This document shows, in pieces, positions 1 to 64,000 of a DNA stretch of 64,000 bases (the stretch's first letter is position 1; the number at the start of each line of letters is the position of its first letter). The stretch covers positions 372,001-436,000 of the forward strand of contig NZ_SMJU01000001.1 of the NCBI RefSeq assembly GCF_004348825.1. The letters run 5' to 3'. Made by a program: the position numbers and the translations under genes. This DNA comes from Arundinibacter roseus. Lineage in GTDB: Bacteria; Bacteroidota; Bacteroidia; Cytophagales; Spirosomataceae. Under the pieces are notes generated by a model, which ran no database searches, was not told the origin of the DNA, and saw only the letters and a program-made list of their open reading frames with translations.

Positions 1-131
1 ACAGCCAAAAGCATAGCTACGGCCGAGAGGATATTGCCCTGCCGGGCTTCCTGCGTGCGGTTCAGTTTTTTGATCCCGACAATAAACAGGATCGTAGCTA
101 CGAGATACGTAATTTGTATAAGAATATTCAT
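1..131 (-). CDS. pntB: NAD(P) transhydrogenase beta subunit PntB, N-terminal fragment
   Basis: The reverse strand starts with ATG at 131 and encodes about 43 residues before the window ends: a first hydrophobic segment (MNILIQITYLVATILFIVG) and then the KKLNRTQEARQGN loop typical of PntB N termini. PntB is the membrane and NADP(H)-binding subunit of the proton-translocating transhydrogenase, which moves hydride between NADH and NADP+ using the proton gradient. It lies 38 nt downstream of the small alpha subunit on the same strand, completing a pntAA-pntAB-pntB operon. The 3' part lies beyond position 1. Confidence 0.85.
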   Translation of the reverse strand, partial: MNILIQITYLVATILFIVGIKKLNRTQEARQGNILSAVAMLLA

Positions 132-169
132 GGAATGCTGTTAGAAGTTAAACCGTAACGAACGGATCA

Positions 170-451
170 TCATTTTTTCTTTTTGAACATTTGGAGCATC
201 CGGTCGGTAACGGCGTAGCCTCCCACCACGTTGATAGTCGCCAAAATCAGGGCTACCATTCCCAGGTATTTGCTGATTTCGCCTTCGCGTACACACAAAA
301 TAGCCCCCACGATGGTAATACCCGAAATGGCATTGGAGCCCGACATCAGCGGCGTGTGCAGCGTTGGCGGTACCTTGGCAATGAGCTCAAAACCACAATA
401 ACTGGCCAATACCAGGATGTACAGCAGGAATATGAAATTTTCTAGTGACAT
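170..451 (-). CDS. pntAB: NAD(P) transhydrogenase subunit alpha part 2 (PntA2)
   Basis: This 93-aa protein has three hydrophobic segments and matches the membrane portion that in E. coli forms the C-terminal end of PntA. The stretch VPPTLHTPLMSGSNAISG is the hallmark of this family and shows the function directly. It anchors the soluble NAD(H)-binding part in the membrane and forms part of the proton channel together with PntB. It lies 46 nt after the pntAA stop and before pntB, so one transcript is likely. Splitting of the alpha subunit into two genes is common in Bacteroidota and alphaproteobacteria. Confidence 0.93.
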   Translation of the reverse strand: MSLENFIFLLYILVLASYCGFELIAKVPPTLHTPLMSGSNAISGITIVGAILCVREGEISKYLGMVALILATINVVGGYAVTDRMLQMFKKKK

Positions 452-497
452 AGTCTTTTGTTAAATAGTTGATTGGAAAACAGGTACCTGAGTTTTC

Positions 498-1637
498 TTA
501 CGATTTCGTTTTGGCCAAAATCTCTTTGGTAAAAGCATGCACCAACTCTCCCTGATGCGTAATCAGGCTTCCTTTGGTGATGTCCTCTTCCATTTCCCAC
601 TTCAAGCCATCTTTGGTAGCCAAATGAAGCAACAGGGTGGAGATATTTTTGGCGTATAACTCACTGGCGTTGATCGGCAGCAACGACGGAATATTTGGCT
701 CTCCTATAATCGTGACGCCGTGCTTCACCACCGTTTTTCCAAACTCGCTCAGTTCGCAGTTTCCACCCGATTCTACTGCCATATCGACAATCACAGAGCC
801 GGTTTTCATGGTTTTGACCATTTCTTCTGTAATCAAAACCGGTGCCTTGCGACCAATCACGAGCGCTGTGGTAATGGCAATATCTGCCTCTTTAATCCGC
901 TCTTTGATCAGCTTTTGCTGTTTTTCCAGATAATCTGCCGATACTTCGCGGGCATACCCGCCTTCTACTGTTACTCCCTCGGCACCTTCCACGGTCAGGA
1001 AGCGGCCACCCAGCGACTCCACCTGTTCTTTGGTTTCGGGGCGCACATCGGTGGCTTCTACCACCGCACCCAGGCGCTTGGCCGTAGCAATTGCCTGCAA
1101 GCCAGCCACTCCTGCTCCAAACACAAGTACCCGCGAAGGTGTAATTGTACCTGCGGCGGTCATCATAAGCGGGAAGATTTTTCCCAGGGCATTGGCTCCC
1201 AGAAGCACTGCTTTGTAACCAGCAAGGTTGGCCTGCGAGCTGAGTGCATCCATTTTCTGCGCCCGCGAAATCCGCGGAACGGCATCCATCGAAAAAGCCG
1301 AGATTTTCTTTTGGTTCAGGGCCTCCACTACCGTCGGAATCGTGTAGGCATACAGGTACGACAACAGCACACTTCCTTCTTTCATTTGTGCTACGTCGCT
1401 TTCCGTAGGTGCATTGACTTTCAGGACAATGTCTGCCTCCGCGAAAGCCGCGGCTGCATCAGGGGCAATGCTGCCACCGGCCTGTACATAGGAAGCATCC
1501 GAAAAGTAGGATGCCTCACCGGCACCGGTTTCGATCACGCAGGAGAAACCAGCTTTTTGAAGAGATTTTACCACATCGGGTGTAAGAGCCACGCGCCTTT
1601 CCAAAGGCTTGGTCTCTTTGGGAACTGCAATTTTCAA
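498..1637 (-). CDS. pntAA: NAD(P) transhydrogenase subunit alpha part 1 (PntA1)
   Basis: This 379-aa protein carries the AlaDH/PNT N-terminal domain (from MKIAVPKETKPLERRVALTP) and the C-terminal dinucleotide fold with VFGAGVAGLQA around residues 172-182 and the acidic ATDVRPE end of the second strand. It is the soluble NAD(H)-binding component of the transhydrogenase. Full length for the split form. The start codon appears to be TTG (reverse strand at 1637): the only nearby ATG upstream is out of frame and runs into a stop after three codons. First gene of the pnt operon; its promoter should lie in 1638-1750. Confidence 0.93.
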   Translation of the reverse strand: MKIAVPKETKPLERRVALTPDVVKSLQKAGFSCVIETGAGEASYFSDASYVQAGGSIAPDAAAAFAEADIVLKVNAPTESDVAQMKEGSVLLSYLYAYTIPTVVEALNQKKISAFSMDAVPRISRAQKMDALSSQANLAGYKAVLLGANALGKIFPLMMTAAGTITPSRVLVFGAGVAGLQAIATAKRLGAVVEATDVRPETKEQVESLGGRFLTVEGAEGVTVEGGYAREVSADYLEKQQKLIKERIKEADIAITTALVIGRKAPVLITEEMVKTMKTGSVIVDMAVESGGNCELSEFGKTVVKHGVTIIGEPNIPSLLPINASELYAKNISTLLLHLATKDGLKWEMEEDITKGSLITHQGELVHAFTKEILAKTKS

Positions 1638-1904
1638 GGGTACATGAGGTGATTTAGTGAACTATACGACTACATAACGGACGACAAAGGTAGGGCAAAC
1701 AACCCTATTCGATCCATTATTTTTTTAGTATAGAGCAGTAAAGGACTGAAATATAATGATGTACCCTGCATTTAGGATTGTTGTAATGATTGATTCTACA
1801 TGTAGTGGCTACTTTATTGAAACTGAAAAACTCTACTGTTAGAAAAGCCTTCCAAATTTCTTCCCAAACGCCTATATTTATGCAGCCACAAGATAAACAA
1901 CTCT

Positions 1905-3794
1905 ATGTCTACCTTAACAACTACCTCCACTTCGCATGTTATCAAAAATTTAGGCACTCAATTTAATATAGTTGAGAGACTTCTCAACCCTCAGCATAAG
2001 TTTTGGAAAGAACTTCTTGATAAACTTTACGCTGAACGTGACTGGGACGCCTTATACAAAGTAGCTAACAAATGTATAGTGGCCCTACCCAAGTGGGAAG
2101 AAGGCTATCTATATCGAGGTATAGCAACCGGCAATTTGAACAAAGAAAATTTACAAGAGATCTTATCGGACTCATCCAAAGCGATAGCAATAAATGCAAA
2201 GTTTGGTAGGGCGTTTGCTTTAAGAGGCGTAGTTAATGCGTTATTAAAGGATTACGACAAGGCCGTGTCCGATTGTGATTACGCAATCAAACTAGATCCA
2301 AATTCAGCATATGTTTTCCATTACAGAGGGAACGCCAGGAAGGCAATAAATGATGTCCAAGGTGCAATCAACGATTACGACGAGGCAATTCGGTTAGACT
2401 CAAAGTATGCCAATGCATACATTAATCGAGGGGTTGCTAAGGAAAAGCTAAATGACTTCGTGGGGGCAATCAAGGATTATGACGAGGCTATTCGATTAGA
2501 TCCAAAATATGCAATTGCCTATAATAACCGAGGAAATGCAAAGAAGGCCCTAAAAGACCACGAAGGCGCAATCAAGGATTATGACGAGGCTATTCGATTA
2601 GATACAAAATATGCAGCAATTGCCTACAATAACCGAGGCAATGCAAAGAAGGCCCTAAAAGACCACGAAGGCGCAATCAAGGATTACGATGAGGCTATTC
2701 GATTAGATCCAAAGTACGCAAATGCCTATAATAACCGAGGAAATACCAGGAAAGCACTAAATGACTTCGAAAGTGCAATCAAGGATTACGATGAGGCTAT
2801 TCGGTTAGATCCAAAGGAAGAAACCTACTTCAATAATCGAGGCAATGCCAGGAAAGAGTTAAAAGACTACGAAGGCGCAATCAGGGATTACGACGAGGCT
2901 ATTCGGTTAGGGCCAAAAGAAAAAGTCTACTTCAATAATCGAGGCAATGTCAGGAATGAGTTAAAAAACTACGAAGGCGCAATCAAGGATTACGATGAAG
3001 TCATTCAGTTAGACCCGAAATACGCATACGCCTACAATAATCGGGGAAGGGCAAAGTACTACTTGAAACACTTTGAGGGGGCTATTCAAGATTTCGACAT
3101 GGCCATTCAATTGGATCGCAATTATCCGAGTGCATACAATAGCCGAGGGGTTACAAAGAACGAGATAAAAGACTACAAAGGCGCAATCAATGATTACGAC
3201 GAAGCCATTAGGTTAGACCCAAAGAATGTGCTTGCATACAACAATCGCGGCCACAGCAAAAATAATCTAAAAGACTTCAAAGGCGCAATCAGAGATTGCA
3301 ACGAGGCCATTCGGTTAGATCCAAAATACGTGAATGCCTACAATAACCGAGGGAATGCCCGGAAAGAATTAAAGGACTACGAGGGGGCAATCAGGGATTA
3401 CGATGATGCCATTCGATTAGATCCAAAGTGTGCAATTGCCTTCAGTAATCGAGGTAATACCCGGAAAGAATTAAAGGATTATGAGGGGGCAATCAGGGAT
3501 TATTTGCAAGCAATTGAACTTTGTAGTAGTTATGAAAATAAATGGTTTCACGTGGCTTGGTGTTATGGAGAATTGAATCGTTCGCAACAGGCAATCGACT
3601 ATTACTCCCGGTACCTTAAAAAGGATCCATACAGCACTTCTGCCTTGAATAATATCGCCGTACATTACGAAGACGTCGGTAACTTAGAAGATGCGTTTCT
3701 GCTTAGCAAAAAGGCATATGAACTTGATCCAGAAGATGAAATGTACGAACGAAACTACCAGCGAATAAAAGAAAAGTGGAAGCAAAGTGTCTAG
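1905..3794 (+). CDS. Large TPR-repeat protein
   Basis: This 629-aa protein consists almost wholly of about 14 tetratricopeptide repeats of 34 residues with the consensus AYNNRGNARKALKDYEGAI-KDYDEAIRLDPK. There is no signal peptide and no membrane segment, so a cytoplasmic scaffold or adaptor is likely. Some neighbouring repeats are almost identical at DNA level (about 2530-2740), and one carries a single extra residue (AAIAYNNRG), which points to recent slippage or duplication. The partner is unknown. The same-strand neighbour is a PLD/J-domain protein 69 nt downstream, which may be co-transcribed. ATG at 1905 is the first in-frame start. Confidence 0.85.
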   Translation: MSTLTTTSTSHVIKNLGTQFNIVERLLNPQHKFWKELLDKLYAERDWDALYKVANKCIVALPKWEEGYLYRGIATGNLNKENLQEILSDSSKAIAINAKFGRAFALRGVVNALLKDYDKAVSDCDYAIKLDPNSAYVFHYRGNARKAINDVQGAINDYDEAIRLDSKYANAYINRGVAKEKLNDFVGAIKDYDEAIRLDPKYAIAYNNRGNAKKALKDHEGAIKDYDEAIRLDTKYAAIAYNNRGNAKKALKDHEGAIKDYDEAIRLDPKYANAYNNRGNTRKALNDFESAIKDYDEAIRLDPKEETYFNNRGNARKELKDYEGAIRDYDEAIRLGPKEKVYFNNRGNVRNELKNYEGAIKDYDEVIQLDPKYAYAYNNRGRAKYYLKHFEGAIQDFDMAIQLDRNYPSAYNSRGVTKNEIKDYKGAINDYDEAIRLDPKNVLAYNNRGHSKNNLKDFKGAIRDCNEAIRLDPKYVNAYNNRGNARKELKDYEGAIRDYDDAIRLDPKCAIAFSNRGNTRKELKDYEGAIRDYLQAIELCSSYENKWFHVAWCYGELNRSQQAIDYYSRYLKKDPYSTSALNNIAVHYEDVGNLEDAFLLSKKAYELDPEDEMYERNYQRIKEKWKQSV

Positions 3795-3863
3795 TGCAAG
3801 GACGTTTTAGCTTTTTAAAAATAACCAAACTATCATTCCCATATTATCCAACCATGTAGACCC

Positions 3864-5294
3864 ATGCCTTCACAAGCATATTTCGACAATATTCAAAGCC
3901 ACATCAGCAAGCGACTCCACGTGGCCAAGCATTCTATCCGGGTAGTGGTAGCATGGTTTACCGATCCTGCCTTGTTCGATATTCTGCTAAGTAAACAAAA
4001 GCAGGGAGTACAGGTTGAAGTGCTGATGGCAAACCACCGCTTCAACCATGAGTCTCGCCTGGACTTTGAGGCACTGATTCAGCGAGGGGGCTTGGTACAG
4101 TTTGTGGGCGATGACGACGAAAGTTCGCCCCTGATGCACAACAAGTTCTGTATCGTTGACGAAAAAGTGTTGCTTTTTGGGTCCTATAACTGGACGCGCA
4201 AAGCACAAAGCAACCACGAAAGCATTACAATCATTGACGACGACCGCGCACTTGTTGTTGATTTTCTACAAGAATTTGCCTCCCTAAAATTGAAGCAAAT
4301 GGGAGAAGGAACGGTTCAGGCTGATTGGGGAAAAATCGTAATCCGACTCGAAACGTTGCTAAACTTGATTCGGCTGGAAGACCAGGAAGATATAGATTAT
4401 CAGGTTTTGAAAACCAAAGCACTCCTTCCTAAGGAGCAATTGCCCGACTCACTGATCGAGGTTTCGATATTATTAGATGAAGTAGAAAAGGGCCACTACG
4501 CCGAAGCCGTCAAGAAAATACAGGCGTTTCTGAACCGAATGAAACAGCTAGTGCTACAAAGCGATGTAGAAGTATCGGCATTGCAGCTGGAAATCAGGGC
4601 TTTGGAATGGCAGATAGCCACCTTAGAAGATGAGTTTACCGAACTGGAAAAATTAGTGTACCAATTCTCGGTAAAACATAGCACCGAGCTGGGCGAACTG
4701 ATACTGATGATCTTGATTCTGAAAAGGCAGATTTCGGAAGCAGAAAAAGATCAGGAAGCCGCAAATGAAGCGGAGAGAGACTACTCACAATACAAGCAGG
4801 CCCACGATAGCACTAAAACGAAAGTCGTCAATCATTTGCGGCCTGACGAGGTCGTATTTATCAAGGATATTTACCGAAAGGCTTCAAAGCTGTGCCATCC
4901 TGATAAAGTAGGTGCAGATCCTGAACAAAAGAAGGTAGCGCACCAGGTTTTTATTGATTTAAAAGATGCGTACGAAGCCAATGATCTGAATAAAGTAGTA
5001 AAGATTTATCGTGATTTGCAACAGGGTATTTATCAGTTTGGTGGAATGATATTAACCCAAAAAAGTAAGCTTTTACAAAGGCGTACCGTCTTACTCGAAA
5101 AACGAGAAGCAATAGAAGTTGGTATTCAGGCCCTAAAAGAATCGGAAGAATACCAAAAGGTGGTGCAGGCCGGAGACTGGGACAACTACTTCGCAGACAT
5201 CAGGAAACAGCTTCTTCAACAGAAAAAGGAATACGAACAGCAGTTGGCGATTTTATCGGCTGTTCAATTTCAGCAACAGTCTTTGGCCAACTAA
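3864..5294 (+). CDS. Phospholipase D-like nuclease/lipase domain fused to coiled coil and J-like domain
   Basis: The 476-aa protein has a single PLD-type catalytic motif, HNKFCIVDEKVLLFGSYNW (HxKx4D then GSxNW), near residues 92-110. Proteins with one HKD motif usually act as dimers on phosphodiester bonds of lipids or nucleic acids. Residues about 215-320 are charged helices with coiled-coil character. At about residue 330-375 there is a J-domain-like helix pair with the HPDK tetrapeptide (KLCHPDKVGAD ... LKDAYEAND). PLD plus J-like domain in one chain is an uncommon arrangement. No signal peptide is visible, so it is probably cytoplasmic. It follows the TPR gene on the same strand and converges on crtB with a 19-nt gap. 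The substrate is unknown. Confidence 0.75.
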   Translation: MPSQAYFDNIQSHISKRLHVAKHSIRVVVAWFTDPALFDILLSKQKQGVQVEVLMANHRFNHESRLDFEALIQRGGLVQFVGDDDESSPLMHNKFCIVDEKVLLFGSYNWTRKAQSNHESITIIDDDRALVVDFLQEFASLKLKQMGEGTVQADWGKIVIRLETLLNLIRLEDQEDIDYQVLKTKALLPKEQLPDSLIEVSILLDEVEKGHYAEAVKKIQAFLNRMKQLVLQSDVEVSALQLEIRALEWQIATLEDEFTELEKLVYQFSVKHSTELGELILMILILKRQISEAEKDQEAANEAERDYSQYKQAHDSTKTKVVNHLRPDEVVFIKDIYRKASKLCHPDKVGADPEQKKVAHQVFIDLKDAYEANDLNKVVKIYRDLQQGIYQFGGMILTQKSKLLQRRTVLLEKREAIEVGIQALKESEEYQKVVQAGDWDNYFADIRKQLLQQKKEYEQQLAILSAVQFQQQSLAN

Positions 5295-5313
5295 CCAGTT
5301 CACTGAAATCATC

Positions 5314-6165
5314 TCACCAAAAAGACGCCAACAACGCATTCATCCTGAATTTCACGTAAGTCTGAGCAAGCAGGGCGAGTTTGCGGCTATCGGGCACCCG
5401 AATGCGCTCATGCTGAATACGGGCCGCAGGCAGGCGTTTTATTTTATCAAATAACGTGCGGTAATATACATACGCCAGGTACACGCCCTGCCGGGCACCT
5501 TTGGGAAGTTGCAGAATTGCCTGATAGGCCGCGTCGAAGTCTTCCTGAATATCCTGTTCAATTGCTTTTTTAGAGGTAGGGTCAAATGCCTTAAAATCGA
5601 CTCCGGGAAAATACACCCGGCCCCGATCCTGAAAATCACTTTTCAGATCACGCAAAAAGTTCACTTTCTGAAAGGCCGAACCCAGCCGCCGGGCTCCCTC
5701 GCGGAGGTGATCATATTGGGCTGTATTTCCTTCACAAAAAACCCGCAGGCACATCAGCCCTACCACTTCTGCCGAACCGTAGATATATTCTTCGTAGCAG
5801 TCGTTGGTGTAGGTTTGCTCGTACAGGTCCATTTCCATGCTATGCAGAAAAGCTTCAATCAACTCATGATCAATTCCGTATTGATTGACCACCAGCTGAA
5901 AGGAGTGCAAAACAGGATTCAGGCAAATTTTCTCCTCAATGGCCCGGAAAGTATCAGCCCGAAACCGTTCAAGCAGACTCTTCTTGTCAAAATCATGAAA
6001 GGTATCCACGATTTCGTCGGCATAGCGCACAAAACCATAGATGGCATAAATAGGCAAGTGGAACTTTCGATCAAGTGTACGGATACCCAGCGTAAAAGAA
6101 GTACTGTAGTGCTCCGTAATGATCTTACTGCATTGCAGCGTTGTCTGATTGAATAGTTCCAGCAT
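5314..6165 (-). CDS. crtB: Phytoene synthase (squalene/phytoene synthase family)
   Basis: This 283-aa enzyme condenses two geranylgeranyl diphosphates into phytoene, the first committed step of carotenoid synthesis. Both Asp-rich motifs that bind the diphosphates through Mg are present: YADEIVDTFHD near residue 47 and LRDLKSDFQDRGRVYFP near residue 170. Length is normal. It lies downstream of crtI on the same strand with a gap of about 105 nt, completing the ECF-crtI-crtB locus seen in many pigmented Bacteroidota. Squalene synthase is the main alternative, but the neighbouring desaturase favours phytoene synthase. Confidence 0.92.
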   Translation of the reverse strand: MLELFNQTTLQCSKIITEHYSTSFTLGIRTLDRKFHLPIYAIYGFVRYADEIVDTFHDFDKKSLLERFRADTFRAIEEKICLNPVLHSFQLVVNQYGIDHELIEAFLHSMEMDLYEQTYTNDCYEEYIYGSAEVVGLMCLRVFCEGNTAQYDHLREGARRLGSAFQKVNFLRDLKSDFQDRGRVYFPGVDFKAFDPTSKKAIEQDIQEDFDAAYQAILQLPKGARQGVYLAYVYYRTLFDKIKRLPAARIQHERIRVPDSRKLALLAQTYVKFRMNALLASFW

Positions 6166-6270
6166 TAGAATAAAATCGTTTTTTGTATTTCTCTGAAATA
6201 ATATTTCAATATAACCGGATTTCCCAAATTTTGTTAAAACCAGCGTTTGTATGCTCTAAGGTACTGTTTT

Positions 6271-7755
6271 TTACAATGGAAATTCCTTAGCTACTTCTTC
6301 GGCCACTACCAGGCCGGAAATAAGCGACGGCGGCACGCCCGGACCGGGTACGGTCAATTGGCCGGTGTAGTACAAGTTCCCTACTTTTTTGTTTTTCAGG
6401 CCCGGTTTCAAAATCGCCGTTTGTTTCAGCGTATTAGCCAATCCATACGCATTTCCTTTAAAGGCGTTATAATCCTGAATAAAATCACGGTGGGCGTACG
6501 AACGCTTATACGTTACATGCGGGCGCACGGGCTCGCCTACGTAGGCTTCGAGACGCTCCATTACCAGGTTATAGTATTTTTCACGCACGGCTTCCGTGTC
6601 GTCCGTCAGGCCGGGCGCTACCGGAATCAGGACAAAGAGATTTTCGCAACCTTCGGGTGCAACCGTTGGGTCAGTTTTGGAAGGTGCTGATACATAAAAT
6701 AACGGTTTGGAAGGCCACTTGGGGTTTTCGTAAATCTCGTCGGCATGAAGCGTAAAATCTTCATCAAAAAACAAATTGTGATGCAGCAACTTTGGCACAC
6801 GCTTGTTGACCCCCAAATAGTACAGCAACGACGAGGGCGCCATTGTGCGGCTGTCCCAGTACTTTTTGTCATAGTTTTGATACGGCTCATCCAATAGCTG
6901 ACTGTCTACGTGGTGGTAATCAGCACCGGCCACCACGACATCCGCCTCAAAAATCCCGGCGTCCGTTTCTATTCTACGCGCCAGCCCTTCTTTGACTTCA
7001 ATATGCGTAACTTTTTGATTGTAAAGCATTTTTACACCTTTTTCCTCCGCCAACTTCACCATTCCCTTTACAAGTTCATGCATTCCACCCATCGGATACC
7101 AGGTTCCCATGGTCATTTCGGCATAGTTCATGAGGCTATACATAGCGGGTGTTTTTTCGGCAGTAGCCCCCAAAAACAAGATGGGAAACTCAATGAGTTG
7201 CAACAGACGCGGGTCCTTAAAGAACTTACGCACGTGAGACGAAAACGATTGAAAAACGTCCAGACGCGTTACGTCATAAAGCAGTTTCAGGCTCAAAAAC
7301 TCAGAAACTTTCCGACTTGGCTTCCACACAAAATTATTAATTCCGACGTCGTATTTATAGGCAGCCTGCCGCAAAAACTCGTCGAGCCGTGCTGCGCTGC
7401 CGCTTTCCATAGATTCAAACAGGGCTCTCAACTGCTGCATGTCAGCGGGCAGGTCTACATCCTGCTGTGCATCAAAGATGACTTTATAGGACGGATCAAG
7501 CCGGATGAGTTTGTAATAATCAGCGGGAGTTTTGCCGTAGCGCGCAAAATAATTTTCAAAAATATCGGGCATCCAATACCAGCTTGGGCCCATATCAAAC
7601 ACATAGCCTTCTGCCGAAAAGACCCGCGCCCGACCGCCGGGCCCGCTGTTTTTTTCGAGAATAGTTACGTCATATCCTTTGTGAGCCAGCTGAGTAGCCG
7701 CTGAAAGCCCGGCAAAACCGGAACCAATTACAATAACTCTGGGGGAACTTTGCAT
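6271..7755 (-). CDS. crtI: Phytoene desaturase
   Basis: A 494-aa FAD-dependent desaturase. The N terminus has the dinucleotide-binding motif VIVIGSGFAGLSAATQLA followed by EKNSGPGGRA, the standard CrtI signature. The C-terminal flavin-binding end reads GNLYYTGQLTVPGPGVPPSL. The enzyme introduces the double bonds that turn phytoene into lycopene or related products. The start at MQSSPRV (7755) is preferred over an upstream ATG at 7821, because the extra residues are unlike the family and the FAD motif then begins at the usual place. It is flanked by crtB and the ECF sigma gene. Confidence 0.93.
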   Translation of the reverse strand: MQSSPRVIVIGSGFAGLSAATQLAHKGYDVTILEKNSGPGGRARVFSAEGYVFDMGPSWYWMPDIFENYFARYGKTPADYYKLIRLDPSYKVIFDAQQDVDLPADMQQLRALFESMESGSAARLDEFLRQAAYKYDVGINNFVWKPSRKVSEFLSLKLLYDVTRLDVFQSFSSHVRKFFKDPRLLQLIEFPILFLGATAEKTPAMYSLMNYAEMTMGTWYPMGGMHELVKGMVKLAEEKGVKMLYNQKVTHIEVKEGLARRIETDAGIFEADVVVAGADYHHVDSQLLDEPYQNYDKKYWDSRTMAPSSLLYYLGVNKRVPKLLHHNLFFDEDFTLHADEIYENPKWPSKPLFYVSAPSKTDPTVAPEGCENLFVLIPVAPGLTDDTEAVREKYYNLVMERLEAYVGEPVRPHVTYKRSYAHRDFIQDYNAFKGNAYGLANTLKQTAILKPGLKNKKVGNLYYTGQLTVPGPGVPPSLISGLVVAEEVAKEFPL

Positions 7756-7897
7756 AGAAAAATAAAGAGAATGCTGCTTTTGAGAACCGATATTAAACAA
7801 AAAAGTTAGACGGAAGCCCATCTAACTTTCTCAAACCTTCCTCTTTTTAACCAAAATCTTTCATTGATGCTCTATCTGAGCATGCACCTCCGCTGCT

Positions 7898-8410
7898 TTA
7901 ATCCATGTGTGAGTACACACGCAGCATATCTTTAAGTTCTTTCCGGGCAATGTGAATCCTGTTTTTGACCGTTCCGATGGGGATATCAAGTTTGGCGGCA
8001 ATTTCATGGTATTTGAATCCCCGAAAATGCATCATAAAGGGCACTTTGTACGCCTGATCCAGCGAATCAATCGCCTTTGTTATGTCTTCCATCGCAAAGG
8101 CGGTGTATCCTTCGTTGTAGGTACTGTTTTCGGATGAATTGAGGTAATGTAAATTATCAGTAGTATCAATGAATGTATTCTTCCGAATCATCCGCTGATA
8201 ATTAGTGATGAACGTGTTCTTCATGATTGTGTACAACCATGCTTTCAGGTTTGTACCATCCGTATATTTGTCCCGATTTGTAAAAGCTTTTAGTAAAGTG
8301 TCCTGTAAAAGATCGTTTGCATCTTCTGAGTCACGAGTGAGACGCATAGCAAAGGGTTTCAGTGTTTTGGAAACCCGATTGAGGTTATATGTGAATTCAA
8401 GAGCGGTCAT
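7898..8410 (-). CDS. ECF-type RNA polymerase sigma factor of the carotenoid locus
   Basis: A 170-aa sigma factor with region 2 (RDSEDANDLLQDTLLKAF ... LKAWLYTIMKNTFI) and region 4 (AYKVPFMMHFRGFKYHEIA followed by IPIGTVKNRIHIARKEL). No region 3 is present, as expected for ECF factors. The start at MTALEFTYNL (8410) is chosen over 8476. A Bacteroidota-type promoter lies just upstream and contains one of the CTTAAACAAA motifs. It precedes crtI and crtB on the same strand, so it probably controls pigment synthesis in response to light or oxidative stress, as CarQ-like factors do. No anti-sigma gene is adjacent. Confidence 0.88.
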   Translation of the reverse strand: MTALEFTYNLNRVSKTLKPFAMRLTRDSEDANDLLQDTLLKAFTNRDKYTDGTNLKAWLYTIMKNTFITNYQRMIRKNTFIDTTDNLHYLNSSENSTYNEGYTAFAMEDITKAIDSLDQAYKVPFMMHFRGFKYHEIAAKLDIPIGTVKNRIHIARKELKDMLRVYSHMD

Positions 8411-8445
8411 AGGAAACGTTGGTTTGTTGTGATGTTTTGTTGAAC

Positions 8446-8476
8446 CAAAATAACTAAATCTTAAACAAACTTCCAA
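8446..8476 (-). promoter_or_regulatory. Candidate promoter of the ECF sigma gene
   Basis: Reading the reverse strand, a -33 TTG (complement of 8474-8476) is followed by a 20-nt spacer and a -7 element TTATTTTG (complement of 8446-8453), close to the Bacteroidota consensus TAnnTTTG. It lies 36 nt upstream of the chosen ATG. The spacer holds one copy of the repeated CTTAAACAAA motif at 8460-8469, so a protein bound there would block or modulate RNA polymerase. Prediction from pattern only. Confidence 0.45.
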
Positions 8477-8681
8477 GGGGTTCTACAACTATTTATCAAT
8501 TATTTTTCTGCTTTTTTAAATACTTTGCCTATTTTTAGTATTATTTCTTTAATTAATATGATTAAAATTAAATTAAACTACCAAAAAGCGTTCAACTGCT
8601 TAAACAAAATGAAATGGACTGGAAAATTGCGGGCATCCTTGTTTAGTGATGTTTAAACAAACTCAATTCAGCTTAAACAAG
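8460..8681. repeat. Cluster of CTTAAACAAA-like motifs upstream of the ECF sigma gene
   Basis: Four copies in the same orientation: CTTAAACAAA at 8460-8469 and 8599-8608, TTTAAACAAA at 8652-8661 and CTTAAACAAG at 8672-8681. A further partial copy, CTTGTTTAG, lies in the opposite orientation at 8639-8647. The stretch 8477-8693 holds no gene and is otherwise AT-rich. The repeated motif between the sigma gene and the convergent end of the 8694-9560 gene looks like a multi-site operator for a regulator encoded elsewhere. Confidence 0.5.
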
Positions 8682-8693
8682 AACTGTGCCTGC

Positions 8694-9560
8694 TCAAGTA
8701 GTTTTGTCCGGAGCCTGATACAAAAAATGAAGTGGATCAGGAAAGCGAAAGGTATAGTGGAGATAATCGGTCAGTTTTTCTCCCGAAATAATTTTAAAAG
8801 ATTCTGGTTCAATCGGTTCTGCAAAGGTTGGCGGCGTCCATCCAAAGGCCTGACACGACTGTACAAACACCTCCTGCCGCGATGGATGCTGAGGCGCAAC
8901 CACATTGAAGGTATCAGCGGGCAATCCTTCAACAATCAATTGGGTGATAAGGCTCACGACATCATCCTGATGCACATAATTGACCGGCGTGCTACCGGTT
9001 GTCAGGTTTGTCTTGCCCTGCACATATTTTCCCGGAATGCGGTCATAGCCCATCAAACCTCCACAGCGCAGGATTGTCACCTGTTGTCCTTGCGCATGCC
9101 TTGCCCGCAGGATTTCTTCTGCTTCAAACATAAAAGAGGATGCCGCCTGCGCTTGTGTCGTTACATCCTGTTCAGTCAGAATCTGACTGGTTTCCGGATA
9201 TACCGATGTTGAACTTATGTATAGTATTTCTTTGGGTTGAGTATTTGTATTTAACAATTCAACCAACTGTTGCATCTGCTGTGGATGAAACTCCCCTCCC
9301 TGCCGGGAACTGCGGGGCGGAATATCCACAACAAATACATCGGTACTCAGAAACTCTTTCCAGCCTTCACCCTCTGGTCCGGGGTTCAGACTCAGGCAAT
9401 AAGCATCAATACCCAACTCCCGCAATGGCTGTACTTTTTCGGGAGTAGTGGTGCTCCCTTTTACGGTGCCAAATCCACTCGCTAATAAATGAACGGCAAG
9501 AGGCTTGCCGAGCCACCCACAACCTAAAATACTAATCCTCTTTTTGAACTCGTTTTGCAT
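8694..9560 (-). CDS. NAD(P)-binding Rossmann protein, YeeZ-like epimerase family
   Basis: This 288-aa protein has an N-terminal nucleotide-binding motif ISILGCGWLGKPLAVHLL, an SSTSVYP segment of the extended SDR type and a later NYVHQDDVV segment found in sugar-nucleotide epimerases. The overall layout matches the YeeZ/NAD-dependent epimerase family, whose substrates are mostly unknown. The full YxxxK catalytic pair is not obvious, so it may be a binding protein or reductase rather than a true epimerase. It stands alone on the minus strand, divergent from gldB. Confidence 0.75.
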   Translation of the reverse strand: MQNEFKKRISILGCGWLGKPLAVHLLASGFGTVKGSTTTPEKVQPLRELGIDAYCLSLNPGPEGEGWKEFLSTDVFVVDIPPRSSRQGGEFHPQQMQQLVELLNTNTQPKEILYISSTSVYPETSQILTEQDVTTQAQAASSFMFEAEEILRARHAQGQQVTILRCGGLMGYDRIPGKYVQGKTNLTTGSTPVNYVHQDDVVSLITQLIVEGLPADTFNVVAPQHPSRQEVFVQSCQAFGWTPPTFAEPIEPESFKIISGEKLTDYLHYTFRFPDPLHFLYQAPDKTT

Positions 9561-9697
9561 ACTGGCTTTACTTCATGAAAAAAACAACGAATTCTTAAAC
9601 TATACTTTACAACCCTGACCTCCAAATGAAAACTCGCTTTTGCAACTTTTTGCCTATTTTTGCATGTTTTGTCAACGTGTCTCCCGACTTTGAGCGA

Positions 9698-10708
9698 ATG
9701 TATGTAAAGCCTTTATCTTTCTTTTTTGTACTACTCGTACTTATTTCCCTAAATGGTTGCTCTTTTTCTTCGGAGAAAACGCCTGACATTTCGGACATAG
9801 CGCTGGAAGTCAAGGTAGAATCTCTCGAAGATTCGCTATTTGGCTGTACATCAGAAGCGGAGGTGCGGGCATTTCTGAATAAGCACCCATTCCTGGGTCA
9901 GGTGTTTTTCTCAAACATCCCCAAAAATGACTCCCTTTTGGCCAATCTTCTGTATGAACATATACGTAATAATGCGCTTCAGGGATTCAAAAAAGAGATA
10001 GATTCTTTGTATAAAAATCGGGACGAGCTCATAAAAAAGCCTTTGGAAGAAGCATTTCGGTACGTTACCTATTATTATCCCGATTTTACCCCTCCACGCG
10101 TCGCCACAATCGTGACCGGATTTATGGGCAACGACCTGTACATATCTGACAGCCTGATTATTATCGGACTGGATTATTTTGGGGGACCACAGGCAACTTA
10201 TCGGCCGGACGTGTACGATTACCAATTGAGACGCTACCAAAAAGAATATCTGATTCCTTCCATTCTATTTTTCATATCCGATCAATTTACAGGCAAAGAT
10301 CCACAAGACGCCACCTTGCTGGCACAAATGGTTGACTACGGCAAAGCTTTTGAATTTGTCAAACATACACTTCCCAACACACCCGACAGCCTGATTCTTG
10401 GGTTTTCGCAGCGCGACCTGGACAAGGCTGACGTAAGCCAAACCCAACTGTGGGCCTACCTGATTGAAAATCGGCTGTTATACGAAAAAGCACCTTTACT
10501 AAAAGATAAGTACATCGGCGAGCGTCCGTTCACTCCTGAAATAGGTCCGGACGTTCCGGGTGGTATTGGCCGTTGGATCGGCTGGCGAATCGTGAATTTA
10601 TACCTGAACGAACAGCCCGAAGTTACGCTTCCTGAGCTGATGAAAAACCCCAATGCCCGGCAGATTCTGGAACAATCTGGCTATAAAGGGCAGTTGGATG
10701 ATGAATAG
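9698..10708 (+). CDS. gldB: Gliding motility lipoprotein GldB
   Basis: A 336-aa predicted lipoprotein: the N terminus is a hydrophobic signal ending in LISLNGC, with Cys21 as the lipid-attachment residue. The body has the GldB-type segments ATIVTGFMGNDLYISDS and GLDYFGGPQATYRPD and the late GPDVPGGIGRWIGWRIV. GldB is needed for gliding motility and type IX secretion-linked processes in Bacteroidota. The start at 9698 is preferred over an upstream ATG at 9626, because it puts the signal peptide at the very N terminus. The ABC exporter gene follows 33 nt downstream on the same strand. Confidence 0.85.
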   Translation: MYVKPLSFFFVLLVLISLNGCSFSSEKTPDISDIALEVKVESLEDSLFGCTSEAEVRAFLNKHPFLGQVFFSNIPKNDSLLANLLYEHIRNNALQGFKKEIDSLYKNRDELIKKPLEEAFRYVTYYYPDFTPPRVATIVTGFMGNDLYISDSLIIIGLDYFGGPQATYRPDVYDYQLRRYQKEYLIPSILFFISDQFTGKDPQDATLLAQMVDYGKAFEFVKHTLPNTPDSLILGFSQRDLDKADVSQTQLWAYLIENRLLYEKAPLLKDKYIGERPFTPEIGPDVPGGIGRWIGWRIVNLYLNEQPEVTLPELMKNPNARQILEQSGYKGQLDDE

Positions 10709-10741
10709 AACATAACCCTACACAGGATTTTACACAACAAC

Positions 10742-12568
10742 ATGGCAAAACGCAGATTTGGCAAAAACGACGACGACAGCACCGACACAGAGTCGCCTTT
10801 TGCCGTAAAAAAACTAAGCTGGAAAGGCTTAAAAAACACCTTAAAAATATTCCGGTATACGCTTCCTTATAAGAAGTACTTCATTGCAGGTTTTATATTC
10901 CTGATTCTTTCCACGGGCACTTCGCTTGCTTTCCCCAAACTTGTGGGCAGTATCATCGAAGTAATTGAAGGCAAGTCGAGCTACACCATCAACCAACTTA
11001 CGCTGCTTCTCATCGCTATTTTGGTTTTTCAGGCCATCTTTTCCTTCTTTCGAATCTATCTGTTTTCGCGGGTGAGCGAATGGGCCATGGCCGATGTGCG
11101 CCGGGAGGTGTACAGCAAGATCATTACGCTACCGATTGGTTTTCTGGAACAGCGCCGCGTGGGCGAGCTTACGAGCCGCATTACGTCGGACGTAACCCAG
11201 CTTCAGGATGTGCTCTCGTTTACCATTGCGGAGTTCTTCCGGCAAATTGCCACGCTTGTGGTTGGCGTTGTGCTTATCTCGCTGACTTCCTGGAAACTTA
11301 CCTTATTTATGCTGGCCACATTTCCGATTATGGTGGTGGCAGCCATGTTTTTTGGCAGGTACATTCGCCGACTTTCCAAGAAAGCACAGGATGAACTGGC
11401 TGCGGCCAATGTCATCGCAGAAGAAACCCTGCAATCGGTGAATGTTGTAAAGGCATTTACGAACGAGCAACTGGAAGTCAATCGCTATAAAAGTGCACTT
11501 GATAAAGTGGTTGACAATGCACTCAAAGCGGCTACTTTTCGCGGAGGTTTTGTGTCCTTCATCATCTTTGCTCTTTTTGGAGGCATCGTGGGTGTGATAT
11601 GGTTTGGCGCTACGCTGGTACAATCGGGCGAAATGAGTATCGCCGATCTTTTCACTTTTGTGTTGTATACCACTTTCATTGGCGGGGCAATGGGCGGTTT
11701 GGGTGATATGTACGCTCAGATTAACAAAACGATTGGCGCTTCTGAACGCCTGCTCGAAATCATGAGCGAAACCTCAGAGGTAGATTTGAAAGCTCCCAGC
11801 ACAGAAACGCACAACGTACAGGGTCAAATTACGTACGATTCCATCGAGTTTTCGTATCCTGCACGGGCAGATGTTAAAGTGTTAAAAGGCATTTCTTTTA
11901 AAATTGATGCCGGAGAAAAAATAGCACTTGTAGGATATAGCGGAGCGGGCAAATCGACCATTGTGCAGCTCTTGATGCGCTTTTACGATCCACAGGGCGG
12001 ACAAATCCTGATTGATGGATTGCCGCTGTCGGCCTATTCGCTTACCAGCCTGCGTCGGATGATTGCCGTTGTGCCGCAGGAAGTAATGCTCTTTGGCGGA
12101 ACAATCAGAGAAAATATTGAATACGGCAGGCCCGGCGCAACGGATGCCGAAATAGAAGAAGCTGCCCGCAAAGCCAACGCCCTGCAATTCATTGAGTCTT
12201 TTCCCGAAGGGCTTGCAACGGTAGTGGGTGAGCGAGGCATCAAGCTTTCGGGCGGACAACGCCAACGGGTGGCCATTGCCCGAGCCATTTTGAAAGATCC
12301 TAAAATATTGATTCTGGACGAAGCCACGAGCTCACTGGATGCCGAGTCGGAGCAGTTGGTGCAAGTAGCCCTGGATGAGCTGATGAAAAATCGTACGACG
12401 CTGGTCATTGCTCACCGACTGGCAACTATCCGTAAGGTTGATACTATTTATGTAATTCGGGAAGGACAAATTGTAGAATCAGGTTCGCACAACGAGCTGG
12501 CACTGATTGCCAATGGCCTTTATGCCAATTTAATTAAACTCCAATTTGAAACAGCTGAAACCCACTGA
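10742..12568 (+). CDS. ABC exporter, fused permease and ATPase (MsbA/ABC-B type)
   Basis: A 608-aa half-transporter. The N-terminal six-TM domain spans roughly residues 40-330 and is followed by a nucleotide-binding domain with Walker A VGYSGAGKSTIVQLL, Q-loop VVPQEVML, signature LSGGQRQRVAIARA, Walker B ILILDEATSSLDAES and H-loop VIAHRLATI. All ATPase residues are intact. It should act as a homodimer exporting a lipid or drug-like substrate across the inner membrane; the substrate cannot be read from sequence. Its 3' end overlaps the start of the MutS-like gene by 23 nt, so translation is probably coupled. Confidence 0.92.
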   Translation: MAKRRFGKNDDDSTDTESPFAVKKLSWKGLKNTLKIFRYTLPYKKYFIAGFIFLILSTGTSLAFPKLVGSIIEVIEGKSSYTINQLTLLLIAILVFQAIFSFFRIYLFSRVSEWAMADVRREVYSKIITLPIGFLEQRRVGELTSRITSDVTQLQDVLSFTIAEFFRQIATLVVGVVLISLTSWKLTLFMLATFPIMVVAAMFFGRYIRRLSKKAQDELAAANVIAEETLQSVNVVKAFTNEQLEVNRYKSALDKVVDNALKAATFRGGFVSFIIFALFGGIVGVIWFGATLVQSGEMSIADLFTFVLYTTFIGGAMGGLGDMYAQINKTIGASERLLEIMSETSEVDLKAPSTETHNVQGQITYDSIEFSYPARADVKVLKGISFKIDAGEKIALVGYSGAGKSTIVQLLMRFYDPQGGQILIDGLPLSAYSLTSLRRMIAVVPQEVMLFGGTIRENIEYGRPGATDAEIEEAARKANALQFIESFPEGLATVVGERGIKLSGGQRQRVAIARAILKDPKILILDEATSSLDAESEQLVQVALDELMKNRTTLVIAHRLATIRKVDTIYVIREGQIVESGSHNELALIANGLYANLIKLQFETAETH

Positions 12569-14375
12569 TTCTGTGCTCAAAGAAACCTCTCCTGCTGATT
12601 TTTTTGCGGAGCAACTGCGTATTGCGACTGAGCAGGAACAACGCGCGCAAAGTCGTTTTAACGGATTAGCCATTGGGCGTTTGGCTATTTTTGGAGGTAT
12701 TTTATTTTTTCTGTGGCTCTGGAATTCACAAGCCGAGCCGCTGTATGGCCTCGTAGCGCTGGGTTTGAGTGGTGCTTTTGTGGTTGTGATGAAATTTCAG
12801 CAAACCGCCCGCCGGCAACGCAACTTTTTACGAAATCTGCAAGCCATTAATACCGACGAACTAGGACGCCTGCGCTACCAATTCCAACGCCCCGAAACCG
12901 GTGAGGCCTTTGCGCAGCCCAACCATGTATACGCGGTTGATCTGGATATTTTTGGCAAGCATTCTTTGTTTAGCCTCATCAACCGAACCCGCACCGACGA
13001 AGGCAGTCGCCGCCTGGCGCATTGGCTTACTCAACACGCCGCACTCGACGAGATTCTATTGCGGCAGGAAGCCGTGGCTGAGCTGCAGGCAGACCCCACC
13101 TGGCGCCAACGCTGGGAAGCCACCGCTCTGCTGCATACACACGCTGCACAGCAGGTGGGCGCACTTCGGGAGTGGGCCAACGAGCGTATGGACACAACCC
13201 TCCAAAAATCGTTCCTGTGGCGGTGGTGGCCATTGCTAACCGCCCTGCTCGGTGGGCTGGCGTGGGCAAGCCTCCTGCCGGGCTGGCTGTTTTGGCTCAG
13301 TTTGCTCTGGCATCTGGTTCTAATCAGGCGTTTTCAGGAACCCATTCAAGCGTTAAGCTTACGTACAACCGATCTTGGTCATACGCTTATTGCCTATGCC
13401 GACCTGATTGAACTGGCCAATGAAGTACCGTTTCGGTCGCGTTGGTGGAAGCTCCGGCAAACACCTGCACAGCAGGCAGGACGGGCTATACGTCAACTGG
13501 GCGATTGGTTTGCTCGTCTGGACTACCGACTGCATCCGTTCTTTATGGTACTTATCGGCATTCCGTTTTTATGGGATCTTCATTGCCTGGCAGCTCTCGA
13601 ATCCTGGAAAAAAGAACATGGCGCTGAGCTGGAATCCTGGCTCGACTCTCTCGCAGATTTTGAAGCCCTCAGTAGCCTGGCCGGATTTGCCTTTGCGCAT
13701 CCGGACTATCCCATGCCGCAGGTTGCGTGGGAAGATGGCGTGCTTGTGGATGCACAGCAGCTGGGACATCCGCTTATTCCGGGAGATAAGCGCGTACCAA
13801 ATGATTTTGTGCTTGCCGGAACTGGACACACGACATTGATTACCGGCTCCAATATGTCTGGAAAAAGTACTTTCCTGCGTACCGTCGGAATCAATCTGGT
13901 GCTGGCGCAGATGGGCTCGGTGGTATGTGCCCAAAAACTGACATGTTCGCCCGTGCAGGTATTTAGCAGCATGCGTACGCAGGATTCCCTGGAAGAAAGT
14001 ACTTCGTCATTTTATGCAGAACTCAAACGCCTGCGACAGCTTCTTGAACTGTCGGCAGCAGCTACCTCTACGACTCCTATATTCTATTTATTAGATGAAA
14101 TTTTGAAGGGAACCAACTCCGCTGATCGGCATCGGGGAGCCGAGGCACTGATCAAACAACTGCATCCGATGCAGGCCTCCGGTTTGGTTTCTACCCACGA
14201 TCTGGAACTCGGAAACTGGGGAGCAGAGCAGGCTTTTGTTCGTAATTGCCATTTCAGGTCAGATGTGCAGGATGGCAAACTTCAATTTGATTATTCCCTG
14301 TACGAGGGCATTTGTCGAAGTTTTAATGCCAGCGAACTCATGCGGATGATGGGAATTGCCGTTCCTGAATCCTGA
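12546..14375 (+). CDS. Membrane-anchored MutS-family ATPase
   Basis: This 609-aa protein has the C-terminal MutS ATPase domain: Walker A TGSNMSGKSTFLRTVG around residue 433, an EESTSSFYAELKRL segment, Walker B IFYLLDEILKGTNSADR and STHDLELG. It lacks the mismatch-recognition domain. Instead the N-terminal half holds hydrophobic segments (about residues 45-80 and 225-255 and a further one near 340), so it is probably membrane-bound. Such short MutS-like proteins are widespread in Bacteroidota and their role is unclear; mismatch repair is not supported. The start is a TTG at 12546 inside the end of the ABC exporter gene. Confidence 0.85.
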   Translation: MKQLKPTDSVLKETSPADFFAEQLRIATEQEQRAQSRFNGLAIGRLAIFGGILFFLWLWNSQAEPLYGLVALGLSGAFVVVMKFQQTARRQRNFLRNLQAINTDELGRLRYQFQRPETGEAFAQPNHVYAVDLDIFGKHSLFSLINRTRTDEGSRRLAHWLTQHAALDEILLRQEAVAELQADPTWRQRWEATALLHTHAAQQVGALREWANERMDTTLQKSFLWRWWPLLTALLGGLAWASLLPGWLFWLSLLWHLVLIRRFQEPIQALSLRTTDLGHTLIAYADLIELANEVPFRSRWWKLRQTPAQQAGRAIRQLGDWFARLDYRLHPFFMVLIGIPFLWDLHCLAALESWKKEHGAELESWLDSLADFEALSSLAGFAFAHPDYPMPQVAWEDGVLVDAQQLGHPLIPGDKRVPNDFVLAGTGHTTLITGSNMSGKSTFLRTVGINLVLAQMGSVVCAQKLTCSPVQVFSSMRTQDSLEESTSSFYAELKRLRQLLELSAAATSTTPIFYLLDEILKGTNSADRHRGAEALIKQLHPMQASGLVSTHDLELGNWGAEQAFVRNCHFRSDVQDGKLQFDYSLYEGICRSFNASELMRMMGIAVPES

Positions 14376-14399
14376 GAATTTCGTAGAAAACAGCATACG

Positions 14400-14445
14400 A
14401 AAAGCGCCCGATTATGTAATTGGAATCATAGCGGGCGCTTTTTTA
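14400..14445. terminator. Bidirectional intrinsic terminator
   Basis: An 11-bp stem, AAAAGCGCCCG (14400-14410) with CGGGCGCTTTT (14432-14442), continues into a T run. The A and T tracts on both sides let it work for the MutS-like gene (plus) and for the convergent small gene ending at 14466 (minus). Confidence 0.85.
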
Positions 14446-14465
14446 CTGGTAAAGTTTTTTGCATA

Positions 14466-14834
14466 CTATACCAAAACTGAGTTTTGTGCTTTTTTTTCCA
14501 GCTTCTTTTTAGTTGCTTTCTGGTTCGCAATTTCCTGCAGCGTTGGCTTGGCTTTTACCTGCGTATACCATTTCAACATTTCTACAAGATAACGCTCGGG
14601 TGGCTCACCGTTGTCGTTGATTGCCTTTCGAACCATTACGTAGTGTGTAGCGCCGGCAAAATCCACTTTCAAACATTCAGGATCTTCATTGGGAGAAACA
14701 ATCTCGAAGATGTACTGTGGATAATGGCCTTTGAGTACGAGTCCCGAATCTTTTTTTGCGAGAGGATCGGACAACAACATCCATCGTGAAAGCCCATTTC
14801 CAGGCTTCTTGATGATTACAGATTTCATTTCCAT
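14466..14834 (-). CDS. Conserved hypothetical protein, 122 aa
   Basis: A small soluble protein beginning MEMKSVIIKKPGNGLS and ending in a lysine-rich helix (ATKKKLEKKAQNS). No known domain is recognised and there is no signal or TM segment. The start at 14834 is preferred because the upstream extension to 14897 has no family-like character; a start further upstream cannot be excluded. It is a single-gene unit ending at the bidirectional terminator. Codon use resembles the flanking host genes, so it is probably a real chromosomal gene of unknown function. Confidence 0.6.
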   Translation of the reverse strand: MEMKSVIIKKPGNGLSRWMLLSDPLAKKDSGLVLKGHYPQYIFEIVSPNEDPECLKVDFAGATHYVMVRKAINDNGEPPERYLVEMLKWYTQVKAKPTLQEIANQKATKKKLEKKAQNSVLV

Positions 14835-15077
14835 TGATACTAGGGTTAATTGATATAGAGAGGGTTTGTAATGTGCGTGCGTACTTTCAATTTTCAATGG
14901 CTAAAATTTCTGCATTATGCGTTTCCCCTCAATGTCTTTTGCTCCATAAATATGTAGTTTCCCAAATGCGTAAGAAAGTTACAGTTTTTTTATTATATTC
15001 TAAAAATAAAATCCAAAAAAATGATGTCTCTTTTGTAAACCAAAATACCATCGTGAAAAAAAACATGGAAATTATGG

Positions 15078-15380
15078 CTAAGTTGAAGCCTGAAAAAGGT
15101 GTTTATCTGCCCAAAATGTGCCAAATGGAATAATAGAAGCCAAAAATGCCAGAGCCATTCGCTTAAATTTCCAATTGTGCTCCAATCCTACCTGAATCAC
15201 CAGAAAAATATATAAAACAAAGAGTACTCCGTGAGCCATCCCCACAACTTTGTTAGCCTCAGGATAATCGAAATAGTACTTTAAAGGCATGGTTATAAAC
15301 AAGATAACTAAAAAAGATACCCCTTCGGCGAAGGCTAGGATGCGTAATCTTCCGAGGGAAGTCATGAGGAGTTTTTGCAT
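15078..15380 (-). CDS. DUF3817 family small integral membrane protein
   Basis: A 100-aa protein with three hydrophobic segments: FAEGVSFLVILFITMPLKY, VVGMAHGVLFVLYIFLVIQV and the C-terminal MALAFLASIIPFGTFWAD. The pattern G-x-AHG between the first two helices and the final PFGTFWAD are typical of the DUF3817/YdzA-like family. Function is unknown and it sits in the inner membrane. The region 14835-15077 downstream of it holds no supported gene, only AT-rich sequence. Confidence 0.8.
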   Translation of the reverse strand: MQKLLMTSLGRLRILAFAEGVSFLVILFITMPLKYYFDYPEANKVVGMAHGVLFVLYIFLVIQVGLEHNWKFKRMALAFLASIIPFGTFWADKHLFQAST

Positions 15381-15567
15381 TTGTTCAGGGTCATAAAGAA
15401 TTCACCATAAAGTTACGAATAGTGTCTGCTACTTATATAAAATCAACCGAAAAAAGAATAGTTTTTCTTTATTTTACGACTATTCCTATATAACAAATAG
15501 AATAATAACCTCATTAAAAAAAGGCATTTTCTTCACTAATGAAACTTCCTGTGCAGGAATAAAAAAG

Positions 15568-16578
15568 CTAACGATTCATTAAATCTTCAATGATCCGTTC
15601 GAGTTTGGCGACGGGCATTTTTTGTACAAGGTAAAAATGCCCTTTCCCCGCTGAGTTCCAGGTATTGCTGCCATCGTCTTTACACACAAAGCGCCCTTCT
15701 ACCAGATCAAAATACTTTTCGTGCCCTTTGATTGCCACAAGCACGGCAGTTTGATCCCAGCTCATGCGTCCGGCAACGTCCTGTTTGCTGAGCGGAATGC
15801 TGATAGCAAAGGCATCCTTTACGGGCGAATTGCGAATTGCCTCGTTCCGCATCAGCGGCAGACCGGTATGAATTGCTTCCCCGATCTCGAAACCGCTGAA
15901 AATGATGGGAGTATTCCAGCCTTCAAAAACGATTTTGGACGAAACCGGATCCCGGTCTACATTAAACTCTTTCCCGGAAGGAAAACGCCCGGCCATACTC
16001 ACCAGTTTTTTTACCTTCTTTCGTATCAACTCCCGACCGCTCAGGTCAGAAAACTGATCCGGCCCCGAAAGCAGTAAGTCTGCCAGATTTGTCAAAAAAC
16101 CAACCGTAACAATCGTCACGCTCTGATCGGGCTGCTGTGACAGCGTGCGGCGGTAGAGCGACAGGGCATCTTCGGCCTCAGCGTTGGAGCTCAGGCTGTG
16201 CGGATAGCGGGCAACGAGCAGCGAGTCCCATTTCTGCCACGCCTGAAGCCTGACGCCCCTCCCCCGCACCACGCCAATAGGGAGGTCCGGACGCTTGAAA
16301 TAAGTATTCATCACGCTCAAAACCGCTGCAATATAAGGCGACTGATTGGAAGCAACCGTTGCCAAAATGCGTACCTGACCACTGTCGGCGAGTGAATGAA
16401 GCACGGACATTGCGCCTACATCGTCATAGTCCGGACCGATGTCCGTATCAAAAATCAGGTTAACTGCCCTCTCTTCATTGGCTGTCTGCGCATACACCGA
16501 TACACAGCCACTGCCAGTACTCAGGGCCATGAAAAGGTACAGGGCGATTATTTTTAAAGTGAACTTCAAAGCGTACAT
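15568..16578 (-). CDS. Exported nucleoside hydrolase-like protein
   Basis: This 336-aa protein has an N-terminal signal sequence with a possible lipobox (ALSTGSGC), then the nucleoside-hydrolase signature FDTDIGPDYDDVGAM, whose aspartates bind the catalytic Ca2+. A later segment AGRFPSGKEFNVDRDPVSS matches the family (xNxxxDP). It probably cleaves the N-glycosidic bond of nucleosides or a related ribosyl compound in the periplasm or at the cell surface. The start at 16578 (MYALKFTLK) is preferred over 16662, because it places the signal at the N terminus. Single-gene unit on the minus strand. Confidence 0.85.
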   Translation of the reverse strand: MYALKFTLKIIALYLFMALSTGSGCVSVYAQTANEERAVNLIFDTDIGPDYDDVGAMSVLHSLADSGQVRILATVASNQSPYIAAVLSVMNTYFKRPDLPIGVVRGRGVRLQAWQKWDSLLVARYPHSLSSNAEAEDALSLYRRTLSQQPDQSVTIVTVGFLTNLADLLLSGPDQFSDLSGRELIRKKVKKLVSMAGRFPSGKEFNVDRDPVSSKIVFEGWNTPIIFSGFEIGEAIHTGLPLMRNEAIRNSPVKDAFAISIPLSKQDVAGRMSWDQTAVLVAIKGHEKYFDLVEGRFVCKDDGSNTWNSAGKGHFYLVQKMPVAKLERIIEDLMNR

Positions 16579-16843
16579 ACAAATGGTTTGATGACAAAAG
16601 ATCCAACGGCCTCGGTTCGGGCTAAACCTATGGGATTTGTAGTAAAAGGCGGTTTGCCTCAAAGCATCCTCAAAATGATTTCAAAAGTGGGGATGTTTAG
16701 AGTTGCTGGGCTTTGGAAAGGCGGGGGGAGAAATTTAATCAGCTGTCCCGGCGTGGAATTTTGCGGTTATGGGTATATTTAGGTGGTTGAGGGGATTAGC
16801 GAAAAAACAAAATCAGGTAACGACCCTAAAATAACAAGCAACT

Positions 16844-17761
16844 ATGATTCCAGATTACCAATCGTTAATGTTACCAATTTTAAAACTTGTTTCGAATGGA
16901 CAAGAGCACAAGTACAGAGATTTAATTGAAAGATTAGCTATCGAATTTGAGGTAACGGATGAAGAAAGAAAAGAGCTGTTGGCCAGTGGAAATCAGGCGA
17001 TATTTGATAATAGAGTCGGATGGGCAAAAACCTATCTAAAAAAAGCAGGATTACTTGATTCACCAAAGCGTGCAACCTTTATAATAACCACTAGTGGCAG
17101 GCAAACATTAGCTCAAAATCCTGATCGAATTGATGCAAAATATTTGAGGCAATTTCCTGCTTTTTTAGAATTTCAAAATGCATCACGGAACGATAATCAA
17201 ACGGAGGAAGAAATAACAATTAATACAACAAGTGAACAGACTCCCGAAGAAAGCCTGGATATAGCCTATCAAAGAATAAGAAAATCATTAGCCGCTGAAC
17301 TACTAAACAAGGTGCTCGAACTATCTCCTGCATTTTTTGAGCGGCTTGTGGTTGAACTTTTAGTAAAAATGGGGTATGGAGGTTCTATAAAAGATGCTGG
17401 AAAAGCAATGGGCAAAAGTGGTGATGAAGGAATTGACGGCACAATCAAGGAAGATAAATTAGGACTTGATATAATTTACATTCAAGCCAAACGCTGGAAG
17501 CCGGGAAATGTAGTTGGAAGACCTGAACTTCAAAAATTTGTTGGAGCACTTGCCGGACAGGGAGCGAAAAAGGGTATTTTCATTACTACCTCAAACTTCA
17601 CTAAGGAAGCTTTGGAATACACACCAAGAAACGAAACAAAAATAGTACTCATACATGGCGAACATCTGGCTCAGTTAATGATCGATTATAGTCTTGGGTG
17701 CACAACACAGCAAACCTACGAACTTAAAAAAATTGATAGTGACTACTTTGGAGAAGAGTGA
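16844..17761 (+). CDS. mrr: Mrr-type restriction endonuclease
   Basis: A 305-aa protein with the Mrr N-terminal winged-helix domain (MIPDYQSLMLPILKLVSNG, about residues 1-95) and the C-terminal PD-(D/E)xK-like catalytic domain (about 160-290). The motifs FERLVVELLVKMGYGG, GDEGIDG and IIYIQAKRW supply the catalytic D and QxK residues. Mrr enzymes cut DNA carrying foreign methylation (type IV restriction). The gene sits at the left edge of the prophage; whether it belongs to the host or came with the element cannot be decided without attachment sites. It is more AT-rich than the genes upstream. Confidence 0.88.
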   Translation: MIPDYQSLMLPILKLVSNGQEHKYRDLIERLAIEFEVTDEERKELLASGNQAIFDNRVGWAKTYLKKAGLLDSPKRATFIITTSGRQTLAQNPDRIDAKYLRQFPAFLEFQNASRNDNQTEEEITINTTSEQTPEESLDIAYQRIRKSLAAELLNKVLELSPAFFERLVVELLVKMGYGGSIKDAGKAMGKSGDEGIDGTIKEDKLGLDIIYIQAKRWKPGNVVGRPELQKFVGALAGQGAKKGIFITTSNFTKEALEYTPRNETKIVLIHGEHLAQLMIDYSLGCTTQQTYELKKIDSDYFGEE

Positions 17762-17882
17762 TTTGTACGAGCGTCACACTACGTATAAAAAATAAAAGAC
17801 AGGGTGTATTAAAAAAAAGATAAGCAGGTCAAACATCATCGAACGTCTTATCCGCATTTTTCAAAAACTGTCTCCCAAACAT

Positions 17883-17914
17883 AAAAAAACCCGTAACTAA
17901 TTAATAGTCACGGG
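17883..17914 (-). terminator. Terminator of the repressor transcript
   Basis: Stem CCCGT (17890-17894) with ACGGG (17910-17914), extended inward by ACTA/TAGT after one mismatch. On the reverse strand it is followed by a run of T (the A7 at 17883-17889). It lies about 105 nt downstream of the repressor stop codon and helps place the prophage edge. The stretch 17762-18018 holds no gene. Confidence 0.7.
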
Positions 17915-18018
17915 TAATGTGGTGATGGACGAACTTCACTAACTCCTTGATTTAGACCGATTTGACCGCTTGGGCCAACAGGGTGCCACCGAACTTTCAA
18001 CCGCAAGGGCAAAAAAAA

Positions 18019-18447
18019 TTATCCATGCTGCTGTTGAGCAACAGGATAAAGCTGTATTACCTTGGTAGGATAAAGTTGGTCAACGTTGGCACCCTCAAGC
18101 TTTCCCAATAGATCCATCAGCTTTTCAATTTGCCTATCCTTTGTATCAAGCTGATTCAAGAGTCTATTAAATTGATCCTCTAATTTTATCAGATGCTCAA
18201 GTAGGTAATCTCTTTCAGTAATTTTCTCTGGTGCAGCTTTCATGTCTCCTTCGCCAGTAAGCAACCATCCAGTGTTTATCTCTGGGAAATTTTTTTGTAT
18301 TCCAGTAAGTACCTTATGACCAGGATTATTCTGGTTATTTACAATACCATTTATTACTGTTGATGAAACCCCTATCTTATTTGCAAATGCATATTTAGAT
18401 AAGCTCATGGATTCCAGCATTATTTTAAACCGCTCGCCTGTCGTCAT
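18019..18447 (-). CDS. Phage repressor-like XRE family protein
   Basis: A 142-aa protein with an N-terminal lambda-repressor-type helix-turn-helix (about residues 5-60: LSKYAFANKIGVSSTVINGI) including the INTGWLLTGEGDM segment typical of Bacteroidota phage repressors. A coiled coil follows (about 75-115), probably for dimerisation, and then a short C-terminal tail. There is no LexA/CI-type S24 peptidase, so induction by RecA-driven self-cleavage is not expected. A 21-bp operator-like palindrome lies 32-52 nt upstream of the start, which suggests autoregulation. Divergent from the early genes. Confidence 0.8.
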   Translation of the reverse strand: MTTGERFKIMLESMSLSKYAFANKIGVSSTVINGIVNNQNNPGHKVLTGIQKNFPEINTGWLLTGEGDMKAAPEKITERDYLLEHLIKLEDQFNRLLNQLDTKDRQIEKLMDLLGKLEGANVDQLYPTKVIQLYPVAQQQHG

Positions 18448-18478
18448 ATATTTTATTGTTTAGTTATTTTGTAAAATC

Positions 18479-18499
18479 TTTAACTATCTGATAGTTAAA
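18479..18499. promoter_or_regulatory. Operator-like palindrome O1 of the immunity region
   Basis: Perfect inverted repeat with 10-bp arms around one base: TTTAACTATC, T, GATAGTTAAA. It lies just upstream of the repressor gene, where a repressor dimer would control its own transcription. A half-site AACTATC recurs at 18646-18652. Confidence 0.7.
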
Positions 18500-19011
18500 T
18501 AATTATCAGAATTTATTTCGTAGGCCCATGTAATAAGTAAATTTTATGAGTTGAAGAACTATGGGCTTATTACGCACTCCACATGTAACTCAATCTGTTA
18601 TTCTATTCTGTTTTTCAATTGTCTTTTTGAAAAATGGTCCCCTTCCTAACTATCTGGTCTTGGTAACGCCATCTTCCTTATTTGTTCCAAGTCTCATTGA
18701 TTGCCCATTACTAGAGGTATAATCTTCATAAGCTCCACATAAAGTTCTGGGATAGTTCTAACCTGCTTCTTTACTCTGCGCACTAAATCAGTAAATCAAA
18801 AAGAAATCTCACCAATCGGAGGAATAAAGGATTCTACACCTTAATAATATATATAAATATTTTCAATAAAAGATTCTGATTATCAGATAATTAGAAATTT
18901 ATTATAAATATTTATGTCTAACATGTTGACATATATAGAAATATATATTTATACTTGCATAGAAATCTTGACACAATGATATAAATATTTGATAAATAAT
19001 TCAAAGTTATT
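18500..19011. other. Divergent control region without genes
   Basis: About 510 nt between the repressor and the first rightward gene. No convincing reading frame is present. It is strongly AT-rich to the right (18840-19000) and holds the second operator-like site and several AT-rich promoter-like tracts. One tract, AATATTTG near 18984, fits a Bacteroidota -7 element. It most likely carries the early rightward promoter under repressor control. Confidence 0.55.
18874..18896. promoter_or_regulatory. Operator-like palindrome O2
   Basis: Arms TTCTGATTATC and GATAATTAGAA around a central A, with one mismatch in 11 positions. The core ATTATC-A-GATAAT resembles the core of O1 (AACTATC-T-GATAGTT). 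It lies upstream of the early genes and is therefore a candidate site for shutting off the lytic promoter. Confidence 0.55.
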
Positions 19012-19293
19012 GTGCAAAAGGTTGCAACAACTAACACAATGGGAAAGGAAAATTTTAACCAGCTAGGCAGGCTTTTCTATCGACAACCCGGATCGAAGCA
19101 GCTTAAAATCAAGGAAGACTTAGTATTGTATAACCAGAAATGGGGACGCTTCAGGTATTGGTTTACGGTACCTGATGAAAGGCTGGTTGAAATTCCGACC
19201 ATTTTAAAGACCATTGCCTGTAAGAATATGCCGCAGGCAGAAGAATTCTTTAAACTGAAGAACACGGCAATACCAACGCTTTTCTCTGATTAG
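19012..19293 (+). CDS. Small early protein of unknown function, 93 aa
   Basis: The frame opens with GTG at 19012; an in-frame ATG nine codons later (19039, MGKENFNQ) is an equally good start. The protein is basic in its first half and contains an aromatic-rich centre (RFRYWFTVPDERLVEIP). No helix-turn-helix or other known domain is seen. It is the first gene to the right of the immunity region, the place of Cro-like or excision genes in lambdoid phages, but the sequence does not support either. Function unknown. Confidence 0.55.
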   Translation: MQKVATTNTMGKENFNQLGRLFYRQPGSKQLKIKEDLVLYNQKWGRFRYWFTVPDERLVEIPTILKTIACKNMPQAEEFFKLKNTAIPTLFSD

Positions 19294-19329
19294 GTATTCA
19301 AATGGCTTTGCCAACTACACACACAATTT

Positions 19330-19352
19330 GGGGTCTGCAGGAAGCAGGCCCC
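19330..19352 (+). other. Stem-loop between early genes
   Basis: GGGGTCTGC (19330-19338) pairs with GCAGGCCCC (19344-19352), including one G-T pair, around loop AGGAA. No T run follows, so it is probably not an intrinsic terminator; it may act in RNA processing or as a protein-binding leader. Confidence 0.4.
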
Positions 19353-19384
19353 ATTCCTAAACCTCAAACCTGTAATACGCATTT

Positions 19385-19921
19385 ATGAAAAATTTAGAAA
19401 AGGAATTACAATCTCTTGAAAAAGTTTTGATAGGATACTTAGCAACTAATCTAGAGACCTGTCAAATAGCTTTACCCTCTCGCAGCAGCGCGCTTGAAAA
19501 CAGAACCTCTCACACAGTACTAAATTCTTTGTTGGAAGATTTGAGTAATCTGGGTTTCGAGTATGTAAACTGGGAAGTGTTTAGTTACCGCTGTTCGATA
19601 AAAGAATTAGCCATTGATGACTGGCCAATGACAGAGGTACTTGGTCCACAACATGCAAAAGCCTCCCCGGTCGAAATCCGAAGTTTACTCCCCTTCTTAT
19701 ATGATCTGCAAAATCTACTAATAAAGCATGATTTGTTACAGCCTAGTTTAACTAGCTCCATGCTTTGGCATGATGAATTACTGCGGATTTTTAGTCTTCC
19801 ATTGCACAGTATAGTTCCCAAAATTGAACTGGACTCCTTACATGTAACTGGCATATTGGATAAACTCTCAATTAGACCTGTAAGAATCAAGTATACTATT
19901 CCTCAGAAAGATTTTGGCTGA
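19385..19921 (+). CDS. Hypothetical protein, 178 aa
   Basis: A mostly helical, soluble protein with Leu-rich N-terminal helices (LEKELQSLEKVLIGYLATNLE). No known domain is recognised. Its last 26 nt overlap the 3' end of the convergent gene 19896-20429. Located in the early region of the prophage, it may be an accessory gene. The start ATG at 19385 follows a normal short leader. Function unknown. Confidence 0.55.
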   Translation: MKNLEKELQSLEKVLIGYLATNLETCQIALPSRSSALENRTSHTVLNSLLEDLSNLGFEYVNWEVFSYRCSIKELAIDDWPMTEVLGPQHAKASPVEIRSLLPFLYDLQNLLIKHDLLQPSLTSSMLWHDELLRIFSLPLHSIVPKIELDSLHVTGILDKLSIRPVRIKYTIPQKDFG

Positions 19922-20429
19922 TCAAGGCAATTGAGATTATTCGACTACCATCAATTCTAGGGGTAATCTTGAAATGATAGGAGGTGTTGGCAGCTAAGTA
20001 AATTGGCTCTTCTAAACGAAATGAACCTCCATCCTCCAAATCTTGCATCGGGCCTTTGATTCTAATTTTATGTATCCCTTTCGGTTGTGGCTTATGAGAA
20101 TTAGTAAAAAAAGACGGGAATTGCTCCCGAAATAAAGGAGGCAGTTTAGGATGTACATGAAAGCCGAGGACTTCATTGCTTGGACCACGTTCAATAACTA
20201 AAAGATTCAAGGTTTCAAGGGATTTGAGACGATCCCAAATTTCCTCTCCATGTACAGACTTGAATGGGGTATCCTTAAAAATCTTTGGATAAATTCTCTG
20301 GGGCTCACTTCCAGATTCACAAATGACACACAGGTATTCAATATGTGGCAAAAGAGGTAGTGCTGTCCAACGCCTATTTTCAAAACCCTCGTCAAGTCTT
20401 GAATGGATTGGAAGATTTTTATCAGTCAT
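19896..20429 (-). CDS. Hypothetical protein on the opposite strand, 177 aa
   Basis: The frame is open from 20483, but MTDKNLPIHSRLDEGF at 20429 is the more likely start because the upstream part looks like untranslated leader. It contains a possible winged-helix segment (GEEIWDRLKSLETLNLLVIERG) that could bind nucleic acid, followed by a beta-rich C terminus. It runs against the early operon and tail-overlaps the gene 19385-19921. Genes opposed to an early operon in a lysogen are often expressed from the prophage state, so a moron role is possible. Function unknown. Confidence 0.5.
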   Translation of the reverse strand: MTDKNLPIHSRLDEGFENRRWTALPLLPHIEYLCVICESGSEPQRIYPKIFKDTPFKSVHGEEIWDRLKSLETLNLLVIERGPSNEVLGFHVHPKLPPLFREQFPSFFTNSHKPQPKGIHKIRIKGPMQDLEDGGSFRLEEPIYLAANTSYHFKITPRIDGSRIISIALISQNLSEE

Positions 20430-20620
20430 CAATATGGTGTTTTTTACTCCAATAAAGCAACTAAAAAATGAGTGGATTCGCAACTAATCGCTTGACTTCC
20501 TTAATCGTCGATTCAATATGATTTACATAATTATTTATATCGGATTTTATACGATCATGCTTGCATGGGGCCGTCAACTGGCCAAAAACGTGAATTCCAA
20601 AAATCTAAATCCACGTGCTC

Positions 20621-20941
20621 ATGAGTAAAGTCTATCGTTTCCAACGCATTGAACAGGCGTATTCACGTGCGCTGGCGAATCCGGATAATCAATCAATCCA
20701 AAGGGATTGTTTATCGTCGGTATTTCGGGATGCTCAGCTGGTGGGAATCACCTTGTCGGAGCTTGTATCTTTCTTCCAAAACAAAGAGGTCAGTCCACCT
20801 GCTGAGTCCTCTCACTTCATTGACTCTCCTATTTTCAAATGTCCCGTTTGTTCGCGTGGCTTCAAGACACAAGCCGCCCTGAGCGCTCATGGGCCTGCAC
20901 GCTGTGCACAAAAGAAGAAGGGAGGTGTTAGCCATGCCTAG
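20621..20941 (+). CDS. Small protein with C-terminal C2HC zinc-finger motif
   Basis: A 106-aa protein. The last 30 residues hold a zinc-finger-like motif, FKCPVCSRGFKTQAALSAHG followed by PARC, i.e. CxxC, 12 residues, H, 4 residues, C. The Phe and Leu positions between the ligands match classical C2H2 fingers. Such fingers in bacteria and phages usually bind DNA or proteins. ATG at 20621 is chosen over a GTG two codons earlier. Its stop overlaps the start of the next gene (20934), so they are translationally coupled. Confidence 0.6.
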   Translation: MSKVYRFQRIEQAYSRALANPDNQSIQRDCLSSVFRDAQLVGITLSELVSFFQNKEVSPPAESSHFIDSPIFKCPVCSRGFKTQAALSAHGPARCAQKKKGGVSHA

Positions 20942-21215
20942 ACAACGACTTTGGTTTGAATCTCGATACAGCTGGGGAACCCACATCTACGTGGAACTGA
21001 TGGAGATAGAAGCTTCGGACGGAATGCCCCGACAGGAAACTCAGCTCTTAGCTTCGGTCTATCAGAACAAAAAAACTTTTGAAGCCGTAATCCGACGACC
21101 AGAAGATGATGAGTTCTTACCCGGCTTTTCGAGCCTGGAAGCAGCGCAGACTGCTGTTTGCAACATTCTGAGTAAAAATCCGCCAAATCATGCCACATAC
21201 AGACAACTACTATGA
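20934..21215 (+). CDS. Hypothetical early protein, 93 aa
   Basis: The start at MPRQRLWFESRYSWG is supported by GGGAGG nine to fourteen bases upstream and by overlap with the stop of the preceding gene. The protein is soluble with a predicted beta-rich first half (HIYVELMEIE) and a helical C terminus. No domain is recognised. It is the second gene of a tightly packed four-gene string (20621-23122 region) leading to the replication protein. Function unknown. Confidence 0.55.
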   Translation: MPRQRLWFESRYSWGTHIYVELMEIEASDGMPRQETQLLASVYQNKKTFEAVIRRPEDDEFLPGFSSLEAAQTAVCNILSKNPPNHATYRQLL

Positions 21216-21451
21216 AGCACGAAAGCAAAACAATCGGGCAAAGCAGAACATGGGCTTCCGCTTTGTGCAGGCAATTAGAGGACTTTTCCGGCTCAGAAGC
21301 ATCAGCAAGGCTTTTCGTTTTTTGGGAATGGGCCGTACGGGAATCAAAAGATAAACCCATTTGGCAGGTTTACTCCCGCTGGGGATGCAGTAAAACCAGG
21401 CTCAAAGCAAAACGGGATGCAGCGTTGAGAGACTACCTAGAAAGAAAGTGA
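21212..21451 (+). CDS. Hypothetical early protein, 79 aa
   Basis: A small basic protein whose ATG overlaps the TGA of the preceding gene (ATGA), so translation is coupled. It is rich in Arg, Lys and Trp (LFVFWEWAVRESKDKP and WGCSKTRLKAKRD), which suggests nucleic-acid binding, possibly with a short helix-turn-helix near the C terminus; this is inference only. It directly precedes the structured RNA candidate at 21473. Confidence 0.5.
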   Translation: MKHESKTIGQSRTWASALCRQLEDFSGSEASARLFVFWEWAVRESKDKPIWQVYSRWGCSKTRLKAKRDAALRDYLERK

Positions 21452-21472
21452 GAGATAGATAATGGGTTACTA

Positions 21473-21619
21473 ATGAAGTCTGCCTGCTTACTCAGGCATG
21501 GAGAAAGCTGCTGGTGCCCTCGTGTTGGTGCGGGGCCGGGTTCGATTCCCGGAGTTTTCACAGGGTAGGGCTGAGATTCCTGCAAACCTTTGACTTCATG
21601 CCGGCTAACGACCGGCATG
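21473..21619 (+). ncRNA. Structured RNA candidate with tRNA-like T-arm
   Basis: A closing helix ATGAAGTC (21473-21480) / GACTTCAT (21592-21599) encloses a hairpin TGCCTG-CTTACT-CAGGCA (21481-21498) and a perfect T-arm-like hairpin CCGGG-TTCGATT-CCCGG (21536-21552). The T-arm stacks on GAAAGCT (21502-21508) paired with AGTTTTC (21553-21559), giving a 7-bp acceptor-like stem with one G-T pair. An 8-bp hairpin CATGCCGG/CCGGCATG (21597-21619) follows. The D-loop GG and a 5+7+5 anticodon arm are not present, so an ordinary tRNA is unlikely. It could be a tRNA-like regulatory RNA, a decayed tRNA, or a leader for the replication gene. Confidence 0.45.
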
Positions 21620-21658
21620 AGGGCTGGGTAAAGTATGTATAATTAAATCTGATCGACT

Positions 21659-23122
21659 TTGTTACCACGAATAGAAAATGGAGAAGCCTTCTCACGGTTT
21701 CTGACACTGTATCGACAGCACAATGCCAACTGTCCGACGTATACGCTCACACGTACACGGAAAACGGCTGATGGGCGTATCTACCATCAGGAAATTATGC
21801 GCAAATCCGGTACGATTACCGAGTCTGTCAAGACTACCTTTTACATGGTTTTAAGGCAGTATGTGGACTCCTATAATCGGATTGCATCTACCATGCCTGC
21901 GGGGATGTATACACAGGAAGATCCGCCAAGTATGCTAACAAATTGCGTGCGTATGGGTGAATTATGCGATTGCTCGGATCGGACAGTCAGAAATCATTTG
22001 AACAGACTGCGGAGCCTGGGGGTCGTAAGGACAAAGTTTCATGGATCAAAACATGATTTTGAGCTGTGGATAAGTAAGGAAATCTTATTTGGTGGCGAAG
22101 GTGAAGAAGCCGCCAAACCGCTCAAAAAAGTGCCCAATTCGCCGCTTCCAGAAGGGTTTTCTAAAATTTTTCCGCATAGTAATACCCACAGAGAATTTAT
22201 CGAAAAAGAAAATGGGAATGCGGATTTTGTTAATTGTGGATACGGAGAGAACGATTACAGAGAGAGGGGTCGGGCAGAGACAGGAGATTCCCTCAATGAA
22301 ATGCTGCCGAATGAGCCGACTGGGCAGGAACAGAGAAAAATGATTGGGGGGGCGGGCGGCGCAAAGATCGCCAAGCCAGCAATACCGCAGGTACGATTAC
22401 CACAACTCCCAAAACAGTATCTCGAACTATTGATGGAGTTTTGGCTTTATGCCTGGCGGGTGATTTATCCCGGTCGGGATTTTAGCCGGGATGAGCAGGA
22501 AAAGGCACTTTTGGCCATTGCGGCTGGGGTTTATCGGCAATTTTCGGAAGAACGAACGCCAAGAGAATGGGTTGACTTTCAGACTCGGCAGCTGGAAAAG
22601 CTGGACAAAGCAGCCAAATATTACGACAATCACCCGGAAGCCTACCGACCAGATCCATTTGCAGTGCACGTGCCGGGTCGTGGATATTTTGATGCAGAAA
22701 ATTTACAAGGGTTTACAGGATTAGAAGCCTGGATGAAGCGCGACGAAGTCAAAGGTGCTCACCGGAAACAAGCTTATGCAGAGACTCGGGAGAAAGTACA
22801 AAAACGAGCAGAAGCCTTGCTTCGTACAGCCAGACGCGATTTTGAGAAGCTTCGACTCGAAGTAAAACCTCGTAAAGAGGTGGCCCATATGAATCAGATT
22901 TCACTCTTTCAATATTACCGTACCTCTTTTGAAGGCCTAGGCAAAACTTGGACAGATAAATTTTGCAAGCAATACCTGGATCAGCAGGCTGCCGATTTTC
23001 AACCACCAAAGTATTACAAGTCTCGCAAAACCAGACGTCAGGCCGGAGAAATGACGCCGGAGGTGATCATTGAGGTAGAGAGCTGGATGCAAGAAGGCGA
23101 AGGCTGGTATTCAGAAATTTAA
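21659..23122 (+). CDS. Putative phage replication-initiation protein
   Basis: A 487-aa protein. Residues about 95-145 form a winged helix-turn-helix (MGELCDCSDRTVRNHLNRLRSLGVV), as in replication organisers of Bacteroidota phages and plasmids. A variable linker (150-245) and a helical C-terminal part follow (LELLMEFWLYAWRVIYPG). No ATPase or helicase motif is present, so it probably recruits host replication proteins to the phage origin. The start is a TTG at 21659, with ATGs only much further in. Position after the early genes supports a replication role; the assignment is by layout, not by a diagnostic motif. Confidence 0.5.
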   Translation: MLPRIENGEAFSRFLTLYRQHNANCPTYTLTRTRKTADGRIYHQEIMRKSGTITESVKTTFYMVLRQYVDSYNRIASTMPAGMYTQEDPPSMLTNCVRMGELCDCSDRTVRNHLNRLRSLGVVRTKFHGSKHDFELWISKEILFGGEGEEAAKPLKKVPNSPLPEGFSKIFPHSNTHREFIEKENGNADFVNCGYGENDYRERGRAETGDSLNEMLPNEPTGQEQRKMIGGAGGAKIAKPAIPQVRLPQLPKQYLELLMEFWLYAWRVIYPGRDFSRDEQEKALLAIAAGVYRQFSEERTPREWVDFQTRQLEKLDKAAKYYDNHPEAYRPDPFAVHVPGRGYFDAENLQGFTGLEAWMKRDEVKGAHRKQAYAETREKVQKRAEALLRTARRDFEKLRLEVKPRKEVAHMNQISLFQYYRTSFEGLGKTWTDKFCKQYLDQQAADFQPPKYYKSRKTRRQAGEMTPEVIIEVESWMQEGEGWYSEI

Positions 23123-23148
23123 TTTTCAACCATTTTACAAAACCCATC

Positions 23149-23496
23149 ATGATTAGAGGAAGACAACAGTATGGCCAGAAACAACGTAAGCCACTGACCG
23201 ATGAGAAACGCCAGCAAATGATAAATGAAAGCCGGGCCTGCATGGTAGTTCAGTTTCATAACAACCCGAAGCAAATGAAAATGTGGTCGAAGTGCAATCA
23301 GCGTAAGCACCGGAACATTGGGGATGCCATCAACTACCTGATGTGGCTGGTTAATGAATACAAAAATTGGAAGGGATGCGTATGCTCTGCGGCCATTTTT
23401 GATACCCGGGCTACCAAAAACACCGGAGCGGAGAACAAAATTTATCAATTTGAGCGTGGCCATTGGGTTCTGGAAAGCTCGAATATCAGCTGGTAA
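23149..23496 (+). CDS. Hypothetical phage protein, 115 aa
   Basis: A basic soluble protein beginning MIRGRQQYGQKQRKPLTD, rich in Gln, Lys and Asn and without a recognised domain. It lies 26 nt after the replication gene and just before the 113-aa gene, so it is probably the same transcript. The basic N terminus suggests nucleic-acid contact but nothing more can be said. Confidence 0.5.
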   Translation: MIRGRQQYGQKQRKPLTDEKRQQMINESRACMVVQFHNNPKQMKMWSKCNQRKHRNIGDAINYLMWLVNEYKNWKGCVCSAAIFDTRATKNTGAENKIYQFERGHWVLESSNISW

Positions 23497-23500
23497 GGTC

Positions 23501-23842
23501 ATGGAACCCATTAAAATTAAACTGACCTATTGGGAGCTAGTCCACCTTCGGGACTATCTTTTCCAGGCTTTTCAGATCGCTAGAAACCCACAAGCACGTG
23601 AGGAACTGATTGTGCTGGCAGAATTTCTACCCAAAGCTGAGCAACAGCTGATCACCGCTGGCAGACGCAGCCGCTCCAAGGCATACCTCTTTACTCTACC
23701 CCTTTCTGTCGCCCGAATTCTTCATCGGCGTTGGCAGCAGCAGCCGATCACAGCGGAAATGCAAATGATTCTGAATGCCCTTGATTATGAGTTGACTCGG
23801 TGTGGGATGAAATCTGCTACTGGTAGATTACAGCTTCTTTAA
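23501..23842 (+). CDS. Hypothetical phage protein, 113 aa
   Basis: The start at MEPIKIKLTYWELVHL (23501) is preferred; the frame is open further upstream only because it overlaps the previous gene. The protein is all-helical with a basic patch (TAGRRSRSKAYLF) and has no recognised domain. It is the last gene of the early operon before the AT-rich NACHT island, and base composition changes sharply after its stop. Confidence 0.5.
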   Translation: MEPIKIKLTYWELVHLRDYLFQAFQIARNPQAREELIVLAEFLPKAEQQLITAGRRSRSKAYLFTLPLSVARILHRRWQQQPITAEMQMILNALDYELTRCGMKSATGRLQLL

Positions 23843-23980
23843 AGCTAAAAATAAAAATATTCGCTCTACTAAGAGTAGAAGGTTTGCGGTTTATGTATAT
23901 TTAGAAAGTATACATGAAATATACCTTTCAATAGAGAATTCGGAAAATTTTTAGAATATATATCATAAATAGTTTAGCTT

Positions 23981-24544
23981 TTGGAAAAGTTACATATAGA
24001 ATATCTAAAAACAGACTCGATAGAGGAAGAATTTGAAATTGAAAATTTTTGGATTAATATTAGAAAAGAAATTTACAGTATACATGAGGACGACTCTCTT
24101 GTATATTTTAATATTAGGAGGGGTCATGCATCTGCCTATTTAGGAGAATATGCAGGAATATTTTTTCAAGTGCTAATTACTATATTACCCCTATTAGAGC
24201 CGACATTATTTTTATGGAAAAAAATTAATGATCATATAAAAATCAAGAGAGAAGAAGGCAAGATAATCAGAGTACTAAATTTATCTCTTTTAGAAAATCT
24301 ATGTAAATATGATTTAATCATTAATAAAAAAGTAAAGAATGCAGAATTGATAAAATCAGAAAAATTAATTGATAAAAATATAATTGGAGATGACTTAGAT
24401 ATAGATTTTCCATATGAAGAAACTCTTAACAAAGTAAATTGCGCTAAGATTGAATTTGAAAATAAAAAATACCAATTTTTATATATTATATCCTCTGATG
24501 GGGAAATTTCAAATTTTGAAAGAAAAAAAATCGATTTCCATTAA
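23981..24544 (+). CDS. Membrane-associated partner of the NACHT protein, 187 aa
   Basis: An AT-rich gene starting with TTG at 23981 (MEKLHIEYLKTDS); the stop upstream in frame excludes a longer form. It has one hydrophobic stretch (GIFFQVLITILPLLEPTLFLW, split in two by the prolines, about residues 58-78) flanked by charged helices, and no known domain. The NACHT gene follows 47 nt downstream on the same strand with the same base composition, so the two probably form one transferred unit. It may be a membrane effector or sensor subunit; this is inference. Confidence 0.6.
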   Translation: MEKLHIEYLKTDSIEEEFEIENFWINIRKEIYSIHEDDSLVYFNIRRGHASAYLGEYAGIFFQVLITILPLLEPTLFLWKKINDHIKIKREEGKIIRVLNLSLLENLCKYDLIINKKVKNAELIKSEKLIDKNIIGDDLDIDFPYEETLNKVNCAKIEFENKKYQFLYIISSDGEISNFERKKIDFH

Positions 24545-24591
24545 AGCAGTACAAGTACTAAATAAATATTTCCAGAAATTAAGAAAAAAAA

Positions 24592-26376
24592 ATGACTAAT
24601 CAATTAGAAGTAAGCAATCTCCTTAATCCCATCATTGAAACATACAAAGCAATTAGTGATGAAATGAAAGCCCTATTTGAGTTTGGGCTTGATGATTACC
24701 TTAATACACAAACCGAAAAATATTATTTTACATATACCTTCATTCATCGTGGCGAAAAAGTAAGGTTTAATGATATTTATTTTCCTGTGAAATCTAAGTA
24801 CAAAAATCTTATAACTTCATTCGAAAATATTGAAAGTATATTCGAAGAATATAATAAAATCACGATTATTGGCTCGGCAGGAAGCGGAAAGACTACATTA
24901 GTAAGACATATTTTCCTTAACGCTTTAAAAACTTCTAAAAAAATACCAGTTTTAATCGAATTAAGGAATCTTAATGAATTTAATGGGCAATTTGAAGATT
25001 TACTTATAAATAAAATCCTCAAAACCAAAGTAATGCCTAGTAAACTAATATTTAATCGTGCCATTGAAAGTGGAAAATTCTTGTTTTTATTTGATGGTTA
25101 TGATGAAATATATTCCGACAAAAAACAAGAAATAAATAGACAAATAGAACTGTTTGTGGATTCCTATCCTAAAAATTATTTCTTAATATCAACTAGACCA
25201 GGCAGTGGGATAGAAAATTTTCCGAGGTTTAATGATTTTAGGATGCAAAACTTGAATGATAAGGATGTTTCTGGATTTATAGAAAAAATTGTTGATAATA
25301 ACGAGAGGAAACATCGTATAAGAAAAAATGCATTTGATCCTCAAAATAGTAATTATATACAATATTTACGAAATCCACTTCTTCTTTCAATGTTTATAAT
25401 GGCATTTGAAAATCATCCAGAAATTCCAAATCGTAAAAGTTCATTTTACAGAAATGTATTCGACACTTTATATTCAAAGCATGATGGTATCACAAAAAAT
25501 AGTTTTCCAAGGGAAAAAAAGACTAAACTACAAAGAGATGAATTTGAAGAAATTTTATCTATATTTTCATATTTAACACTGTATGAAGGAAAATATTCAT
25601 TTACATTAGAATACCTGTCAGATTTAATTTTAAAAATACAAAAAATAACAGACCTTTCTTTTACAGTAGAAAATTTGATTTACGATCTACATACTTCCAT
25701 TTCAATATTGATTTTGGATGGATTTGAATATTATTTTCCACATAAATCCATCCAAGAATACTTTGCTGCATTGTTTATTAGTAAACTACAAATAAATAAA
25801 AAACAAAAAGCTTATGATAATCTATCAAAAGCTTTAGAATATTCTAGTAACGATTTTAGTTTTAATTTTTGGAGCTTATGTAAAGAACTAGATGAAACAA
25901 CATTCATTTCTTATTATTTGACACCTAAGTTAAATGATATTTATCTTAAGTTGGAAGGGAAAATAGGAAAAGAACTTTTAGAAGCATATTTTAATATAAT
26001 AGGACCATCATTAATGATTGTAAGTCCTGATAATAAACATATCTCAGAATTTAAAATATATAGATTTGCGTCATTTAACAATTCAATTCTTGAATTTTGT
26101 AAAGCTTACAACTATGATGAAATTTGGTCTTTTCCAACAATTGCAAATATTAATGAAGAGTTACTCAATATTCAGAAAAAAAGAAAATTCACTAATTCAG
26201 GAACGGAAGATTTTGGCGAATTTATGTACGATAAAGAAGTAATTGATCTCTTTATTAAACATGGGTTTAATGAAAAAGTTGAAAAAATAAAAAATCAAAT
26301 TATCGAAATAATTAATAAATGGGAGGCAGATGTAAATAGGAAAAATAGTTTTATTGATATACTACTTGATGAGTAA
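24592..26376 (+). CDS. NACHT-type STAND NTPase, candidate anti-phage defence protein
   Basis: A 594-aa protein with Walker A GSAGSGKTTL (about residues 94-103), Walker B FLFLFDGYDEI (163-173), a sensor-1-like FLISTRPG (197-204) and, after the NTPase, the helical-domain motif FPHKSIQEYFAAL typical of NACHT proteins. STAND NTPases of this class act as sensors that oligomerise on a phage signal; bacterial NACHT proteins are established defence proteins. The N-terminal 70 residues and the C-terminal 180 residues show no known effector or repeat domain. Strongly AT-rich compared with flanking phage genes, and preceded by a small membrane-associated gene. Probably expressed in the lysogen. Confidence 0.8.
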   Translation: MTNQLEVSNLLNPIIETYKAISDEMKALFEFGLDDYLNTQTEKYYFTYTFIHRGEKVRFNDIYFPVKSKYKNLITSFENIESIFEEYNKITIIGSAGSGKTTLVRHIFLNALKTSKKIPVLIELRNLNEFNGQFEDLLINKILKTKVMPSKLIFNRAIESGKFLFLFDGYDEIYSDKKQEINRQIELFVDSYPKNYFLISTRPGSGIENFPRFNDFRMQNLNDKDVSGFIEKIVDNNERKHRIRKNAFDPQNSNYIQYLRNPLLLSMFIMAFENHPEIPNRKSSFYRNVFDTLYSKHDGITKNSFPREKKTKLQRDEFEEILSIFSYLTLYEGKYSFTLEYLSDLILKIQKITDLSFTVENLIYDLHTSISILILDGFEYYFPHKSIQEYFAALFISKLQINKKQKAYDNLSKALEYSSNDFSFNFWSLCKELDETTFISYYLTPKLNDIYLKLEGKIGKELLEAYFNIIGPSLMIVSPDNKHISEFKIYRFASFNNSILEFCKAYNYDEIWSFPTIANINEELLNIQKKRKFTNSGTEDFGEFMYDKEVIDLFIKHGFNEKVEKIKNQIIEIINKWEADVNRKNSFIDILLDE

Positions 26377-26558
26377 TAGATATTTTTGAAAATTATGTGA
26401 ATCAATTGAATATTAATTTCAATTCCCCTAGTAAAATTAAAACGATAGACATGATTATAACTAAACTTATACTAAAATAGCAAATTTTCAAATAATCAAC
26501 TCTCCGAAATCCCACCCCAACACCTTTCCCCAAATCTTCGTATTTTTAACATAAAGAA

Positions 26559-26587
26559 AATTCCCCGTGTGGGCGACACGGGGAATT
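26559..26587 (-). terminator. Strong hairpin in the gap after the NACHT gene
   Basis: A perfect 12-bp stem AATTCCCCGTGT / ACACGGGGAATT with loop GGGCG. Only the reverse strand continues into a T-rich tract, so it is oriented as a terminator for leftward transcription, although it may also slow rightward transcripts from the NACHT island. The rest of 26377-26677 is AT-rich and holds no supported gene. Confidence 0.5.
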
Positions 26588-26677
26588 GATGTCTTCAACC
26601 GATCAGGCGATGACATGGAATTAGGAATTGGCACCTCTAATATAACGTAAGTCACACAATTTTCCTGTTTTCGCCGC

Positions 26678-27166
26678 ATGAAATTGCTTATTCCCGTAGA
26701 ACCCCATGTATTTGAGTTTTTGACCTCGCCCGAGCTTCACGGGCCGCCGCCTTTGTCTGTCCGGAAAGATAGCATGATCGGGCTGCTGATCATTATGCTT
26801 GCCAGCAAAGGACCCACCGAACTAAGTAAGTTTTACGAAGATCGGCTAGATCCTCGCGAAATCGAAAATCCTAAGTGGCTAGAAGTGGTAACTGAGTTCC
26901 CACTTCGGGAGGAGTTTGTAATGGAAGACAATCTGCTCTATGTTGGCAATGCCCTGTCGATGTTGTTTGATACCAACGCTCTGTTTTTTACGATGGGCTA
27001 CATGCGCCGAAACGGAAGTGAGCGTGGCGGCTTCTTTGAATTTTACCGCCGCTTTGCCATGCAGGACGACCCTGACAAGCAGGAAGCGCTGCGAGCGATG
27101 AGCAAACGGTTTCGTGCGAAAACTCGCAATCTGCCAACACAAAAAGCGTCCCAATTTAGCCAATAA
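26678..27166 (+). CDS. Hypothetical phage protein at start of virion region, 162 aa
   Basis: A soluble protein (MKLLIPVEPHVFEFLTSPEL) with a long hydrophobic-helix segment MIGLLIIMLASKGPTELSKF and a basic C terminus. No domain is recognised. Base composition returns to the phage average here. It heads a same-strand series with structural-looking genes, so it may be virion-associated or regulatory. Confidence 0.5.
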   Translation: MKLLIPVEPHVFEFLTSPELHGPPPLSVRKDSMIGLLIIMLASKGPTELSKFYEDRLDPREIENPKWLEVVTEFPLREEFVMEDNLLYVGNALSMLFDTNALFFTMGYMRRNGSERGGFFEFYRRFAMQDDPDKQEALRAMSKRFRAKTRNLPTQKASQFSQ

Positions 27167-27222
27167 TCGTCCAGAGCCACTGAAAGAGTGTCCCAAAAAC
27201 TTACTTTTTGTCCCATTTTGAA

Positions 27223-27786
27223 ATGATCATCCAACAAGCAAATTTAGGGGGGTATTCTGCCCCAAATGTGGGGTATATACGACAACTTTTTTTACTGGAT
27301 ATAGAGGAATGCGTATCCGTTCTTGATCCAATCAGAAACCAATTTGCCGGAAGTACGCCGGGGATCATTCCAATTGGCGGAATTACGGTGATCCTGGGAG
27401 CGATACTACATCGGATGGCTTTCCCTCCAAAAGGCTGCACGATGTCTATCAACTATGCAGGATTAGCGTGTAGCTATGCTCTATCCTATGACTTACCAGG
27501 AACAGACGTCAGCCTGATGAATTTTTATAGTACTGCTAAAAATCGGCAGTACTTGTGCCTGATTGAAGATAACAACGGTCGCTGCTACCTGATCGGGAAT
27601 GAAGAGCGAGGTTTACGACTGAGCCTGGCACAAAGCATAAGTGCAGCAGCAAATTCAAACCTGAGTCTGAGCGGACAGCTCAATGTTCCGCCGTTTCAAC
27701 TCTTGCTGACCAATGGTCTCGTCCTTGCGGATGTATTTCCGGAAAGCGAATTTTCGATTGGATTCAGTTTAGACTTTAACGCATAA
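27223..27786 (+). CDS. Putative virion-associated protein, 187 aa
   Basis: A beta-rich, Gly- and Pro-containing protein (GIIPIGGITVILGAIL, LNVPPFQLLLTNGLVLADV). It resembles structural accessory proteins of Bacteroidota phages in style, but no domain is recognised. The start at MIIQQANLGGY (27223) is an ATG; a TTG five codons earlier is possible. It is followed 11 nt later by the large fibre-like gene, so the two probably act together at the tail or capsid surface. Confidence 0.5.
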   Translation: MIIQQANLGGYSAPNVGYIRQLFLLDIEECVSVLDPIRNQFAGSTPGIIPIGGITVILGAILHRMAFPPKGCTMSINYAGLACSYALSYDLPGTDVSLMNFYSTAKNRQYLCLIEDNNGRCYLIGNEERGLRLSLAQSISAAANSNLSLSGQLNVPPFQLLLTNGLVLADVFPESEFSIGFSLDFNA

Positions 27787-27797
27787 CACCGATATAG

Positions 27798-29366
27798 ATG
27801 CCTTATTTCAGCAATCTCCAACAATATATAGATAGTATCACGGCCAGGCTCACGAAGCCTAAACGTGGTGTGGGTGGTTCGGAGGGTGTAGTGGCAGCTG
27901 ACATGCTTGATGCCCTTTCTGACGTCGGAAAATGGGCGGATGACATTCGGGTACATGCCAACGGTTTGTTGGCAGATTATCCCAACCGGTTCAGCAGTTT
28001 GCAGACCACCATCTATATTAACCCATTAACGGGTAATGATGCAAACCCCGGAACTTCCGGCTCCCCCATTGCTTCCCTGCATAGATTGGCGGCAATCGTA
28101 TCCGACAAATTCAATTTGGTCATTGTACAAATCCAGGGCGGAGTAATCGAAGTAACCCAGGACGTGATGATCAATGTACCGTTCATTGCTTTTGCATTCA
28201 ATGCCGGTACTGGACTGTATTTCCGGAAGAAAACGTTTGGATCTGGACCCACTGCCTATGAACAGCCCTATAAACTGAGTCTATTCTGTCTGAATGCCAT
28301 GTTTACACCTAACTCCGGCGTTCCGACCCTTCAAACTGAAAACTGTAATCCGGTAGGTGGTGCCAACCTCACTTCCTATATGTTGGCTCAGGGAACAATC
28401 AATTTGGTGCAACGCGGTGCCCAGGCATGGATGAGTTATACCAAACAGAATATTTCCATTCGGGGGTTGAATCTGCTTGTTGGAAACAATACCATTATGT
28501 TCTCAGGAACAAATTCGGGCAGTGTAATTTACAATCCGCTGGGCGGAGACTCGAACTATACCCGGAACAGTGGTACTGTTACACTTGGAGAAAATGCTTT
28601 TGAACAGGTTAATTTTCTGGACAAAGCTGTCTTCACACTCAATGGTCGGATAGTGATCTGTAAGCAGTCGATGAATGACATTGAGATCACCTTTCCTATT
28701 ACCTTTCCGGGTGATGGTTCAAATGCTAAGGTGGCTTATGTTGAGTTCCTGCCAGGTATGGGCATTTATTGCGATCTGGAAATGACGGTAGGATCTGGCT
28801 TTGGCGTTGGCTGGGTCATGCAGAAAATGGTTACGAAGCATTTTTCATTTTACTCAGCAGCGGTTGGTAGTCAGTCGAGTATAAGACAGACTAAAGTAGT
28901 GGCATACAGAAATACCGGAGGAGCGAGCAGCTTTACAGCCATTATTGGTGCAGCAACTCCGGGGGCAGCCGTTGAGAATGTAAAAATCCCTATTCAACGC
29001 CCAGCTAATATTTATACCAATCACTTTTGGGTGACACTAAAATTTACTGGAAACTCAATTAGTTCAGCAGTTTCAATTGCTCGGAACATTGTCAATTTCC
29101 TGAAAATTAATGATCCGGTAAACGACACCTCTCCGCAGTATGAGAATGTGGACAGCACGCCGCAGACGCTGATGTTGAAAGCGGGAGATACTTACACGAT
29201 CAACCGTCCCTTTCCCTTCTATTATACGATTTTGCATAAAGATGCGGCTTGTACGGTAGGAAGCACAACGCTTTCAACCTCGGTGATCAATGCCGCCAAT
29301 ACGAGTTTCAGCCTGCCTTTAACTGGATCAGGCTTTTGTACCATCCAAATAACTCCCTGGACGTAA
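27798..29366 (+). CDS. Putative tail fibre/spike-like protein
   Basis: A 522-aa protein. After a helical N terminus (1-75) it shows the motif YINPLTGNDANPGTSGSPI near residue 75-95, typical of the start of right-handed beta-helix and tail-spike proteins (DxxxGNDxNxGT). The remainder is rich in Gly, Asn, Thr and Ser with regular beta periodicity. Such proteins bind or degrade surface polysaccharides. It lies in a cluster of structural genes but upstream of the capsid genes, away from the tape measure. Its stop overlaps the start of the next gene (TAATG). Confidence 0.6.
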   Translation: MPYFSNLQQYIDSITARLTKPKRGVGGSEGVVAADMLDALSDVGKWADDIRVHANGLLADYPNRFSSLQTTIYINPLTGNDANPGTSGSPIASLHRLAAIVSDKFNLVIVQIQGGVIEVTQDVMINVPFIAFAFNAGTGLYFRKKTFGSGPTAYEQPYKLSLFCLNAMFTPNSGVPTLQTENCNPVGGANLTSYMLAQGTINLVQRGAQAWMSYTKQNISIRGLNLLVGNNTIMFSGTNSGSVIYNPLGGDSNYTRNSGTVTLGENAFEQVNFLDKAVFTLNGRIVICKQSMNDIEITFPITFPGDGSNAKVAYVEFLPGMGIYCDLEMTVGSGFGVGWVMQKMVTKHFSFYSAAVGSQSSIRQTKVVAYRNTGGASSFTAIIGAATPGAAVENVKIPIQRPANIYTNHFWVTLKFTGNSISSAVSIARNIVNFLKINDPVNDTSPQYENVDSTPQTLMLKAGDTYTINRPFPFYYTILHKDAACTVGSTTLSTSVINAANTSFSLPLTGSGFCTIQITPWT

Positions 29367-29782
29367 TGAAAATTTCAAATCACCCTGACGCTCCTTCGGT
29401 TGAGCGCTTTGTAGAAATATTGGCGCGGGTAGACATGCCTACTGAACGCCGGGGCTCGTATACTTTGCGCATTTCGCACGTGAAAAATGGAGCGCCCTGG
29501 TACGGCATTGAGTCGCCGACGATCAACCGCACGGTTGAAACGAGTGATGATAAGTTGGTCGATTCGTTAACAGGTGCTCGCGTTTATCCAGATCCTGAAG
29601 GAGCCACTCCCGAAGGAGCCGTTGGCGAATACTCATTTTTGGCAGCGTTTGTCCCCAGAAATCCTGAATCGGGTGAAGCCCTGGCTCTTCCGTTGGGTCA
29701 GGTACATCAGATCCTGGATGAATTTCTGATTCAACGCATGGATGAAAGTGGGGTGTTTGACGATTTTAGAAGCCTGGTATGA
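29366..29782 (+). CDS. Hypothetical structural protein, 138 aa
   Basis: The ATG at 29366 overlaps the TAA of the fibre-like gene by one base, so translation is coupled. The protein is beta-rich in its first half (RRGSYTLRISHVKNG) and ends in a helical segment. No domain is recognised. Its own stop overlaps the start of the DUF1353 gene (ATGA). Confidence 0.55.
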   Translation: MKISNHPDAPSVERFVEILARVDMPTERRGSYTLRISHVKNGAPWYGIESPTINRTVETSDDKLVDSLTGARVYPDPEGATPEGAVGEYSFLAAFVPRNPESGEALALPLGQVHQILDEFLIQRMDESGVFDDFRSLV

Positions 29783-30153
29783 CAAAGTATCCTGACATCC
29801 GACTCCGGAAATGCGTAGAGCCCCAGGCAAAGATTGACTGGTTTGAAATTGCGGAAGATTGTGACTGTGGAAAGATGATCATTTCTGCCGGCTACAAAAC
29901 CGACTTCGCTTCGGTTCCGCGGATTTTGTGGAGCCTGTTCCCACCGCATGGCCGGTGGACGAATGCCGCCATTAAGCATGATTGGTGGTATGACAAAAAG
30001 GTAATGGAAAATGAGCTAGGACCGCAAGAAGCCAGGTACTGGGCCGATCATGACTTTTTGTTTGATATGCTTCGGGAGGGCGTACCCAAGTGGCAAGCCT
30101 ACCTGTTTTACGGTATTGTGCGTCTTTTTGGTCAAAAATGGTGGGTAAATTGA
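29779..30153 (+). CDS. DUF1353 family phage protein
   Basis: A 124-aa protein with the DUF1353 signature: KTDFASVPRILWSLFPPHGR followed by AAIKHDWWYD and AD-x3-FxxML. The conserved His and Asp residues suggest a metal-dependent activity, but the family has no assigned function. It occurs mainly in phages near structural or lysis genes. Here it ends the fibre-like operon; an intrinsic terminator follows at 30204. Confidence 0.8.
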   Translation: MTKYPDIRLRKCVEPQAKIDWFEIAEDCDCGKMIISAGYKTDFASVPRILWSLFPPHGRWTNAAIKHDWWYDKKVMENELGPQEARYWADHDFLFDMLREGVPKWQAYLFYGIVRLFGQKWWVN

Positions 30154-30203
30154 TTTAGATTTTTTTTAAATTAGCACTTTAATGGTGTGGATATATGTCA
30201 TTA

Positions 30204-30240
30204 CAGCCCGGCTGCCTTTGCGGCCGGGCTGATTTGTTTT
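30204..30240 (+). terminator. Intrinsic terminator after the DUF1353 gene
   Basis: CAGCCCGGC (30204-30212) pairs with GCCGGGCTG (30223-30231), a 9-bp GC-rich stem, followed by a T-rich tract. It ends the 26678-30153 unit. Confidence 0.8.
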
Positions 30241-30335
30241 TATATAAGTATTGTAACAATCAAATCTTTACATACATTACACCCATCATTACTACACACA
30301 CATCATTTCTATAATTTAGAGGAGGGATATTACCT

Positions 30336-30374
30336 GTCAGACTGGTTGCTTTGCAGCTTGGCTGACTTTTTTTT
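30336..30374 (+). terminator. Second terminator-like hairpin before the capsid operon
   Basis: GTCAG (30336-30340) pairs with CTGAC (30362-30366) around an imperfect inner stem, directly followed by eight T. The region 30154-30431 otherwise shows no gene; a promoter for the capsid operon should lie in 30240-30335 or after this hairpin. Confidence 0.45.
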
Positions 30375-30431
30375 GTCCTACCCTATTGCCAGCCACTCCC
30401 CTATGTTCGCATCGTACAATTCTGTTTTTCG

Positions 30432-31310
30432 ATGCTTCACCGATTCCTATCCGGCCATTGGGCCATTGAACCTCGCCTTCATGACCGCCTGGCTCCACTC
30501 ATCCTGAGTGGCCGGGTGGACATCAATTCTGCTAAGCTTGCCCGAGAGCGCCGCTCGCCCCGATTTGAAACGGTCGTATTGGATACTCCAAACAAGAATG
30601 CCGTCGGCAGTGGATCTGCCTATAAATACCTACCAAAGATGGGGACGAAGGAAGGAATTGTACCGATTATTCCCATCATTGGTACCATGAGCCGGTATGG
30701 TGACCTGTGCAGCTATGGCACTGAAGACATTTCTCAGTGGATTTTGGAAGCAGAGAATGATCGCTCCGTCGTAGGAATGGTTCTGGAAATCGACAGTGGT
30801 GGCGGTGAAGTCAACGGCACCGAACTATTAGCAGAAGTTGTGCGGCAATGCTCCAAACCCGTAGTGGCTTATGTGACAGGAATGGCCGCAAGTGCTGCCT
30901 ACTGGGTGGCAAGTGCGACCCGCTGGATTGTGATGGAAAGTGCCACTGCCTCGGAGGTCGGCTCTATCGGAGTTTTGAGTGTCCACGTGGACATGACAAA
31001 AGCCCTGGAAAAACAGGGAATGCAGGTCACCATCATCCGTGCCGAAGGCTCCGAAAACAAGGCTCTTTACAACTCCGTCGAACCAATTGATGAAAAGCTC
31101 GTGGCCTCTCTACGAGCTGAAATGAAGCCTATCCGGGAAGCTTTTGAAGCTTCCGTCCGCTCTGGACGCCCCAACATCAGCGAGAAAGTTTTTGAAAGCA
31201 AAGGAGGGATGTATCCTGCTTCCAAGGCCATACGCCTGGGCATGGCTGATGAAATTGGCTTTATGGGAAATGCGGTCGCAAAGGTGGTAAAACTGCAGCG
31301 GCCTGATTGA
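30432..31310 (+). CDS. S49-type (SppA-like) prohead protease
   Basis: A 292-aa serine peptidase. The family signatures are present: LEIDSGGGEVNG, the nucleophile region MAASAAYWVASA and SEVGSIGVLSVHVDM. In phages, S49 peptidases mature the capsid by cutting the scaffold. It is followed directly by an acidic scaffold-like gene and the capsid gene, which fixes this role. The start MLHRFLSGHW at 30432 follows the second terminator-like hairpin. Confidence 0.88.
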   Translation: MLHRFLSGHWAIEPRLHDRLAPLILSGRVDINSAKLARERRSPRFETVVLDTPNKNAVGSGSAYKYLPKMGTKEGIVPIIPIIGTMSRYGDLCSYGTEDISQWILEAENDRSVVGMVLEIDSGGGEVNGTELLAEVVRQCSKPVVAYVTGMAASAAYWVASATRWIVMESATASEVGSIGVLSVHVDMTKALEKQGMQVTIIRAEGSENKALYNSVEPIDEKLVASLRAEMKPIREAFEASVRSGRPNISEKVFESKGGMYPASKAIRLGMADEIGFMGNAVAKVVKLQRPD

Positions 31311-31338
31311 TCAGTATTCACTTAATATTTTCATACAC

Positions 31339-31815
31339 ATGGATTTACAAAGAAAAACCCTTGGACAGCTGATGAGCTCTGTGTTTGGCTCAGGCAAAAG
31401 TACGGGTGCGGATACGACCGCAGATGTCACAACTGAGCAAACCGAGCAGGAAGATGACACAGATGAAGACGAGTCGGAAGAAGAAGTTGCTTCCCAGGAA
31501 GGCTCCCAAAAACAGGCCAAGTCTACCAAGAAAACAGCTACAAAGGATGCCGATACTGCTGGTACCGTAACCCTGAGTCTGGACGATTACAATACGCTAA
31601 AAGCTCAGGCTGATCAGGCGCAGGCATTGAAGGCGGGTCAGGCCGATTTGAAGAAAAAAGCCGATGCCTGGGATGCCCATCAGAAGGCCATCAATGCCGC
31701 AAATCCTGCGGAAGATTCAACAAATGAAACCAAAGCTGCGGACTCGGAAGAGAATGCCGAAGCCAAAGAATTGAAACGCTTGCAGGCCCGCTATCCCGGT
31801 CTTTTCAAGGAATAA
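31339..31815 (+). CDS. Putative scaffold protein
   Basis: A 158-aa, strongly acidic, low-complexity protein (EDDTDEDESEEEVASQEGS) with a long helical second half (AQADQAQALKAGQADLKK), the usual make-up of capsid scaffolds. It sits between the S49 protease and the capsid gene, the classical order. It should fill the procapsid and be cleaved by the protease. Confidence 0.72.
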   Translation: MDLQRKTLGQLMSSVFGSGKSTGADTTADVTTEQTEQEDDTDEDESEEEVASQEGSQKQAKSTKKTATKDADTAGTVTLSLDDYNTLKAQADQAQALKAGQADLKKKADAWDAHQKAINAANPAEDSTNETKAADSEENAEAKELKRLQARYPGLFKE

Positions 31816-31857
31816 CGGCCTAAGAAAAATTGTATCATCTTTTAATTTTTTTGCAAC

Positions 31858-32859
31858 ATGAGTAATGTAGTAGATGTTTCGGCCCTGCGGACCGAATTGA
31901 CCAAAGACACCAAAGACTTTGGCAAGATCTTCGGCTTGAAGCTGGCCGATGGATGGGCAGCCAAAGCCGACTTTGTGCGCCTGGGCATAAACGAGGAAGT
32001 CTCGCTGGTACGGGATGAGCTGGGCAATCTGACCCAACCCGGACGCACGGGCTCCACGAATTTTACCAATACGTTTCTCAAACAAAAGGAACGGATCGGC
32101 AAACTCAAACCTGCCAAAGTAGACCTGAAACTAACCGAAGACGAGCTTTACAAACTTCGGCTCAGCTACCTGGGAAGACGCGAACCCGGCAACCCACGCG
32201 ACATCAACAGCCTACCCGGGAGAACATACCTGATGAATCGGGTAATGGCCGGTATTGGCAAGGAGATTAACCGCGCTATTTTTAAGGGCGTGGAAAACCG
32301 CACGACCGGTGTTCAAGGAGGAATCAACTTGTTTGATGGGCTTGATTTTAAACTGACCGCAGGCTATACCACTGTGGCCTTGGGTGGAGTAGAAGATATT
32401 CCTGCAGGTAATAAGGTGGCCTCTCCGGCGGCCTCGGTAACGGAAGCGAACATTCTGGGTGAGCTCAAAAAAATGGTTTCTCTGATTTACGAATCGGAAG
32501 ATCTGATTGAGTATAAGGATGAAGATGCCTCGTTACTCATTCCGCCAATTTGGTACCAGTTTATGGTCAACGCCCTGGACAGCGCCCTAAGTAACGGCAG
32601 TCAGGTGGTTAGCAAGAAAGGCGATAATTATGTATTTAACCTGCTGCCTAACACCGTGATCAAACCACGCACCTACATGATTGGGGTGGACAATATGGTA
32701 TGGACACTGAACGGAAACCTGTTCTGGCTGCATCAGGATGTAGACGTTGATATTCCCCGAATCAAATTCCAGGAGCAAGATCGCGATCTGAAAATCTTAA
32801 TTGATTTTGAGCTCAATGTTGACTACGCCGATGGTCGGGTGATCGTGCTTTATAAGTAA
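31858..32859 (+). CDS. Major capsid protein
   Basis: A 333-aa protein following protease and scaffold. The N-terminal arm is helical and basic, and the rest shows mixed alpha/beta structure with a beta-rich end (LNVDYADGRVIVLYK), compatible with the HK97 fold. The assignment rests on length, gene order and composition rather than on a motif. A good RBS-like context precedes ATG at 31858. Confidence 0.72.
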   Translation: MSNVVDVSALRTELTKDTKDFGKIFGLKLADGWAAKADFVRLGINEEVSLVRDELGNLTQPGRTGSTNFTNTFLKQKERIGKLKPAKVDLKLTEDELYKLRLSYLGRREPGNPRDINSLPGRTYLMNRVMAGIGKEINRAIFKGVENRTTGVQGGINLFDGLDFKLTAGYTTVALGGVEDIPAGNKVASPAASVTEANILGELKKMVSLIYESEDLIEYKDEDASLLIPPIWYQFMVNALDSALSNGSQVVSKKGDNYVFNLLPNTVIKPRTYMIGVDNMVWTLNGNLFWLHQDVDVDIPRIKFQEQDRDLKILIDFELNVDYADGRVIVLYK

Positions 32860-32910
32860 GTTTTTAACCCTGGGGCAGATGCTGATCAGCCCCAATTTTC
32901 AATTCATTGT

Positions 32911-33486
32911 ATGGCTGGTAAATTCAAAAATCTAAGTTATATCGCTCGGGGCAACAGTAACCTGGGCGGGATTGCCCGTATGGTGGCCTTTGCCGAAAGT
33001 GATTTCGAGGGAGGTACCGGATGGCCCAAACGGGCAGATCTGGGCGAAACGGGCGAAGTGACCGTGGCTCCTCCTCTGAAAGATGCCGTAATTGGAGCTG
33101 AGCTCAGCTTTGATCATGGCAGCTGCCGGGTCAAAAGCAGCAAAAAAGGAGCCCTGGGCTATCAAAACCATGACCACGAAGTGGAAGCCAAGTTTGCCGG
33201 AGTATCCCCAGCGCAAATGCCGGCCGTGGAAGCGTTCTTTAACGAGGGCGGAGTGATTGTGGCCTACTACAAAAATGGCAACCGGCGGGTTTTTGGCGCA
33301 AGTTGGAACCCACTCGTAATAGAGGAATCGGACGATTCAGGAGCAAAAGGAGGAGATCCAAACGCCATTAGCTTCAAGGGTAAAGCTACGGATCTGGATT
33401 TCCACGCTCCGTTTTTGGCTAGTTCTGTGACCCTACCTACGGATGCTATGGCAGTGAAGGCAATGCCCTTTACGGTAGGTGCTTAA
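32911..33486 (+). CDS. Putative tail tube or capsid decoration protein
   Basis: A 191-aa, beta-rich protein with no TM or signal. The middle section (VVAYYKNGNRRVFGASWNP) and the late DPNAISFKGKATDLDF resemble the beta-sandwich of phage tail tube proteins. Immediate position after the capsid gene would also fit a decoration or head-completion protein. No diagnostic motif separates these options. Confidence 0.5.
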   Translation: MAGKFKNLSYIARGNSNLGGIARMVAFAESDFEGGTGWPKRADLGETGEVTVAPPLKDAVIGAELSFDHGSCRVKSSKKGALGYQNHDHEVEAKFAGVSPAQMPAVEAFFNEGGVIVAYYKNGNRRVFGASWNPLVIEESDDSGAKGGDPNAISFKGKATDLDFHAPFLASSVTLPTDAMAVKAMPFTVGA

Positions 33487-33499
33487 TTGAGTAGCCACG

Positions 33500-33697
33500 A
33501 TGCGAAAGAAAAAAGAATGGCGAGTACTGCCCTCATATGAGGGTAAAGTCTCGCTGGAACAACAAGGAACCGGCGTGGTACTCTCCAATGCCTTGTCTCA
33601 GGAGCAGCTGGCCGAACTGGCTAAGCTTCCCCTGGCGGCTGGATTTTTGGAGCGTATCACCGTAACCCCTACAAACGATGTCAAAGACGAAAATTAA
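33500..33697 (+). CDS. Small phage protein, 65 aa
   Basis: A short protein starting MRKKKEWRVLPSYEGKV with a helical segment LSQEQLAELAKLPLAAGFLE. The final 20 nt overlap the next gene. It may be a small virion or assembly factor. No family is recognised. Confidence 0.5.
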   Translation: MRKKKEWRVLPSYEGKVSLEQQGTGVVLSNALSQEQLAELAKLPLAAGFLERITVTPTNDVKDEN

Positions 33698-34070
33698 ATC
33701 TGCCCTTAGTTCTTTGGAAAAGGCAGCAGCTGATGCATTTAAGGTGCTGAACAATGTGGCCGAGCAAACCTATTCAGGTAGTCCGGCAGAAGCCAATCCT
33801 TTACGTTTCTCTTATGAGATTAGTCAACGGCTCAATAAAGAGCTGGAACAGATTGAAGCCAGGACAGCCTTTGATGGGATGAGTGAAGAAGAAATTGCGG
33901 AGAAAAAAGCAGCGGATCTGGCCGCTATTCGACAGGAGCAGGCGCAGGCCGCCGCCGAAAAGCTCAAATCACTCAAACCAAAAGCAGAAGAGCCGGAGCC
34001 GGAAAGTGAGGAAGATCCGGAGGATTCGGAAACAGAAACGGATGATCCTGGATCAGATCCGGAAGTCTAA
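33678..34070 (+). CDS. Hypothetical helical protein with acidic tail, 130 aa
   Basis: Helical throughout (ALSSLEKAAADAFKVLN), with a long coiled-coil-like stretch and an acidic C terminus rich in Glu, Pro and Ser/Asp (EPEPESEEDPEDSE). The start at 33678 overlaps the previous gene by 20 nt. Probably an assembly or linker protein; function unknown. A terminator follows at 34089. Confidence 0.5.
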   Translation: MSKTKIKSALSSLEKAAADAFKVLNNVAEQTYSGSPAEANPLRFSYEISQRLNKELEQIEARTAFDGMSEEEIAEKKAADLAAIRQEQAQAAAEKLKSLKPKAEEPEPESEEDPEDSETETDDPGSDPEV

Positions 34071-34088
34071 AAAGGTAGCAGAGAAACG

Positions 34089-34121
34089 AATAGCCTAACC
34101 GCCCGGTTGGGCTATTTTTTT
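34089..34121 (+). terminator. Terminator of the capsid operon
   Basis: AATAGCC and AACCG (34089-34101, one base between them) pair with CGGTT and GGCTATT (34104-34116), then T5. It ends the S49-to-33678 operon just upstream of the structured RNA. Confidence 0.8.
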
Positions 34122-34159
34122 GTCCATTGGATGCGAAGGCCGATTGGCTATATTTGTGA

Positions 34160-34306
34160 TGCTAAAAGTTAAGTCTTATTGGAATACAGGAGCGGGCGTG
34201 CTGGAATTAGGGCATGGCCGGTAAGCGTGCGGTTGAAAGTACCGCATGGCTCTTGTATTCCATTTTTTGGAGACTTGACTTTTAGCAGCGACTTACCGGC
34301 TTTTTT
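34160..34306 (+). ncRNA. Nested, pseudoknotted structured RNA candidate
   Basis: P1: 34160-34176 with 34271-34287, 17 bp including one G-T pair. P2 nested inside: GGAATACAGGAGC (34181-34193) with GCTCTTGTATTCC (34249-34261), 13 bp including one G-T. P3: a hairpin 34226-34233 / 34241-34248 abutting P2. P4: 34197-34201 / 34213-34217. A 9-nt sequence GCCGGTAAG (34217-34225) is exactly complementary to CTTACCGGC (34292-34300) downstream of P1, which forms a pseudoknot with a T6 run at 34301-34306. The pairing is far too extensive and layered for chance. No reading frame crosses it convincingly. Function unknown. Confidence 0.7.
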
Positions 34307-34315
34307 CTCTTCCCC

Positions 34316-34543
34316 ATGCTGCCTGCTCCCAATGGTTTCCTGGATCTGCGTACGTACCTGCATCAGCGCAAAATAGATGCAGCCTGGATCAGAACCGTTC
34401 TGGATAAATACCTCAAAGAATATGCGAACCAACAGACCGATTGTGATCTGGATCTGGATCACCAGGTATGGGAATACCGCCGGGTGATTGTGGATTTCAA
34501 ACAATTGATTGAAGATGACAACCAACCAGATCAGGCAGACTGA
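34316..34543 (+). CDS. Small hypothetical phage protein, 75 aa
   Basis: An acidic helical protein beginning MLPAPNGFLDLRTYLHQRK. It starts 10 nt after the structured RNA, so its translation may depend on that fold. Its 3' end overlaps the next gene by 29 nt. No domain is recognised. Confidence 0.5.
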   Translation: MLPAPNGFLDLRTYLHQRKIDAAWIRTVLDKYLKEYANQQTDCDLDLDHQVWEYRRVIVDFKQLIEDDNQPDQAD

Positions 34544-35144
34544 GGCAGCCATTAAACTCCTGGAATTGCAGGTTAAAGCCGGTCGGGCCAGAGTAGAGCA
34601 GCTGGAGCCGCTCCAAAAGCAGCTTTCTGAGCTGAAAAAAGCTGATAAGCAGCTAACTCCTCCACCCCCGCCCAAAGCAGCTACACCTACAAAAACAGCC
34701 AAAAAACCTAACGCCTACGCTGAAAAGCAGGCAGAGCTAAGCAAGCAAGCCAACGAGCTGCGAAAGGAGCAGGCCAAGTTGAGCAATCTGCTGCACAAGG
34801 TGCCTCCTCATCAGGACTGCCCGGAGCTGACCCAGCGGATTGTGGATCTGCAAGTTCAGATTGAAGACCTATGGGATGAAAAGAAGTTTATAGAACGCAA
34901 TGGACTCGAACCAGCTGGAGAGTTTAGAGCGCTGCCCGAAAAGAAAGCCCGGCCCCTTGATGATGTACAACATAAGGCCGTACTGACCGTCGAGCTGCAA
35001 CGACTCCGGGAAAAGCGCTCCAAGCTGACTCGAAAGCTCGAAAACCCGAAGGCAGCTGACAGCAAGAAAGCTGAATGGAGCACCGAGCTGGCCAAGATTT
35101 CCAGCCAAATTGAGCAGGCCACCGCTGAGCGATATGTGCTTTAA
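34515..35144 (+). CDS. Coiled-coil phage protein, 209 aa
   Basis: A helical protein with heptad patterns (ARVEQLEPLQKQLSELKKA and later stretches) interrupted by a Pro/Lys-rich linker (PPPPPKAATPTKTAKKP). The start MTTNQIRQTEAAIK at 34515 is an ATG; a TTG two codons earlier is possible. It is probably a scaffold or connector-like protein, but no family is recognised. ParB-like follows 34 nt downstream. Confidence 0.5.
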   Translation: MTTNQIRQTEAAIKLLELQVKAGRARVEQLEPLQKQLSELKKADKQLTPPPPPKAATPTKTAKKPNAYAEKQAELSKQANELRKEQAKLSNLLHKVPPHQDCPELTQRIVDLQVQIEDLWDEKKFIERNGLEPAGEFRALPEKKARPLDDVQHKAVLTVELQRLREKRSKLTRKLENPKAADSKKAEWSTELAKISSQIEQATAERYVL

Positions 35145-35178
35145 TGAAGATTGAATATTTATTAATTACCTATTAGCC

Positions 35179-35799
35179 ATGATTAACGAATTATTTAAAA
35201 CCGAGCGGGTAGCCATCAGCTCGCTGGTACCCCACGTAAAAAATCCCCGAAAAATTAAGGCCTCCGAAAAGCAAAAGCTTTGGGAGAGAATCCAAAAGTA
35301 TGGGATGATTGGTATCCCGGTAAGGGACGCAGATAACACGCTGCTGAGCGGTAATCAGCGATGTGAAATTTTGGCATCGCAAGGGCTGGGCGATTATATG
35401 ATTGATGTTCGTTCTGCAGTCAGGAAGTTAACGGAGGAAGAGCTGCGCGAGGTGATGATGATTGAGAACAGCCATGCAGGAGAATTTGACATGGAAATCC
35501 TGAAGGCGGAGTTTGAGCAGTACGTGGATCTGGATAGTTTTGGTTTGAGCCTGGAAGAGCTGGCACAAGAACTGACCGAAGCTGGCTCCGAGCTGGCTCA
35601 GCCGGAAGCAGAGCTGCCGATTGTGGCGAAGTTTAGCGAAAAGTATGACTCCATCGTAATCATTTGCAAGAACGAAATCGATATGAATCATTTGTCGGAA
35701 AAGCTAGGCTTGGACCGTACACAATGCTACAAAAGCAGCAAGGTTGGAACTACGCACGTATTGGATGCAAAGCAGGTGATTGAAATACTGTCTAGATAA
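35179..35799 (+). CDS. ParB/Srx-fold nuclease-like protein
   Basis: A 206-aa protein. Residues about 10-90 carry the ParB N-terminal fold: VPHVKNPRKI, KYGMIGIPVRDADN and the signature LLSGNQRCEILASQG, the GNQR equivalent of the ParB G-x-x-R nucleotide-binding motif. The C-terminal half is a distinct alpha/beta domain. In phages such proteins occur in DNA-modification clusters with glycosyltransferases and are thought to act on modified nucleotides or DNA. The glycosyltransferase-like gene 36555 follows on the same strand, interrupted by one cargo gene. Confidence 0.75.
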   Translation: MINELFKTERVAISSLVPHVKNPRKIKASEKQKLWERIQKYGMIGIPVRDADNTLLSGNQRCEILASQGLGDYMIDVRSAVRKLTEEELREVMMIENSHAGEFDMEILKAEFEQYVDLDSFGLSLEELAQELTEAGSELAQPEAELPIVAKFSEKYDSIVIICKNEIDMNHLSEKLGLDRTQCYKSSKVGTTHVLDAKQVIEILSR

Positions 35800-35803
35800 A
35801 AAT

Positions 35804-36541
35804 TTATCTGGGATCCTTCATATCGTTGATATAATCCTTAATTGATTCAACACGCTCAATGGTTTGAATAGTAAGTAAAATAACTTTCTTCAAATCATTA
35901 ATATCCTTACCAATCCATTTCTTAAGATAATGTACTTCGTCATTTCCCAACCAGGACGCTCTCTTAGAAATATTGAGGAGTTCCTCATCAAAAGATAAAT
36001 AATTATTGATTACAGTTCCTAAAGCAGTGGAAGCAATCGTTTCTGCTTTTTCAGAATTTAAATGCATTGCATATTCTTTGACCAAGAATTCAATGGCTTT
36101 GCGATATCCCATACCAGCGATTTGACCAAGAGAGTTACTTTCTGCTGTAAAGGCCTCTTTGTAAATATCAATGAATGACTTATAAAATGGTCTTTTTTTA
36201 ATCATTTTTTCATAATACTCAATTTCATCAGGATATTCTTCATATTCACTATAATAATATACCCCACTAGTACTATAAAAATATTTTACGGGTCCAATTT
36301 TTCCCGACGAAGAAATTTCGATTTTGTATTCTGCTAGAAAAGAAGCTTTGCAGTTTTTCTGAGTACAAATGACAAATAATACTAATGGATTTTCAGCATT
36401 CATTTCAAGTATGCTATTAGGGCATATGTATCCAAACAAGAATTTTGGAACCATATTCGTTTGGCAATGTGGACATTCCAGTGCGTCCTCAGTAAAATAT
36501 ACATTGTCCAAATTTGGCACTTTTGAATAATTTTCCATCAT
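35804..36541 (-). CDS. DUF4145-like protein on the opposite strand
   Basis: A 245-aa protein inserted against the phage operon. It starts with a zinc-ribbon pair (ECPHCQTNM and a later CTQKNC), and its C-terminal half has the DUF4145 pattern (AGMGYRKAIEFLVKEYAM, TALGTVINNYLSFDE, ASWLGNDEVHYLKKW). DUF4145 domains are often found in defence-associated proteins as putative effector or regulatory modules; the activity is unknown. It is more AT-rich than its neighbours. It has only a few bases to the ParB-like stop and 13 nt to the next gene, so it was probably acquired as a compact unit. Confidence 0.72.
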   Translation of the reverse strand: MMENYSKVPNLDNVYFTEDALECPHCQTNMVPKFLFGYICPNSILEMNAENPLVLFVICTQKNCKASFLAEYKIEISSSGKIGPVKYFYSTSGVYYYSEYEEYPDEIEYYEKMIKKRPFYKSFIDIYKEAFTAESNSLGQIAGMGYRKAIEFLVKEYAMHLNSEKAETIASTALGTVINNYLSFDEELLNISKRASWLGNDEVHYLKKWIGKDINDLKKVILLTIQTIERVESIKDYINDMKDPR

Positions 36542-36554
36542 ACTTCATTTATTT

Positions 36555-37295
36555 ATGAAAGATATAAAGATAGTAATTCCCAGCCACAAGCGCTGGAATC
36601 GGGTAAGAACTACCAGCGCTGTGTATGGTGCTGCCTTGTGCGTTGAAGAAAGTCAAGCAGATATGTACCGGAAGTGCAATCCCGGCATTGAGATCATTAC
36701 CCATCCGGATACTGTCATAGGGCTGACCCGCAAGCGGGAATGGATGATCAGGAATTTGGGGGATGTCTTTATGCTGGATGATGATATTGATCATTTGAGC
36801 CGTATCTACACTGAAAAAGGTGAAGACTCGGTGGTTGATCCGGACGTGGCGCATGATCTAATCCAGATGACCGCGCACGCAGCACGGCAGGCCGGAGCGT
36901 TTTTGTTTGGGTTTAGCTCTTCTCCCACACCAATTTCTTACAATAGTCTCAACCCTGTTCAACTCAGCGGGTACGTCACCGGCTGCGCCCACGGCGTATT
37001 AGCCGAATCGAAGCTCTGGTATAATGGCGATATTCATTGCAACGAGGATTACTGGATTTCTCTCTTAAATGCGCACCATCACCGGCTGATCTGGAAAGAT
37101 ACTCGCTTCTATTGGGCACAAAAAGATACCTTTACGAATCGCGGTGGGCTGGCTGAATTCCGGAATGTGGAAAATGAGGAGAAAGATTTCCTACTGCTTC
37201 GAAAGGTGTTCGGAAATGTGGTGGAGTTGCGTAAGTCTACGGGAAAGAGTAATTTAAGGCACCCGTTTCAGAAAAGTTTGAGATTGCCATATTGA
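36555..37295 (+). CDS. GT-A glycosyltransferase-like protein, candidate DNA-base glycosyltransferase
   Basis: A 246-aa protein with the N-terminal nucleotide-sugar fold IKIVIPSHKRWNRVRTTS and the metal-binding DXD equivalent FMLDDDIDHL (residues about 73-82). The layout resembles the TET/JBP-associated glycosyltransferases of phages, which glycosylate modified bases and are found next to ParB-like genes, as here. No TET/JBP hydroxylase is visible in this window, so the acceptor could be another modified base or something unrelated. Confidence 0.55.
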   Translation: MKDIKIVIPSHKRWNRVRTTSAVYGAALCVEESQADMYRKCNPGIEIITHPDTVIGLTRKREWMIRNLGDVFMLDDDIDHLSRIYTEKGEDSVVDPDVAHDLIQMTAHAARQAGAFLFGFSSSPTPISYNSLNPVQLSGYVTGCAHGVLAESKLWYNGDIHCNEDYWISLLNAHHHRLIWKDTRFYWAQKDTFTNRGGLAEFRNVENEEKDFLLLRKVFGNVVELRKSTGKSNLRHPFQKSLRLPY

Positions 37296-37342
37296 AGAAA
37301 TAAAGAAATTGTTTGTAAACCTGGTCTGATGTGATGTGATGC

Positions 37343-37372
37343 AGTCCCCAACTAAATGTTGGGGACTTTTTT
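37343..37372 (+). terminator. Intrinsic terminator after the glycosyltransferase gene
   Basis: AGTCCCCAAC (37343-37352) pairs perfectly with GTTGGGGACT (37358-37367) around TAAAT, followed by T5. The rest of 37296-37580 holds the first copy of the repeated promoter module but no gene. Confidence 0.9.
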
Positions 37373-37504
37373 ATAGAACCCCACATTTCCCGCTACTTTC
37401 TTGTCTATACTACCTACCATGTAGCGCAATTCTCACGGGCGTTTTTCAACTAAAAAACTCATCAAAAAACTTCATTTTTCACCAAAAATAATGGGGCTGT
37501 GGTG

Positions 37505-37550
37505 TTGTATTTCCGTTCTGTCGGGAGATATTTATATCAGTTAAGCAATT
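37505..37550 (+). promoter_or_regulatory. Repeated promoter/operator module, copy 1
   Basis: A -33 TTG (37505-37507), a 19-nt spacer and a -7-like GATATTTA (37527) are embedded in palindrome GATATTTATATC (37527-37538), directly followed by AGTTAAGCAATT (37539-37550), a degenerate version of the second palindrome found in the other copies. It lies 30 nt upstream of the RadC-like gene. Confidence 0.65.
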
Positions 37551-37580
37551 CATTTTTAACTACTTAAATATCTAAGCCTT

Positions 37581-38015
37581 ATGCAATTAATGGAAATTAA
37601 AGTCTCCTATCAAGCCCCGCCACCACAAGACCGGATTAAGGTGGAATGTAGTAAAGATGCGGCCAGATTCCTCAAATCTATCTGGTCAGATCAAATTGAA
37701 TACCAGGAAGAAATGTACGTGGTTCTTCTTAATCGGGCAAATGAAATTATTGGGTACAAAAAACTATCGTCCGGCGGGATGTCAGGCTGTTTGATAGACA
37801 TGAAGATTCTATTTGGTATTGCTGTGCAATGTGCCGCCTGTGGGATTATCCTGGCTCACAACCATCCGTCAGGGAATTTAGCGCCCAGTGAAGCGGATAT
37901 CAGACTTACCAAACAGGTAAAGGAAGCATCAAAACTCTTGGATATCTGTCTACTGGATCACCAAATTATTACCGTGGGCGGGTACAACTCTATGGCTGAT
38001 TGCGGCTACATCTAA
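37581..38015 (+). CDS. RadC-like JAB/MPN domain protein
   Basis: A 144-aa protein with the complete JAMM metal motif LAHNHPSGNLAPSEAD near residues 92-107 and a following LGKTLDI-like helix (KLLDICLLDHQIITV). RadC-type proteins on mobile elements are short, lack the N-terminal HhH region and are thought to be metal-dependent peptidases or isopeptidases or anti-restriction factors; the exact role is unknown. It has its own promoter module, and the terminator at 38041 makes it a one-gene unit. Confidence 0.85.
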   Translation: MQLMEIKVSYQAPPPQDRIKVECSKDAARFLKSIWSDQIEYQEEMYVVLLNRANEIIGYKKLSSGGMSGCLIDMKILFGIAVQCAACGIILAHNHPSGNLAPSEADIRLTKQVKEASKLLDICLLDHQIITVGGYNSMADCGYI

Positions 38016-38040
38016 AACTTACTTTTTCACTCATTTCAAG

Positions 38041-38071
38041 GCTCCATTTCAAGCGAAACGGAGCTTTTTTT
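38041..38071 (+). terminator. Terminator after the RadC-like gene
   Basis: GCTCCATTTC (38041-38050) pairs with GAAACGGAGC (38055-38064) around AAGC, with one mismatch, then T7. It is nearly identical to the terminator at 38638. Confidence 0.85.
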
Positions 38072-38130
38072 ATGCGTTTTTCTGGCTAAAAAAATCTTTA
38101 ATTTTTTTCAAAAAAAATGGGACTGCGGTG

Positions 38131-38176
38131 TTGTTTATCCGTTTTGACGGGAGATATTTATATCAGTTAAGTAACT
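38131..38176 (+). promoter_or_regulatory. Repeated promoter/operator module, copy 2
   Basis: TTG (38131-38133), 19-nt spacer, GATATTTATATC (38153-38164) and the directly adjacent second palindrome AGTTAAGTAACT (38165-38176). Both are 12-mers with 5-bp arms and a 2-nt centre. It lies 20 nt upstream of the 138-aa gene. The flanking terminator and linker are also shared with copy 3. Confidence 0.7.
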
Positions 38177-38196
38177 CACAATCAAACAAATAAACT

Positions 38197-38613
38197 ATGA
38201 AAACCCTATCATTTGGAAGATTTGCCAGCCCCCGGGCCATTGAATTTATTAAGCAAATAAGAGCAGAAGTTTGCGCGCATGCAAAGGTTAATAACAACGA
38301 CAAAACAGACAGTCGATCCTTGGTTTACCTGGGACGAAACAAGGTACTTGCCATGTATATGAGGGACTTTTCAATGTCTCGCGAATTCGGGCAGGAGCCT
38401 TTTCCCAGAGTGTATGCTACCGCGGCAATTGAACGAGCAGCTTTAAGAATACTTGAGAAGGAAGCCCCGGCCATTCCGGAGGAAGTTCGTAAGGAAATTG
38501 CAGCCAAATTTATGGATAAAAATTACCACGATTACACATGGTTCCGTACACGGTATGGGGAGTGCGTCTATTTCACGATAGAGATTTCTTTGAAGGCCAT
38601 ACTTGCCAAATGA
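38197..38613 (+). CDS. Hypothetical phage protein, 138 aa
   Basis: A soluble basic protein beginning MKTLSFGRFASPRAIEF with an alpha/beta pattern and an EKEAPAIPEEVRKEI helix. No domain is recognised. It forms a one-gene transcription unit between module copy 2 and the terminator at 38638. This isolated, individually controlled layout suggests a dosage-sensitive early or middle function. Confidence 0.5.
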   Translation: MKTLSFGRFASPRAIEFIKQIRAEVCAHAKVNNNDKTDSRSLVYLGRNKVLAMYMRDFSMSREFGQEPFPRVYATAAIERAALRILEKEAPAIPEEVRKEIAAKFMDKNYHDYTWFRTRYGECVYFTIEISLKAILAK

Positions 38614-38637
38614 TTTACACTAATCAATCCTTTCATG

Positions 38638-38668
38638 GCTCCGTTTCAAGCGAAACGGAGCTTTTTTT
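38638..38668 (+). terminator. Terminator after the 138-aa gene
   Basis: GCTCCGTTTC (38638-38647) pairs perfectly with GAAACGGAGC (38652-38661) around AAGC, then T7. Together with module copy 3 it repeats the 38041-38176 block almost base for base. Confidence 0.9.
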
Positions 38669-38727
38669 ATGCGTTTTTCAGGCCAAAAAAAACATTAATT
38701 TTTTTCAAAAAAAATGGGACTGCGGTG

Positions 38728-38773
38728 TTGTTTATCCGTTTTGACGGGAGATATTTATATCAGTTAAGTAACT
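38728..38773 (+). promoter_or_regulatory. Repeated promoter/operator module, copy 3
   Basis: TTG (38728-38730), 19-nt spacer, GATATTTATATC (38750-38761) and AGTTAAGTAACT (38762-38773). Almost identical to copy 2 over more than 100 bp upstream. It lies 30 nt upstream of the 280-aa gene. Confidence 0.7.
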
Positions 38774-38803
38774 CATAATCAAACATTTAAACAATCAAAA
38801 AAC

Positions 38804-39646
38804 ATGGAAAATGTACACGTAAGTGCCGCCGCAGTAGTAGTAAAATCAACCAACCGCAAGCGCCGGATCATTGAACCAACACCAACGAAAAAGAAGGTTG
38901 TAAAAACCAAGAAAGAAAAGAAGGTGGAAGAGAAACCAGTCGAAGTAAAGGAGGTTGTTCCAGTTGCAATTAAGACACCAGCTCGCAGAAATATGGATCG
39001 ATTTCTGGAAGCCACTGGCAAAACCGAAAAAGACTATTTCAACTGGGCTACTGAGGTTGGACGCCGGATGCACATCAACAAACTGGATGCCCTGGTATGT
39101 GCCAAACTGGAACTTTATACTGTGGCTCACTTGGCGAACCGCGCCACTGAAATTCCGGAAGGTATGCCCGAAGCTGAAATGGATGAATACCTGGCCATTC
39201 ACAGCGAAAATCCTTATGAGCTTGCAGGTCTTTGGCTAAGAGCAAAAGCCAACGCAGAAAATTGGGTAAGTAAGGAATCAGTCATGAATGAATGGTTAAC
39301 AGGTATCCGTAAAGAAGACTTCGAGCGCTGGGGGGATAAAAACCACGTGGGAGACATCAGCAAAAAATGGTGGACTAAAGACGCTATTTCCTTAGATGTG
39401 AAATTGGAGGAAATCAACAGCATGAGCCTGCTAAACCAGCCGCTGGCCTTTGAAGATGCCATTGACTTCATCAAAGCCAACAAACCCGGATCATACATTA
39501 ACCCCGCTCAGCTGCTGATCAAGCACATTGAGGAGCGCTTCAAAACCGTGACCACGTTCCGGATCAAGGACTACTACGTGGACCATTTGATGAAAATGTG
39601 CCACGTGGTACCGGCAAATGAAGAGCTAGTAGATCTGCCATTCTGA
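38804..39646 (+). CDS. Hypothetical phage protein, 280 aa
   Basis: The N-terminal 65 residues are a Lys/Val-rich disordered tail (KKVVKTKKEKKVEEKPVEV), followed by a compact helical domain starting at ARRNMDRFLEATGKTEKDYF. No domain is recognised. The basic tail suggests DNA or RNA contact. One-gene unit between module copy 3 and the terminator at 39655. Confidence 0.5.
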   Translation: MENVHVSAAAVVVKSTNRKRRIIEPTPTKKKVVKTKKEKKVEEKPVEVKEVVPVAIKTPARRNMDRFLEATGKTEKDYFNWATEVGRRMHINKLDALVCAKLELYTVAHLANRATEIPEGMPEAEMDEYLAIHSENPYELAGLWLRAKANAENWVSKESVMNEWLTGIRKEDFERWGDKNHVGDISKKWWTKDAISLDVKLEEINSMSLLNQPLAFEDAIDFIKANKPGSYINPAQLLIKHIEERFKTVTTFRIKDYYVDHLMKMCHVVPANEELVDLPF

Positions 39647-39654
39647 CGACTGAG

Positions 39655-39679
39655 AGCCCCGAGAGATCGGGGCTTTTTT
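39655..39679 (+). terminator. Terminator after the 280-aa gene
   Basis: AGCCCCGA (39655-39662) pairs with TCGGGGCT (39667-39674) around GAGA, followed by T5. Confidence 0.9.
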
Positions 39680-39702
39680 GTTTGACTTTAACCTTAGAAA
39701 CT

Positions 39703-40503
39703 ATGGGATATATGATGGACGCTCCCAGGAGCGTGGACCCGATGATAAAAATACTGCGGGATATGGGGCACTACCGATTCGACCCCGCTGAAGTGTTCAG
39801 AGACTGGATTGATTTTTCAGTTGGCTGCTTTTTGGTAGAAGGTGATCCTGCACTTGCTAAAAAACTACAAGAAAAGTACGGCAAAGAGTACTCAAAAATG
39901 AATGAGCTGATGTTGGCCTGGATGCAAATAATGGATAAGCAGATTTCGGATAGTTCGAAGAGCTGGTTTGACGCACTGGGGACGATTTATGAATACCTGG
40001 CTAGTCAAAAGCAGCGCAGTTGGATGGGGCAATTTTTTACACCTCCCGATCTTTGTGACCTGATGACTCAGTTGAGCGCTGATACGGATATTCAGCCGGT
40101 TGGAAAGCGGGTGAATGATCCTGCCTCCGGCAGTGGGCGACTTCTTCTTTCATTCAATGCCTACAATCCTGGGAACTTCCTTTTTGCAGAAGATCTGGAC
40201 GCAGTTTGTGCTAAAATGTCAGCGCTAAACATGGCTATACATGGCTGCCAAGGGCAAGTGTGCTGCATGAACACCCTTACCATGGAGAATTGGCAATTTG
40301 GCTTCCAGATCAACTATTTCCACCGTTTGGGATGGCCTCCCATTCCTCACCTACAACCCATCACCAAAGAGCAAAGCGAAACTTTGCAATCCTGGGAAAT
40401 CAAGAAGAAACAATTGCAGTCCCAGCCCGCTGCGCCTACACCCAAACCAGTTGCCAAGCCTATAAAAACAGAGGTTCAAGCGGGGCAACTGACCCTGTTT
40501 TGA
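39703..40503 (+). CDS. Degenerate N6-adenine DNA methyltransferase-like protein
   Basis: A 266-aa protein with a type I/II MTase SAM-binding core: motif X-like GQFFTPPDLCDLM, motif I DPASGSGRLLLSF and motif II FAEDLDAVCAKMSALNM. The catalytic motif IV (NPPY/F), expected after the next strand, is absent; the chain reads NTLTMENWQFGF instead. It may bind SAM and DNA without methylating, or use an unusual active site. ATG at 39703 is chosen over a TTG at 39682. It ends at the terminator 40509 and lies among RadC-like and RarA-like genes. Confidence 0.7.
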   Translation: MGYMMDAPRSVDPMIKILRDMGHYRFDPAEVFRDWIDFSVGCFLVEGDPALAKKLQEKYGKEYSKMNELMLAWMQIMDKQISDSSKSWFDALGTIYEYLASQKQRSWMGQFFTPPDLCDLMTQLSADTDIQPVGKRVNDPASGSGRLLLSFNAYNPGNFLFAEDLDAVCAKMSALNMAIHGCQGQVCCMNTLTMENWQFGFQINYFHRLGWPPIPHLQPITKEQSETLQSWEIKKKQLQSQPAAPTPKPVAKPIKTEVQAGQLTLF

Positions 40504-40508
40504 CACTA

Positions 40509-40540
40509 AATAGCCCTCCGAATTAGAGGGCTATTTTTTT
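40509..40540 (+). terminator. Terminator after the methyltransferase-like gene
   Basis: AATAGCCCTC (40509-40518) pairs with GAGGGCTATT (40526-40535) around CGAATTA, followed by T5. Confidence 0.9.
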
Positions 40541-40572
40541 CATAAAACGCTGAAAATAAACGGATTGACGCT

Positions 40573-40618
40573 TTTTTATTCCATTCTGTCGGGAGATATT
40601 TATATCAGTTAAGTAACT
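40573..40618 (+). promoter_or_regulatory. Repeated promoter/operator module, copy 4
   Basis: The same CTGTCGGGA leader and palindrome pair as copy 1: GATATTTATATC (40595-40606) and AGTTAAGTAACT (40607-40618). The -33 position reads TTT rather than TTG, so this copy may be weaker. It lies 29 nt upstream of a 58-aa gene. Confidence 0.65.
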
Positions 40619-40646
40619 CATTATTAACCACTTAAACGCTAAGGAA

Positions 40647-40823
40647 ATGCGGAAAATTAAAGAACAGTGGCGCGCGAGACTACGGATTATCATGCAAAAA
40701 GCCTGGGGACTCTTTCGCCACGGCATCGTGAGCTTTTCGCTCAGTCTGCGGCTGTCCTGGTCGATTGCCAAAGGCCAAACCAATGAATTTGATTTATTAA
40801 GAAAACTAACCAAAAGGAAATGA
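40647..40823 (+). CDS. Small basic protein, 58 aa
   Basis: ATG with AAGGAA just upstream opens a 58-aa frame (MRKIKEQWRARLRIIMQKAW to LLRKLTKRK) with an amphipathic basic helix. The stop overlaps the next start (ATGA), so it is the first cistron of the unit driven by module copy 4. The layout and start signals support a real gene; function unknown. Confidence 0.55.
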   Translation: MRKIKEQWRARLRIIMQKAWGLFRHGIVSFSLSLRLSWSIAKGQTNEFDLLRKLTKRK

Positions 40824-40984
40824 AAAAGAAGGATTTCAAAAAGCTGACACCTGTGGAGCAGGCAGCACTCCGGGAATTAATTGCGAATCAGCCAAATGCC
40901 TTGGGCGGTATACGAAGAGAGCAAAAGAAAGGATACAGCGATCTGCCGCTATTCTTCCGGGATGATCAGACCAAGTTGTTTTGA
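40820..40984 (+). CDS. Small basic protein, 54 aa
   Basis: The ATG overlaps the previous TGA (ATGA) and opens MKKKDFKKLTPVEQAALREL, ending DDQTKLF. Translational coupling and same-strand context support it. No domain is recognised; the charged helices could bind nucleic acid. Confidence 0.5.
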   Translation: MKKKDFKKLTPVEQAALRELIANQPNALGGIRREQKKGYSDLPLFFRDDQTKLF

Positions 40985-40992
40985 AACGGAGC

Positions 40993-41042
40993 AGCCCGAC
41001 TAAAAGTCGGGCTCTCCAACGAGTTTAAGTTTGCACTTAAAC
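40993..41042 (+). other. Two adjacent stem-loops
   Basis: First AGCCCGAC (40993-41000) / GTCGGGCT (41006-41013) around TAAAA. Then GTTTAAGT (41023-41030) / ACTTAAAC (41035-41042) around TTGC. The first resembles a terminator without a clear T run; the second could be an operator for the 41103 gene. Confidence 0.45.
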
Positions 41043-41102
41043 ATCTAAGCGCAGCAAAGTTAAAAAAGTAAATATTGAACACGAAATTTTTGGAATAGAC
41101 GA

Positions 41103-41672
41103 ATGGGAAAGTATGATATAACCACGCAAAATGGATACGATTTTTTTGAAGTCAGCTCGGCCATGCAGAAATGCATCCGCAGGGGTATGGAGGAAGAAGC
41201 TTTGTATTGGGCGGTCGAGCTGTATAACAGCGGCTACGGGGAGTATGTATGGAAAAGGCTGCGTATCATGAGCAGCGAAGATATTGGCCTGGCGAACCGC
41301 ACCATCAGCTCGGAAATATGGGCGCTTTACAGCATGTATAAAGAACAGGCTAAGAAAAAGGAAGATAAGAACGAGCCGCAGCGGCTTTTCCTGACGCACG
41401 CCATTTTCATTTTAAGCCGATCGCGCAAGAGTCGGCTAATTGATTGGGCACTCCTGTGGGCCTGGCTAACTCACAAGTTCAGGAAATTACCAATCCCTGA
41501 TTTTGCTTATGACAAGCATAATGAGCGAGGACGCCAATTGAAACGTGGATGGGGTCATTTCTTCCGGGAAGGCACCAAACTGGAAGATCCTGCGGATGTA
41601 TGGAAGGAGGAAGACTACCGAAAGCGGGCGATGAAGGCAATTGATGATCCAGAAGGGATGGGGTTGTTTTGA
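41103..41672 (+). CDS. RarA/MgsA C-terminal-like protein
   Basis: A 189-aa protein whose first 85 residues match the helical C-terminal domain of RarA/MgsA replication-recombination ATPases: SSAMQKCIRRGMEEEALYW, YVWKRLRIMSSEDIGLA. The AAA+ part is absent, so it is a stand-alone form known from phages and mobile elements. In the full ATPase this region mediates tetramerisation and contacts with SSB. The phage copy may bind SSB or interfere with the host RarA; this is inference. Confidence 0.65.
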   Translation: MGKYDITTQNGYDFFEVSSAMQKCIRRGMEEEALYWAVELYNSGYGEYVWKRLRIMSSEDIGLANRTISSEIWALYSMYKEQAKKKEDKNEPQRLFLTHAIFILSRSRKSRLIDWALLWAWLTHKFRKLPIPDFAYDKHNERGRQLKRGWGHFFREGTKLEDPADVWKEEDYRKRAMKAIDDPEGMGLF

Positions 41673-41697
41673 AACAATAACTATGGTAGAAAAGCAT

Positions 41698-41745
41698 TAG
41701 CTCAATTTACAGGAAAAATTTCTATCTTGACTGTAAATTGAGCTA
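41698..41745. repeat. Perfect 15-bp inverted repeat at the left edge of the channel-like cargo gene
   Basis: TAGCTCAATTTACAG (41698-41712) and CTGTAAATTGAGCTA (41731-41745) around an 18-nt loop. It sits just after the RarA-like gene and 55 nt before the cargo gene 41800. It could be a terminator without a T run, a regulator site, or a scar of cargo insertion. Confidence 0.55.
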
Positions 41746-41799
41746 TGAGCAATACTTTCCTACATTTATAGTTTTATCCAACTTTAACCTAAACATTAA

Positions 41800-43509
41800 A
41801 TGATCAAAATTCCGGTTACAATAAAGAAAAAACCATTAGGTAATTTTAGAGTCAATAGAGAAATTTATAGTCAACTAAAAAAGGGGCTCTTGGATTATGA
41901 AAATACTTCTAGTACAATAAGTATTCTTATCAGAAATAAAATTGAAAATTCATATGATATATCTAGGGCGATAAAGGAAACTTATTATAAAATTAAAGGG
42001 CACTATCCAAGTGTTGATAACTTTAAAATAAAAATTCACTTACAAGTTGCATCAAGCTTTGATATATTAAATATTGATAACGTATTTCCTCAAGAAGTGT
42101 TTTTTGATAAATGCACAGGTAAACAATTAAATGTTAAGACGGACTCTTTTACATATTTCTCTCAAGAATTAGAAAACCCAATTAATTTGCATTTATTTCA
42201 ATGCAATATTGAGAATATTAATATTGAATCTAAACTCAATATATTAAATATAAATGATTTAAAGGATTGTAACAAATTCATATTTTTATCAAAAAATTCT
42301 ACACCAATCAAAATGAAATTTTGTGTCATCAGTGGCAATTTTAATGAAATAGAAATCAACCAAATATTCTCTGAATCTATTTCATTAAAAATCAATAAAG
42401 ACAATAATGATTTAAAAAAAGAATCAGTCTTAAAAATAGAAAAATCAAATTTAGAAAATCTAATCTTAGAAAGTGAGGTAAACTTATCTATTGAATTAAA
42501 CAAAAATGACATTAAGAAAATAGACTTCTCATCGCTACATCAAGCTAAAGAAATTAATTTTAAAGAAAATAACATAAACACACTAAAAATAATAATACCA
42601 AAATTAGGGATAGACAAAGTTTCATTGGAAGAAAATATTGATTTAAAACATATTACTATTCGTGGATTAAAATCTGATAGAAAAGATTACAACTTAAATA
42701 CTTTATCAATTAATAATTGCTCATTTTCAAGTGATTTCATTGGCAGTTTTTCAGATTTAAAAGTAAAAAGAATATCATTAAATCATTTGATAAATAGAGG
42801 AGAAATTAATTTTACTAATATTGAAATTGAAGAACTATTTGAAATTAAAAACTCAATTATAGGAAAATCAATATTCTTAAATTCAAACACAGGTAAAAAG
42901 TTAGAATTATTAGATTCAAATATTGAAGACATTAAGTTATTTTCAACCGATTTATCAGAAGATATTTCTTTTAATAAAAATGAAGACTTAAAAAAAATTA
43001 AAGATGGATATAGACAATTAAAAATTATATTTGACAAAAGCTCTAACAATGAAAAAGCAATATTCTTTAGGCATAAAGAGCTAAAAACTTATTACTTAAC
43101 TTTAAGTTTTTTTAAAAGACGACAAGTATTGGAAAAAATAACTCTATTATTTAATAGATATTCAAATAAGCATACACTGAACTGGGGGTATCCAATTTTT
43201 TGGATATTTATTGTAGGAACGATTACCTTTTTTTCATTTCTATTCTCATTAAATGCTTTTGAGTTTTATGAGGGCAAGGTATTTATAGTTGATTCTAGAA
43301 TATATTCCTCTTACTTTGACTGGTTTATACCTAGTTACCTCTATCCAACAAAGGCCAAGTTTAATCTTTTATTGGATTGTTTCAATTACAGTGATTTCTC
43401 AGCTTTACCTTTTGCAAGTAAAGCCATCACCATTATTAATGATACACTTCTTATGCCATATCTTATTTATCAATTCATAGCTGCTTTCAGGAGACACGGC
43501 TCTAAATGA
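41800..43509 (+). CDS. AT-rich cargo: beta-solenoid-like protein with two C-terminal TM segments
   Basis: A 569-aa protein. Residues about 50-390 are a repetitive beta-rich region with short Asn/Ile-rich segments, like pentapeptide-type solenoids though without a strict five-residue pattern. The linker YRQLKIIFDKSSNNEKA, the segment RYSNKHTLNWGYPIFW and the end LIYQFIAAFRRHGSK match the C-terminal part of bacterial pentapeptide-repeat proteins with an ion-channel-like two-TM domain. TM segments lie at about 465-487 and 540-560. A membrane-perturbing effector that acts upon infection is a plausible role. It is strongly AT-rich, with an inverted repeat upstream and a 17-bp terminator downstream. 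Confidence 0.6.
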   Translation: MIKIPVTIKKKPLGNFRVNREIYSQLKKGLLDYENTSSTISILIRNKIENSYDISRAIKETYYKIKGHYPSVDNFKIKIHLQVASSFDILNIDNVFPQEVFFDKCTGKQLNVKTDSFTYFSQELENPINLHLFQCNIENINIESKLNILNINDLKDCNKFIFLSKNSTPIKMKFCVISGNFNEIEINQIFSESISLKINKDNNDLKKESVLKIEKSNLENLILESEVNLSIELNKNDIKKIDFSSLHQAKEINFKENNINTLKIIIPKLGIDKVSLEENIDLKHITIRGLKSDRKDYNLNTLSINNCSFSSDFIGSFSDLKVKRISLNHLINRGEINFTNIEIEELFEIKNSIIGKSIFLNSNTGKKLELLDSNIEDIKLFSTDLSEDISFNKNEDLKKIKDGYRQLKIIFDKSSNNEKAIFFRHKELKTYYLTLSFFKRRQVLEKITLLFNRYSNKHTLNWGYPIFWIFIVGTITFFSFLFSLNAFEFYEGKVFIVDSRIYSSYFDWFIPSYLYPTKAKFNLLLDCFNYSDFSALPFASKAITIINDTLLMPYLIYQFIAAFRRHGSK

Positions 43510-43527
43510 GTTAATACCCGTCCAATT

Positions 43528-43574
43528 AAAAGAGTAAGTCACGCCGCAGATTGCAGCGTGACTTACTCTTTTTT
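43528..43574 (+). terminator. Terminator after the channel-like cargo gene
   Basis: A 17-bp stem 43528-43544 / 43556-43572 (core GAGTAAGTCACGC / GCGTGACTTACTC) ends in a T run. The flanking A run makes it usable from both strands. It insulates the terminase operon, which starts 6 nt later. Confidence 0.9.
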
Positions 43575-43579
43575 ATCGA

Positions 43580-44122
43580 ATGGACAGACTAGAAATATCA
43601 CCATCCAGCGAGCTTAAACCCGAAAAGGGCACCCACCGGATGGATAAATTCAAAGATCATCTAATTGCTAAAACTCCATTAGGCCCCAGAGATCAGGACT
43701 ACTTTGAAAAAATGAAGAAAGCCTGGTCCTGGGCTACCAAGATGTTTTCACCGCAAAAGGTGGTGGAAATGCTGCATACTGAATACGGACACGAGAAAAC
43801 TCACGCCTACCAGATCCTGCGGGATAGCTACGCCCTTTGGGGAGATGCGTATGAATTAGACAAACGAGGTGCGGCCAAGGTTCTGGTCGAGTCCGCCTAC
43901 GTGGCTTTACAAATCGCTGTTCGGGAGAAAAATGGCGAGCTGATCCTGAAAGCCGTTAAGGAGCTGCGCGAATTACAGCAAATTGACAAGGTAGAATCTG
44001 CCATTCCACCCGAAGCAGCCATGCCTGCCGGTACGCGGGTTTATGTCTTTAATGCTCCAGTAAATGTTGGTGAGCAGCAGGCAGGAAAGGAGGTGGAAGA
44101 TGGCTCATTCAGCTTCGAATAA
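43580..44122 (+). CDS. Terminase small subunit
   Basis: A 180-aa protein directly upstream of the large subunit, overlapping its start by 23 nt. The N-terminal half has a helix-turn-helix-like segment (SPQKVVEMLHTEYGHEKTHAYQILRDSYALW), as small terminases bind the packaging site. The rest is helical, for oligomerisation. Assignment by position, size and helix-turn-helix character. Confidence 0.7.
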   Translation: MDRLEISPSSELKPEKGTHRMDKFKDHLIAKTPLGPRDQDYFEKMKKAWSWATKMFSPQKVVEMLHTEYGHEKTHAYQILRDSYALWGDAYELDKRGAAKVLVESAYVALQIAVREKNGELILKAVKELRELQQIDKVESAIPPEAAMPAGTRVYVFNAPVNVGEQQAGKEVEDGSFSFE

Positions 44123-45689
44123 AGAAATCCGTTTGCAGGTTAATCAGGCTCAGGGCCGTTTTCTTTATGCCCTGATGGAAAACACCGCTGACTTTGTGGG
44201 CAAAGATGGCAAAGCCTACCAAACCGGTTTTCGAGCTACTTTTAACGGCGGTCGCGGATCTGGGAAAACCAACACGCTCATGCGGCTGCTTTGCGAGGTA
44301 GCCTTTGCCCTTCCTCGCTCCAAAGTCGGCCTCGCTTCCATGACCTTCCGCCATGTACAGGACGTGGTGCTTTCCCAAAGCCGCAAGGTTTTTGAAGAAT
44401 ACGGACTCTTTGAATATGACCCTAAAGTCCGTCCCTGGGGACATTACACCATCAACCGCCGCCCGCCGGAAACCTGGTGGAATCCTTACGAAGGAATCAA
44501 TACCTACGAAAACTGTATTTGCTTCAAAAATGGCTGTACCATAGTATTTCTTTCCGCAGACCGACCTGATACCGCGCGTGGTCTGAACCTGGACGTGTTG
44601 TTAATGGATGAGAGTTTTAAACTCAAAGAGGACTTTTACAATACGGTACTACGTAAAACGGTACGGGCTAACAAGTACCTCTATGCTGATCCACGCCCGC
44701 ACCGCAAGGGTTTTAACCATCCCCTACACTGGCTAATTGCTGATTTTACGTCCGCAGCCTGGACGCCTGAACAACAATGGATTTACCGCACAGAAGAACT
44801 CATGAAAAAAGATCCCCAGCGGTATTACTTTCAGGAGGCTACTGCCTACGATAATCTTGACAATTTACCAGGTAATTTTATTGAGACTGAACGGGAAAGC
44901 TGTGCGGACGAGCTAACGTTTGAAGTAGAGATCCTAAACCGTCGTGTCGTACGGCTCAGTAATGCTTATTACGCTGCTCTGAGTACCAATCGACACACTT
45001 ACAATCAAATGTATGACTACCAGTTTGATGATCAGAAGCGCCTGTACATTCATAAAAGGGTAGATTACGACCCTTCCAAGCCCCTTGAAATCAGCTGCGA
45101 TTTTAACGCACGTTTCACTTGTATGCTCGTCGCTCAGGAGTTTCCTTCCGAACTACGATTCATCGACAACATCTTTGTTAAGCGCGCTGATACAACATTG
45201 GTAGAAGAACTGGCTAATCAATTCTGTCTTAAATACAGTGCCCACAAAAAAAAGGTCTTGTATCTGTATGGTGATAGTTCCGGTAAAAAGGGAGATCCTG
45301 GCCGCGTTACTACCCACTACCAACAACTCATAGCCGTACTACGTAAAAAAGGGTGGTCTGTCAAAGACTGTGTACAGAATTCCTATCCTCCTTACAAAAT
45401 ACGTTACCGGGTAGTGAATACTATCTTATCTGAATCAAGACCATCTATTCCTCGTATCCGTATCAACGAGTTAGAGTGCAAGTCACTACTCATAAGCCTC
45501 CAGCATGCACCAATCATTAGTGACAACTTCGAAAAGGACAAACGATCAGAATTGGACGAAAAACTTGATCAGCAATACGCAACACACTTGTCTGATGCTT
45601 TTGATTATATCGTCTTCAAGAAATTTGCTCGAATTGTCCCGTTAACTGGCTCAGGGCGAGGGCCGGTTCGTGTCTCGTCAGCAGCCTAG
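44100..45689 (+). CDS. Terminase large subunit
   Basis: A 529-aa packaging motor. Walker A FNGGRGSGKTNTLMRLL (about residues 48-64), Walker B LDVLLMDESFKL, and an RNaseH-like nuclease with ISCDFNARFTCMLV and YGDSSGKKGDPG. It cuts and packages concatemeric DNA into the capsid. The start MAHSASNKE at 44100 has AAAGGAGG upstream and overlaps the small-subunit gene. The 45690-45889 gap after it holds no supported gene. Confidence 0.9.
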   Translation: MAHSASNKEIRLQVNQAQGRFLYALMENTADFVGKDGKAYQTGFRATFNGGRGSGKTNTLMRLLCEVAFALPRSKVGLASMTFRHVQDVVLSQSRKVFEEYGLFEYDPKVRPWGHYTINRRPPETWWNPYEGINTYENCICFKNGCTIVFLSADRPDTARGLNLDVLLMDESFKLKEDFYNTVLRKTVRANKYLYADPRPHRKGFNHPLHWLIADFTSAAWTPEQQWIYRTEELMKKDPQRYYFQEATAYDNLDNLPGNFIETERESCADELTFEVEILNRRVVRLSNAYYAALSTNRHTYNQMYDYQFDDQKRLYIHKRVDYDPSKPLEISCDFNARFTCMLVAQEFPSELRFIDNIFVKRADTTLVEELANQFCLKYSAHKKKVLYLYGDSSGKKGDPGRVTTHYQQLIAVLRKKGWSVKDCVQNSYPPYKIRYRVVNTILSESRPSIPRIRINELECKSLLISLQHAPIISDNFEKDKRSELDEKLDQQYATHLSDAFDYIVFKKFARIVPLTGSGRGPVRVSSAA

Positions 45690-45889
45690 CATATATTCAA
45701 AAATCCGTTTTGGCAATTGCCAATCCGATATAGGGCGGGCAACCCCTTGATAGAGTAGCGGAATAAAAAGGTTGTTTTTCGGGCCTAACTCGCAGATTAT
45801 CAAAGAAAAGACATTTTCAAACACCGGAATGATGTAAACCGGTAAAAAGCGTCCTACCCAAATCAAGTTAGAACCCTGAATATTGATCC

Positions 45890-46198
45890 ATGCAAACGAT
45901 TTATGTCAAAGATGTCAGGCGTCAGATTGACCTGTTGACTCGGATGGGTGATCAAACTTTTTCCATCACCTACCGCAAAAAGGACGGGACTTTTGGCGAA
46001 AAGAAAAATTGCCGTAACCGCTCCGGCAGTGTACCCAATCAACCCAAAGCTGACCTTTTGAGCGTAAAAAAAGAAACTCGGCGGGCAGGGTACCTGCGTT
46101 TTGAGTTCCGGGATCAAGGAGGTCGGTGGCTAAAACGGGAAATCCTTTTTTGCTTGCTGGTAACATTTAATGGACACCTAATAGACCATAGTTTCTAA
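45890..46198 (+). CDS. Hypothetical phage protein, 102 aa
   Basis: A small basic protein (MQTIYVKDVRRQIDLLTRMG) with beta-rich character, ending in a hydrophobic stretch (FCLLVTFNGHLI). The stop overlaps the portal ATG by one base (TAATG), so it is translated with the portal. No domain is recognised. Confidence 0.55.
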   Translation: MQTIYVKDVRRQIDLLTRMGDQTFSITYRKKDGTFGEKKNCRNRSGSVPNQPKADLLSVKKETRRAGYLRFEFRDQGGRWLKREILFCLLVTFNGHLIDHSF

Positions 46199-47577
46199 TG
46201 TCGATAACCAAATTAAAAGGCGGTAGGCGAAAGATTGCCTTCGCCGCTCCAGTTAAATCCGCTGATACTGGCCAACGGGATACGACCGGCGTAAAACCAA
46301 GTACTGAAAGAAGCGTCAATGTAAATAAGAAAAGCTACATCTATTACCCGTGGGGAGATAACAACCTGCTTCCAAATGATCGGGTAAAGCTGCTTCGGAG
46401 TAATGGCGATGCACAAAACCTGGTTCAGGCCCGGATCGATTTTTTGTACGGCGGCGGGTTTGGATTCTTCAAACACGTGAAGCGCAACGGGATTTTACAC
46501 CGTGAGCCATTTACGAACAGCGCCATTGAAGAATACGAGGATGCCTATGGCCTTCCGGATCTGGGTGAAGTGGTAGATCAAATCAATACTGCTTTGGTAG
46601 AAACGGGCAATGCATTTGTCCGCAGACAATTGGTGGATGGACTGCCTATCTATTCTGTAAAGGATTCTTTGGTGGTACGGGCAACAATGGCTGACCCAAT
46701 CGTAAAGGCATATCTGCTTTGTTCTGACTGGACGAATCAGGAAACAATAGAGAAAGGCTGTTCAATCCTACCGGTCTATGATCCTACAAACGAACTGCTC
46801 GAGGAATCGCTGATTCACCTTAAACCATATCAAAGTGGGCAGCCGTATTACGGTTATGCTCAATACTGGGGCGATCAGTCGGTACACTGGATTGAAGTAA
46901 TGAATTACATCGCCCAGTCTATGATCGGTACGGTAAAGCACAATAAAAATTTGGCGCACATTTGCCGGATTGCCTCCCGTTACTTTGATGAAATGGCTGC
47001 AAGCGTACCCGAAGACGAGAACTCAGACGAGCCAGTCGATTTTGAAAAACAGAAAGACAAAGTCCGCGATCAGTTTTACAAGAGCGTGGAAGAAATGTTC
47101 TCAGAGAAAAATGATACTGGCCCCCGCATCATTTACGATGAATGCGATTTGGCACCTGATGGAAAACTATCCGGATTTATTCAGTTTGAAGAAATCAAAC
47201 GGTCTTTGAATGCGAAAGAATTGCACGAAGCCTATCAGATTGCCCTATTGGCATTTGCGAATGCATCCCGAATCCTTCCTGGATTGGCCGGCGTGAGCGA
47301 TGGAAAGATGCTTGGTGGATCTGGATCAGAGCTGAAAGTATCGGCAAATTTTCAACAGCATTTCCGAACTGCTCGAGAGCGGAAGTTAACCTGTTCAATC
47401 TTCAATACGGACGTCAAGAAAGCGCTCAAACTTCCTCGTGACGTTTACGCAGGGTTTCACGATATTTTGTTGGTATCGGATGATAAGAACCCTGCCGGAA
47501 AAGAAACCAAAACCACGTCAGCTCCCAACTCAGCTGACCCAAAAGACCCAAAGGATGATACTGAGAGGAGTAAATGA
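46198..47577 (+). CDS. Portal protein
   Basis: A 459-aa protein placed after the terminase, as expected for the portal, with the Bacteroidota-phage portal style opening YYPWGDNNLLPNDRVKLL, a long central alpha/beta body and a helical domain (NAKELHEAYQIALLAFANAS). It forms the dodecameric ring through which DNA enters. Assignment by size and position with supporting motif style. Overlaps the next gene by 23 nt. Confidence 0.72.
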   Translation: MSITKLKGGRRKIAFAAPVKSADTGQRDTTGVKPSTERSVNVNKKSYIYYPWGDNNLLPNDRVKLLRSNGDAQNLVQARIDFLYGGGFGFFKHVKRNGILHREPFTNSAIEEYEDAYGLPDLGEVVDQINTALVETGNAFVRRQLVDGLPIYSVKDSLVVRATMADPIVKAYLLCSDWTNQETIEKGCSILPVYDPTNELLEESLIHLKPYQSGQPYYGYAQYWGDQSVHWIEVMNYIAQSMIGTVKHNKNLAHICRIASRYFDEMAASVPEDENSDEPVDFEKQKDKVRDQFYKSVEEMFSEKNDTGPRIIYDECDLAPDGKLSGFIQFEEIKRSLNAKELHEAYQIALLAFANASRILPGLAGVSDGKMLGGSGSELKVSANFQQHFRTARERKLTCSIFNTDVKKALKLPRDVYAGFHDILLVSDDKNPAGKETKTTSAPNSADPKDPKDDTERSK

Positions 47578-48547
47578 TATAATTGCCTACCTGGGGCGGG
47601 CCGTAATGGCGGCTACCTCAGATGATTTTTTGGCTCCCTACATTCAGCTGGCGCAGGATGGCGAATTAACTCGTGCCCTGGACAGTGCATTTGTGTCAGA
47701 ACTTGACACCCAGGTTGAGCAGAATAATCTAAGCCCGGAGAATCAGGCTCTTTTGCCTTATGTTAAGAAAGTGCTGGCCTGGTTTGCCTATCAACACTAT
47801 TTGCCCTTTTCCATCGGGAATGACGGCGACAACGGCTTGCAGGAAGTGGGTACCGAATCAACGAGCCCTGTCCGGATCGGCGTACTGGACAAGCGGATCA
47901 GAGAAACCGAGCGAAATGCTGTGGAAAGTCTGGAAGCCTTGTTACAGTACATGGAAAGTAAACCCGTAACCGACTATCCGACCTACCATAACTCTCCAAC
48001 CGGGAAAAGAACCCGTACGCTTTTTTTAAGCTCGGCCACCACCATGAGTGAGTTTCTGCCGGTGATAGAACGAAATCACCGCTTATTCATCAATCTGCGC
48101 CCCTACATTGTGTTGGCCGAGCAAGATTACATTCTTCCTCGCCTGGGACAAGCTCAGTTTGATGCGCTCAAAACGACCTTGCTAAACGGTACAACCTCTG
48201 ATCCACAAAAACTATTGCTCCAAAAAATTGGCCGAGCTCTGGCCCATACCGCTTATTGGATGGCCTTGCCAAACCTGCAATTCGTGGTCCTCCCATCAGG
48301 CAATATTCGCGTTCTTTCTGACTTTGACGGTATTTACAATCGTAAGAATGCCCCTTCCGAAACCATCACATATCTGGTCGAACAGGAGAAAACCATGTCG
48401 AAAAAGCACCTGAATGCGCTGAGTACATTTCTAAGGAAGAATGCAGAAGATTACCCGCTTTATGCGGCCAGTACTGCTGCCGGGCAGGAACCAACAAACC
48501 GCCTTCCAGACAACTCCAAGTATTCCAAAGTATTTAGAATGAAGTAA
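47555..48547 (+). CDS. Head-tail connector candidate, 330 aa
   Basis: The start MILRGVNDIIAYLGRAV (47555) lies inside the portal 3' end. The protein is helical with a conserved-looking middle (FLSSATTMSEFLPVIERNHR) and no known domain. In Bacteroidota phages a gene of this length after the portal usually encodes a head-completion or connector protein; here that is inference from order. Confidence 0.5.
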   Translation: MILRGVNDIIAYLGRAVMAATSDDFLAPYIQLAQDGELTRALDSAFVSELDTQVEQNNLSPENQALLPYVKKVLAWFAYQHYLPFSIGNDGDNGLQEVGTESTSPVRIGVLDKRIRETERNAVESLEALLQYMESKPVTDYPTYHNSPTGKRTRTLFLSSATTMSEFLPVIERNHRLFINLRPYIVLAEQDYILPRLGQAQFDALKTTLLNGTTSDPQKLLLQKIGRALAHTAYWMALPNLQFVVLPSGNIRVLSDFDGIYNRKNAPSETITYLVEQEKTMSKKHLNALSTFLRKNAEDYPLYAASTAAGQEPTNRLPDNSKYSKVFRMK

Positions 48548-48548
48548 T

Positions 48549-50522
48549 ATGGACTACCTAGCAAATATTACGCATCAGAAACTGGTACTGACCCGAAATC
48601 CGGTGGTGGTGTCTGTCGATCCGGTAGTTTTGCCAGAAGGGCAAAGCCGGATCGATCTTCGCTATTTCTGTGAAGTGATGGTTCAAAAGGGTTTTCAGGG
48701 AAGTAGTTTCGAGCTGCTTTCCCGGCACGAAGCCAGTGAGCAGCCGCCGACCGCAGGCAGTACTACATCTGCCGGTGCGTACTTTGAGATTCATACCCGG
48801 CTGGACGATCTGCTATCGACCGAACCGCCGGAGTTTGGATCGAACAAGGTGCAGGTATGCGCCAACCTGACCCGGCAGTACTACACCCGGATTGAACGCT
48901 ACGACGGGGATACCTTGCTGGATAGCGAGCAGCAAACGAGCTGCTGGGCGATCAAAGCGGGAGTGGCTGAACGGGATTATGATACGTACCACGATCTGTT
49001 TTTTACGCGGCACATTGGGGACGGTCGCCGTTTTTTGACCTGGCAACCTGACAATAAACTTGTGCGGGTGGATCAGCCGGAATGGCTGTATTTCATCACC
49101 AACTTTGACCCTACTCCTTCGGAGCTTCGGGTGCGGGTGCGCTGCCTGTATGATGATAACAGCCGTGAAACCTATACAGCTGGTACGATCAGTAATGTAA
49201 GCTTCATGACGGTGTATGCCTTACCTGTCTCTATGGAAGCTTTGGGGCTGCTTAACCGCCCCAAAACGGTAATCCGGTATGAGGTATGGCTGAGCAATGA
49301 GGCTCAGGAAGTGGTGTCAGAAACTCGCTCGTATCAGGTTTGGAATGAGCATTTTGAAACGGTAAAGTACTTGCTGTATCAAAACGGGCTTGGCGGATAT
49401 GATACGCTGGCTTTTGTAGGAAATCTGGTTGAAAGTGTAAAAGTGAGCCGGTCATTGGTAAGCCGTTTTGTGGGCTATGATTACCTGCCCACTGTTGCCG
49501 AAGATCTTATAAATGAGGTGACCGGCGAACGGCAGCTGTCGCTGACGCTGGGTGGCCGCATTAGCGAAAGGCAGCGAAGCTATCTGCAGGATCTGCTGTT
49601 TTCGCAGGAGTTTTACCTGGCCGATGGAGAATGGATTCCGCTCATGCCGCTATTTGATGGGTATGTTACTGAGAATGTGGACGAGTGGCCAATTGACCGC
49701 ACATTGACTTTCCGGTATGCCAATGCTCAAAGCCGGTACAGCTCTCTGCCCCGAATTGCAAAAGAGAGCCGCCCAACGAGCTGGCGGGAATGGACTACTT
49801 CGTGTGAGATCGGTGCCAATGGCCTGAGAACCGGACGCCGAATCGTGAATGAATTGGTAAAATACTACCTGGACAGTGGAGAAAATGTGCGTCCGCTAAT
49901 CACCAAAGCCAATACTCCCAACACGGAAGGGTACATTTCGCCCTGGCTAACGGAGGACTGCGCGGCCACAACAACACCATACCTGAGCACATCCGTAGAG
50001 ATTTCGTCAACGCTCAAACGCACAGGCTGCGGACCAGGTACCATTGGCTCTGTATGGACGATCACCCTACCGGCCGGAGCGTACGGATCGGAGCTCAGCC
50101 AGGCTGATGCAGATGCCAAAGCATTGGCAGCCGCTCAGGCTTTGGACACTCAGGCAGCAGCCAATAGTAATGGCTCGTGTGTCCCAACAACCCCGATACC
50201 ACTGGCGCTTCAAAATACGACCACCGATGTGCCTGGGGTTTTTGACCCAGTAATAGCCTTGCTAGTTAATGACGTGGAAGTCGTGCCGAATACGGATGTT
50301 GAAAGTAGTGTGCGCTATGCCGATAATGGTCTGGCAGCTGGCACCTATAATATTGACGTCCGGATTAGCTACGGCGGCTCTCCATTTCAGGAATTCAGGT
50401 TGTCTATTCCTTCTAAAAATTTAACATCAGCCATTTTGTCCGGTAATCAGACCTACCGATTTGCTAACGTGGTGGTAAACTGGGGGGATGCCGAATTACT
50501 TGTAAAAGCCTTACCACTATGA
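48549..50522 (+). CDS. Large structural protein with DUF5977-like domain
   Basis: A 657-aa beta-rich protein. Residues about 480-550 carry the DUF5977 pattern (TGCGPGTIGSVWTITLPAGA followed by the Ala/Asp-rich ADAKALAAAQALDTQAAAN and SNGSC), which is found in Bacteroidota surface and phage proteins. The first 470 residues form several beta domains, suited to a tail or baseplate-type protein. Starts one base after the previous gene ends; its stop overlaps the next ATG (ATGA). Confidence 0.65.
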   Translation: MDYLANITHQKLVLTRNPVVVSVDPVVLPEGQSRIDLRYFCEVMVQKGFQGSSFELLSRHEASEQPPTAGSTTSAGAYFEIHTRLDDLLSTEPPEFGSNKVQVCANLTRQYYTRIERYDGDTLLDSEQQTSCWAIKAGVAERDYDTYHDLFFTRHIGDGRRFLTWQPDNKLVRVDQPEWLYFITNFDPTPSELRVRVRCLYDDNSRETYTAGTISNVSFMTVYALPVSMEALGLLNRPKTVIRYEVWLSNEAQEVVSETRSYQVWNEHFETVKYLLYQNGLGGYDTLAFVGNLVESVKVSRSLVSRFVGYDYLPTVAEDLINEVTGERQLSLTLGGRISERQRSYLQDLLFSQEFYLADGEWIPLMPLFDGYVTENVDEWPIDRTLTFRYANAQSRYSSLPRIAKESRPTSWREWTTSCEIGANGLRTGRRIVNELVKYYLDSGENVRPLITKANTPNTEGYISPWLTEDCAATTTPYLSTSVEISSTLKRTGCGPGTIGSVWTITLPAGAYGSELSQADADAKALAAAQALDTQAAANSNGSCVPTTPIPLALQNTTTDVPGVFDPVIALLVNDVEVVPNTDVESSVRYADNGLAAGTYNIDVRISYGGSPFQEFRLSIPSKNLTSAILSGNQTYRFANVVVNWGDAELLVKALPL

Positions 50523-51331
50523 TCATTATTAGATACCGAAACAAAACCTGCATTGTGCCGGAAGGTTGGCACGAGTGCAGCTCGGAGCACTGGGGAAGCC
50601 TGATAGCATTTAGCCGGCTACAACCCGATGAACGGACTCCGGAAATTGTTGAGCTGGCCGCACAATATTGGTTGATGCTCACCCCTCAGGAATGGAGTAG
50701 CTGGCTACTGGATGCCTGTCAGTGGGAAGCTATGCAATCTTTATTTGCCTGGGTATTCTCACCGCCTACTACCCGCCCCTTTGAGAGCTTTGTGCATGAG
50801 GGTATCAGCTACCATGTTTTTGAAGAAAACTTTACGGATACCAAGGCTCTGGAACTGAGCGTAGCCCTGATGGAATACATGGCACTGGTAGATCCGCACG
50901 AACCAGACCTGAGCGCCTATGAGCGAATCCTGGCCACACTTTGTCGCCCAACCCGCCGAGATCTGATTGACTTTCAGCAATCGGATGATTGGGACGGTGA
51001 CGTACGGGAGCCATATAATGAAGCTCGCACTGCCGATCGGGGAAACAAGCTGACGAGCCTACCGGAAACCATCAAGCTGGCGCTCTTTGATTATTTTGAA
51101 CGTAGTATTCTTGAATTTCTGAAAAATTACGAGAGGATCTTTGGCGGCTCAGCCACCGAGGAGCCCCGCTACCCGGACGGACGTGGATGGATAATGCTGC
51201 TAAAAAACGTAGCCAAGGAATCTCACTTTGGCGATTTTGATAGGGTTTGCCGCCAACCTGCACACTTGGTTTGGGCAGCAATGTTAGATGATGTTTTGAA
51301 CACCGAAGAAACCCAAAACGCCAATGAATAA
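50519..51331 (+). CDS. Hypothetical structural-operon protein, 270 aa
   Basis: A soluble, helical, Trp-rich protein (WLMLTPQEWSSWLLDACQW). No domain is recognised. Coupled by ATGA to the upstream structural gene and overlapping the next one by 8 nt, it lies where tail completion or chaperone proteins are usual. Confidence 0.5.
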   Translation: MIIIRYRNKTCIVPEGWHECSSEHWGSLIAFSRLQPDERTPEIVELAAQYWLMLTPQEWSSWLLDACQWEAMQSLFAWVFSPPTTRPFESFVHEGISYHVFEENFTDTKALELSVALMEYMALVDPHEPDLSAYERILATLCRPTRRDLIDFQQSDDWDGDVREPYNEARTADRGNKLTSLPETIKLALFDYFERSILEFLKNYERIFGGSATEEPRYPDGRGWIMLLKNVAKESHFGDFDRVCRQPAHLVWAAMLDDVLNTEETQNANE

Positions 51332-51848
51332 CCCCTTGCATATCATAGATCTGCTAACGCTCAACGCTTTTTTTGAAGCCGCTGCTGCCAAAATTGATGG
51401 CCTGGATGCATACCATTTTGTGAGCTCAGGCGAAGATGGCGCTCAGGAGATTCAACATCTTTTTGAAAAAAGTATCACACCCGGACAAAGGGTGCTGATT
51501 GCTCAAATTGCCGAAACGCCCCTGACTGACAATGCTACCGGCCTTACTCGTGCCACGTTTGCCTGCTCAGTGATGGTTCTGCAAAAAATGGCAGGTATTG
51601 GCCTTACGGCACTTACCAAACTGGAAGCTCGAAACTCCACATGGAAACAGATCCTCCGAATGATTGGCTTTGTGCGTACCTGTGCCGAGTATACCGCCGC
51701 AACGGCTACCGACAATGACGAAGTAGAATTCAGAATTTACCAGGATCGGCTACTACCCATTGGTCGTATAGCCAATGCCCAGGTACAAGGCTGGCTGATT
51801 GAAATGGATGTTACCATTCCTGTAAACGCTTATTTGTTTTCTGAGTGA
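51324..51848 (+). CDS. Hypothetical tail/neck protein, 174 aa
   Basis: A soluble alpha/beta protein (ILDLLTLNAFFEAAAAKIDG-like start, here MNNPLHIIDLLTLN) of the size usual for tail terminator or completion proteins. The assignment is positional only. Its stop overlaps the next start. Confidence 0.5.
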   Translation: MNNPLHIIDLLTLNAFFEAAAAKIDGLDAYHFVSSGEDGAQEIQHLFEKSITPGQRVLIAQIAETPLTDNATGLTRATFACSVMVLQKMAGIGLTALTKLEARNSTWKQILRMIGFVRTCAEYTAATATDNDEVEFRIYQDRLLPIGRIANAQVQGWLIEMDVTIPVNAYLFSE

Positions 51849-52471
51849 TGGATGTTCAGGACGAAATAAACAAACGCTTTGAAAGCGAAGTGGTAGAAGT
51901 ATGCGATCGGATTTTTACCGAAGGCATCCGCCAAATGCGCTATGCAATGGAAAATGCTGGCCTGGTGCTGACCGAAGAACTAAAACGCTCGCTTTACTCC
52001 GAAAGAACTTTTGTGAGTGGGCAGCTGGAAGCTCAGTTTCGGATGGGAATGCGCGGCTATGGGCGCTTCAAAGACATGAAAAAAATTAGCTATGCCAATT
52101 TCCCAAACGTTGATAGCCTTGTAGAATTCATCGAACAAATTGGGATAGAAAAATTCATCAACAATGACACTGTCACGATTAGTGGCAAAGCTATGACACT
52201 ATTTGTGCCAGGATATTATATCAACTCTCGCCGCCGGGTAGCGATCACCACAGAGCGAGCCACCACCCGATTAGCCTACGCGCTGGGCCGGAGCATGCAA
52301 GACCGAAACACCCTCAAACGCTCCAAAAACCCCTTTTACAACATCAACAAAGGTGATATTTACAATAATATCAGCCAGTATCTCATGCAAAAACTCCCTT
52401 CCGACATGATGCAGGCATTGAAAGAGTACTACGAAAGGCCGTTTTATGAGAAAGATCAGTGGTGGGGATAG
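51848..52471 (+). CDS. Hypothetical phage protein, 207 aa
   Basis: A helical basic protein, MDVQDEINKRFESEVVEV, coupled to the previous gene by a TGATG overlap. The segment VDSLVEFIEQIGIEKFI and the C-terminal KALKEYYERPFYEK are unrecognised. It could be a neck or tail protein. It is the last gene before the AT-rich ATPase island; the tape measure resumes the tail genes after the island. Confidence 0.5.
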   Translation: MDVQDEINKRFESEVVEVCDRIFTEGIRQMRYAMENAGLVLTEELKRSLYSERTFVSGQLEAQFRMGMRGYGRFKDMKKISYANFPNVDSLVEFIEQIGIEKFINNDTVTISGKAMTLFVPGYYINSRRRVAITTERATTRLAYALGRSMQDRNTLKRSKNPFYNINKGDIYNNISQYLMQKLPSDMMQALKEYYERPFYEKDQWWG

Positions 52472-52531
52472 GGTATTTTTAAAGTGCATTTGGCTTTTAC
52501 ACTACTCTAAGTACTTAAACCATAAATTCAT

Positions 52532-54133
52532 ATGAAGATAAAGAGAATTTCAATAAAAGGTTTCAAAAGATTTACTGATCTTACAGTGGATCAATTACCT
52601 GAAACCACTAAATTAGTTTTATTAGTTGGTCCAAATGGTAGTGGGAAAACATCTCTATTTGAAGCTTTTTCTTTATGGTATAAATTAAACGGTTATGGTA
52701 ATACAGGAGATATAAAATATTATTTTAAAAAAGATGTAAATAACAGCACTAATTGGTCTGGTCTTGTAGATATCGAGTTTCATCAACCACAAATTATAGA
52801 CCATATTAATTTAAAAGGTAAGTTTTATTTTAGAACTGCCTATAGGAACGAACCAGATTTTAGTATTGATCATTTAATGGCTCAAAATGACCCAACAGAC
52901 ACTTTAAAATTAGGGACATTAATGCAAAATGATTTAACTGTTTCTGAAAATTATCAAAGATTAGTGGCTTCTTCATTAAGCGAATTATATAATACAAGTA
53001 ATAATGAAAAAACAGTTGAAAATTTAAGAAATGAATTAACTGGAAGAATTAAAAACTCATTGGCTAATATATTTGATGATTTAAGTTTTACTTCAATAGG
53101 AAATCCTCTTACAAATGGAAGTTTCTTTTTTACAAAAGGAACGTCAAAAGATTTTCATTATAAAAATTTATCTGCTGGTGAAAAGTCTGTTTTCGATTTG
53201 ATATTGGATATAATAATTAAATCAAATTATTATAAAGAAAGCGTATTTTTTATAGATGAGCCTGAAGCTCACATGCATACTAGATTACAAGCTAAACTTT
53301 TAAAGGAATTGTTTAATTTAATACCACAAAGTTCCCAACTTTGGATTAGTACCCATTCAATTGGCATGCTAAAGCAAGCTGAAGAATTGGAATTAAGTAA
53401 TCCTGGAAGTGTCGTTTTTTTGGATTTTGATAACCGTGACTTTGACCTTACTGAGAATATTCAGCCAACTAAAATTGATAAAACAATCTGGAATAAATTT
53501 TTTGATTTAGCAATTGCCGATTTTTCACAGTTAATTGCCCCAGAGATAATTGTTTTTTGCGAAGGTAACTCTCAGGGTAGAAAATATAAAGATTTTGATG
53601 CTCAAATATATGGAAGGATATTTGAATCAGTTTATTACAATACAAAATTTGTTTCAATTGGATCAAGCTCAGAATTAGAGAATATTGAAAATCAATCAAT
53701 TAATGTTGTTTCAAATATTCTTAAATCTTCTAATATTATTAAATTTGTTGATAGAGACGATAAAAGTCAACAAGAAATCTCTGAGTGCCTTCTCAAAAAC
53801 ATAAAGACCTCGAAAAGGAGACATATTGAAAGCTACTTATTAGATGATGAAATTATAAAAAAACTATGTATATCTGTTAATAAGACTGAATTATTCGAAG
53901 AATGTATTCAAATAAAAATAGATGCCATAAATAACAGTATAGCAAGGGGAAATCCGGCAGATGATATAAAATCCGCAAGTGGTTCAATTTTTACGGAGTT
54001 AAAGAAAAAATTATCACTAACTCAATGTGGAAATAATAAATGTGCTTTTCTTAGAGATACATTAGCACCTTTGGTAACAGAAGACACTACGGTCTATAAG
54101 GAATTAGAAATTGAAATTTTTTCAGATATTTAA
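52532..54133 (+). CDS. AT-rich cargo: AAA ATPase with TOPRIM/DUF4435-like C-terminal domain
   Basis: A 533-aa protein. The ABC-like ATPase has Walker A VGPNGSGKTSLFEAF (31-46), signature NLSAGEKSVFD (212-222), Walker B VFFIDEPEAHMH (238-249) and H-loop WISTHS. The C-terminal part begins IIVFCEGNSQGRK (about 339) and continues to IIKFVDRDDKSQ and RRHIESYLLDDE, the E/DxD-type layout of TOPRIM nucleases of the OLD/DUF4435 kind. Such proteins are known defence effectors. It interrupts the tail operon and has its own terminator. Strong AT shift against both neighbours. Confidence 0.78.
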   Translation: MKIKRISIKGFKRFTDLTVDQLPETTKLVLLVGPNGSGKTSLFEAFSLWYKLNGYGNTGDIKYYFKKDVNNSTNWSGLVDIEFHQPQIIDHINLKGKFYFRTAYRNEPDFSIDHLMAQNDPTDTLKLGTLMQNDLTVSENYQRLVASSLSELYNTSNNEKTVENLRNELTGRIKNSLANIFDDLSFTSIGNPLTNGSFFFTKGTSKDFHYKNLSAGEKSVFDLILDIIIKSNYYKESVFFIDEPEAHMHTRLQAKLLKELFNLIPQSSQLWISTHSIGMLKQAEELELSNPGSVVFLDFDNRDFDLTENIQPTKIDKTIWNKFFDLAIADFSQLIAPEIIVFCEGNSQGRKYKDFDAQIYGRIFESVYYNTKFVSIGSSSELENIENQSINVVSNILKSSNIIKFVDRDDKSQQEISECLLKNIKTSKRRHIESYLLDDEIIKKLCISVNKTELFEECIQIKIDAINNSIARGNPADDIKSASGSIFTELKKKLSLTQCGNNKCAFLRDTLAPLVTEDTTVYKELEIEIFSDI

Positions 54134-54191
54134 CCATTTATATTTATAAGTGTTAAAACAATTAAATGTATAAAACTCGTCCTATCGCAAT

Positions 54192-54229
54192 AAAAAGGTA
54201 CGCTGCATCTTCGTAGCGTACCTTTTTCT
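54192..54229 (+). terminator. Terminator after the AAA/TOPRIM cargo gene
   Basis: AAAAAGGTACGCT (54192-54204) pairs with AGCGTACCTTTTT (54215-54227), a perfect 13-bp stem, just before the tape measure gene (54238). Because the tape measure starts 9 nt later, the tail operon must be transcribed either through this terminator or from a promoter inside the cargo. Confidence 0.9.
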
Positions 54230-54237
54230 GTGTTAGG

Positions 54238-57200
54238 ATGCAACTCGTCGAAAACTCAATCTGGAACCTGGATATCAATGGTAAACCAGCCCTAAATGCT
54301 CTGGGCGAATTGGAGCAGAAGCTACTGGAAACCAAAAAAGCTCAGGAAGACCTCAAACGCGGCACCAAAGAATGGGCCGAATCTCAAAAAGAAATCAAGG
54401 CTCTTGAAGCCGAAATCAAGAAAGTCCGTGAAACGATGGGCCTGGCAGGTATGACTGTCAAGCAGTTGGAAGGCTATGCCAAGCAACTTGGCAAGGAAAT
54501 TAAGGATTTGACGCCGGGTACGGACGATTATATCAAAAAGACCGAGGAGCTGAAACAGGTCAATACCCGACTATCATCTGTTAGGAAAGATGTACGGGCG
54601 GTTGCGGAAGAAGCCGATAATTCAAAGGGTACCTGGGGCAGGATGAAGGACTGGATCATGGGTGCCTTTGTGGTGACGGCCATTGTAGAAGCGGGCCGGA
54701 TGATCGGGCAGTTTGTTGGCGATTCGATTGAACACTTCAAAAAGTTTCAGAGTGCTTCGGCTGAACTTTCAGCAAATACAAAAATTACCGGCAATGAACT
54801 GAAATACCTCGAAGAACAGGCTAAAAAGCTGGGCCCGCAAATGGGCAAGACCGGTGATGAAATGTTGGCGGCCTATCAGCTGATGGGTTCGGCGAAATCT
54901 GACCTTACGGAAAATGCAGAATCGCTGGCAGCTGTAACCAGGGAAGCGATCATTTTGAGTCAGGCAGGTAAGATTGAGCTCGCACCAGCTACCGAGCTAA
55001 TGGCTGGGGCACTCAACCAGTTTAATGCACCGGCGTCGGATGCTGGCCGCTTCATCAATGCCATTGCGGCTGGGGCGCAGGTCGGATCAGCTGAGATTTC
55101 AGACATGACCAGTGCGCTTAAAGCTTCTGGTACCGTTGCAAATGCGGCAAATGTGAGCTTCGAGCAAACGAATGGTGCGCTTCAATCGCTTTCGACGATC
55201 AACATAAAGGGCGAACAGGCGGGAACAATGTTCCGGAACACCTTGATCAAGCTGATGTCTTCGGCGGATGATTTGAACCCACAGATTGTGGGGCTTGATA
55301 AATCACTGGAAAATCTTTCAGCTCGAAAAATGAGCACTGCGGAGCTGGCCAAGATGTTTGGTACGGAAAACGTGGTCGCCGCCCAACATCTGATGAATCA
55401 CCGGGATCAGGTAGCCGAATTTACCGAAGCTTTAACCGGTACGGACGAAGCGTACAAAATGGCGGCGATCAATAACGAAACGCTGGAAGCCCGACAGAAA
55501 CAGTCGGAAGCTACTACTGCCAATTTGGGCGTTGCCCTGGGCGAAAAGCTAAATCCCTTCATCATTAAGGCCTATGATGCTTTTGGCGTTTTTCAGGAGG
55601 TGATGGGGAATGTAATTGACAGCTCTACCCCGCTCTTTGATAGCTTCATGATGCTTTGGGACGTACTGAGCAATCTGTTTGGCAGTGTTGGGAAAGTGAT
55701 TTCTGCCTTCTTTGGCCTGGACGAAAAGACCAATGGTACCAAGGTGGTGATGCAAACCCTGAGTGTGATTTTCGGGATTGTGGCCGCAGCTGCTGCCGGG
55801 TTGGTGCTGGTACTGCAGACGATCATCGACGGCCTGTTGTTTCTGGATGGGAAGATCACCTTTGAACAACTCAAAACCAATGCTGTCAATAGCTTTAATA
55901 CGATTAAGGCCGGATTAAAATCTACGTTTGTTGATCAGTTTAAGGAAATTGAAGCGCCGGCCGTAGCTGCTCAGGCCGACCTGACCAAGAAGCAAGGTGA
56001 CGCCCGGGCCGAAGAAGAAAAAAAGACGATTGATAAGATTGTCAATACGGAAACCGCCACTCATGCCCAGGGACTGACCAAAAAGGAAGAAGCCGCTCAA
56101 AAGCACCGGGACTCGGAGCAGGCAAAAGCCAAGGCCAAAGCAGAAAAAGAAGAAGCCGACCGGGTAAAAGCCAATGAAACCGCAAACAAGGCCATTGAAA
56201 AAATGGCGATTGACGCCATTACGGACGATACCGCCCGTAAGAAAAAGCTGCTGGAATATGAGCTAAATGAAAAGCTGGCCAACAACGCCAAGTCCAAGGC
56301 GGATGATCTGACGAAGGTCAACTACGAGATTGCTCTGCGGGCAAAGTTTAAGGCTGATACTGAAAAACTTGAAGCCGATGCCCGTGCCAAAGCGCTGGCC
56401 GAAGAAACCAAAAAGCTGAATGCCATCAGCAGACTGGAAGAGCAGCTGCGGACTGAGCGACTGAATCAGGAATATGCTACGACAAAATCAATTTTGGAGC
56501 ATGCACTTACCAACGAGCGGCTGACGATCCAACAACGCCAACGGCTGAAACTAGACCTGATAGAGCTGGAACGCCAAAACGAGCTACGCAAGATTGAGGA
56601 CATTGCCCGCGCCGAACGAGCTAAGGCCGTGGAAACGAGTAATCAGCTGATTAAACTGGCCGGGGACGACGCGGACAAGAAGAAGCAAATCCTAAGCGAG
56701 CTCGATACTACCATCCGGGGCATTGATGCGAAGCTGATTGCGGATAAGAATGCTGCCAATGCCAAGCATAATGCTGAAACGCGCGATACTGAGCGAAAGA
56801 GCCTGGAAGAAAGGAAAGCGAATCAGGAAAGCTTTTTTAGCATGCTGAAAGGTTTGTTGAAAGGTGATTTTGATGCTTTCAATGATTTTCTGAATAAGAA
56901 ACTCCAAAACGAGAAGGCGATGCAGGATGAGCGCCTTCAAGGCTGGACGGGCAAAACAATGGAAATTCTCAATATTGTGAAGGGGGGACTGGAAGTGTTA
57001 AGTGCAGCGAATGAGCTGTATTTGACGATGCAGATTAACCGAAACAATAGGGAAAGGGACGATAAAATCAAGAAGCTTCAACAGCAATATCAGAAGGGCC
57101 TGATTGATAAGGTGACCTATGAAACGGGGCTTGCCAATATCAACGAACAAGCCGATGAAAAAGAAAAGCAGCTAAAACTGAAAGCCTGGCGGCGTGACCA

Positions 57201-58191
57201 GGCCGGACAGATAGCAATGGCGGTGATCAATGGGGCAGCGGCCGCATTGAAATCACTGGCGACCATGGGTTGGCCACTCGGACTTGTAGGGGTGGCGGCC
57301 GCAGCAGCTACGACGGTAGCTCAAATTGCGATGATCAAACGACAACAACCGCCAACCTTTGCGCAAGGTGGCAAGATCCGGAATGGCGGAGTACCGGAAG
57401 GTCCTGCCCACGGCAGTAGCTACGGGCAATCGGGCATTGCCCTGATACGTCGAGACACCGGTGACGAAGTGGGCGAAATGGAAGGCGGAGAGCCTATATT
57501 GATCCTGAGCCGCAATACTTACAAGAACAATGGAAAGGTGATTGACAAACTGCTGAACTCATCGCTACATAGAAATGGTGCACCGGTGTTTGCCGAAAAA
57601 GGTGCCTTGTTTGGCTCGGATGGTGGAGATTATCGGGATTTTCTGGAACCCATGAAAGCCGGGCAGATGTACCTGTTTGGCTCCAAAAAGCGCAAAGAAT
57701 ACGACAAAAAGATGAAGGAACAGTATGACGCAGACATGGCCGCCAAGGCTGAAATGGAATCATACATGAACTATGATTATGGCGATTATGGAGCTGATGA
57801 CTACGGAGCCGGAAGTGATTATGGCGATGGAAGTGGGTTTGATTCCGGAGTAGATTTTGGCGATGGGGGTGATTACAGCGAAGGATTTAACGGAAACGAG
57901 TACCAGGACGTGGGCGATGCGGATGCTACCGTTGGGGCTACCAACGCGCAGATCCAGGCGAGCCAGAACATGATGGCCGCAATTGCCCGAAACACTGCCC
58001 AAACTGTAAAAGTGGTAACCGAGCTGGCCGATGCCACCAAAGGTATGTCTGGTAAAATTGATCAGCTTATTGGAGCTGCTAACCGTACGGCTGACAATGC
58101 CGGAGCAGCTGCTGCTGCCTCCAACCGGGCAGCCGAAGCCTCGAACCGAGCCGCTGACGTAACGAGTATGGCTATTAAAAATGATTTGTAA
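54238..58191 (+). CDS. Tail tape measure protein (TP901-type)
   Basis: A 1317-aa protein. Residues about 150-380 match the phage tail tape measure core (SAELSANTKITGNELKYLEE, KSDLTENAESLAAVTREAI, ISDMTSALKASGTVANAANV). It is followed by hydrophobic segments (about 480-530) and long coiled coils (580-900). The tail end is Gly/Asp/Tyr-rich (DYGDYGADDYGAGSDYGDG). It sets tail length, and the size suggests a tail of roughly 1300 residues times 0.15 nm, about 200 nm, if the standard helix rule applies. The TAATG overlap with the next gene couples them. Confidence 0.9.
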   Translation: MQLVENSIWNLDINGKPALNALGELEQKLLETKKAQEDLKRGTKEWAESQKEIKALEAEIKKVRETMGLAGMTVKQLEGYAKQLGKEIKDLTPGTDDYIKKTEELKQVNTRLSSVRKDVRAVAEEADNSKGTWGRMKDWIMGAFVVTAIVEAGRMIGQFVGDSIEHFKKFQSASAELSANTKITGNELKYLEEQAKKLGPQMGKTGDEMLAAYQLMGSAKSDLTENAESLAAVTREAIILSQAGKIELAPATELMAGALNQFNAPASDAGRFINAIAAGAQVGSAEISDMTSALKASGTVANAANVSFEQTNGALQSLSTINIKGEQAGTMFRNTLIKLMSSADDLNPQIVGLDKSLENLSARKMSTAELAKMFGTENVVAAQHLMNHRDQVAEFTEALTGTDEAYKMAAINNETLEARQKQSEATTANLGVALGEKLNPFIIKAYDAFGVFQEVMGNVIDSSTPLFDSFMMLWDVLSNLFGSVGKVISAFFGLDEKTNGTKVVMQTLSVIFGIVAAAAAGLVLVLQTIIDGLLFLDGKITFEQLKTNAVNSFNTIKAGLKSTFVDQFKEIEAPAVAAQADLTKKQGDARAEEEKKTIDKIVNTETATHAQGLTKKEEAAQKHRDSEQAKAKAKAEKEEADRVKANETANKAIEKMAIDAITDDTARKKKLLEYELNEKLANNAKSKADDLTKVNYEIALRAKFKADTEKLEADARAKALAEETKKLNAISRLEEQLRTERLNQEYATTKSILEHALTNERLTIQQRQRLKLDLIELERQNELRKIEDIARAERAKAVETSNQLIKLAGDDADKKKQILSELDTTIRGIDAKLIADKNAANAKHNAETRDTERKSLEERKANQESFFSMLKGLLKGDFDAFNDFLNKKLQNEKAMQDERLQGWTGKTMEILNIVKGGLEVLSAANELYLTMQINRNNRERDDKIKKLQQQYQKGLIDKVTYETGLANINEQADEKEKQLKLKAWRRDQAGQIAMAVINGAAAALKSLATMGWPLGLVGVAAAAATTVAQIAMIKRQQPPTFAQGGKIRNGGVPEGPAHGSSYGQSGIALIRRDTGDEVGEMEGGEPILILSRNTYKNNGKVIDKLLNSSLHRNGAPVFAEKGALFGSDGGDYRDFLEPMKAGQMYLFGSKKRKEYDKKMKEQYDADMAAKAEMESYMNYDYGDYGADDYGAGSDYGDGSGFDSGVDFGDGGDYSEGFNGNEYQDVGDADATVGATNAQIQASQNMMAAIARNTAQTVKVVTELADATKGMSGKIDQLIGAANRTADNAGAAAAASNRAAEASNRAADVTSMAIKNDL

Positions 58192-59636
58192 TGAAACGAA
58201 TGATTGATATAAGGCTTGATGGCACCCCGCTGCACCTGGCTCCCGGCACTGCCTTTACGCTGGAACGCTACAACCCGATCTTTGCTTTTGGCAGCGTGCA
58301 AGGCTCTAAGGTCTACCGATTTACAGTACCCTACTCGCCGGTAAACAACCGGTTGTTTCAGTATGCAGCAGACCCGGCAGCCGTATGGGAGCCGAAGAAC
58401 TACCGTACCGAACAGTATGCGGATGGGGAGCTGATTGAGCGGGGCTTTACAACCCTGGAAGGTGTAAAGCCTGATGGATATGAGCTGAGTTTTGGCAGTA
58501 ATCTGGGTGATTTCTTTGGTGATCTGCGGGACGTGCCGCTTAATCAGATTGAGTTTGGCAATGAGGTTCTCCCGGCTGATCATGCGGATATTGTTCCGGA
58601 GAAAATCGTGGCCGGCCAAACGGTTTATACTTTACCTACGATTTTGAACAATCAATTTTATGGGACTAACACAGTTGCTGGTTTTTCGGGAAAAGTGAAC
58701 GAATACCTTGCCGGTACCGGCTACGTGGCCGGAGCGCCGAAGGTACCGATGTTCAATCTACACTGGGTGCTACGCAGATTAGGCGAGCTGTGTGGCTTTA
58801 CATTAAGCGGTGAGTTTATGCAAGATCCGGACGCGCAGCGCCTGATCATCTACAACACTTTTGCGCTCGATGGAGCCACGACCCTGGACTATCGTAACCA
58901 CCTGCCCGCCGAGCTGAGCCCGCGGACATTGATGCTGGCACTGACGCTCCCGCCCTTTGGCCTGAGTGTGTTTTTTGATGTGCAGCGCCGGGCCGTGATG
59001 TTAAGCTATACTGAACAAAAGCTGGCCACGCCAACCAGGCTGGATCTAACGCCTTATACTTTACCAAGTCTGTATCCGGGAAATATGACCGACCGACGTC
59101 TGGAATTGGATTGGGAGCTGGATGGGGATGATGGCCTGATGAAAACGATACCGCCTGCGGTGGCAAAATATACCGGACCGGAGTATCTTGAAACTACCTT
59201 GTTGACATTAAAAGGGAAGTTTAGCACGCTGATCATGGATGAAGCAACCGGACTTCCGAAGGCCGAGCAACAGGGCATAACGCCCTTGACCGGACAAATG
59301 GACAAAAAGTTTAGGCCCAGATTCTTATTTTGGGAAGGCGTGATTGAAGATGTGCCCAGGGCGTCAAGCAGCTACGGAACCACAAGCCTAAGCTTTGTGG
59401 GCTCCAACAATCTAAGGGATAAGTATTGGAAGCGATTTGAGGAATTTCGGCTCCGGACTTTTCCGGCGCAGATCCAGGTAGCAATGACTGCGAGCCAACT
59501 GGCTCAGCTGGATTTTCACCGCCGCGCAGGTGAAGATGTGGCCGTCCACGTTCGGGGGCTTGACTACTATGTGGCAGCTGTAAAAGCCAGATTGCCGCTC
59601 GGTGGATACAGCACCCTGGACGTTTGGCGTAGGTAA
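58191..59636 (+). CDS. Tail protein following the tape measure, 481 aa
   Basis: A beta-rich protein starting MKRMIDIRLDGTPLHLAPGT. It lies where the distal tail or tail-tip protein is usual. The segment LPSLYPGNMTDRRLELDWEL and the late DYYVAAVKARLPLGGYSTL resemble baseplate-type proteins. Assigned by position; no specific family motif is recognised. Confidence 0.55.
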   Translation: MKRMIDIRLDGTPLHLAPGTAFTLERYNPIFAFGSVQGSKVYRFTVPYSPVNNRLFQYAADPAAVWEPKNYRTEQYADGELIERGFTTLEGVKPDGYELSFGSNLGDFFGDLRDVPLNQIEFGNEVLPADHADIVPEKIVAGQTVYTLPTILNNQFYGTNTVAGFSGKVNEYLAGTGYVAGAPKVPMFNLHWVLRRLGELCGFTLSGEFMQDPDAQRLIIYNTFALDGATTLDYRNHLPAELSPRTLMLALTLPPFGLSVFFDVQRRAVMLSYTEQKLATPTRLDLTPYTLPSLYPGNMTDRRLELDWELDGDDGLMKTIPPAVAKYTGPEYLETTLLTLKGKFSTLIMDEATGLPKAEQQGITPLTGQMDKKFRPRFLFWEGVIEDVPRASSSYGTTSLSFVGSNNLRDKYWKRFEEFRLRTFPAQIQVAMTASQLAQLDFHRRAGEDVAVHVRGLDYYVAAVKARLPLGGYSTLDVWRR

Positions 59637-59710
59637 ATTACCGTCCTAGTATAACCCTCCAAATGAGGAGAGATTTGGCTCAAAGCATACCAAACAAATC
59701 TTTTCTTCTT

Positions 59711-61477
59711 ATGAAAAAGCTCTTTTCTATCGGTCTGTTGCTAGTGCTTTGGACCAGTCAAATTCAGGCTCAGCAACGTCTCTCATTAACCATTCCTGGT
59801 TCAGGAACCGTGGCCACACAGGAATGGGTACGTGCCGTTCTGGATTCAGCCCTGGGTACCCAACCACCCATTGTTCCGGTAACGCCCCCGGTGGTGATCA
59901 GCCCCACTCCCTGCGAGGCTGGGCCGGAGATACGAAGTATAACCAATATCACGACTTCGGAAGCCCGAGTGCAGTTCCACGGTAAGAATGTGTTTGGTCT
60001 GGATTTCCAAATCAGTAAGGCTGGTCAGGTGGTCCGCTCTGGACAGATCAAACCAACATCAAGCGTGATCAGAGTGCAGTACTCCAATTTGGAGCCAGGA
60101 ATTTATCAGTTAAAATTAGCGGGTAATACTTGCACGGGTTCTGATCAGAAGGAGTTTGTCATTCCGGGAAATGAAAGCGGAGTACTAATTCCGGATAGAA
60201 CTGATCCAGGTACAGCTACCTACGAGCTCTTTATGAATCTGACTGGATTTGGTTACGAACCTGGTTCCCAAAACGGTCTTCATCATGACTGGCCTGAAAG
60301 AATTGAAGCTTTTCGCTATGACTGGGGATACGGCATTACAGGTATTCGGCTCAATATTCGTTGGAACGAATGGGAGCCAACCCAGGGCAATTTTACCCGA
60401 CAGGGCTTGCAGAAGGTGATTGCATACTGCCGCGCGCGCGGGTTAAAACTATCCATTTTGTTCTGGCCTTGGCGCAAACAAGGTGACGGATTTATTCCGG
60501 AGGGCCACTACGTGACAGGACATCGAGGGAAGCAGCACGAAATCGAAACGGATAAGCGGATGGGCTCACTTGCTTCTGAGCTGATGAATGCCAAATTATA
60601 CACTGCTATCCGAGAGCTGTCCGCAGAGCTGAGCAGCTATGAGGGTGCCTATTACCTAAGCCTTGGAACGGCAAGTGCCGAAGAATTTACCAACCCAGTT
60701 GTTGGTGAAGGATATGGCGGAGCTAAGGAAATCACTGGTTTTGAACCTGTATTTCAGGAAGGATTCCGAAAATTCAGACTGGCTAAAAACCTTCCCTACG
60801 AACGACCGTACATTGTTGAATGGGAAAATGGTGCTGCACTTGATATGAGTACAAATTTGGGAAAGGACTTTGCCCGTTTTATTTCCCTAACGCTCACTGG
60901 CTATTTTGAGAACTTCACAAAAGCAGTAAAGGAAGGCTCCGGAGGAAAAGTCCTTTCTGTGTATTCCTATCCAGACGCCGGATCACCCCAAAACGCTTGG
61001 TACCTGCACGCAAATTTTGCAAGCCAGGCAGCGGGAGCGGATGGCTTGTTTGGAACTGATGGAAATGACCGTTGGGATAACTCCCGCAAACTGCTCGTAA
61101 ATGCAGTGAATTTGGGCATGGGAAAGATAAGTATGAACGAATATGACCCCTTTGATTTGTCAAGTGATGGGTATTGCACCGGGATAAACCTTGGCCAGCT
61201 TGAACGTGAGTTTGAAAAAAGTTATGCGGCCGGCGTGCAGGTGATCCACCTAAGTATGTCCTACTGCCCAGCTGAAATTCGGGGAATGGAGCCGCACTTG
61301 CGCTACCTAACAAAGTATATCGGCAAACCCTATGTTCGCCCTGATCGACCAGTTACCGAAGTTTCCATTACCCCCGCCTACTGGCAGGGGAAGGAAATTT
61401 TTGCGCCAGCCTGGACAGGAAGTAATTATCTGAAACCAGTCGATGATGAATTTTGGGGCGACTCCCGCAGAGACTAA
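59711..61477 (+). CDS. Secreted glycosidase-like protein within the tail operon
   Basis: A 588-aa protein starting with a classical signal peptide, MKKLFSIGLLLVLWTSQIQA, with probable cleavage before QQ. After a beta-sandwich-like region (about 60-170) comes a TIM-barrel-like domain (about 175-510) with GH5/GH42-style segments: RLNIRWNEWEPTQGNF, YCRARGLKLSILFWPWR, YIVEWENGAA (possible acid/nucleophile Glu). A signal peptide on a phage tail-operon gene is unusual. It could be a spike-associated depolymerase or an exported lysogenic-conversion product. The ATG at 59711 is chosen because it makes a perfect signal; a longer reading is unlikely. Confidence 0.65.
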   Translation: MKKLFSIGLLLVLWTSQIQAQQRLSLTIPGSGTVATQEWVRAVLDSALGTQPPIVPVTPPVVISPTPCEAGPEIRSITNITTSEARVQFHGKNVFGLDFQISKAGQVVRSGQIKPTSSVIRVQYSNLEPGIYQLKLAGNTCTGSDQKEFVIPGNESGVLIPDRTDPGTATYELFMNLTGFGYEPGSQNGLHHDWPERIEAFRYDWGYGITGIRLNIRWNEWEPTQGNFTRQGLQKVIAYCRARGLKLSILFWPWRKQGDGFIPEGHYVTGHRGKQHEIETDKRMGSLASELMNAKLYTAIRELSAELSSYEGAYYLSLGTASAEEFTNPVVGEGYGGAKEITGFEPVFQEGFRKFRLAKNLPYERPYIVEWENGAALDMSTNLGKDFARFISLTLTGYFENFTKAVKEGSGGKVLSVYSYPDAGSPQNAWYLHANFASQAAGADGLFGTDGNDRWDNSRKLLVNAVNLGMGKISMNEYDPFDLSSDGYCTGINLGQLEREFEKSYAAGVQVIHLSMSYCPAEIRGMEPHLRYLTKYIGKPYVRPDRPVTEVSITPAYWQGKEIFAPAWTGSNYLKPVDDEFWGDSRRD

Positions 61478-61481
61478 GCCT

Positions 61482-61907
61482 ATGAAACTGATTCGATTTT
61501 TGTTTTTGCTGGGATTATTTAGCCTGTTAACTGATTGCCGAACCATCCATCGACTTACCAGCAGGTCAGACAGTTCGCACTATCGCTCTTCTGATATGGG
61601 GGAGCAATGGCAACGGGAGATAATACGAGAGTATTTACCTGGTCAGGTACGATATGATACCATTTTTCGCCGTGACACCCTACCCGTCCCCTACGTGATC
61701 CGGGTTCCTGAGCCTTACCCCGTCCGGGAAATCGTACGTGAGTCGGGTACCCGGCAGCAAAGCGCTCAGGAAGAAACGCAAGTACAAACACTCACCTCTG
61801 AAAAAGATAAACATACGCCACTGATGATTCAGGCCATGATGCTCTTATGCGGATTATCGGTTTTCGCAGCAATTTTTTTGGCAGCTATAACTCTACTACG
61901 AAAATGA
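61482..61907 (+). CDS. Unimolecular spanin (u-spanin) candidate
   Basis: A 141-aa protein with an N-terminal lipoprotein-like signal MKLIRFLFLLGLFSLLTDC (Cys19; Asp at -1 is not classical) and a C-terminal TM helix (IQAMMLLCGLSVFAAIFLAAI). The middle is charged, with an extended Pro-rich part. Outer-membrane lipid anchor plus inner-membrane TM is the architecture of u-spanins, which fuse the two membranes at lysis. The position just before a holin-like gene supports this. It follows the secreted glycosidase-like gene by 4 nt. Confidence 0.6.
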   Translation: MKLIRFLFLLGLFSLLTDCRTIHRLTSRSDSSHYRSSDMGEQWQREIIREYLPGQVRYDTIFRRDTLPVPYVIRVPEPYPVREIVRESGTRQQSAQEETQVQTLTSEKDKHTPLMIQAMMLLCGLSVFAAIFLAAITLLRK

Positions 61908-62275
61908 AACACTTGATTTTGGCTCAGGCAGTCGAGCAGAAGGTACTGACCGAAGGCTTTAACCTTGCCCGCGATGTAACACCCGCCTCAATGGCCGGCT
62001 ACGCGTTTGCCGTCATTGTGCTAGTAGTGGGGTTATACGTTTTTTACAAGCTCTATTCCAAAGAAAAAGACTACAATAAAGAGGTCACCAAAGCAATGGG
62101 CGATTTTAGCCAGAAGTCCATTGAAGTACTCGTAGCCGTAAAAGGTCGCCTGGATGATCAGCAGCGAATGGGCGATAACATCACAGAAATCCGCCATCAA
62201 GTTGATGGTCTCGGAGCTAAGTTTGATGAGCTTAACCGTAAGCTGGATCGGGGAACCAAAACCGTACTTGGCTAA
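61904..62275 (+). CDS. Holin-like single-TM coiled-coil protein, 123 aa
   Basis: ATG overlaps the spanin TGA (ATGA). The protein has one TM segment (YAFAVIVLVVGLYVFYKLY, residues 33-51) followed by a charged coiled coil (KEVTKAMGDFSQKSIEVLV ... FDELNRKLDRG). This matches small one-TM holin or pinholin-associated proteins of lysis cassettes, though the family is not diagnosed. Its stop overlaps the next tiny gene (TAATG). Confidence 0.55.
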   Translation: MKHLILAQAVEQKVLTEGFNLARDVTPASMAGYAFAVIVLVVGLYVFYKLYSKEKDYNKEVTKAMGDFSQKSIEVLVAVKGRLDDQQRMGDNITEIRHQVDGLGAKFDELNRKLDRGTKTVLG

Positions 62276-62370
62276 TGGAATGGCTACCCATTTTCATTTT
62301 AGCCTTGCATGGAACGCTGGGCTATTTTTTGTTTCAGGCATTAAAGGAAAGAAAAGAATGGAAATCTTAG
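62275..62370 (+). CDS. 31-aa membrane micropeptide, candidate holin or holin regulator
   Basis: ATG at 62275 overlaps the previous stop (TAATG). The peptide MEWLPIFILALHGTLGYFLF followed by QALKERKEWKS is one hydrophobic helix plus a basic tail. Its last 13 nt overlap the start of the DUF5675 gene (62358). Tight overlaps on both sides make it a likely real lysis-cassette gene rather than chance; size and helix fit a holin or antiholin. Confidence 0.55.
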   Translation: MEWLPIFILALHGTLGYFLFQALKERKEWKS

Positions 62371-62807
62371 TAAACCGTTTTGGTTTCAAATCGAACAGTA
62401 CCCTCAGTCAGTTTTTTGTAAATGGTAGCGCACGGGAATACATCCTGGAAGATAAAGACCGTGGCCTACGAAGTGATATGACTCTGGATGAAATCCAAAA
62501 GATCAAGGTATGGGGACAAACGGCTATCCCGACCGGTCGCTACCGGGTTACGATGCGTTACTCACCAAAATTTAAGCGGTGGCTCCCTTACCTCAATAAT
62601 GTTCCTGGGTTTGAGTATATCATGATTCATCCCGGGAATTTTATCAAAGACACCCTTGGCTGCCTGCTCCCTGGGCAATCTTATTCCGTATTTAAAAATG
62701 AGTACCTGGTAAATAATAGCCGGAAGGTGGCTAATCCGCTGATCCGAGAGATCAATGATGCGTTGGAGCGTGGGGAAGAAGTTTGGTGTGAAATTTCACA
62801 AGCTTGA
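62358..62807 (+). CDS. DUF5675 protein, candidate cell-wall lysin
   Basis: A 149-aa protein with the DUF5675 pattern: YILEDKDRGLRSD, IPTGRYRVTMRYSPKFK, MIHPGNFIKDTLGCLLPG. The His and Cys in IHPGN and DTLGCLL resemble the catalytic layout of L,D-transpeptidase-like folds, so a peptidoglycan-acting role is possible. No other endolysin is visible in the window, and it ends the lysis cassette, which supports it as the muralytic enzyme; this is inference. The start MEILVNRFGF overlaps the micropeptide gene. Confidence 0.65.
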   Translation: MEILVNRFGFKSNSTLSQFFVNGSAREYILEDKDRGLRSDMTLDEIQKIKVWGQTAIPTGRYRVTMRYSPKFKRWLPYLNNVPGFEYIMIHPGNFIKDTLGCLLPGQSYSVFKNEYLVNNSRKVANPLIREINDALERGEEVWCEISQA

Positions 62808-62812
62808 TTTCG

Positions 62813-62852
62813 AAAAAGCCCGTAGGTGAAAAATACCAAATCGGGCTTTTTT
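62813..62852. terminator. Bidirectional terminator between lysis operon and integrase
   Basis: AAAAAGCCCG (62813-62822) pairs with CGGGCTTTTT (62842-62851); an inner GGT/ACC adds to the stem. The A and T tracts allow termination from both the DUF5675 gene and the convergent integrase. Confidence 0.88.
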
Positions 62853-62879
62853 ACATTAATTCTACTAGTACATATTGAA

Positions 62880-64000
62880 TTACATTTCCTCTAATTCTAA
62901 CCTAATCAACCGCTCATCTTCACGAGCATAGGCATCCAGGCTGCGATCTGTCCGGAGTCCAAGAATCACCTTAACAGCTCCACGACGCCAGCCGAGTGTA
63001 TTAAGCAGATAACTGCTAAATGTTTTCCGACCGGTCTTAACGCTGATTTGGGACGCCAGCGGTTCCGGGAATTTCAACTCCATTGCTACGAGCTTCAGGT
63101 AATCATTCATCTTGACATTGCTGGTAAAAGGCAACTTATGCCAACCTCCATACTTTTCCACTATTTCTACTACCTCTGGAAATATTGGAACACGTGCCAT
63201 GATACCGGTTTTTATCCGTCGCCATTGAATCCACTCCCGACCTTGCTCGTCAATATGAACAGCTTTCTCAAAATTTCGGGCAAGTGCTCTGAGATCTTCA
63301 TAGTGAAACCCGGTACGGCAGTAAACAATAAACACATCTGCCGTCCGCTGAAGTCTGGGATTCTGGAAACGATGGGCCCTAAGTTTCTCAAATTGCTCTT
63401 GGGTTAAAAATATAGGATCAGCCACTTCTTCCATTTTTACTTTAAATCCTTCCAAAGGATTGTTTGGGCTCAGACCGTGTAATTTGGCAAAGATGCAGAC
63501 TTGCTTTACTACACTCAAATGTTTACGCTTAGTGCTTTCAGCATATTTTTTTTTATGAGTCAGGAAATTTCGGTAAGCCAAAAATTTGGGTAAATCGAAT
63601 TCTGATACCAACACTTTTGTTTGCCGGACATTACCAAGATGCTCCAACAATGCAGCCTGAATACCTCGATAGGATTTAAGTGTATTGGGCTTTACTCCGG
63701 AGTCGACAATGAACCGCTCGAAAGCATCTGCTAAGGTGGCAATTTCATCCGACTCGGCTAGATATAACCTCTTGATTGTATCTGCCGTAAAAGGCTGACG
63801 TTTTTGACAGAGTGTATTAAAAATTGTCAGTAACTCGTTTTCAATGTTTGAAAGGAGTTGATTGTAGGCAGTACCATTCCCGGAGGTAGGTTTGAAGCGG
63901 TTTCGGCCAGGATCAAATTCATCCCATAACGCACTGATTCCCACTGATCCAAGATCAGCGCGATCACCGGAAACGGTAATCCGGCAATAAATGTTTGTGT
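62880..64000 (-). CDS. int: Tyrosine integrase, 5' end beyond the window
   Basis: The reverse frame is open through 64000: the residues upstream of the first GTG (NIYCRITVSGDRADLG) match the arm-binding domain seen in Bacteroidota integrases, so the real start is outside. Domains: arm-binding, SAM-like core-binding (about IATLADAFERFIVDSGV onward) and the catalytic end. The Tyr is present (DAYARED), but the usual Arg I is His (TGFHYEDL), the box II His is Lys (KTGRKTF) and the LGH His is Leu (LGLRTD). Loss of Arg I is known in the IntDOT-type family; the other changes are unusual. It likely drives prophage integration and excision. Confidence 0.85.
   Translation of the reverse strand, partial: TNIYCRITVSGDRADLGSVGISALWDEFDPGRNRFKPTSGNGTAYNQLLSNIENELLTIFNTLCQKRQPFTADTIKRLYLAESDEIATLADAFERFIVDSGVKPNTLKSYRGIQAALLEHLGNVRQTKVLVSEFDLPKFLAYRNFLTHKKKYAESTKRKHLSVVKQVCIFAKLHGLSPNNPLEGFKVKMEEVADPIFLTQEQFEKLRAHRFQNPRLQRTADVFIVYCRTGFHYEDLRALARNFEKAVHIDEQGREWIQWRRIKTGIMARVPIFPEVVEIVEKYGGWHKLPFTSNVKMNDYLKLVAMELKFPEPLASQISVKTGRKTFSSYLLNTLGWRRGAVKVILGLRTDRSLDAYAREDERLIRLELEEM

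What the first reader, a model, noticed from the sequence alone, without database searches (positions are those of the whole stretch)
34160..34306. Large pseudoknotted RNA candidate between capsid-region genes
Two long stems are nested with short bulges: 17 bp at 34160-34176/34271-34287 and 13 bp at 34181-34193/34249-34261. Two smaller hairpins lie inside. An internal single-stranded segment GCCGGTAAG (34217-34225) has a perfect 9-nt complement just downstream of the outer stem (34292-34300), directly before six T. It is not a terminator in the usual sense, because a separate terminator lies at 34089. It could be a cis-acting switch for the gene starting at 34316, or a trans-acting phage RNA (packaging-type or defence-blocking). 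I know no family that matches it.
Basis: seen in the sequence. Interest (0 to 1): 0.68.

Follow-up and report, generated by a model that had tools for sequence, protein, structure and literature searches.

The report
Shape-shifting RNA leader of mobile genes
The first ~150 bases of this phage message fold into a knotted RNA that belongs to a previously unlisted family found across Bacteroidia bacteria, where it sits just ahead of phage, toxin and other apparently mobile genes and seems able to hide or expose the place where protein synthesis starts.

Summary
Window 34160-34300 folds as described (helices of 18 and 14 bp, two inner hairpins) and the 9-nt pseudoknot is exact. It is not an accident: 74 homologous RNAs were collected from about eleven families of one bacterial class. 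All helices and the pseudoknot covary, and G-U outnumbers A-C about ten to one, so the pairing is in RNA of this strand. No Rfam family matches.

The RNA starts 0-4 nt downstream of a Bacteroidota-type promoter box (46 of 54 loci) and ends just before a start codon. In the window's phage group the pseudoknot strand lies shortly before the AUG of one small helical phage protein. In other lineages the same RNA precedes unrelated genes: SymE-like toxins, a Rha antirepressor, a RadC-like protein, a 95-aa protein in defence-rich islands. There the start-codon region is complementary (up to 19 nt) to the 3' strand of the closing helix P1 and follows it through codon and amino-acid changes. P1's 3' strand can thus pair with the RNA's 5' end or with the AUG.

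Best reading: a new riboswitch-like translational leader class carried by mobile genes. Signal unknown; expression and switching are not shown. In the window's own subgroup the cis role rests on position only.

The parts
34089..34121 (+). intrinsic terminator of the upstream gene cluster
   Evidence: sequence: AATAGCC..GGGCTAT then T7; a T-rich terminator-like hairpin also precedes the RNA in most phage homologues
34127..34156 (+). promoter: TTG (34127-34129), 19-nt spacer, TATATTTG (34149-34156)
   Evidence: sequence; TAnnTTTG directly upstream of the RNA in 46 of 54 homologues, TTG at spacing 18-19 in 14; promoter consensus from own knowledge of Bacteroidota
34160..34177 (+). P1 5' strand (segment 1), within a few nt of the predicted transcription start
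   Evidence: 11 of 11 scored P1 pairs change on both sides
34180..34193 (+). P2 5' strand
   Evidence: 9 of 9 pairs change on both sides
34194..34219 (+). P3 hairpin, conserved apical loop in the closest homologues; its 3' side runs into the pseudoknot strand
34217..34225 (+). pseudoknot 5' strand GCCGGTAAG
   Evidence: 9/9 complement to 34292-34300; covaries
34226..34248 (+). P4 hairpin with 7-base loop UGAAAGU (34234-34240); family consensus UGNRAGN, T-loop-like
   Evidence: UGNRAG found in 74 of 74 RNAs
34249..34262 (+). P2 3' strand
34270..34287 (+). P1 3' strand (segment 2); in other lineages it can also pair with the start codon region
34285..34292 (+). conserved GCAGCGAC, end of P1 and linker to the pseudoknot
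   Evidence: alignments A2, A8, A11; a motif of this kind in 68 of 74
34292..34300 (+). pseudoknot 3' strand CTTACCGGC, ending 15 nt before the start codon
34316..34543 (+). 75-aa three-helix phage protein, the gene led by the RNA
   Evidence: the same protein family follows the RNA in 21 aligned loci (A10); no Pfam hit and only weak PHROG matches; predicted fold, mean pLDDT 80
34509..35144 (+). coiled-coil-like protein, next gene of the unit
   Evidence: conserved in the four closest loci (A3)

Best explanation
The element is the 5' leader of a small transcript and works as a riboswitch-like translational switch. Transcription starts at the TATATTTG promoter, so P1 is made of the first bases of the RNA. 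The RNA folds into P1-P2-(P3,P4) with a T-loop-like L4, and the strand just before the start codon closes a pseudoknot with the base of P3 (structure: shown by covariation). In most lineages outside the window's phage group, the 3' strand of P1 has two exclusive partners: the RNA's 5' end, which leaves the AUG free, or the start-codon region itself, which hides it (alternative pairing: shown by covariation; effect on translation: inferred). Stabilising the folded domain, by a ligand, a protein or folding kinetics, would then turn translation on. In the window's phage subgroup the AUG pairing is absent; there the pseudoknot strand itself lies within the ribosome footprint (15 nt before the AUG here), so pseudoknot formation is inferred to gate initiation of the small phage protein at 34316. 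The signal is unknown.
For: Covariation: in 42 sequences 94% of cells pair against 63% shuffled, 32 of 34 pairs change on both sides, and any 1-3 column slide drops pairing to 35-43%. Pseudoknot partners match far better than shuffled ones without any alignment (6.98 vs 4.43 bp, best of 200 shuffles 5.02). G-U 67 vs A-C 7. Promoter box directly upstream in 46 of 54. The RNA model ends 1-28 nt before a start codon in the loci measured. Start codon to P1-3' complementarity: 10.5 vs 6.8 bp with shuffled partners in 26 loci of genus g32 (best shuffle 7.96), and 9.25 vs 5.6 in 16 class-wide loci with several unrelated genes (best of 1000 shuffles 7.06). It reaches 19 nt in L362, L365 and L404 and is often longer than P1 itself. 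It is kept through synonymous changes (ACG/ACT/ACA) and through amino-acid changes (MRTQ to MRQQ in L400/L427, MLTQ to MTTQ in L395/L409). The two states are predicted nearly equal in energy in most g32 loci. Unrelated downstream genes argue that the shared function is control of initiation.
Against: No expression data. The AUG pairing is absent in the window's own subgroup (4.3 vs 4.4 bp), so for this locus the cis role rests on position alone and the direction of the effect is a guess. In a few class-wide loci (L403, L424, L428, L326) the annotated start does not pair with P1-3'. No ligand or binding protein is known and the downstream genes do not share a pathway. Folding energies ignore the pseudoknot.
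Confidence: 0.7

Rival explanations
1. A free-standing small RNA (for example a phage ribonucleoprotein component) that happens to be encoded directly before a gene and acts in trans.
For: It begins at its own promoter and its 5' end coincides with P1; in the window a T-run follows the pseudoknot.
Against: No conserved terminator after the RNA: TTATAT in L002/L003, AUG 1-28 nt away. In other lineages the coding start covaries with P1-3' of its own leader better than with other copies, which a trans RNA does not need.
Confidence: 0.13
2. An autoregulatory operator: the leader binds the protein it encodes or another phage protein, as ribosomal-protein leaders do, rather than a small molecule.
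For: In the phage group the RNA and the small helical protein always occur together (A10).
Against: The same RNA core precedes unrelated proteins (no profile similarity between the 95-aa and phage proteins; SymE, Rha, RadC-like), so the encoded protein cannot be the common ligand. A third phage or host protein remains possible. This is a variant of the best explanation, not counted in its confidence.
Confidence: 0.1
3. A DNA-level element (recombination hairpin or mobile cassette end) whose inverted repeats are needed as single-stranded DNA.
For: Multi-copy, partly decayed copies clustered in islands of genus g32; a direct repeat of the 5' end at the ORF start.
Against: G-U 67 vs A-C 7 at paired positions points to RNA of this strand; promoter conserved at the edge; in the window's phages it sits inside a conserved syntenic gene cluster.
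Confidence: 0.05
4. A transcription terminator or mRNA-end stabiliser with no regulatory role.
For: Stable hairpin with T6 downstream in the window.
Against: T-run not conserved; a separate terminator lies upstream at 34089-34121; pseudoknot and start-codon covariation have no role in termination.
Confidence: 0.02

Closest known systems
Translational riboswitches with a switching P1 and a pseudoknot (own knowledge; e.g. cobalamin, preQ1 classes)
   Same: compact conserved core closed by P1; P1 3' strand shared with an alternative helix over the start region; pseudoknot; T-loop-like loop
   Different: no Rfam match, no known ligand, downstream genes are mobile-element genes of no common pathway; P1 uses the very 5' end of the transcript
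Rfam families (release 15, including Mu-gpT-DE RF03012 and phage_pRNA)
   Same: Mu-gpT-DE is also a structured RNA named for a phage head gene (own knowledge)
   Different: no family reaches threshold on the window or on homologues; permissive hits near the element are chance-level hairpins
erm-type translational attenuators (own knowledge)
   Same: segments 1:2 versus 2:3, with 3 holding the start codon
   Different: no conserved leader peptide was seen; segments 1 and 2 frame a ~120-nt structured domain with a pseudoknot
Type I toxin-antitoxin symE/symR (own knowledge)
   Same: two class members lead SymE-family toxins (PF08845)
   Different: control here would be by a cis leader, not an antisense RNA; of 14 SymE-like loci sampled only one (L421, same locus as L404) has the leader

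Membership tests
Riboswitch | conserved, covarying RNA core in the 5' leader | tested here: met
Riboswitch | expression platform with mutually exclusive pairing that controls the start codon or a terminator | tested here: met
   met as pairing potential in genus g32 and most class-wide loci; not met in the window's phage subgroup, where only pseudoknot proximity to the AUG is seen
Riboswitch | direct binding of a small molecule or ion | not testable with these tools
   needs in-line probing or similar
Riboswitch | regulated genes belong to the ligand's pathway | tested here: inconclusive
   genes are diverse and largely of unknown function
Intrinsic terminator | G+C hairpin directly followed by a U-run, conserved | tested here: not met
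   P1 and T6 are separated by the conserved linker and the pseudoknot strand; T-run not conserved
Any Rfam 15 family | covariance-model match | tested here: not met
Phage packaging RNA (phi29 pRNA) | match to the phage pRNA model | tested here: not met
   Rfam scan negative; the RNA also occurs before non-packaging genes
Type III toxin-antitoxin RNA | tandem repeats of the antitoxin RNA before the toxin gene | tested here: not met
   single RNA unit before each ORF in the loci inspected
Retron | adjacent reverse transcriptase gene | tested here: not met
   no reverse transcriptase among the neighbours scanned

The most novel reading that the evidence does not exclude
A previously undescribed class of sensing RNA leaders that serves mobile genetic elements of Bacteroidia: one aptamer-like core, spread by phages and islands, that times translation of antirepressors, toxins, small island proteins and phage structural-region genes in response to a shared cue (for example a metabolite or protein signal of induction or infection).
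Probability: 0.4. Interest if true: 0.88.

Novelty: new variant of a known kind. Interest (0 to 1): 0.77.

Why it matters
It adds a well-supported RNA class, absent from Rfam, to a phylum where control of translation initiation is poorly understood. Its alternative helix over the start codon gives a directly testable switch, and its attachment to phage, antirepressor and toxin genes suggests that mobile elements share one RNA sensor. Finding the signal would show what these elements listen to.

Tried and rejected
Rfam at gathering and permissive thresholds, on the window and on homologues: nothing relevant. INPHARED phages by DNA and by the upstream protein: no relatives. IMG/VR pattern scans mostly returned chance 16-mers; two loci came from the same genome or a near-identical one, a third pattern gave four further real matches. 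Homology between the 95-aa protein and the phage proteins was not supported (hhalign probability about 0.1%). The predicted fold of the window protein (three helices) has no significant PDB match; the 95-aa protein is a helical hairpin with a disordered N-terminus. An ORF reading in frame through the RNA in some g32 copies was rejected as coding, because in other copies the open frame begins at or just before the ORF start. SymE toxins as the general client were rejected: of 14 SymE-like loci sampled only one, L421, carries the RNA. Literature searches found no description, but the held library lacks most subscription papers.

Full report
Observation. The minimum-energy fold has an outer helix 34160-34177/34270-34287, a second helix 34180-34193/34249-34262 and two inner hairpins; its energy is 7.2 standard deviations below shuffles. 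GCCGGTAAG (34217-34225) is perfectly complementary to CTTACCGGC (34292-34300), which 8 of 2000 shuffles reach by chance. Rfam has no match at either threshold.

Close relatives. The host genome holds a second copy at 75% identity, and two other same-family genomes hold close copies. All four lie in the same phage gene cluster: the same three upstream genes, and downstream a small protein and a coiled-coil-like protein. Already in these four the pseudoknot changes in step (GTGAG/CTCAC in L003) and P1 is rebuilt with different bases. The window is part of a prophage: head maturation protease at 30432 and terminase large subunit at 44064.

A family. A covariance model from four sequences found 12 diverged copies in loci fetched through an upstream phage protein and five copies in the host genome. 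With 19 sequences, 27 of 35 pairs show changes on both sides; with 56 sequences 32 of 34; with a cleaned set of 42 sequences 32 of 34, 94% of cells paired against 63% shuffled, and 35-43% when partners are slid. The pseudoknot was not part of any model structure used for alignment (although P3 columns overlap its 5' strand), yet it covaries (GCCGGTAAG, GCCGGTTGG, GCCGATTGG, GTCGGCTGG, GCCGACAGG, GGAGAGG, GGAAAGG, GGGGAAG and their complements). It also stands out without alignment, 6.98 against 4.43 bp with shuffled partners. G-U outnumbers A-C by 67 to 7, so the functional molecule is RNA of this strand, with the caveat that model-guided alignment favours G-U slightly. The L4 loop UGNRAG was found in all 74 RNAs; it fits the T-loop pattern UNNRANN (own knowledge, not tested in three dimensions).

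Boundaries. TAnnTTTG, the Bacteroidota -7 box (own knowledge), lies directly upstream of the RNA in 46 of 54 loci, so P1 is built from the first bases of the transcript. In the phage loci a terminator-like hairpin usually precedes the promoter. The 3' end of the RNA is followed by a start codon: 1-18 nt from the end of the model in the phage group, 20-28 nt in genus g32. The T-run of the window is not conserved.

The phage group. In 21 aligned loci the following gene is one divergent protein family (A10), predicted as three helices, without a significant PDB, Pfam or confident PHROG match. Several members (L139-L143) carry a near-copy of the pseudoknot's 3' strand in the P3 5' strand, so that P3 and pseudoknot compete.

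Beyond the phage group. In genus g32 (unnamed; probably Dyadobacter, an inference) the RNA stands alone before a 95-aa ORF; the protein is found in 28 of 48 genomes, one to eight copies, many decayed, in islands that include toxin-antitoxin and defence genes such as a SIR2-pAgo protein. This protein has no detectable similarity to the phage protein. A third model found the RNA in 13 of 375 genomes of the class, before genes for a Rha regulator, an ORF6N-like protein, a RadC-like protein, SymE toxins (L402 and L404), unknown proteins and more 95-aa-type proteins, and again in one more family sample. A sample of the phylum gave no hit outside the class, with limited sensitivity.

The start-codon partner. 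In g32 the ORF typically begins AUGCAAACnUC and the reverse complement of P1-3' reads GCAAACnUC; the variable base changes in both. Over 26 loci the complementarity is 10.5 bp against 6.8 with shuffled partners (best of 500: 7.96). Over 16 class-wide loci it is 9.25 against 5.6 (best of 1000: 7.06) and 4.5 for random ATGs; over 20 class-wide loci 8.0 against 4.8 (best of 300: 5.8). L362, L365 and L404 reach 19 nt, beyond what P1-5' itself matches. Where P1 differs, the protein's first residues differ with it: MRTQKN and MRQQKN (L400, L427), MLTQ and MTTQ (L395, L409). Predicted energies of the two states lie within about 5 kcal/mol in most g32 loci, with a few strongly favouring the AUG helix. 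This is the 1:2 versus 2:3 logic of translational attenuators and riboswitches. The window's phage group lacks it (4.3 against 4.4).

Reading. Shown: a real RNA class with a pseudoknot, placed between promoter and start codon, and in most other lineages an evolutionarily maintained alternative helix over the start codon. Inferred: that the helix blocks initiation, that P1 formation frees it, that the pseudoknot near the AUG does the gating in the phage group, and that some cue selects the state. Unknown: the cue, and whether it is a small molecule, a protein or folding kinetics.

Known or new. No Rfam family matches the window or its relatives and the held literature gave no description. It works like a translational riboswitch; membership cannot be claimed because ligand binding is untested.

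Noticed in passing
window 24592-26376: NACHT NTPase with an SNaCT8 C-terminal domain (NLR-like, possible anti-phage defence gene) close to the prophage structural genes.
   Followed up: no
window 36555-37295: TET-associated glycosyltransferase (PF20691), suggesting modified bases in the phage DNA.
   Followed up: no
host genome G000: C9, C11, C39 (two), C42: Five copies of the RNA in one genome, each downstream of a homologue of the same phage protein, so probably five related prophages or remnants.
   Followed up: partly
L335, L344, L380-L387 (genus g32): RNA plus 95-aa ORF units are dispersed and partly decayed in islands rich in defence and toxin-antitoxin genes; they may mark or help exchange of island cassettes.
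   Followed up: partly
L139-L143: The pseudoknot 3' strand (CCAACCGGC or close) is duplicated in the P3 5' strand, giving P3 and the pseudoknot a shared partner.
   Followed up: partly
L004 (G003): A close homologue with the 3' strand of P2 lost but P1 and pseudoknot kept; perhaps a decaying or rearranged copy.
   Followed up: no
G000:C42:49312-49419 (L416): A SymE-like toxin gene about 5 kb downstream of the second RNA copy, without the leader itself.
   Followed up: partly
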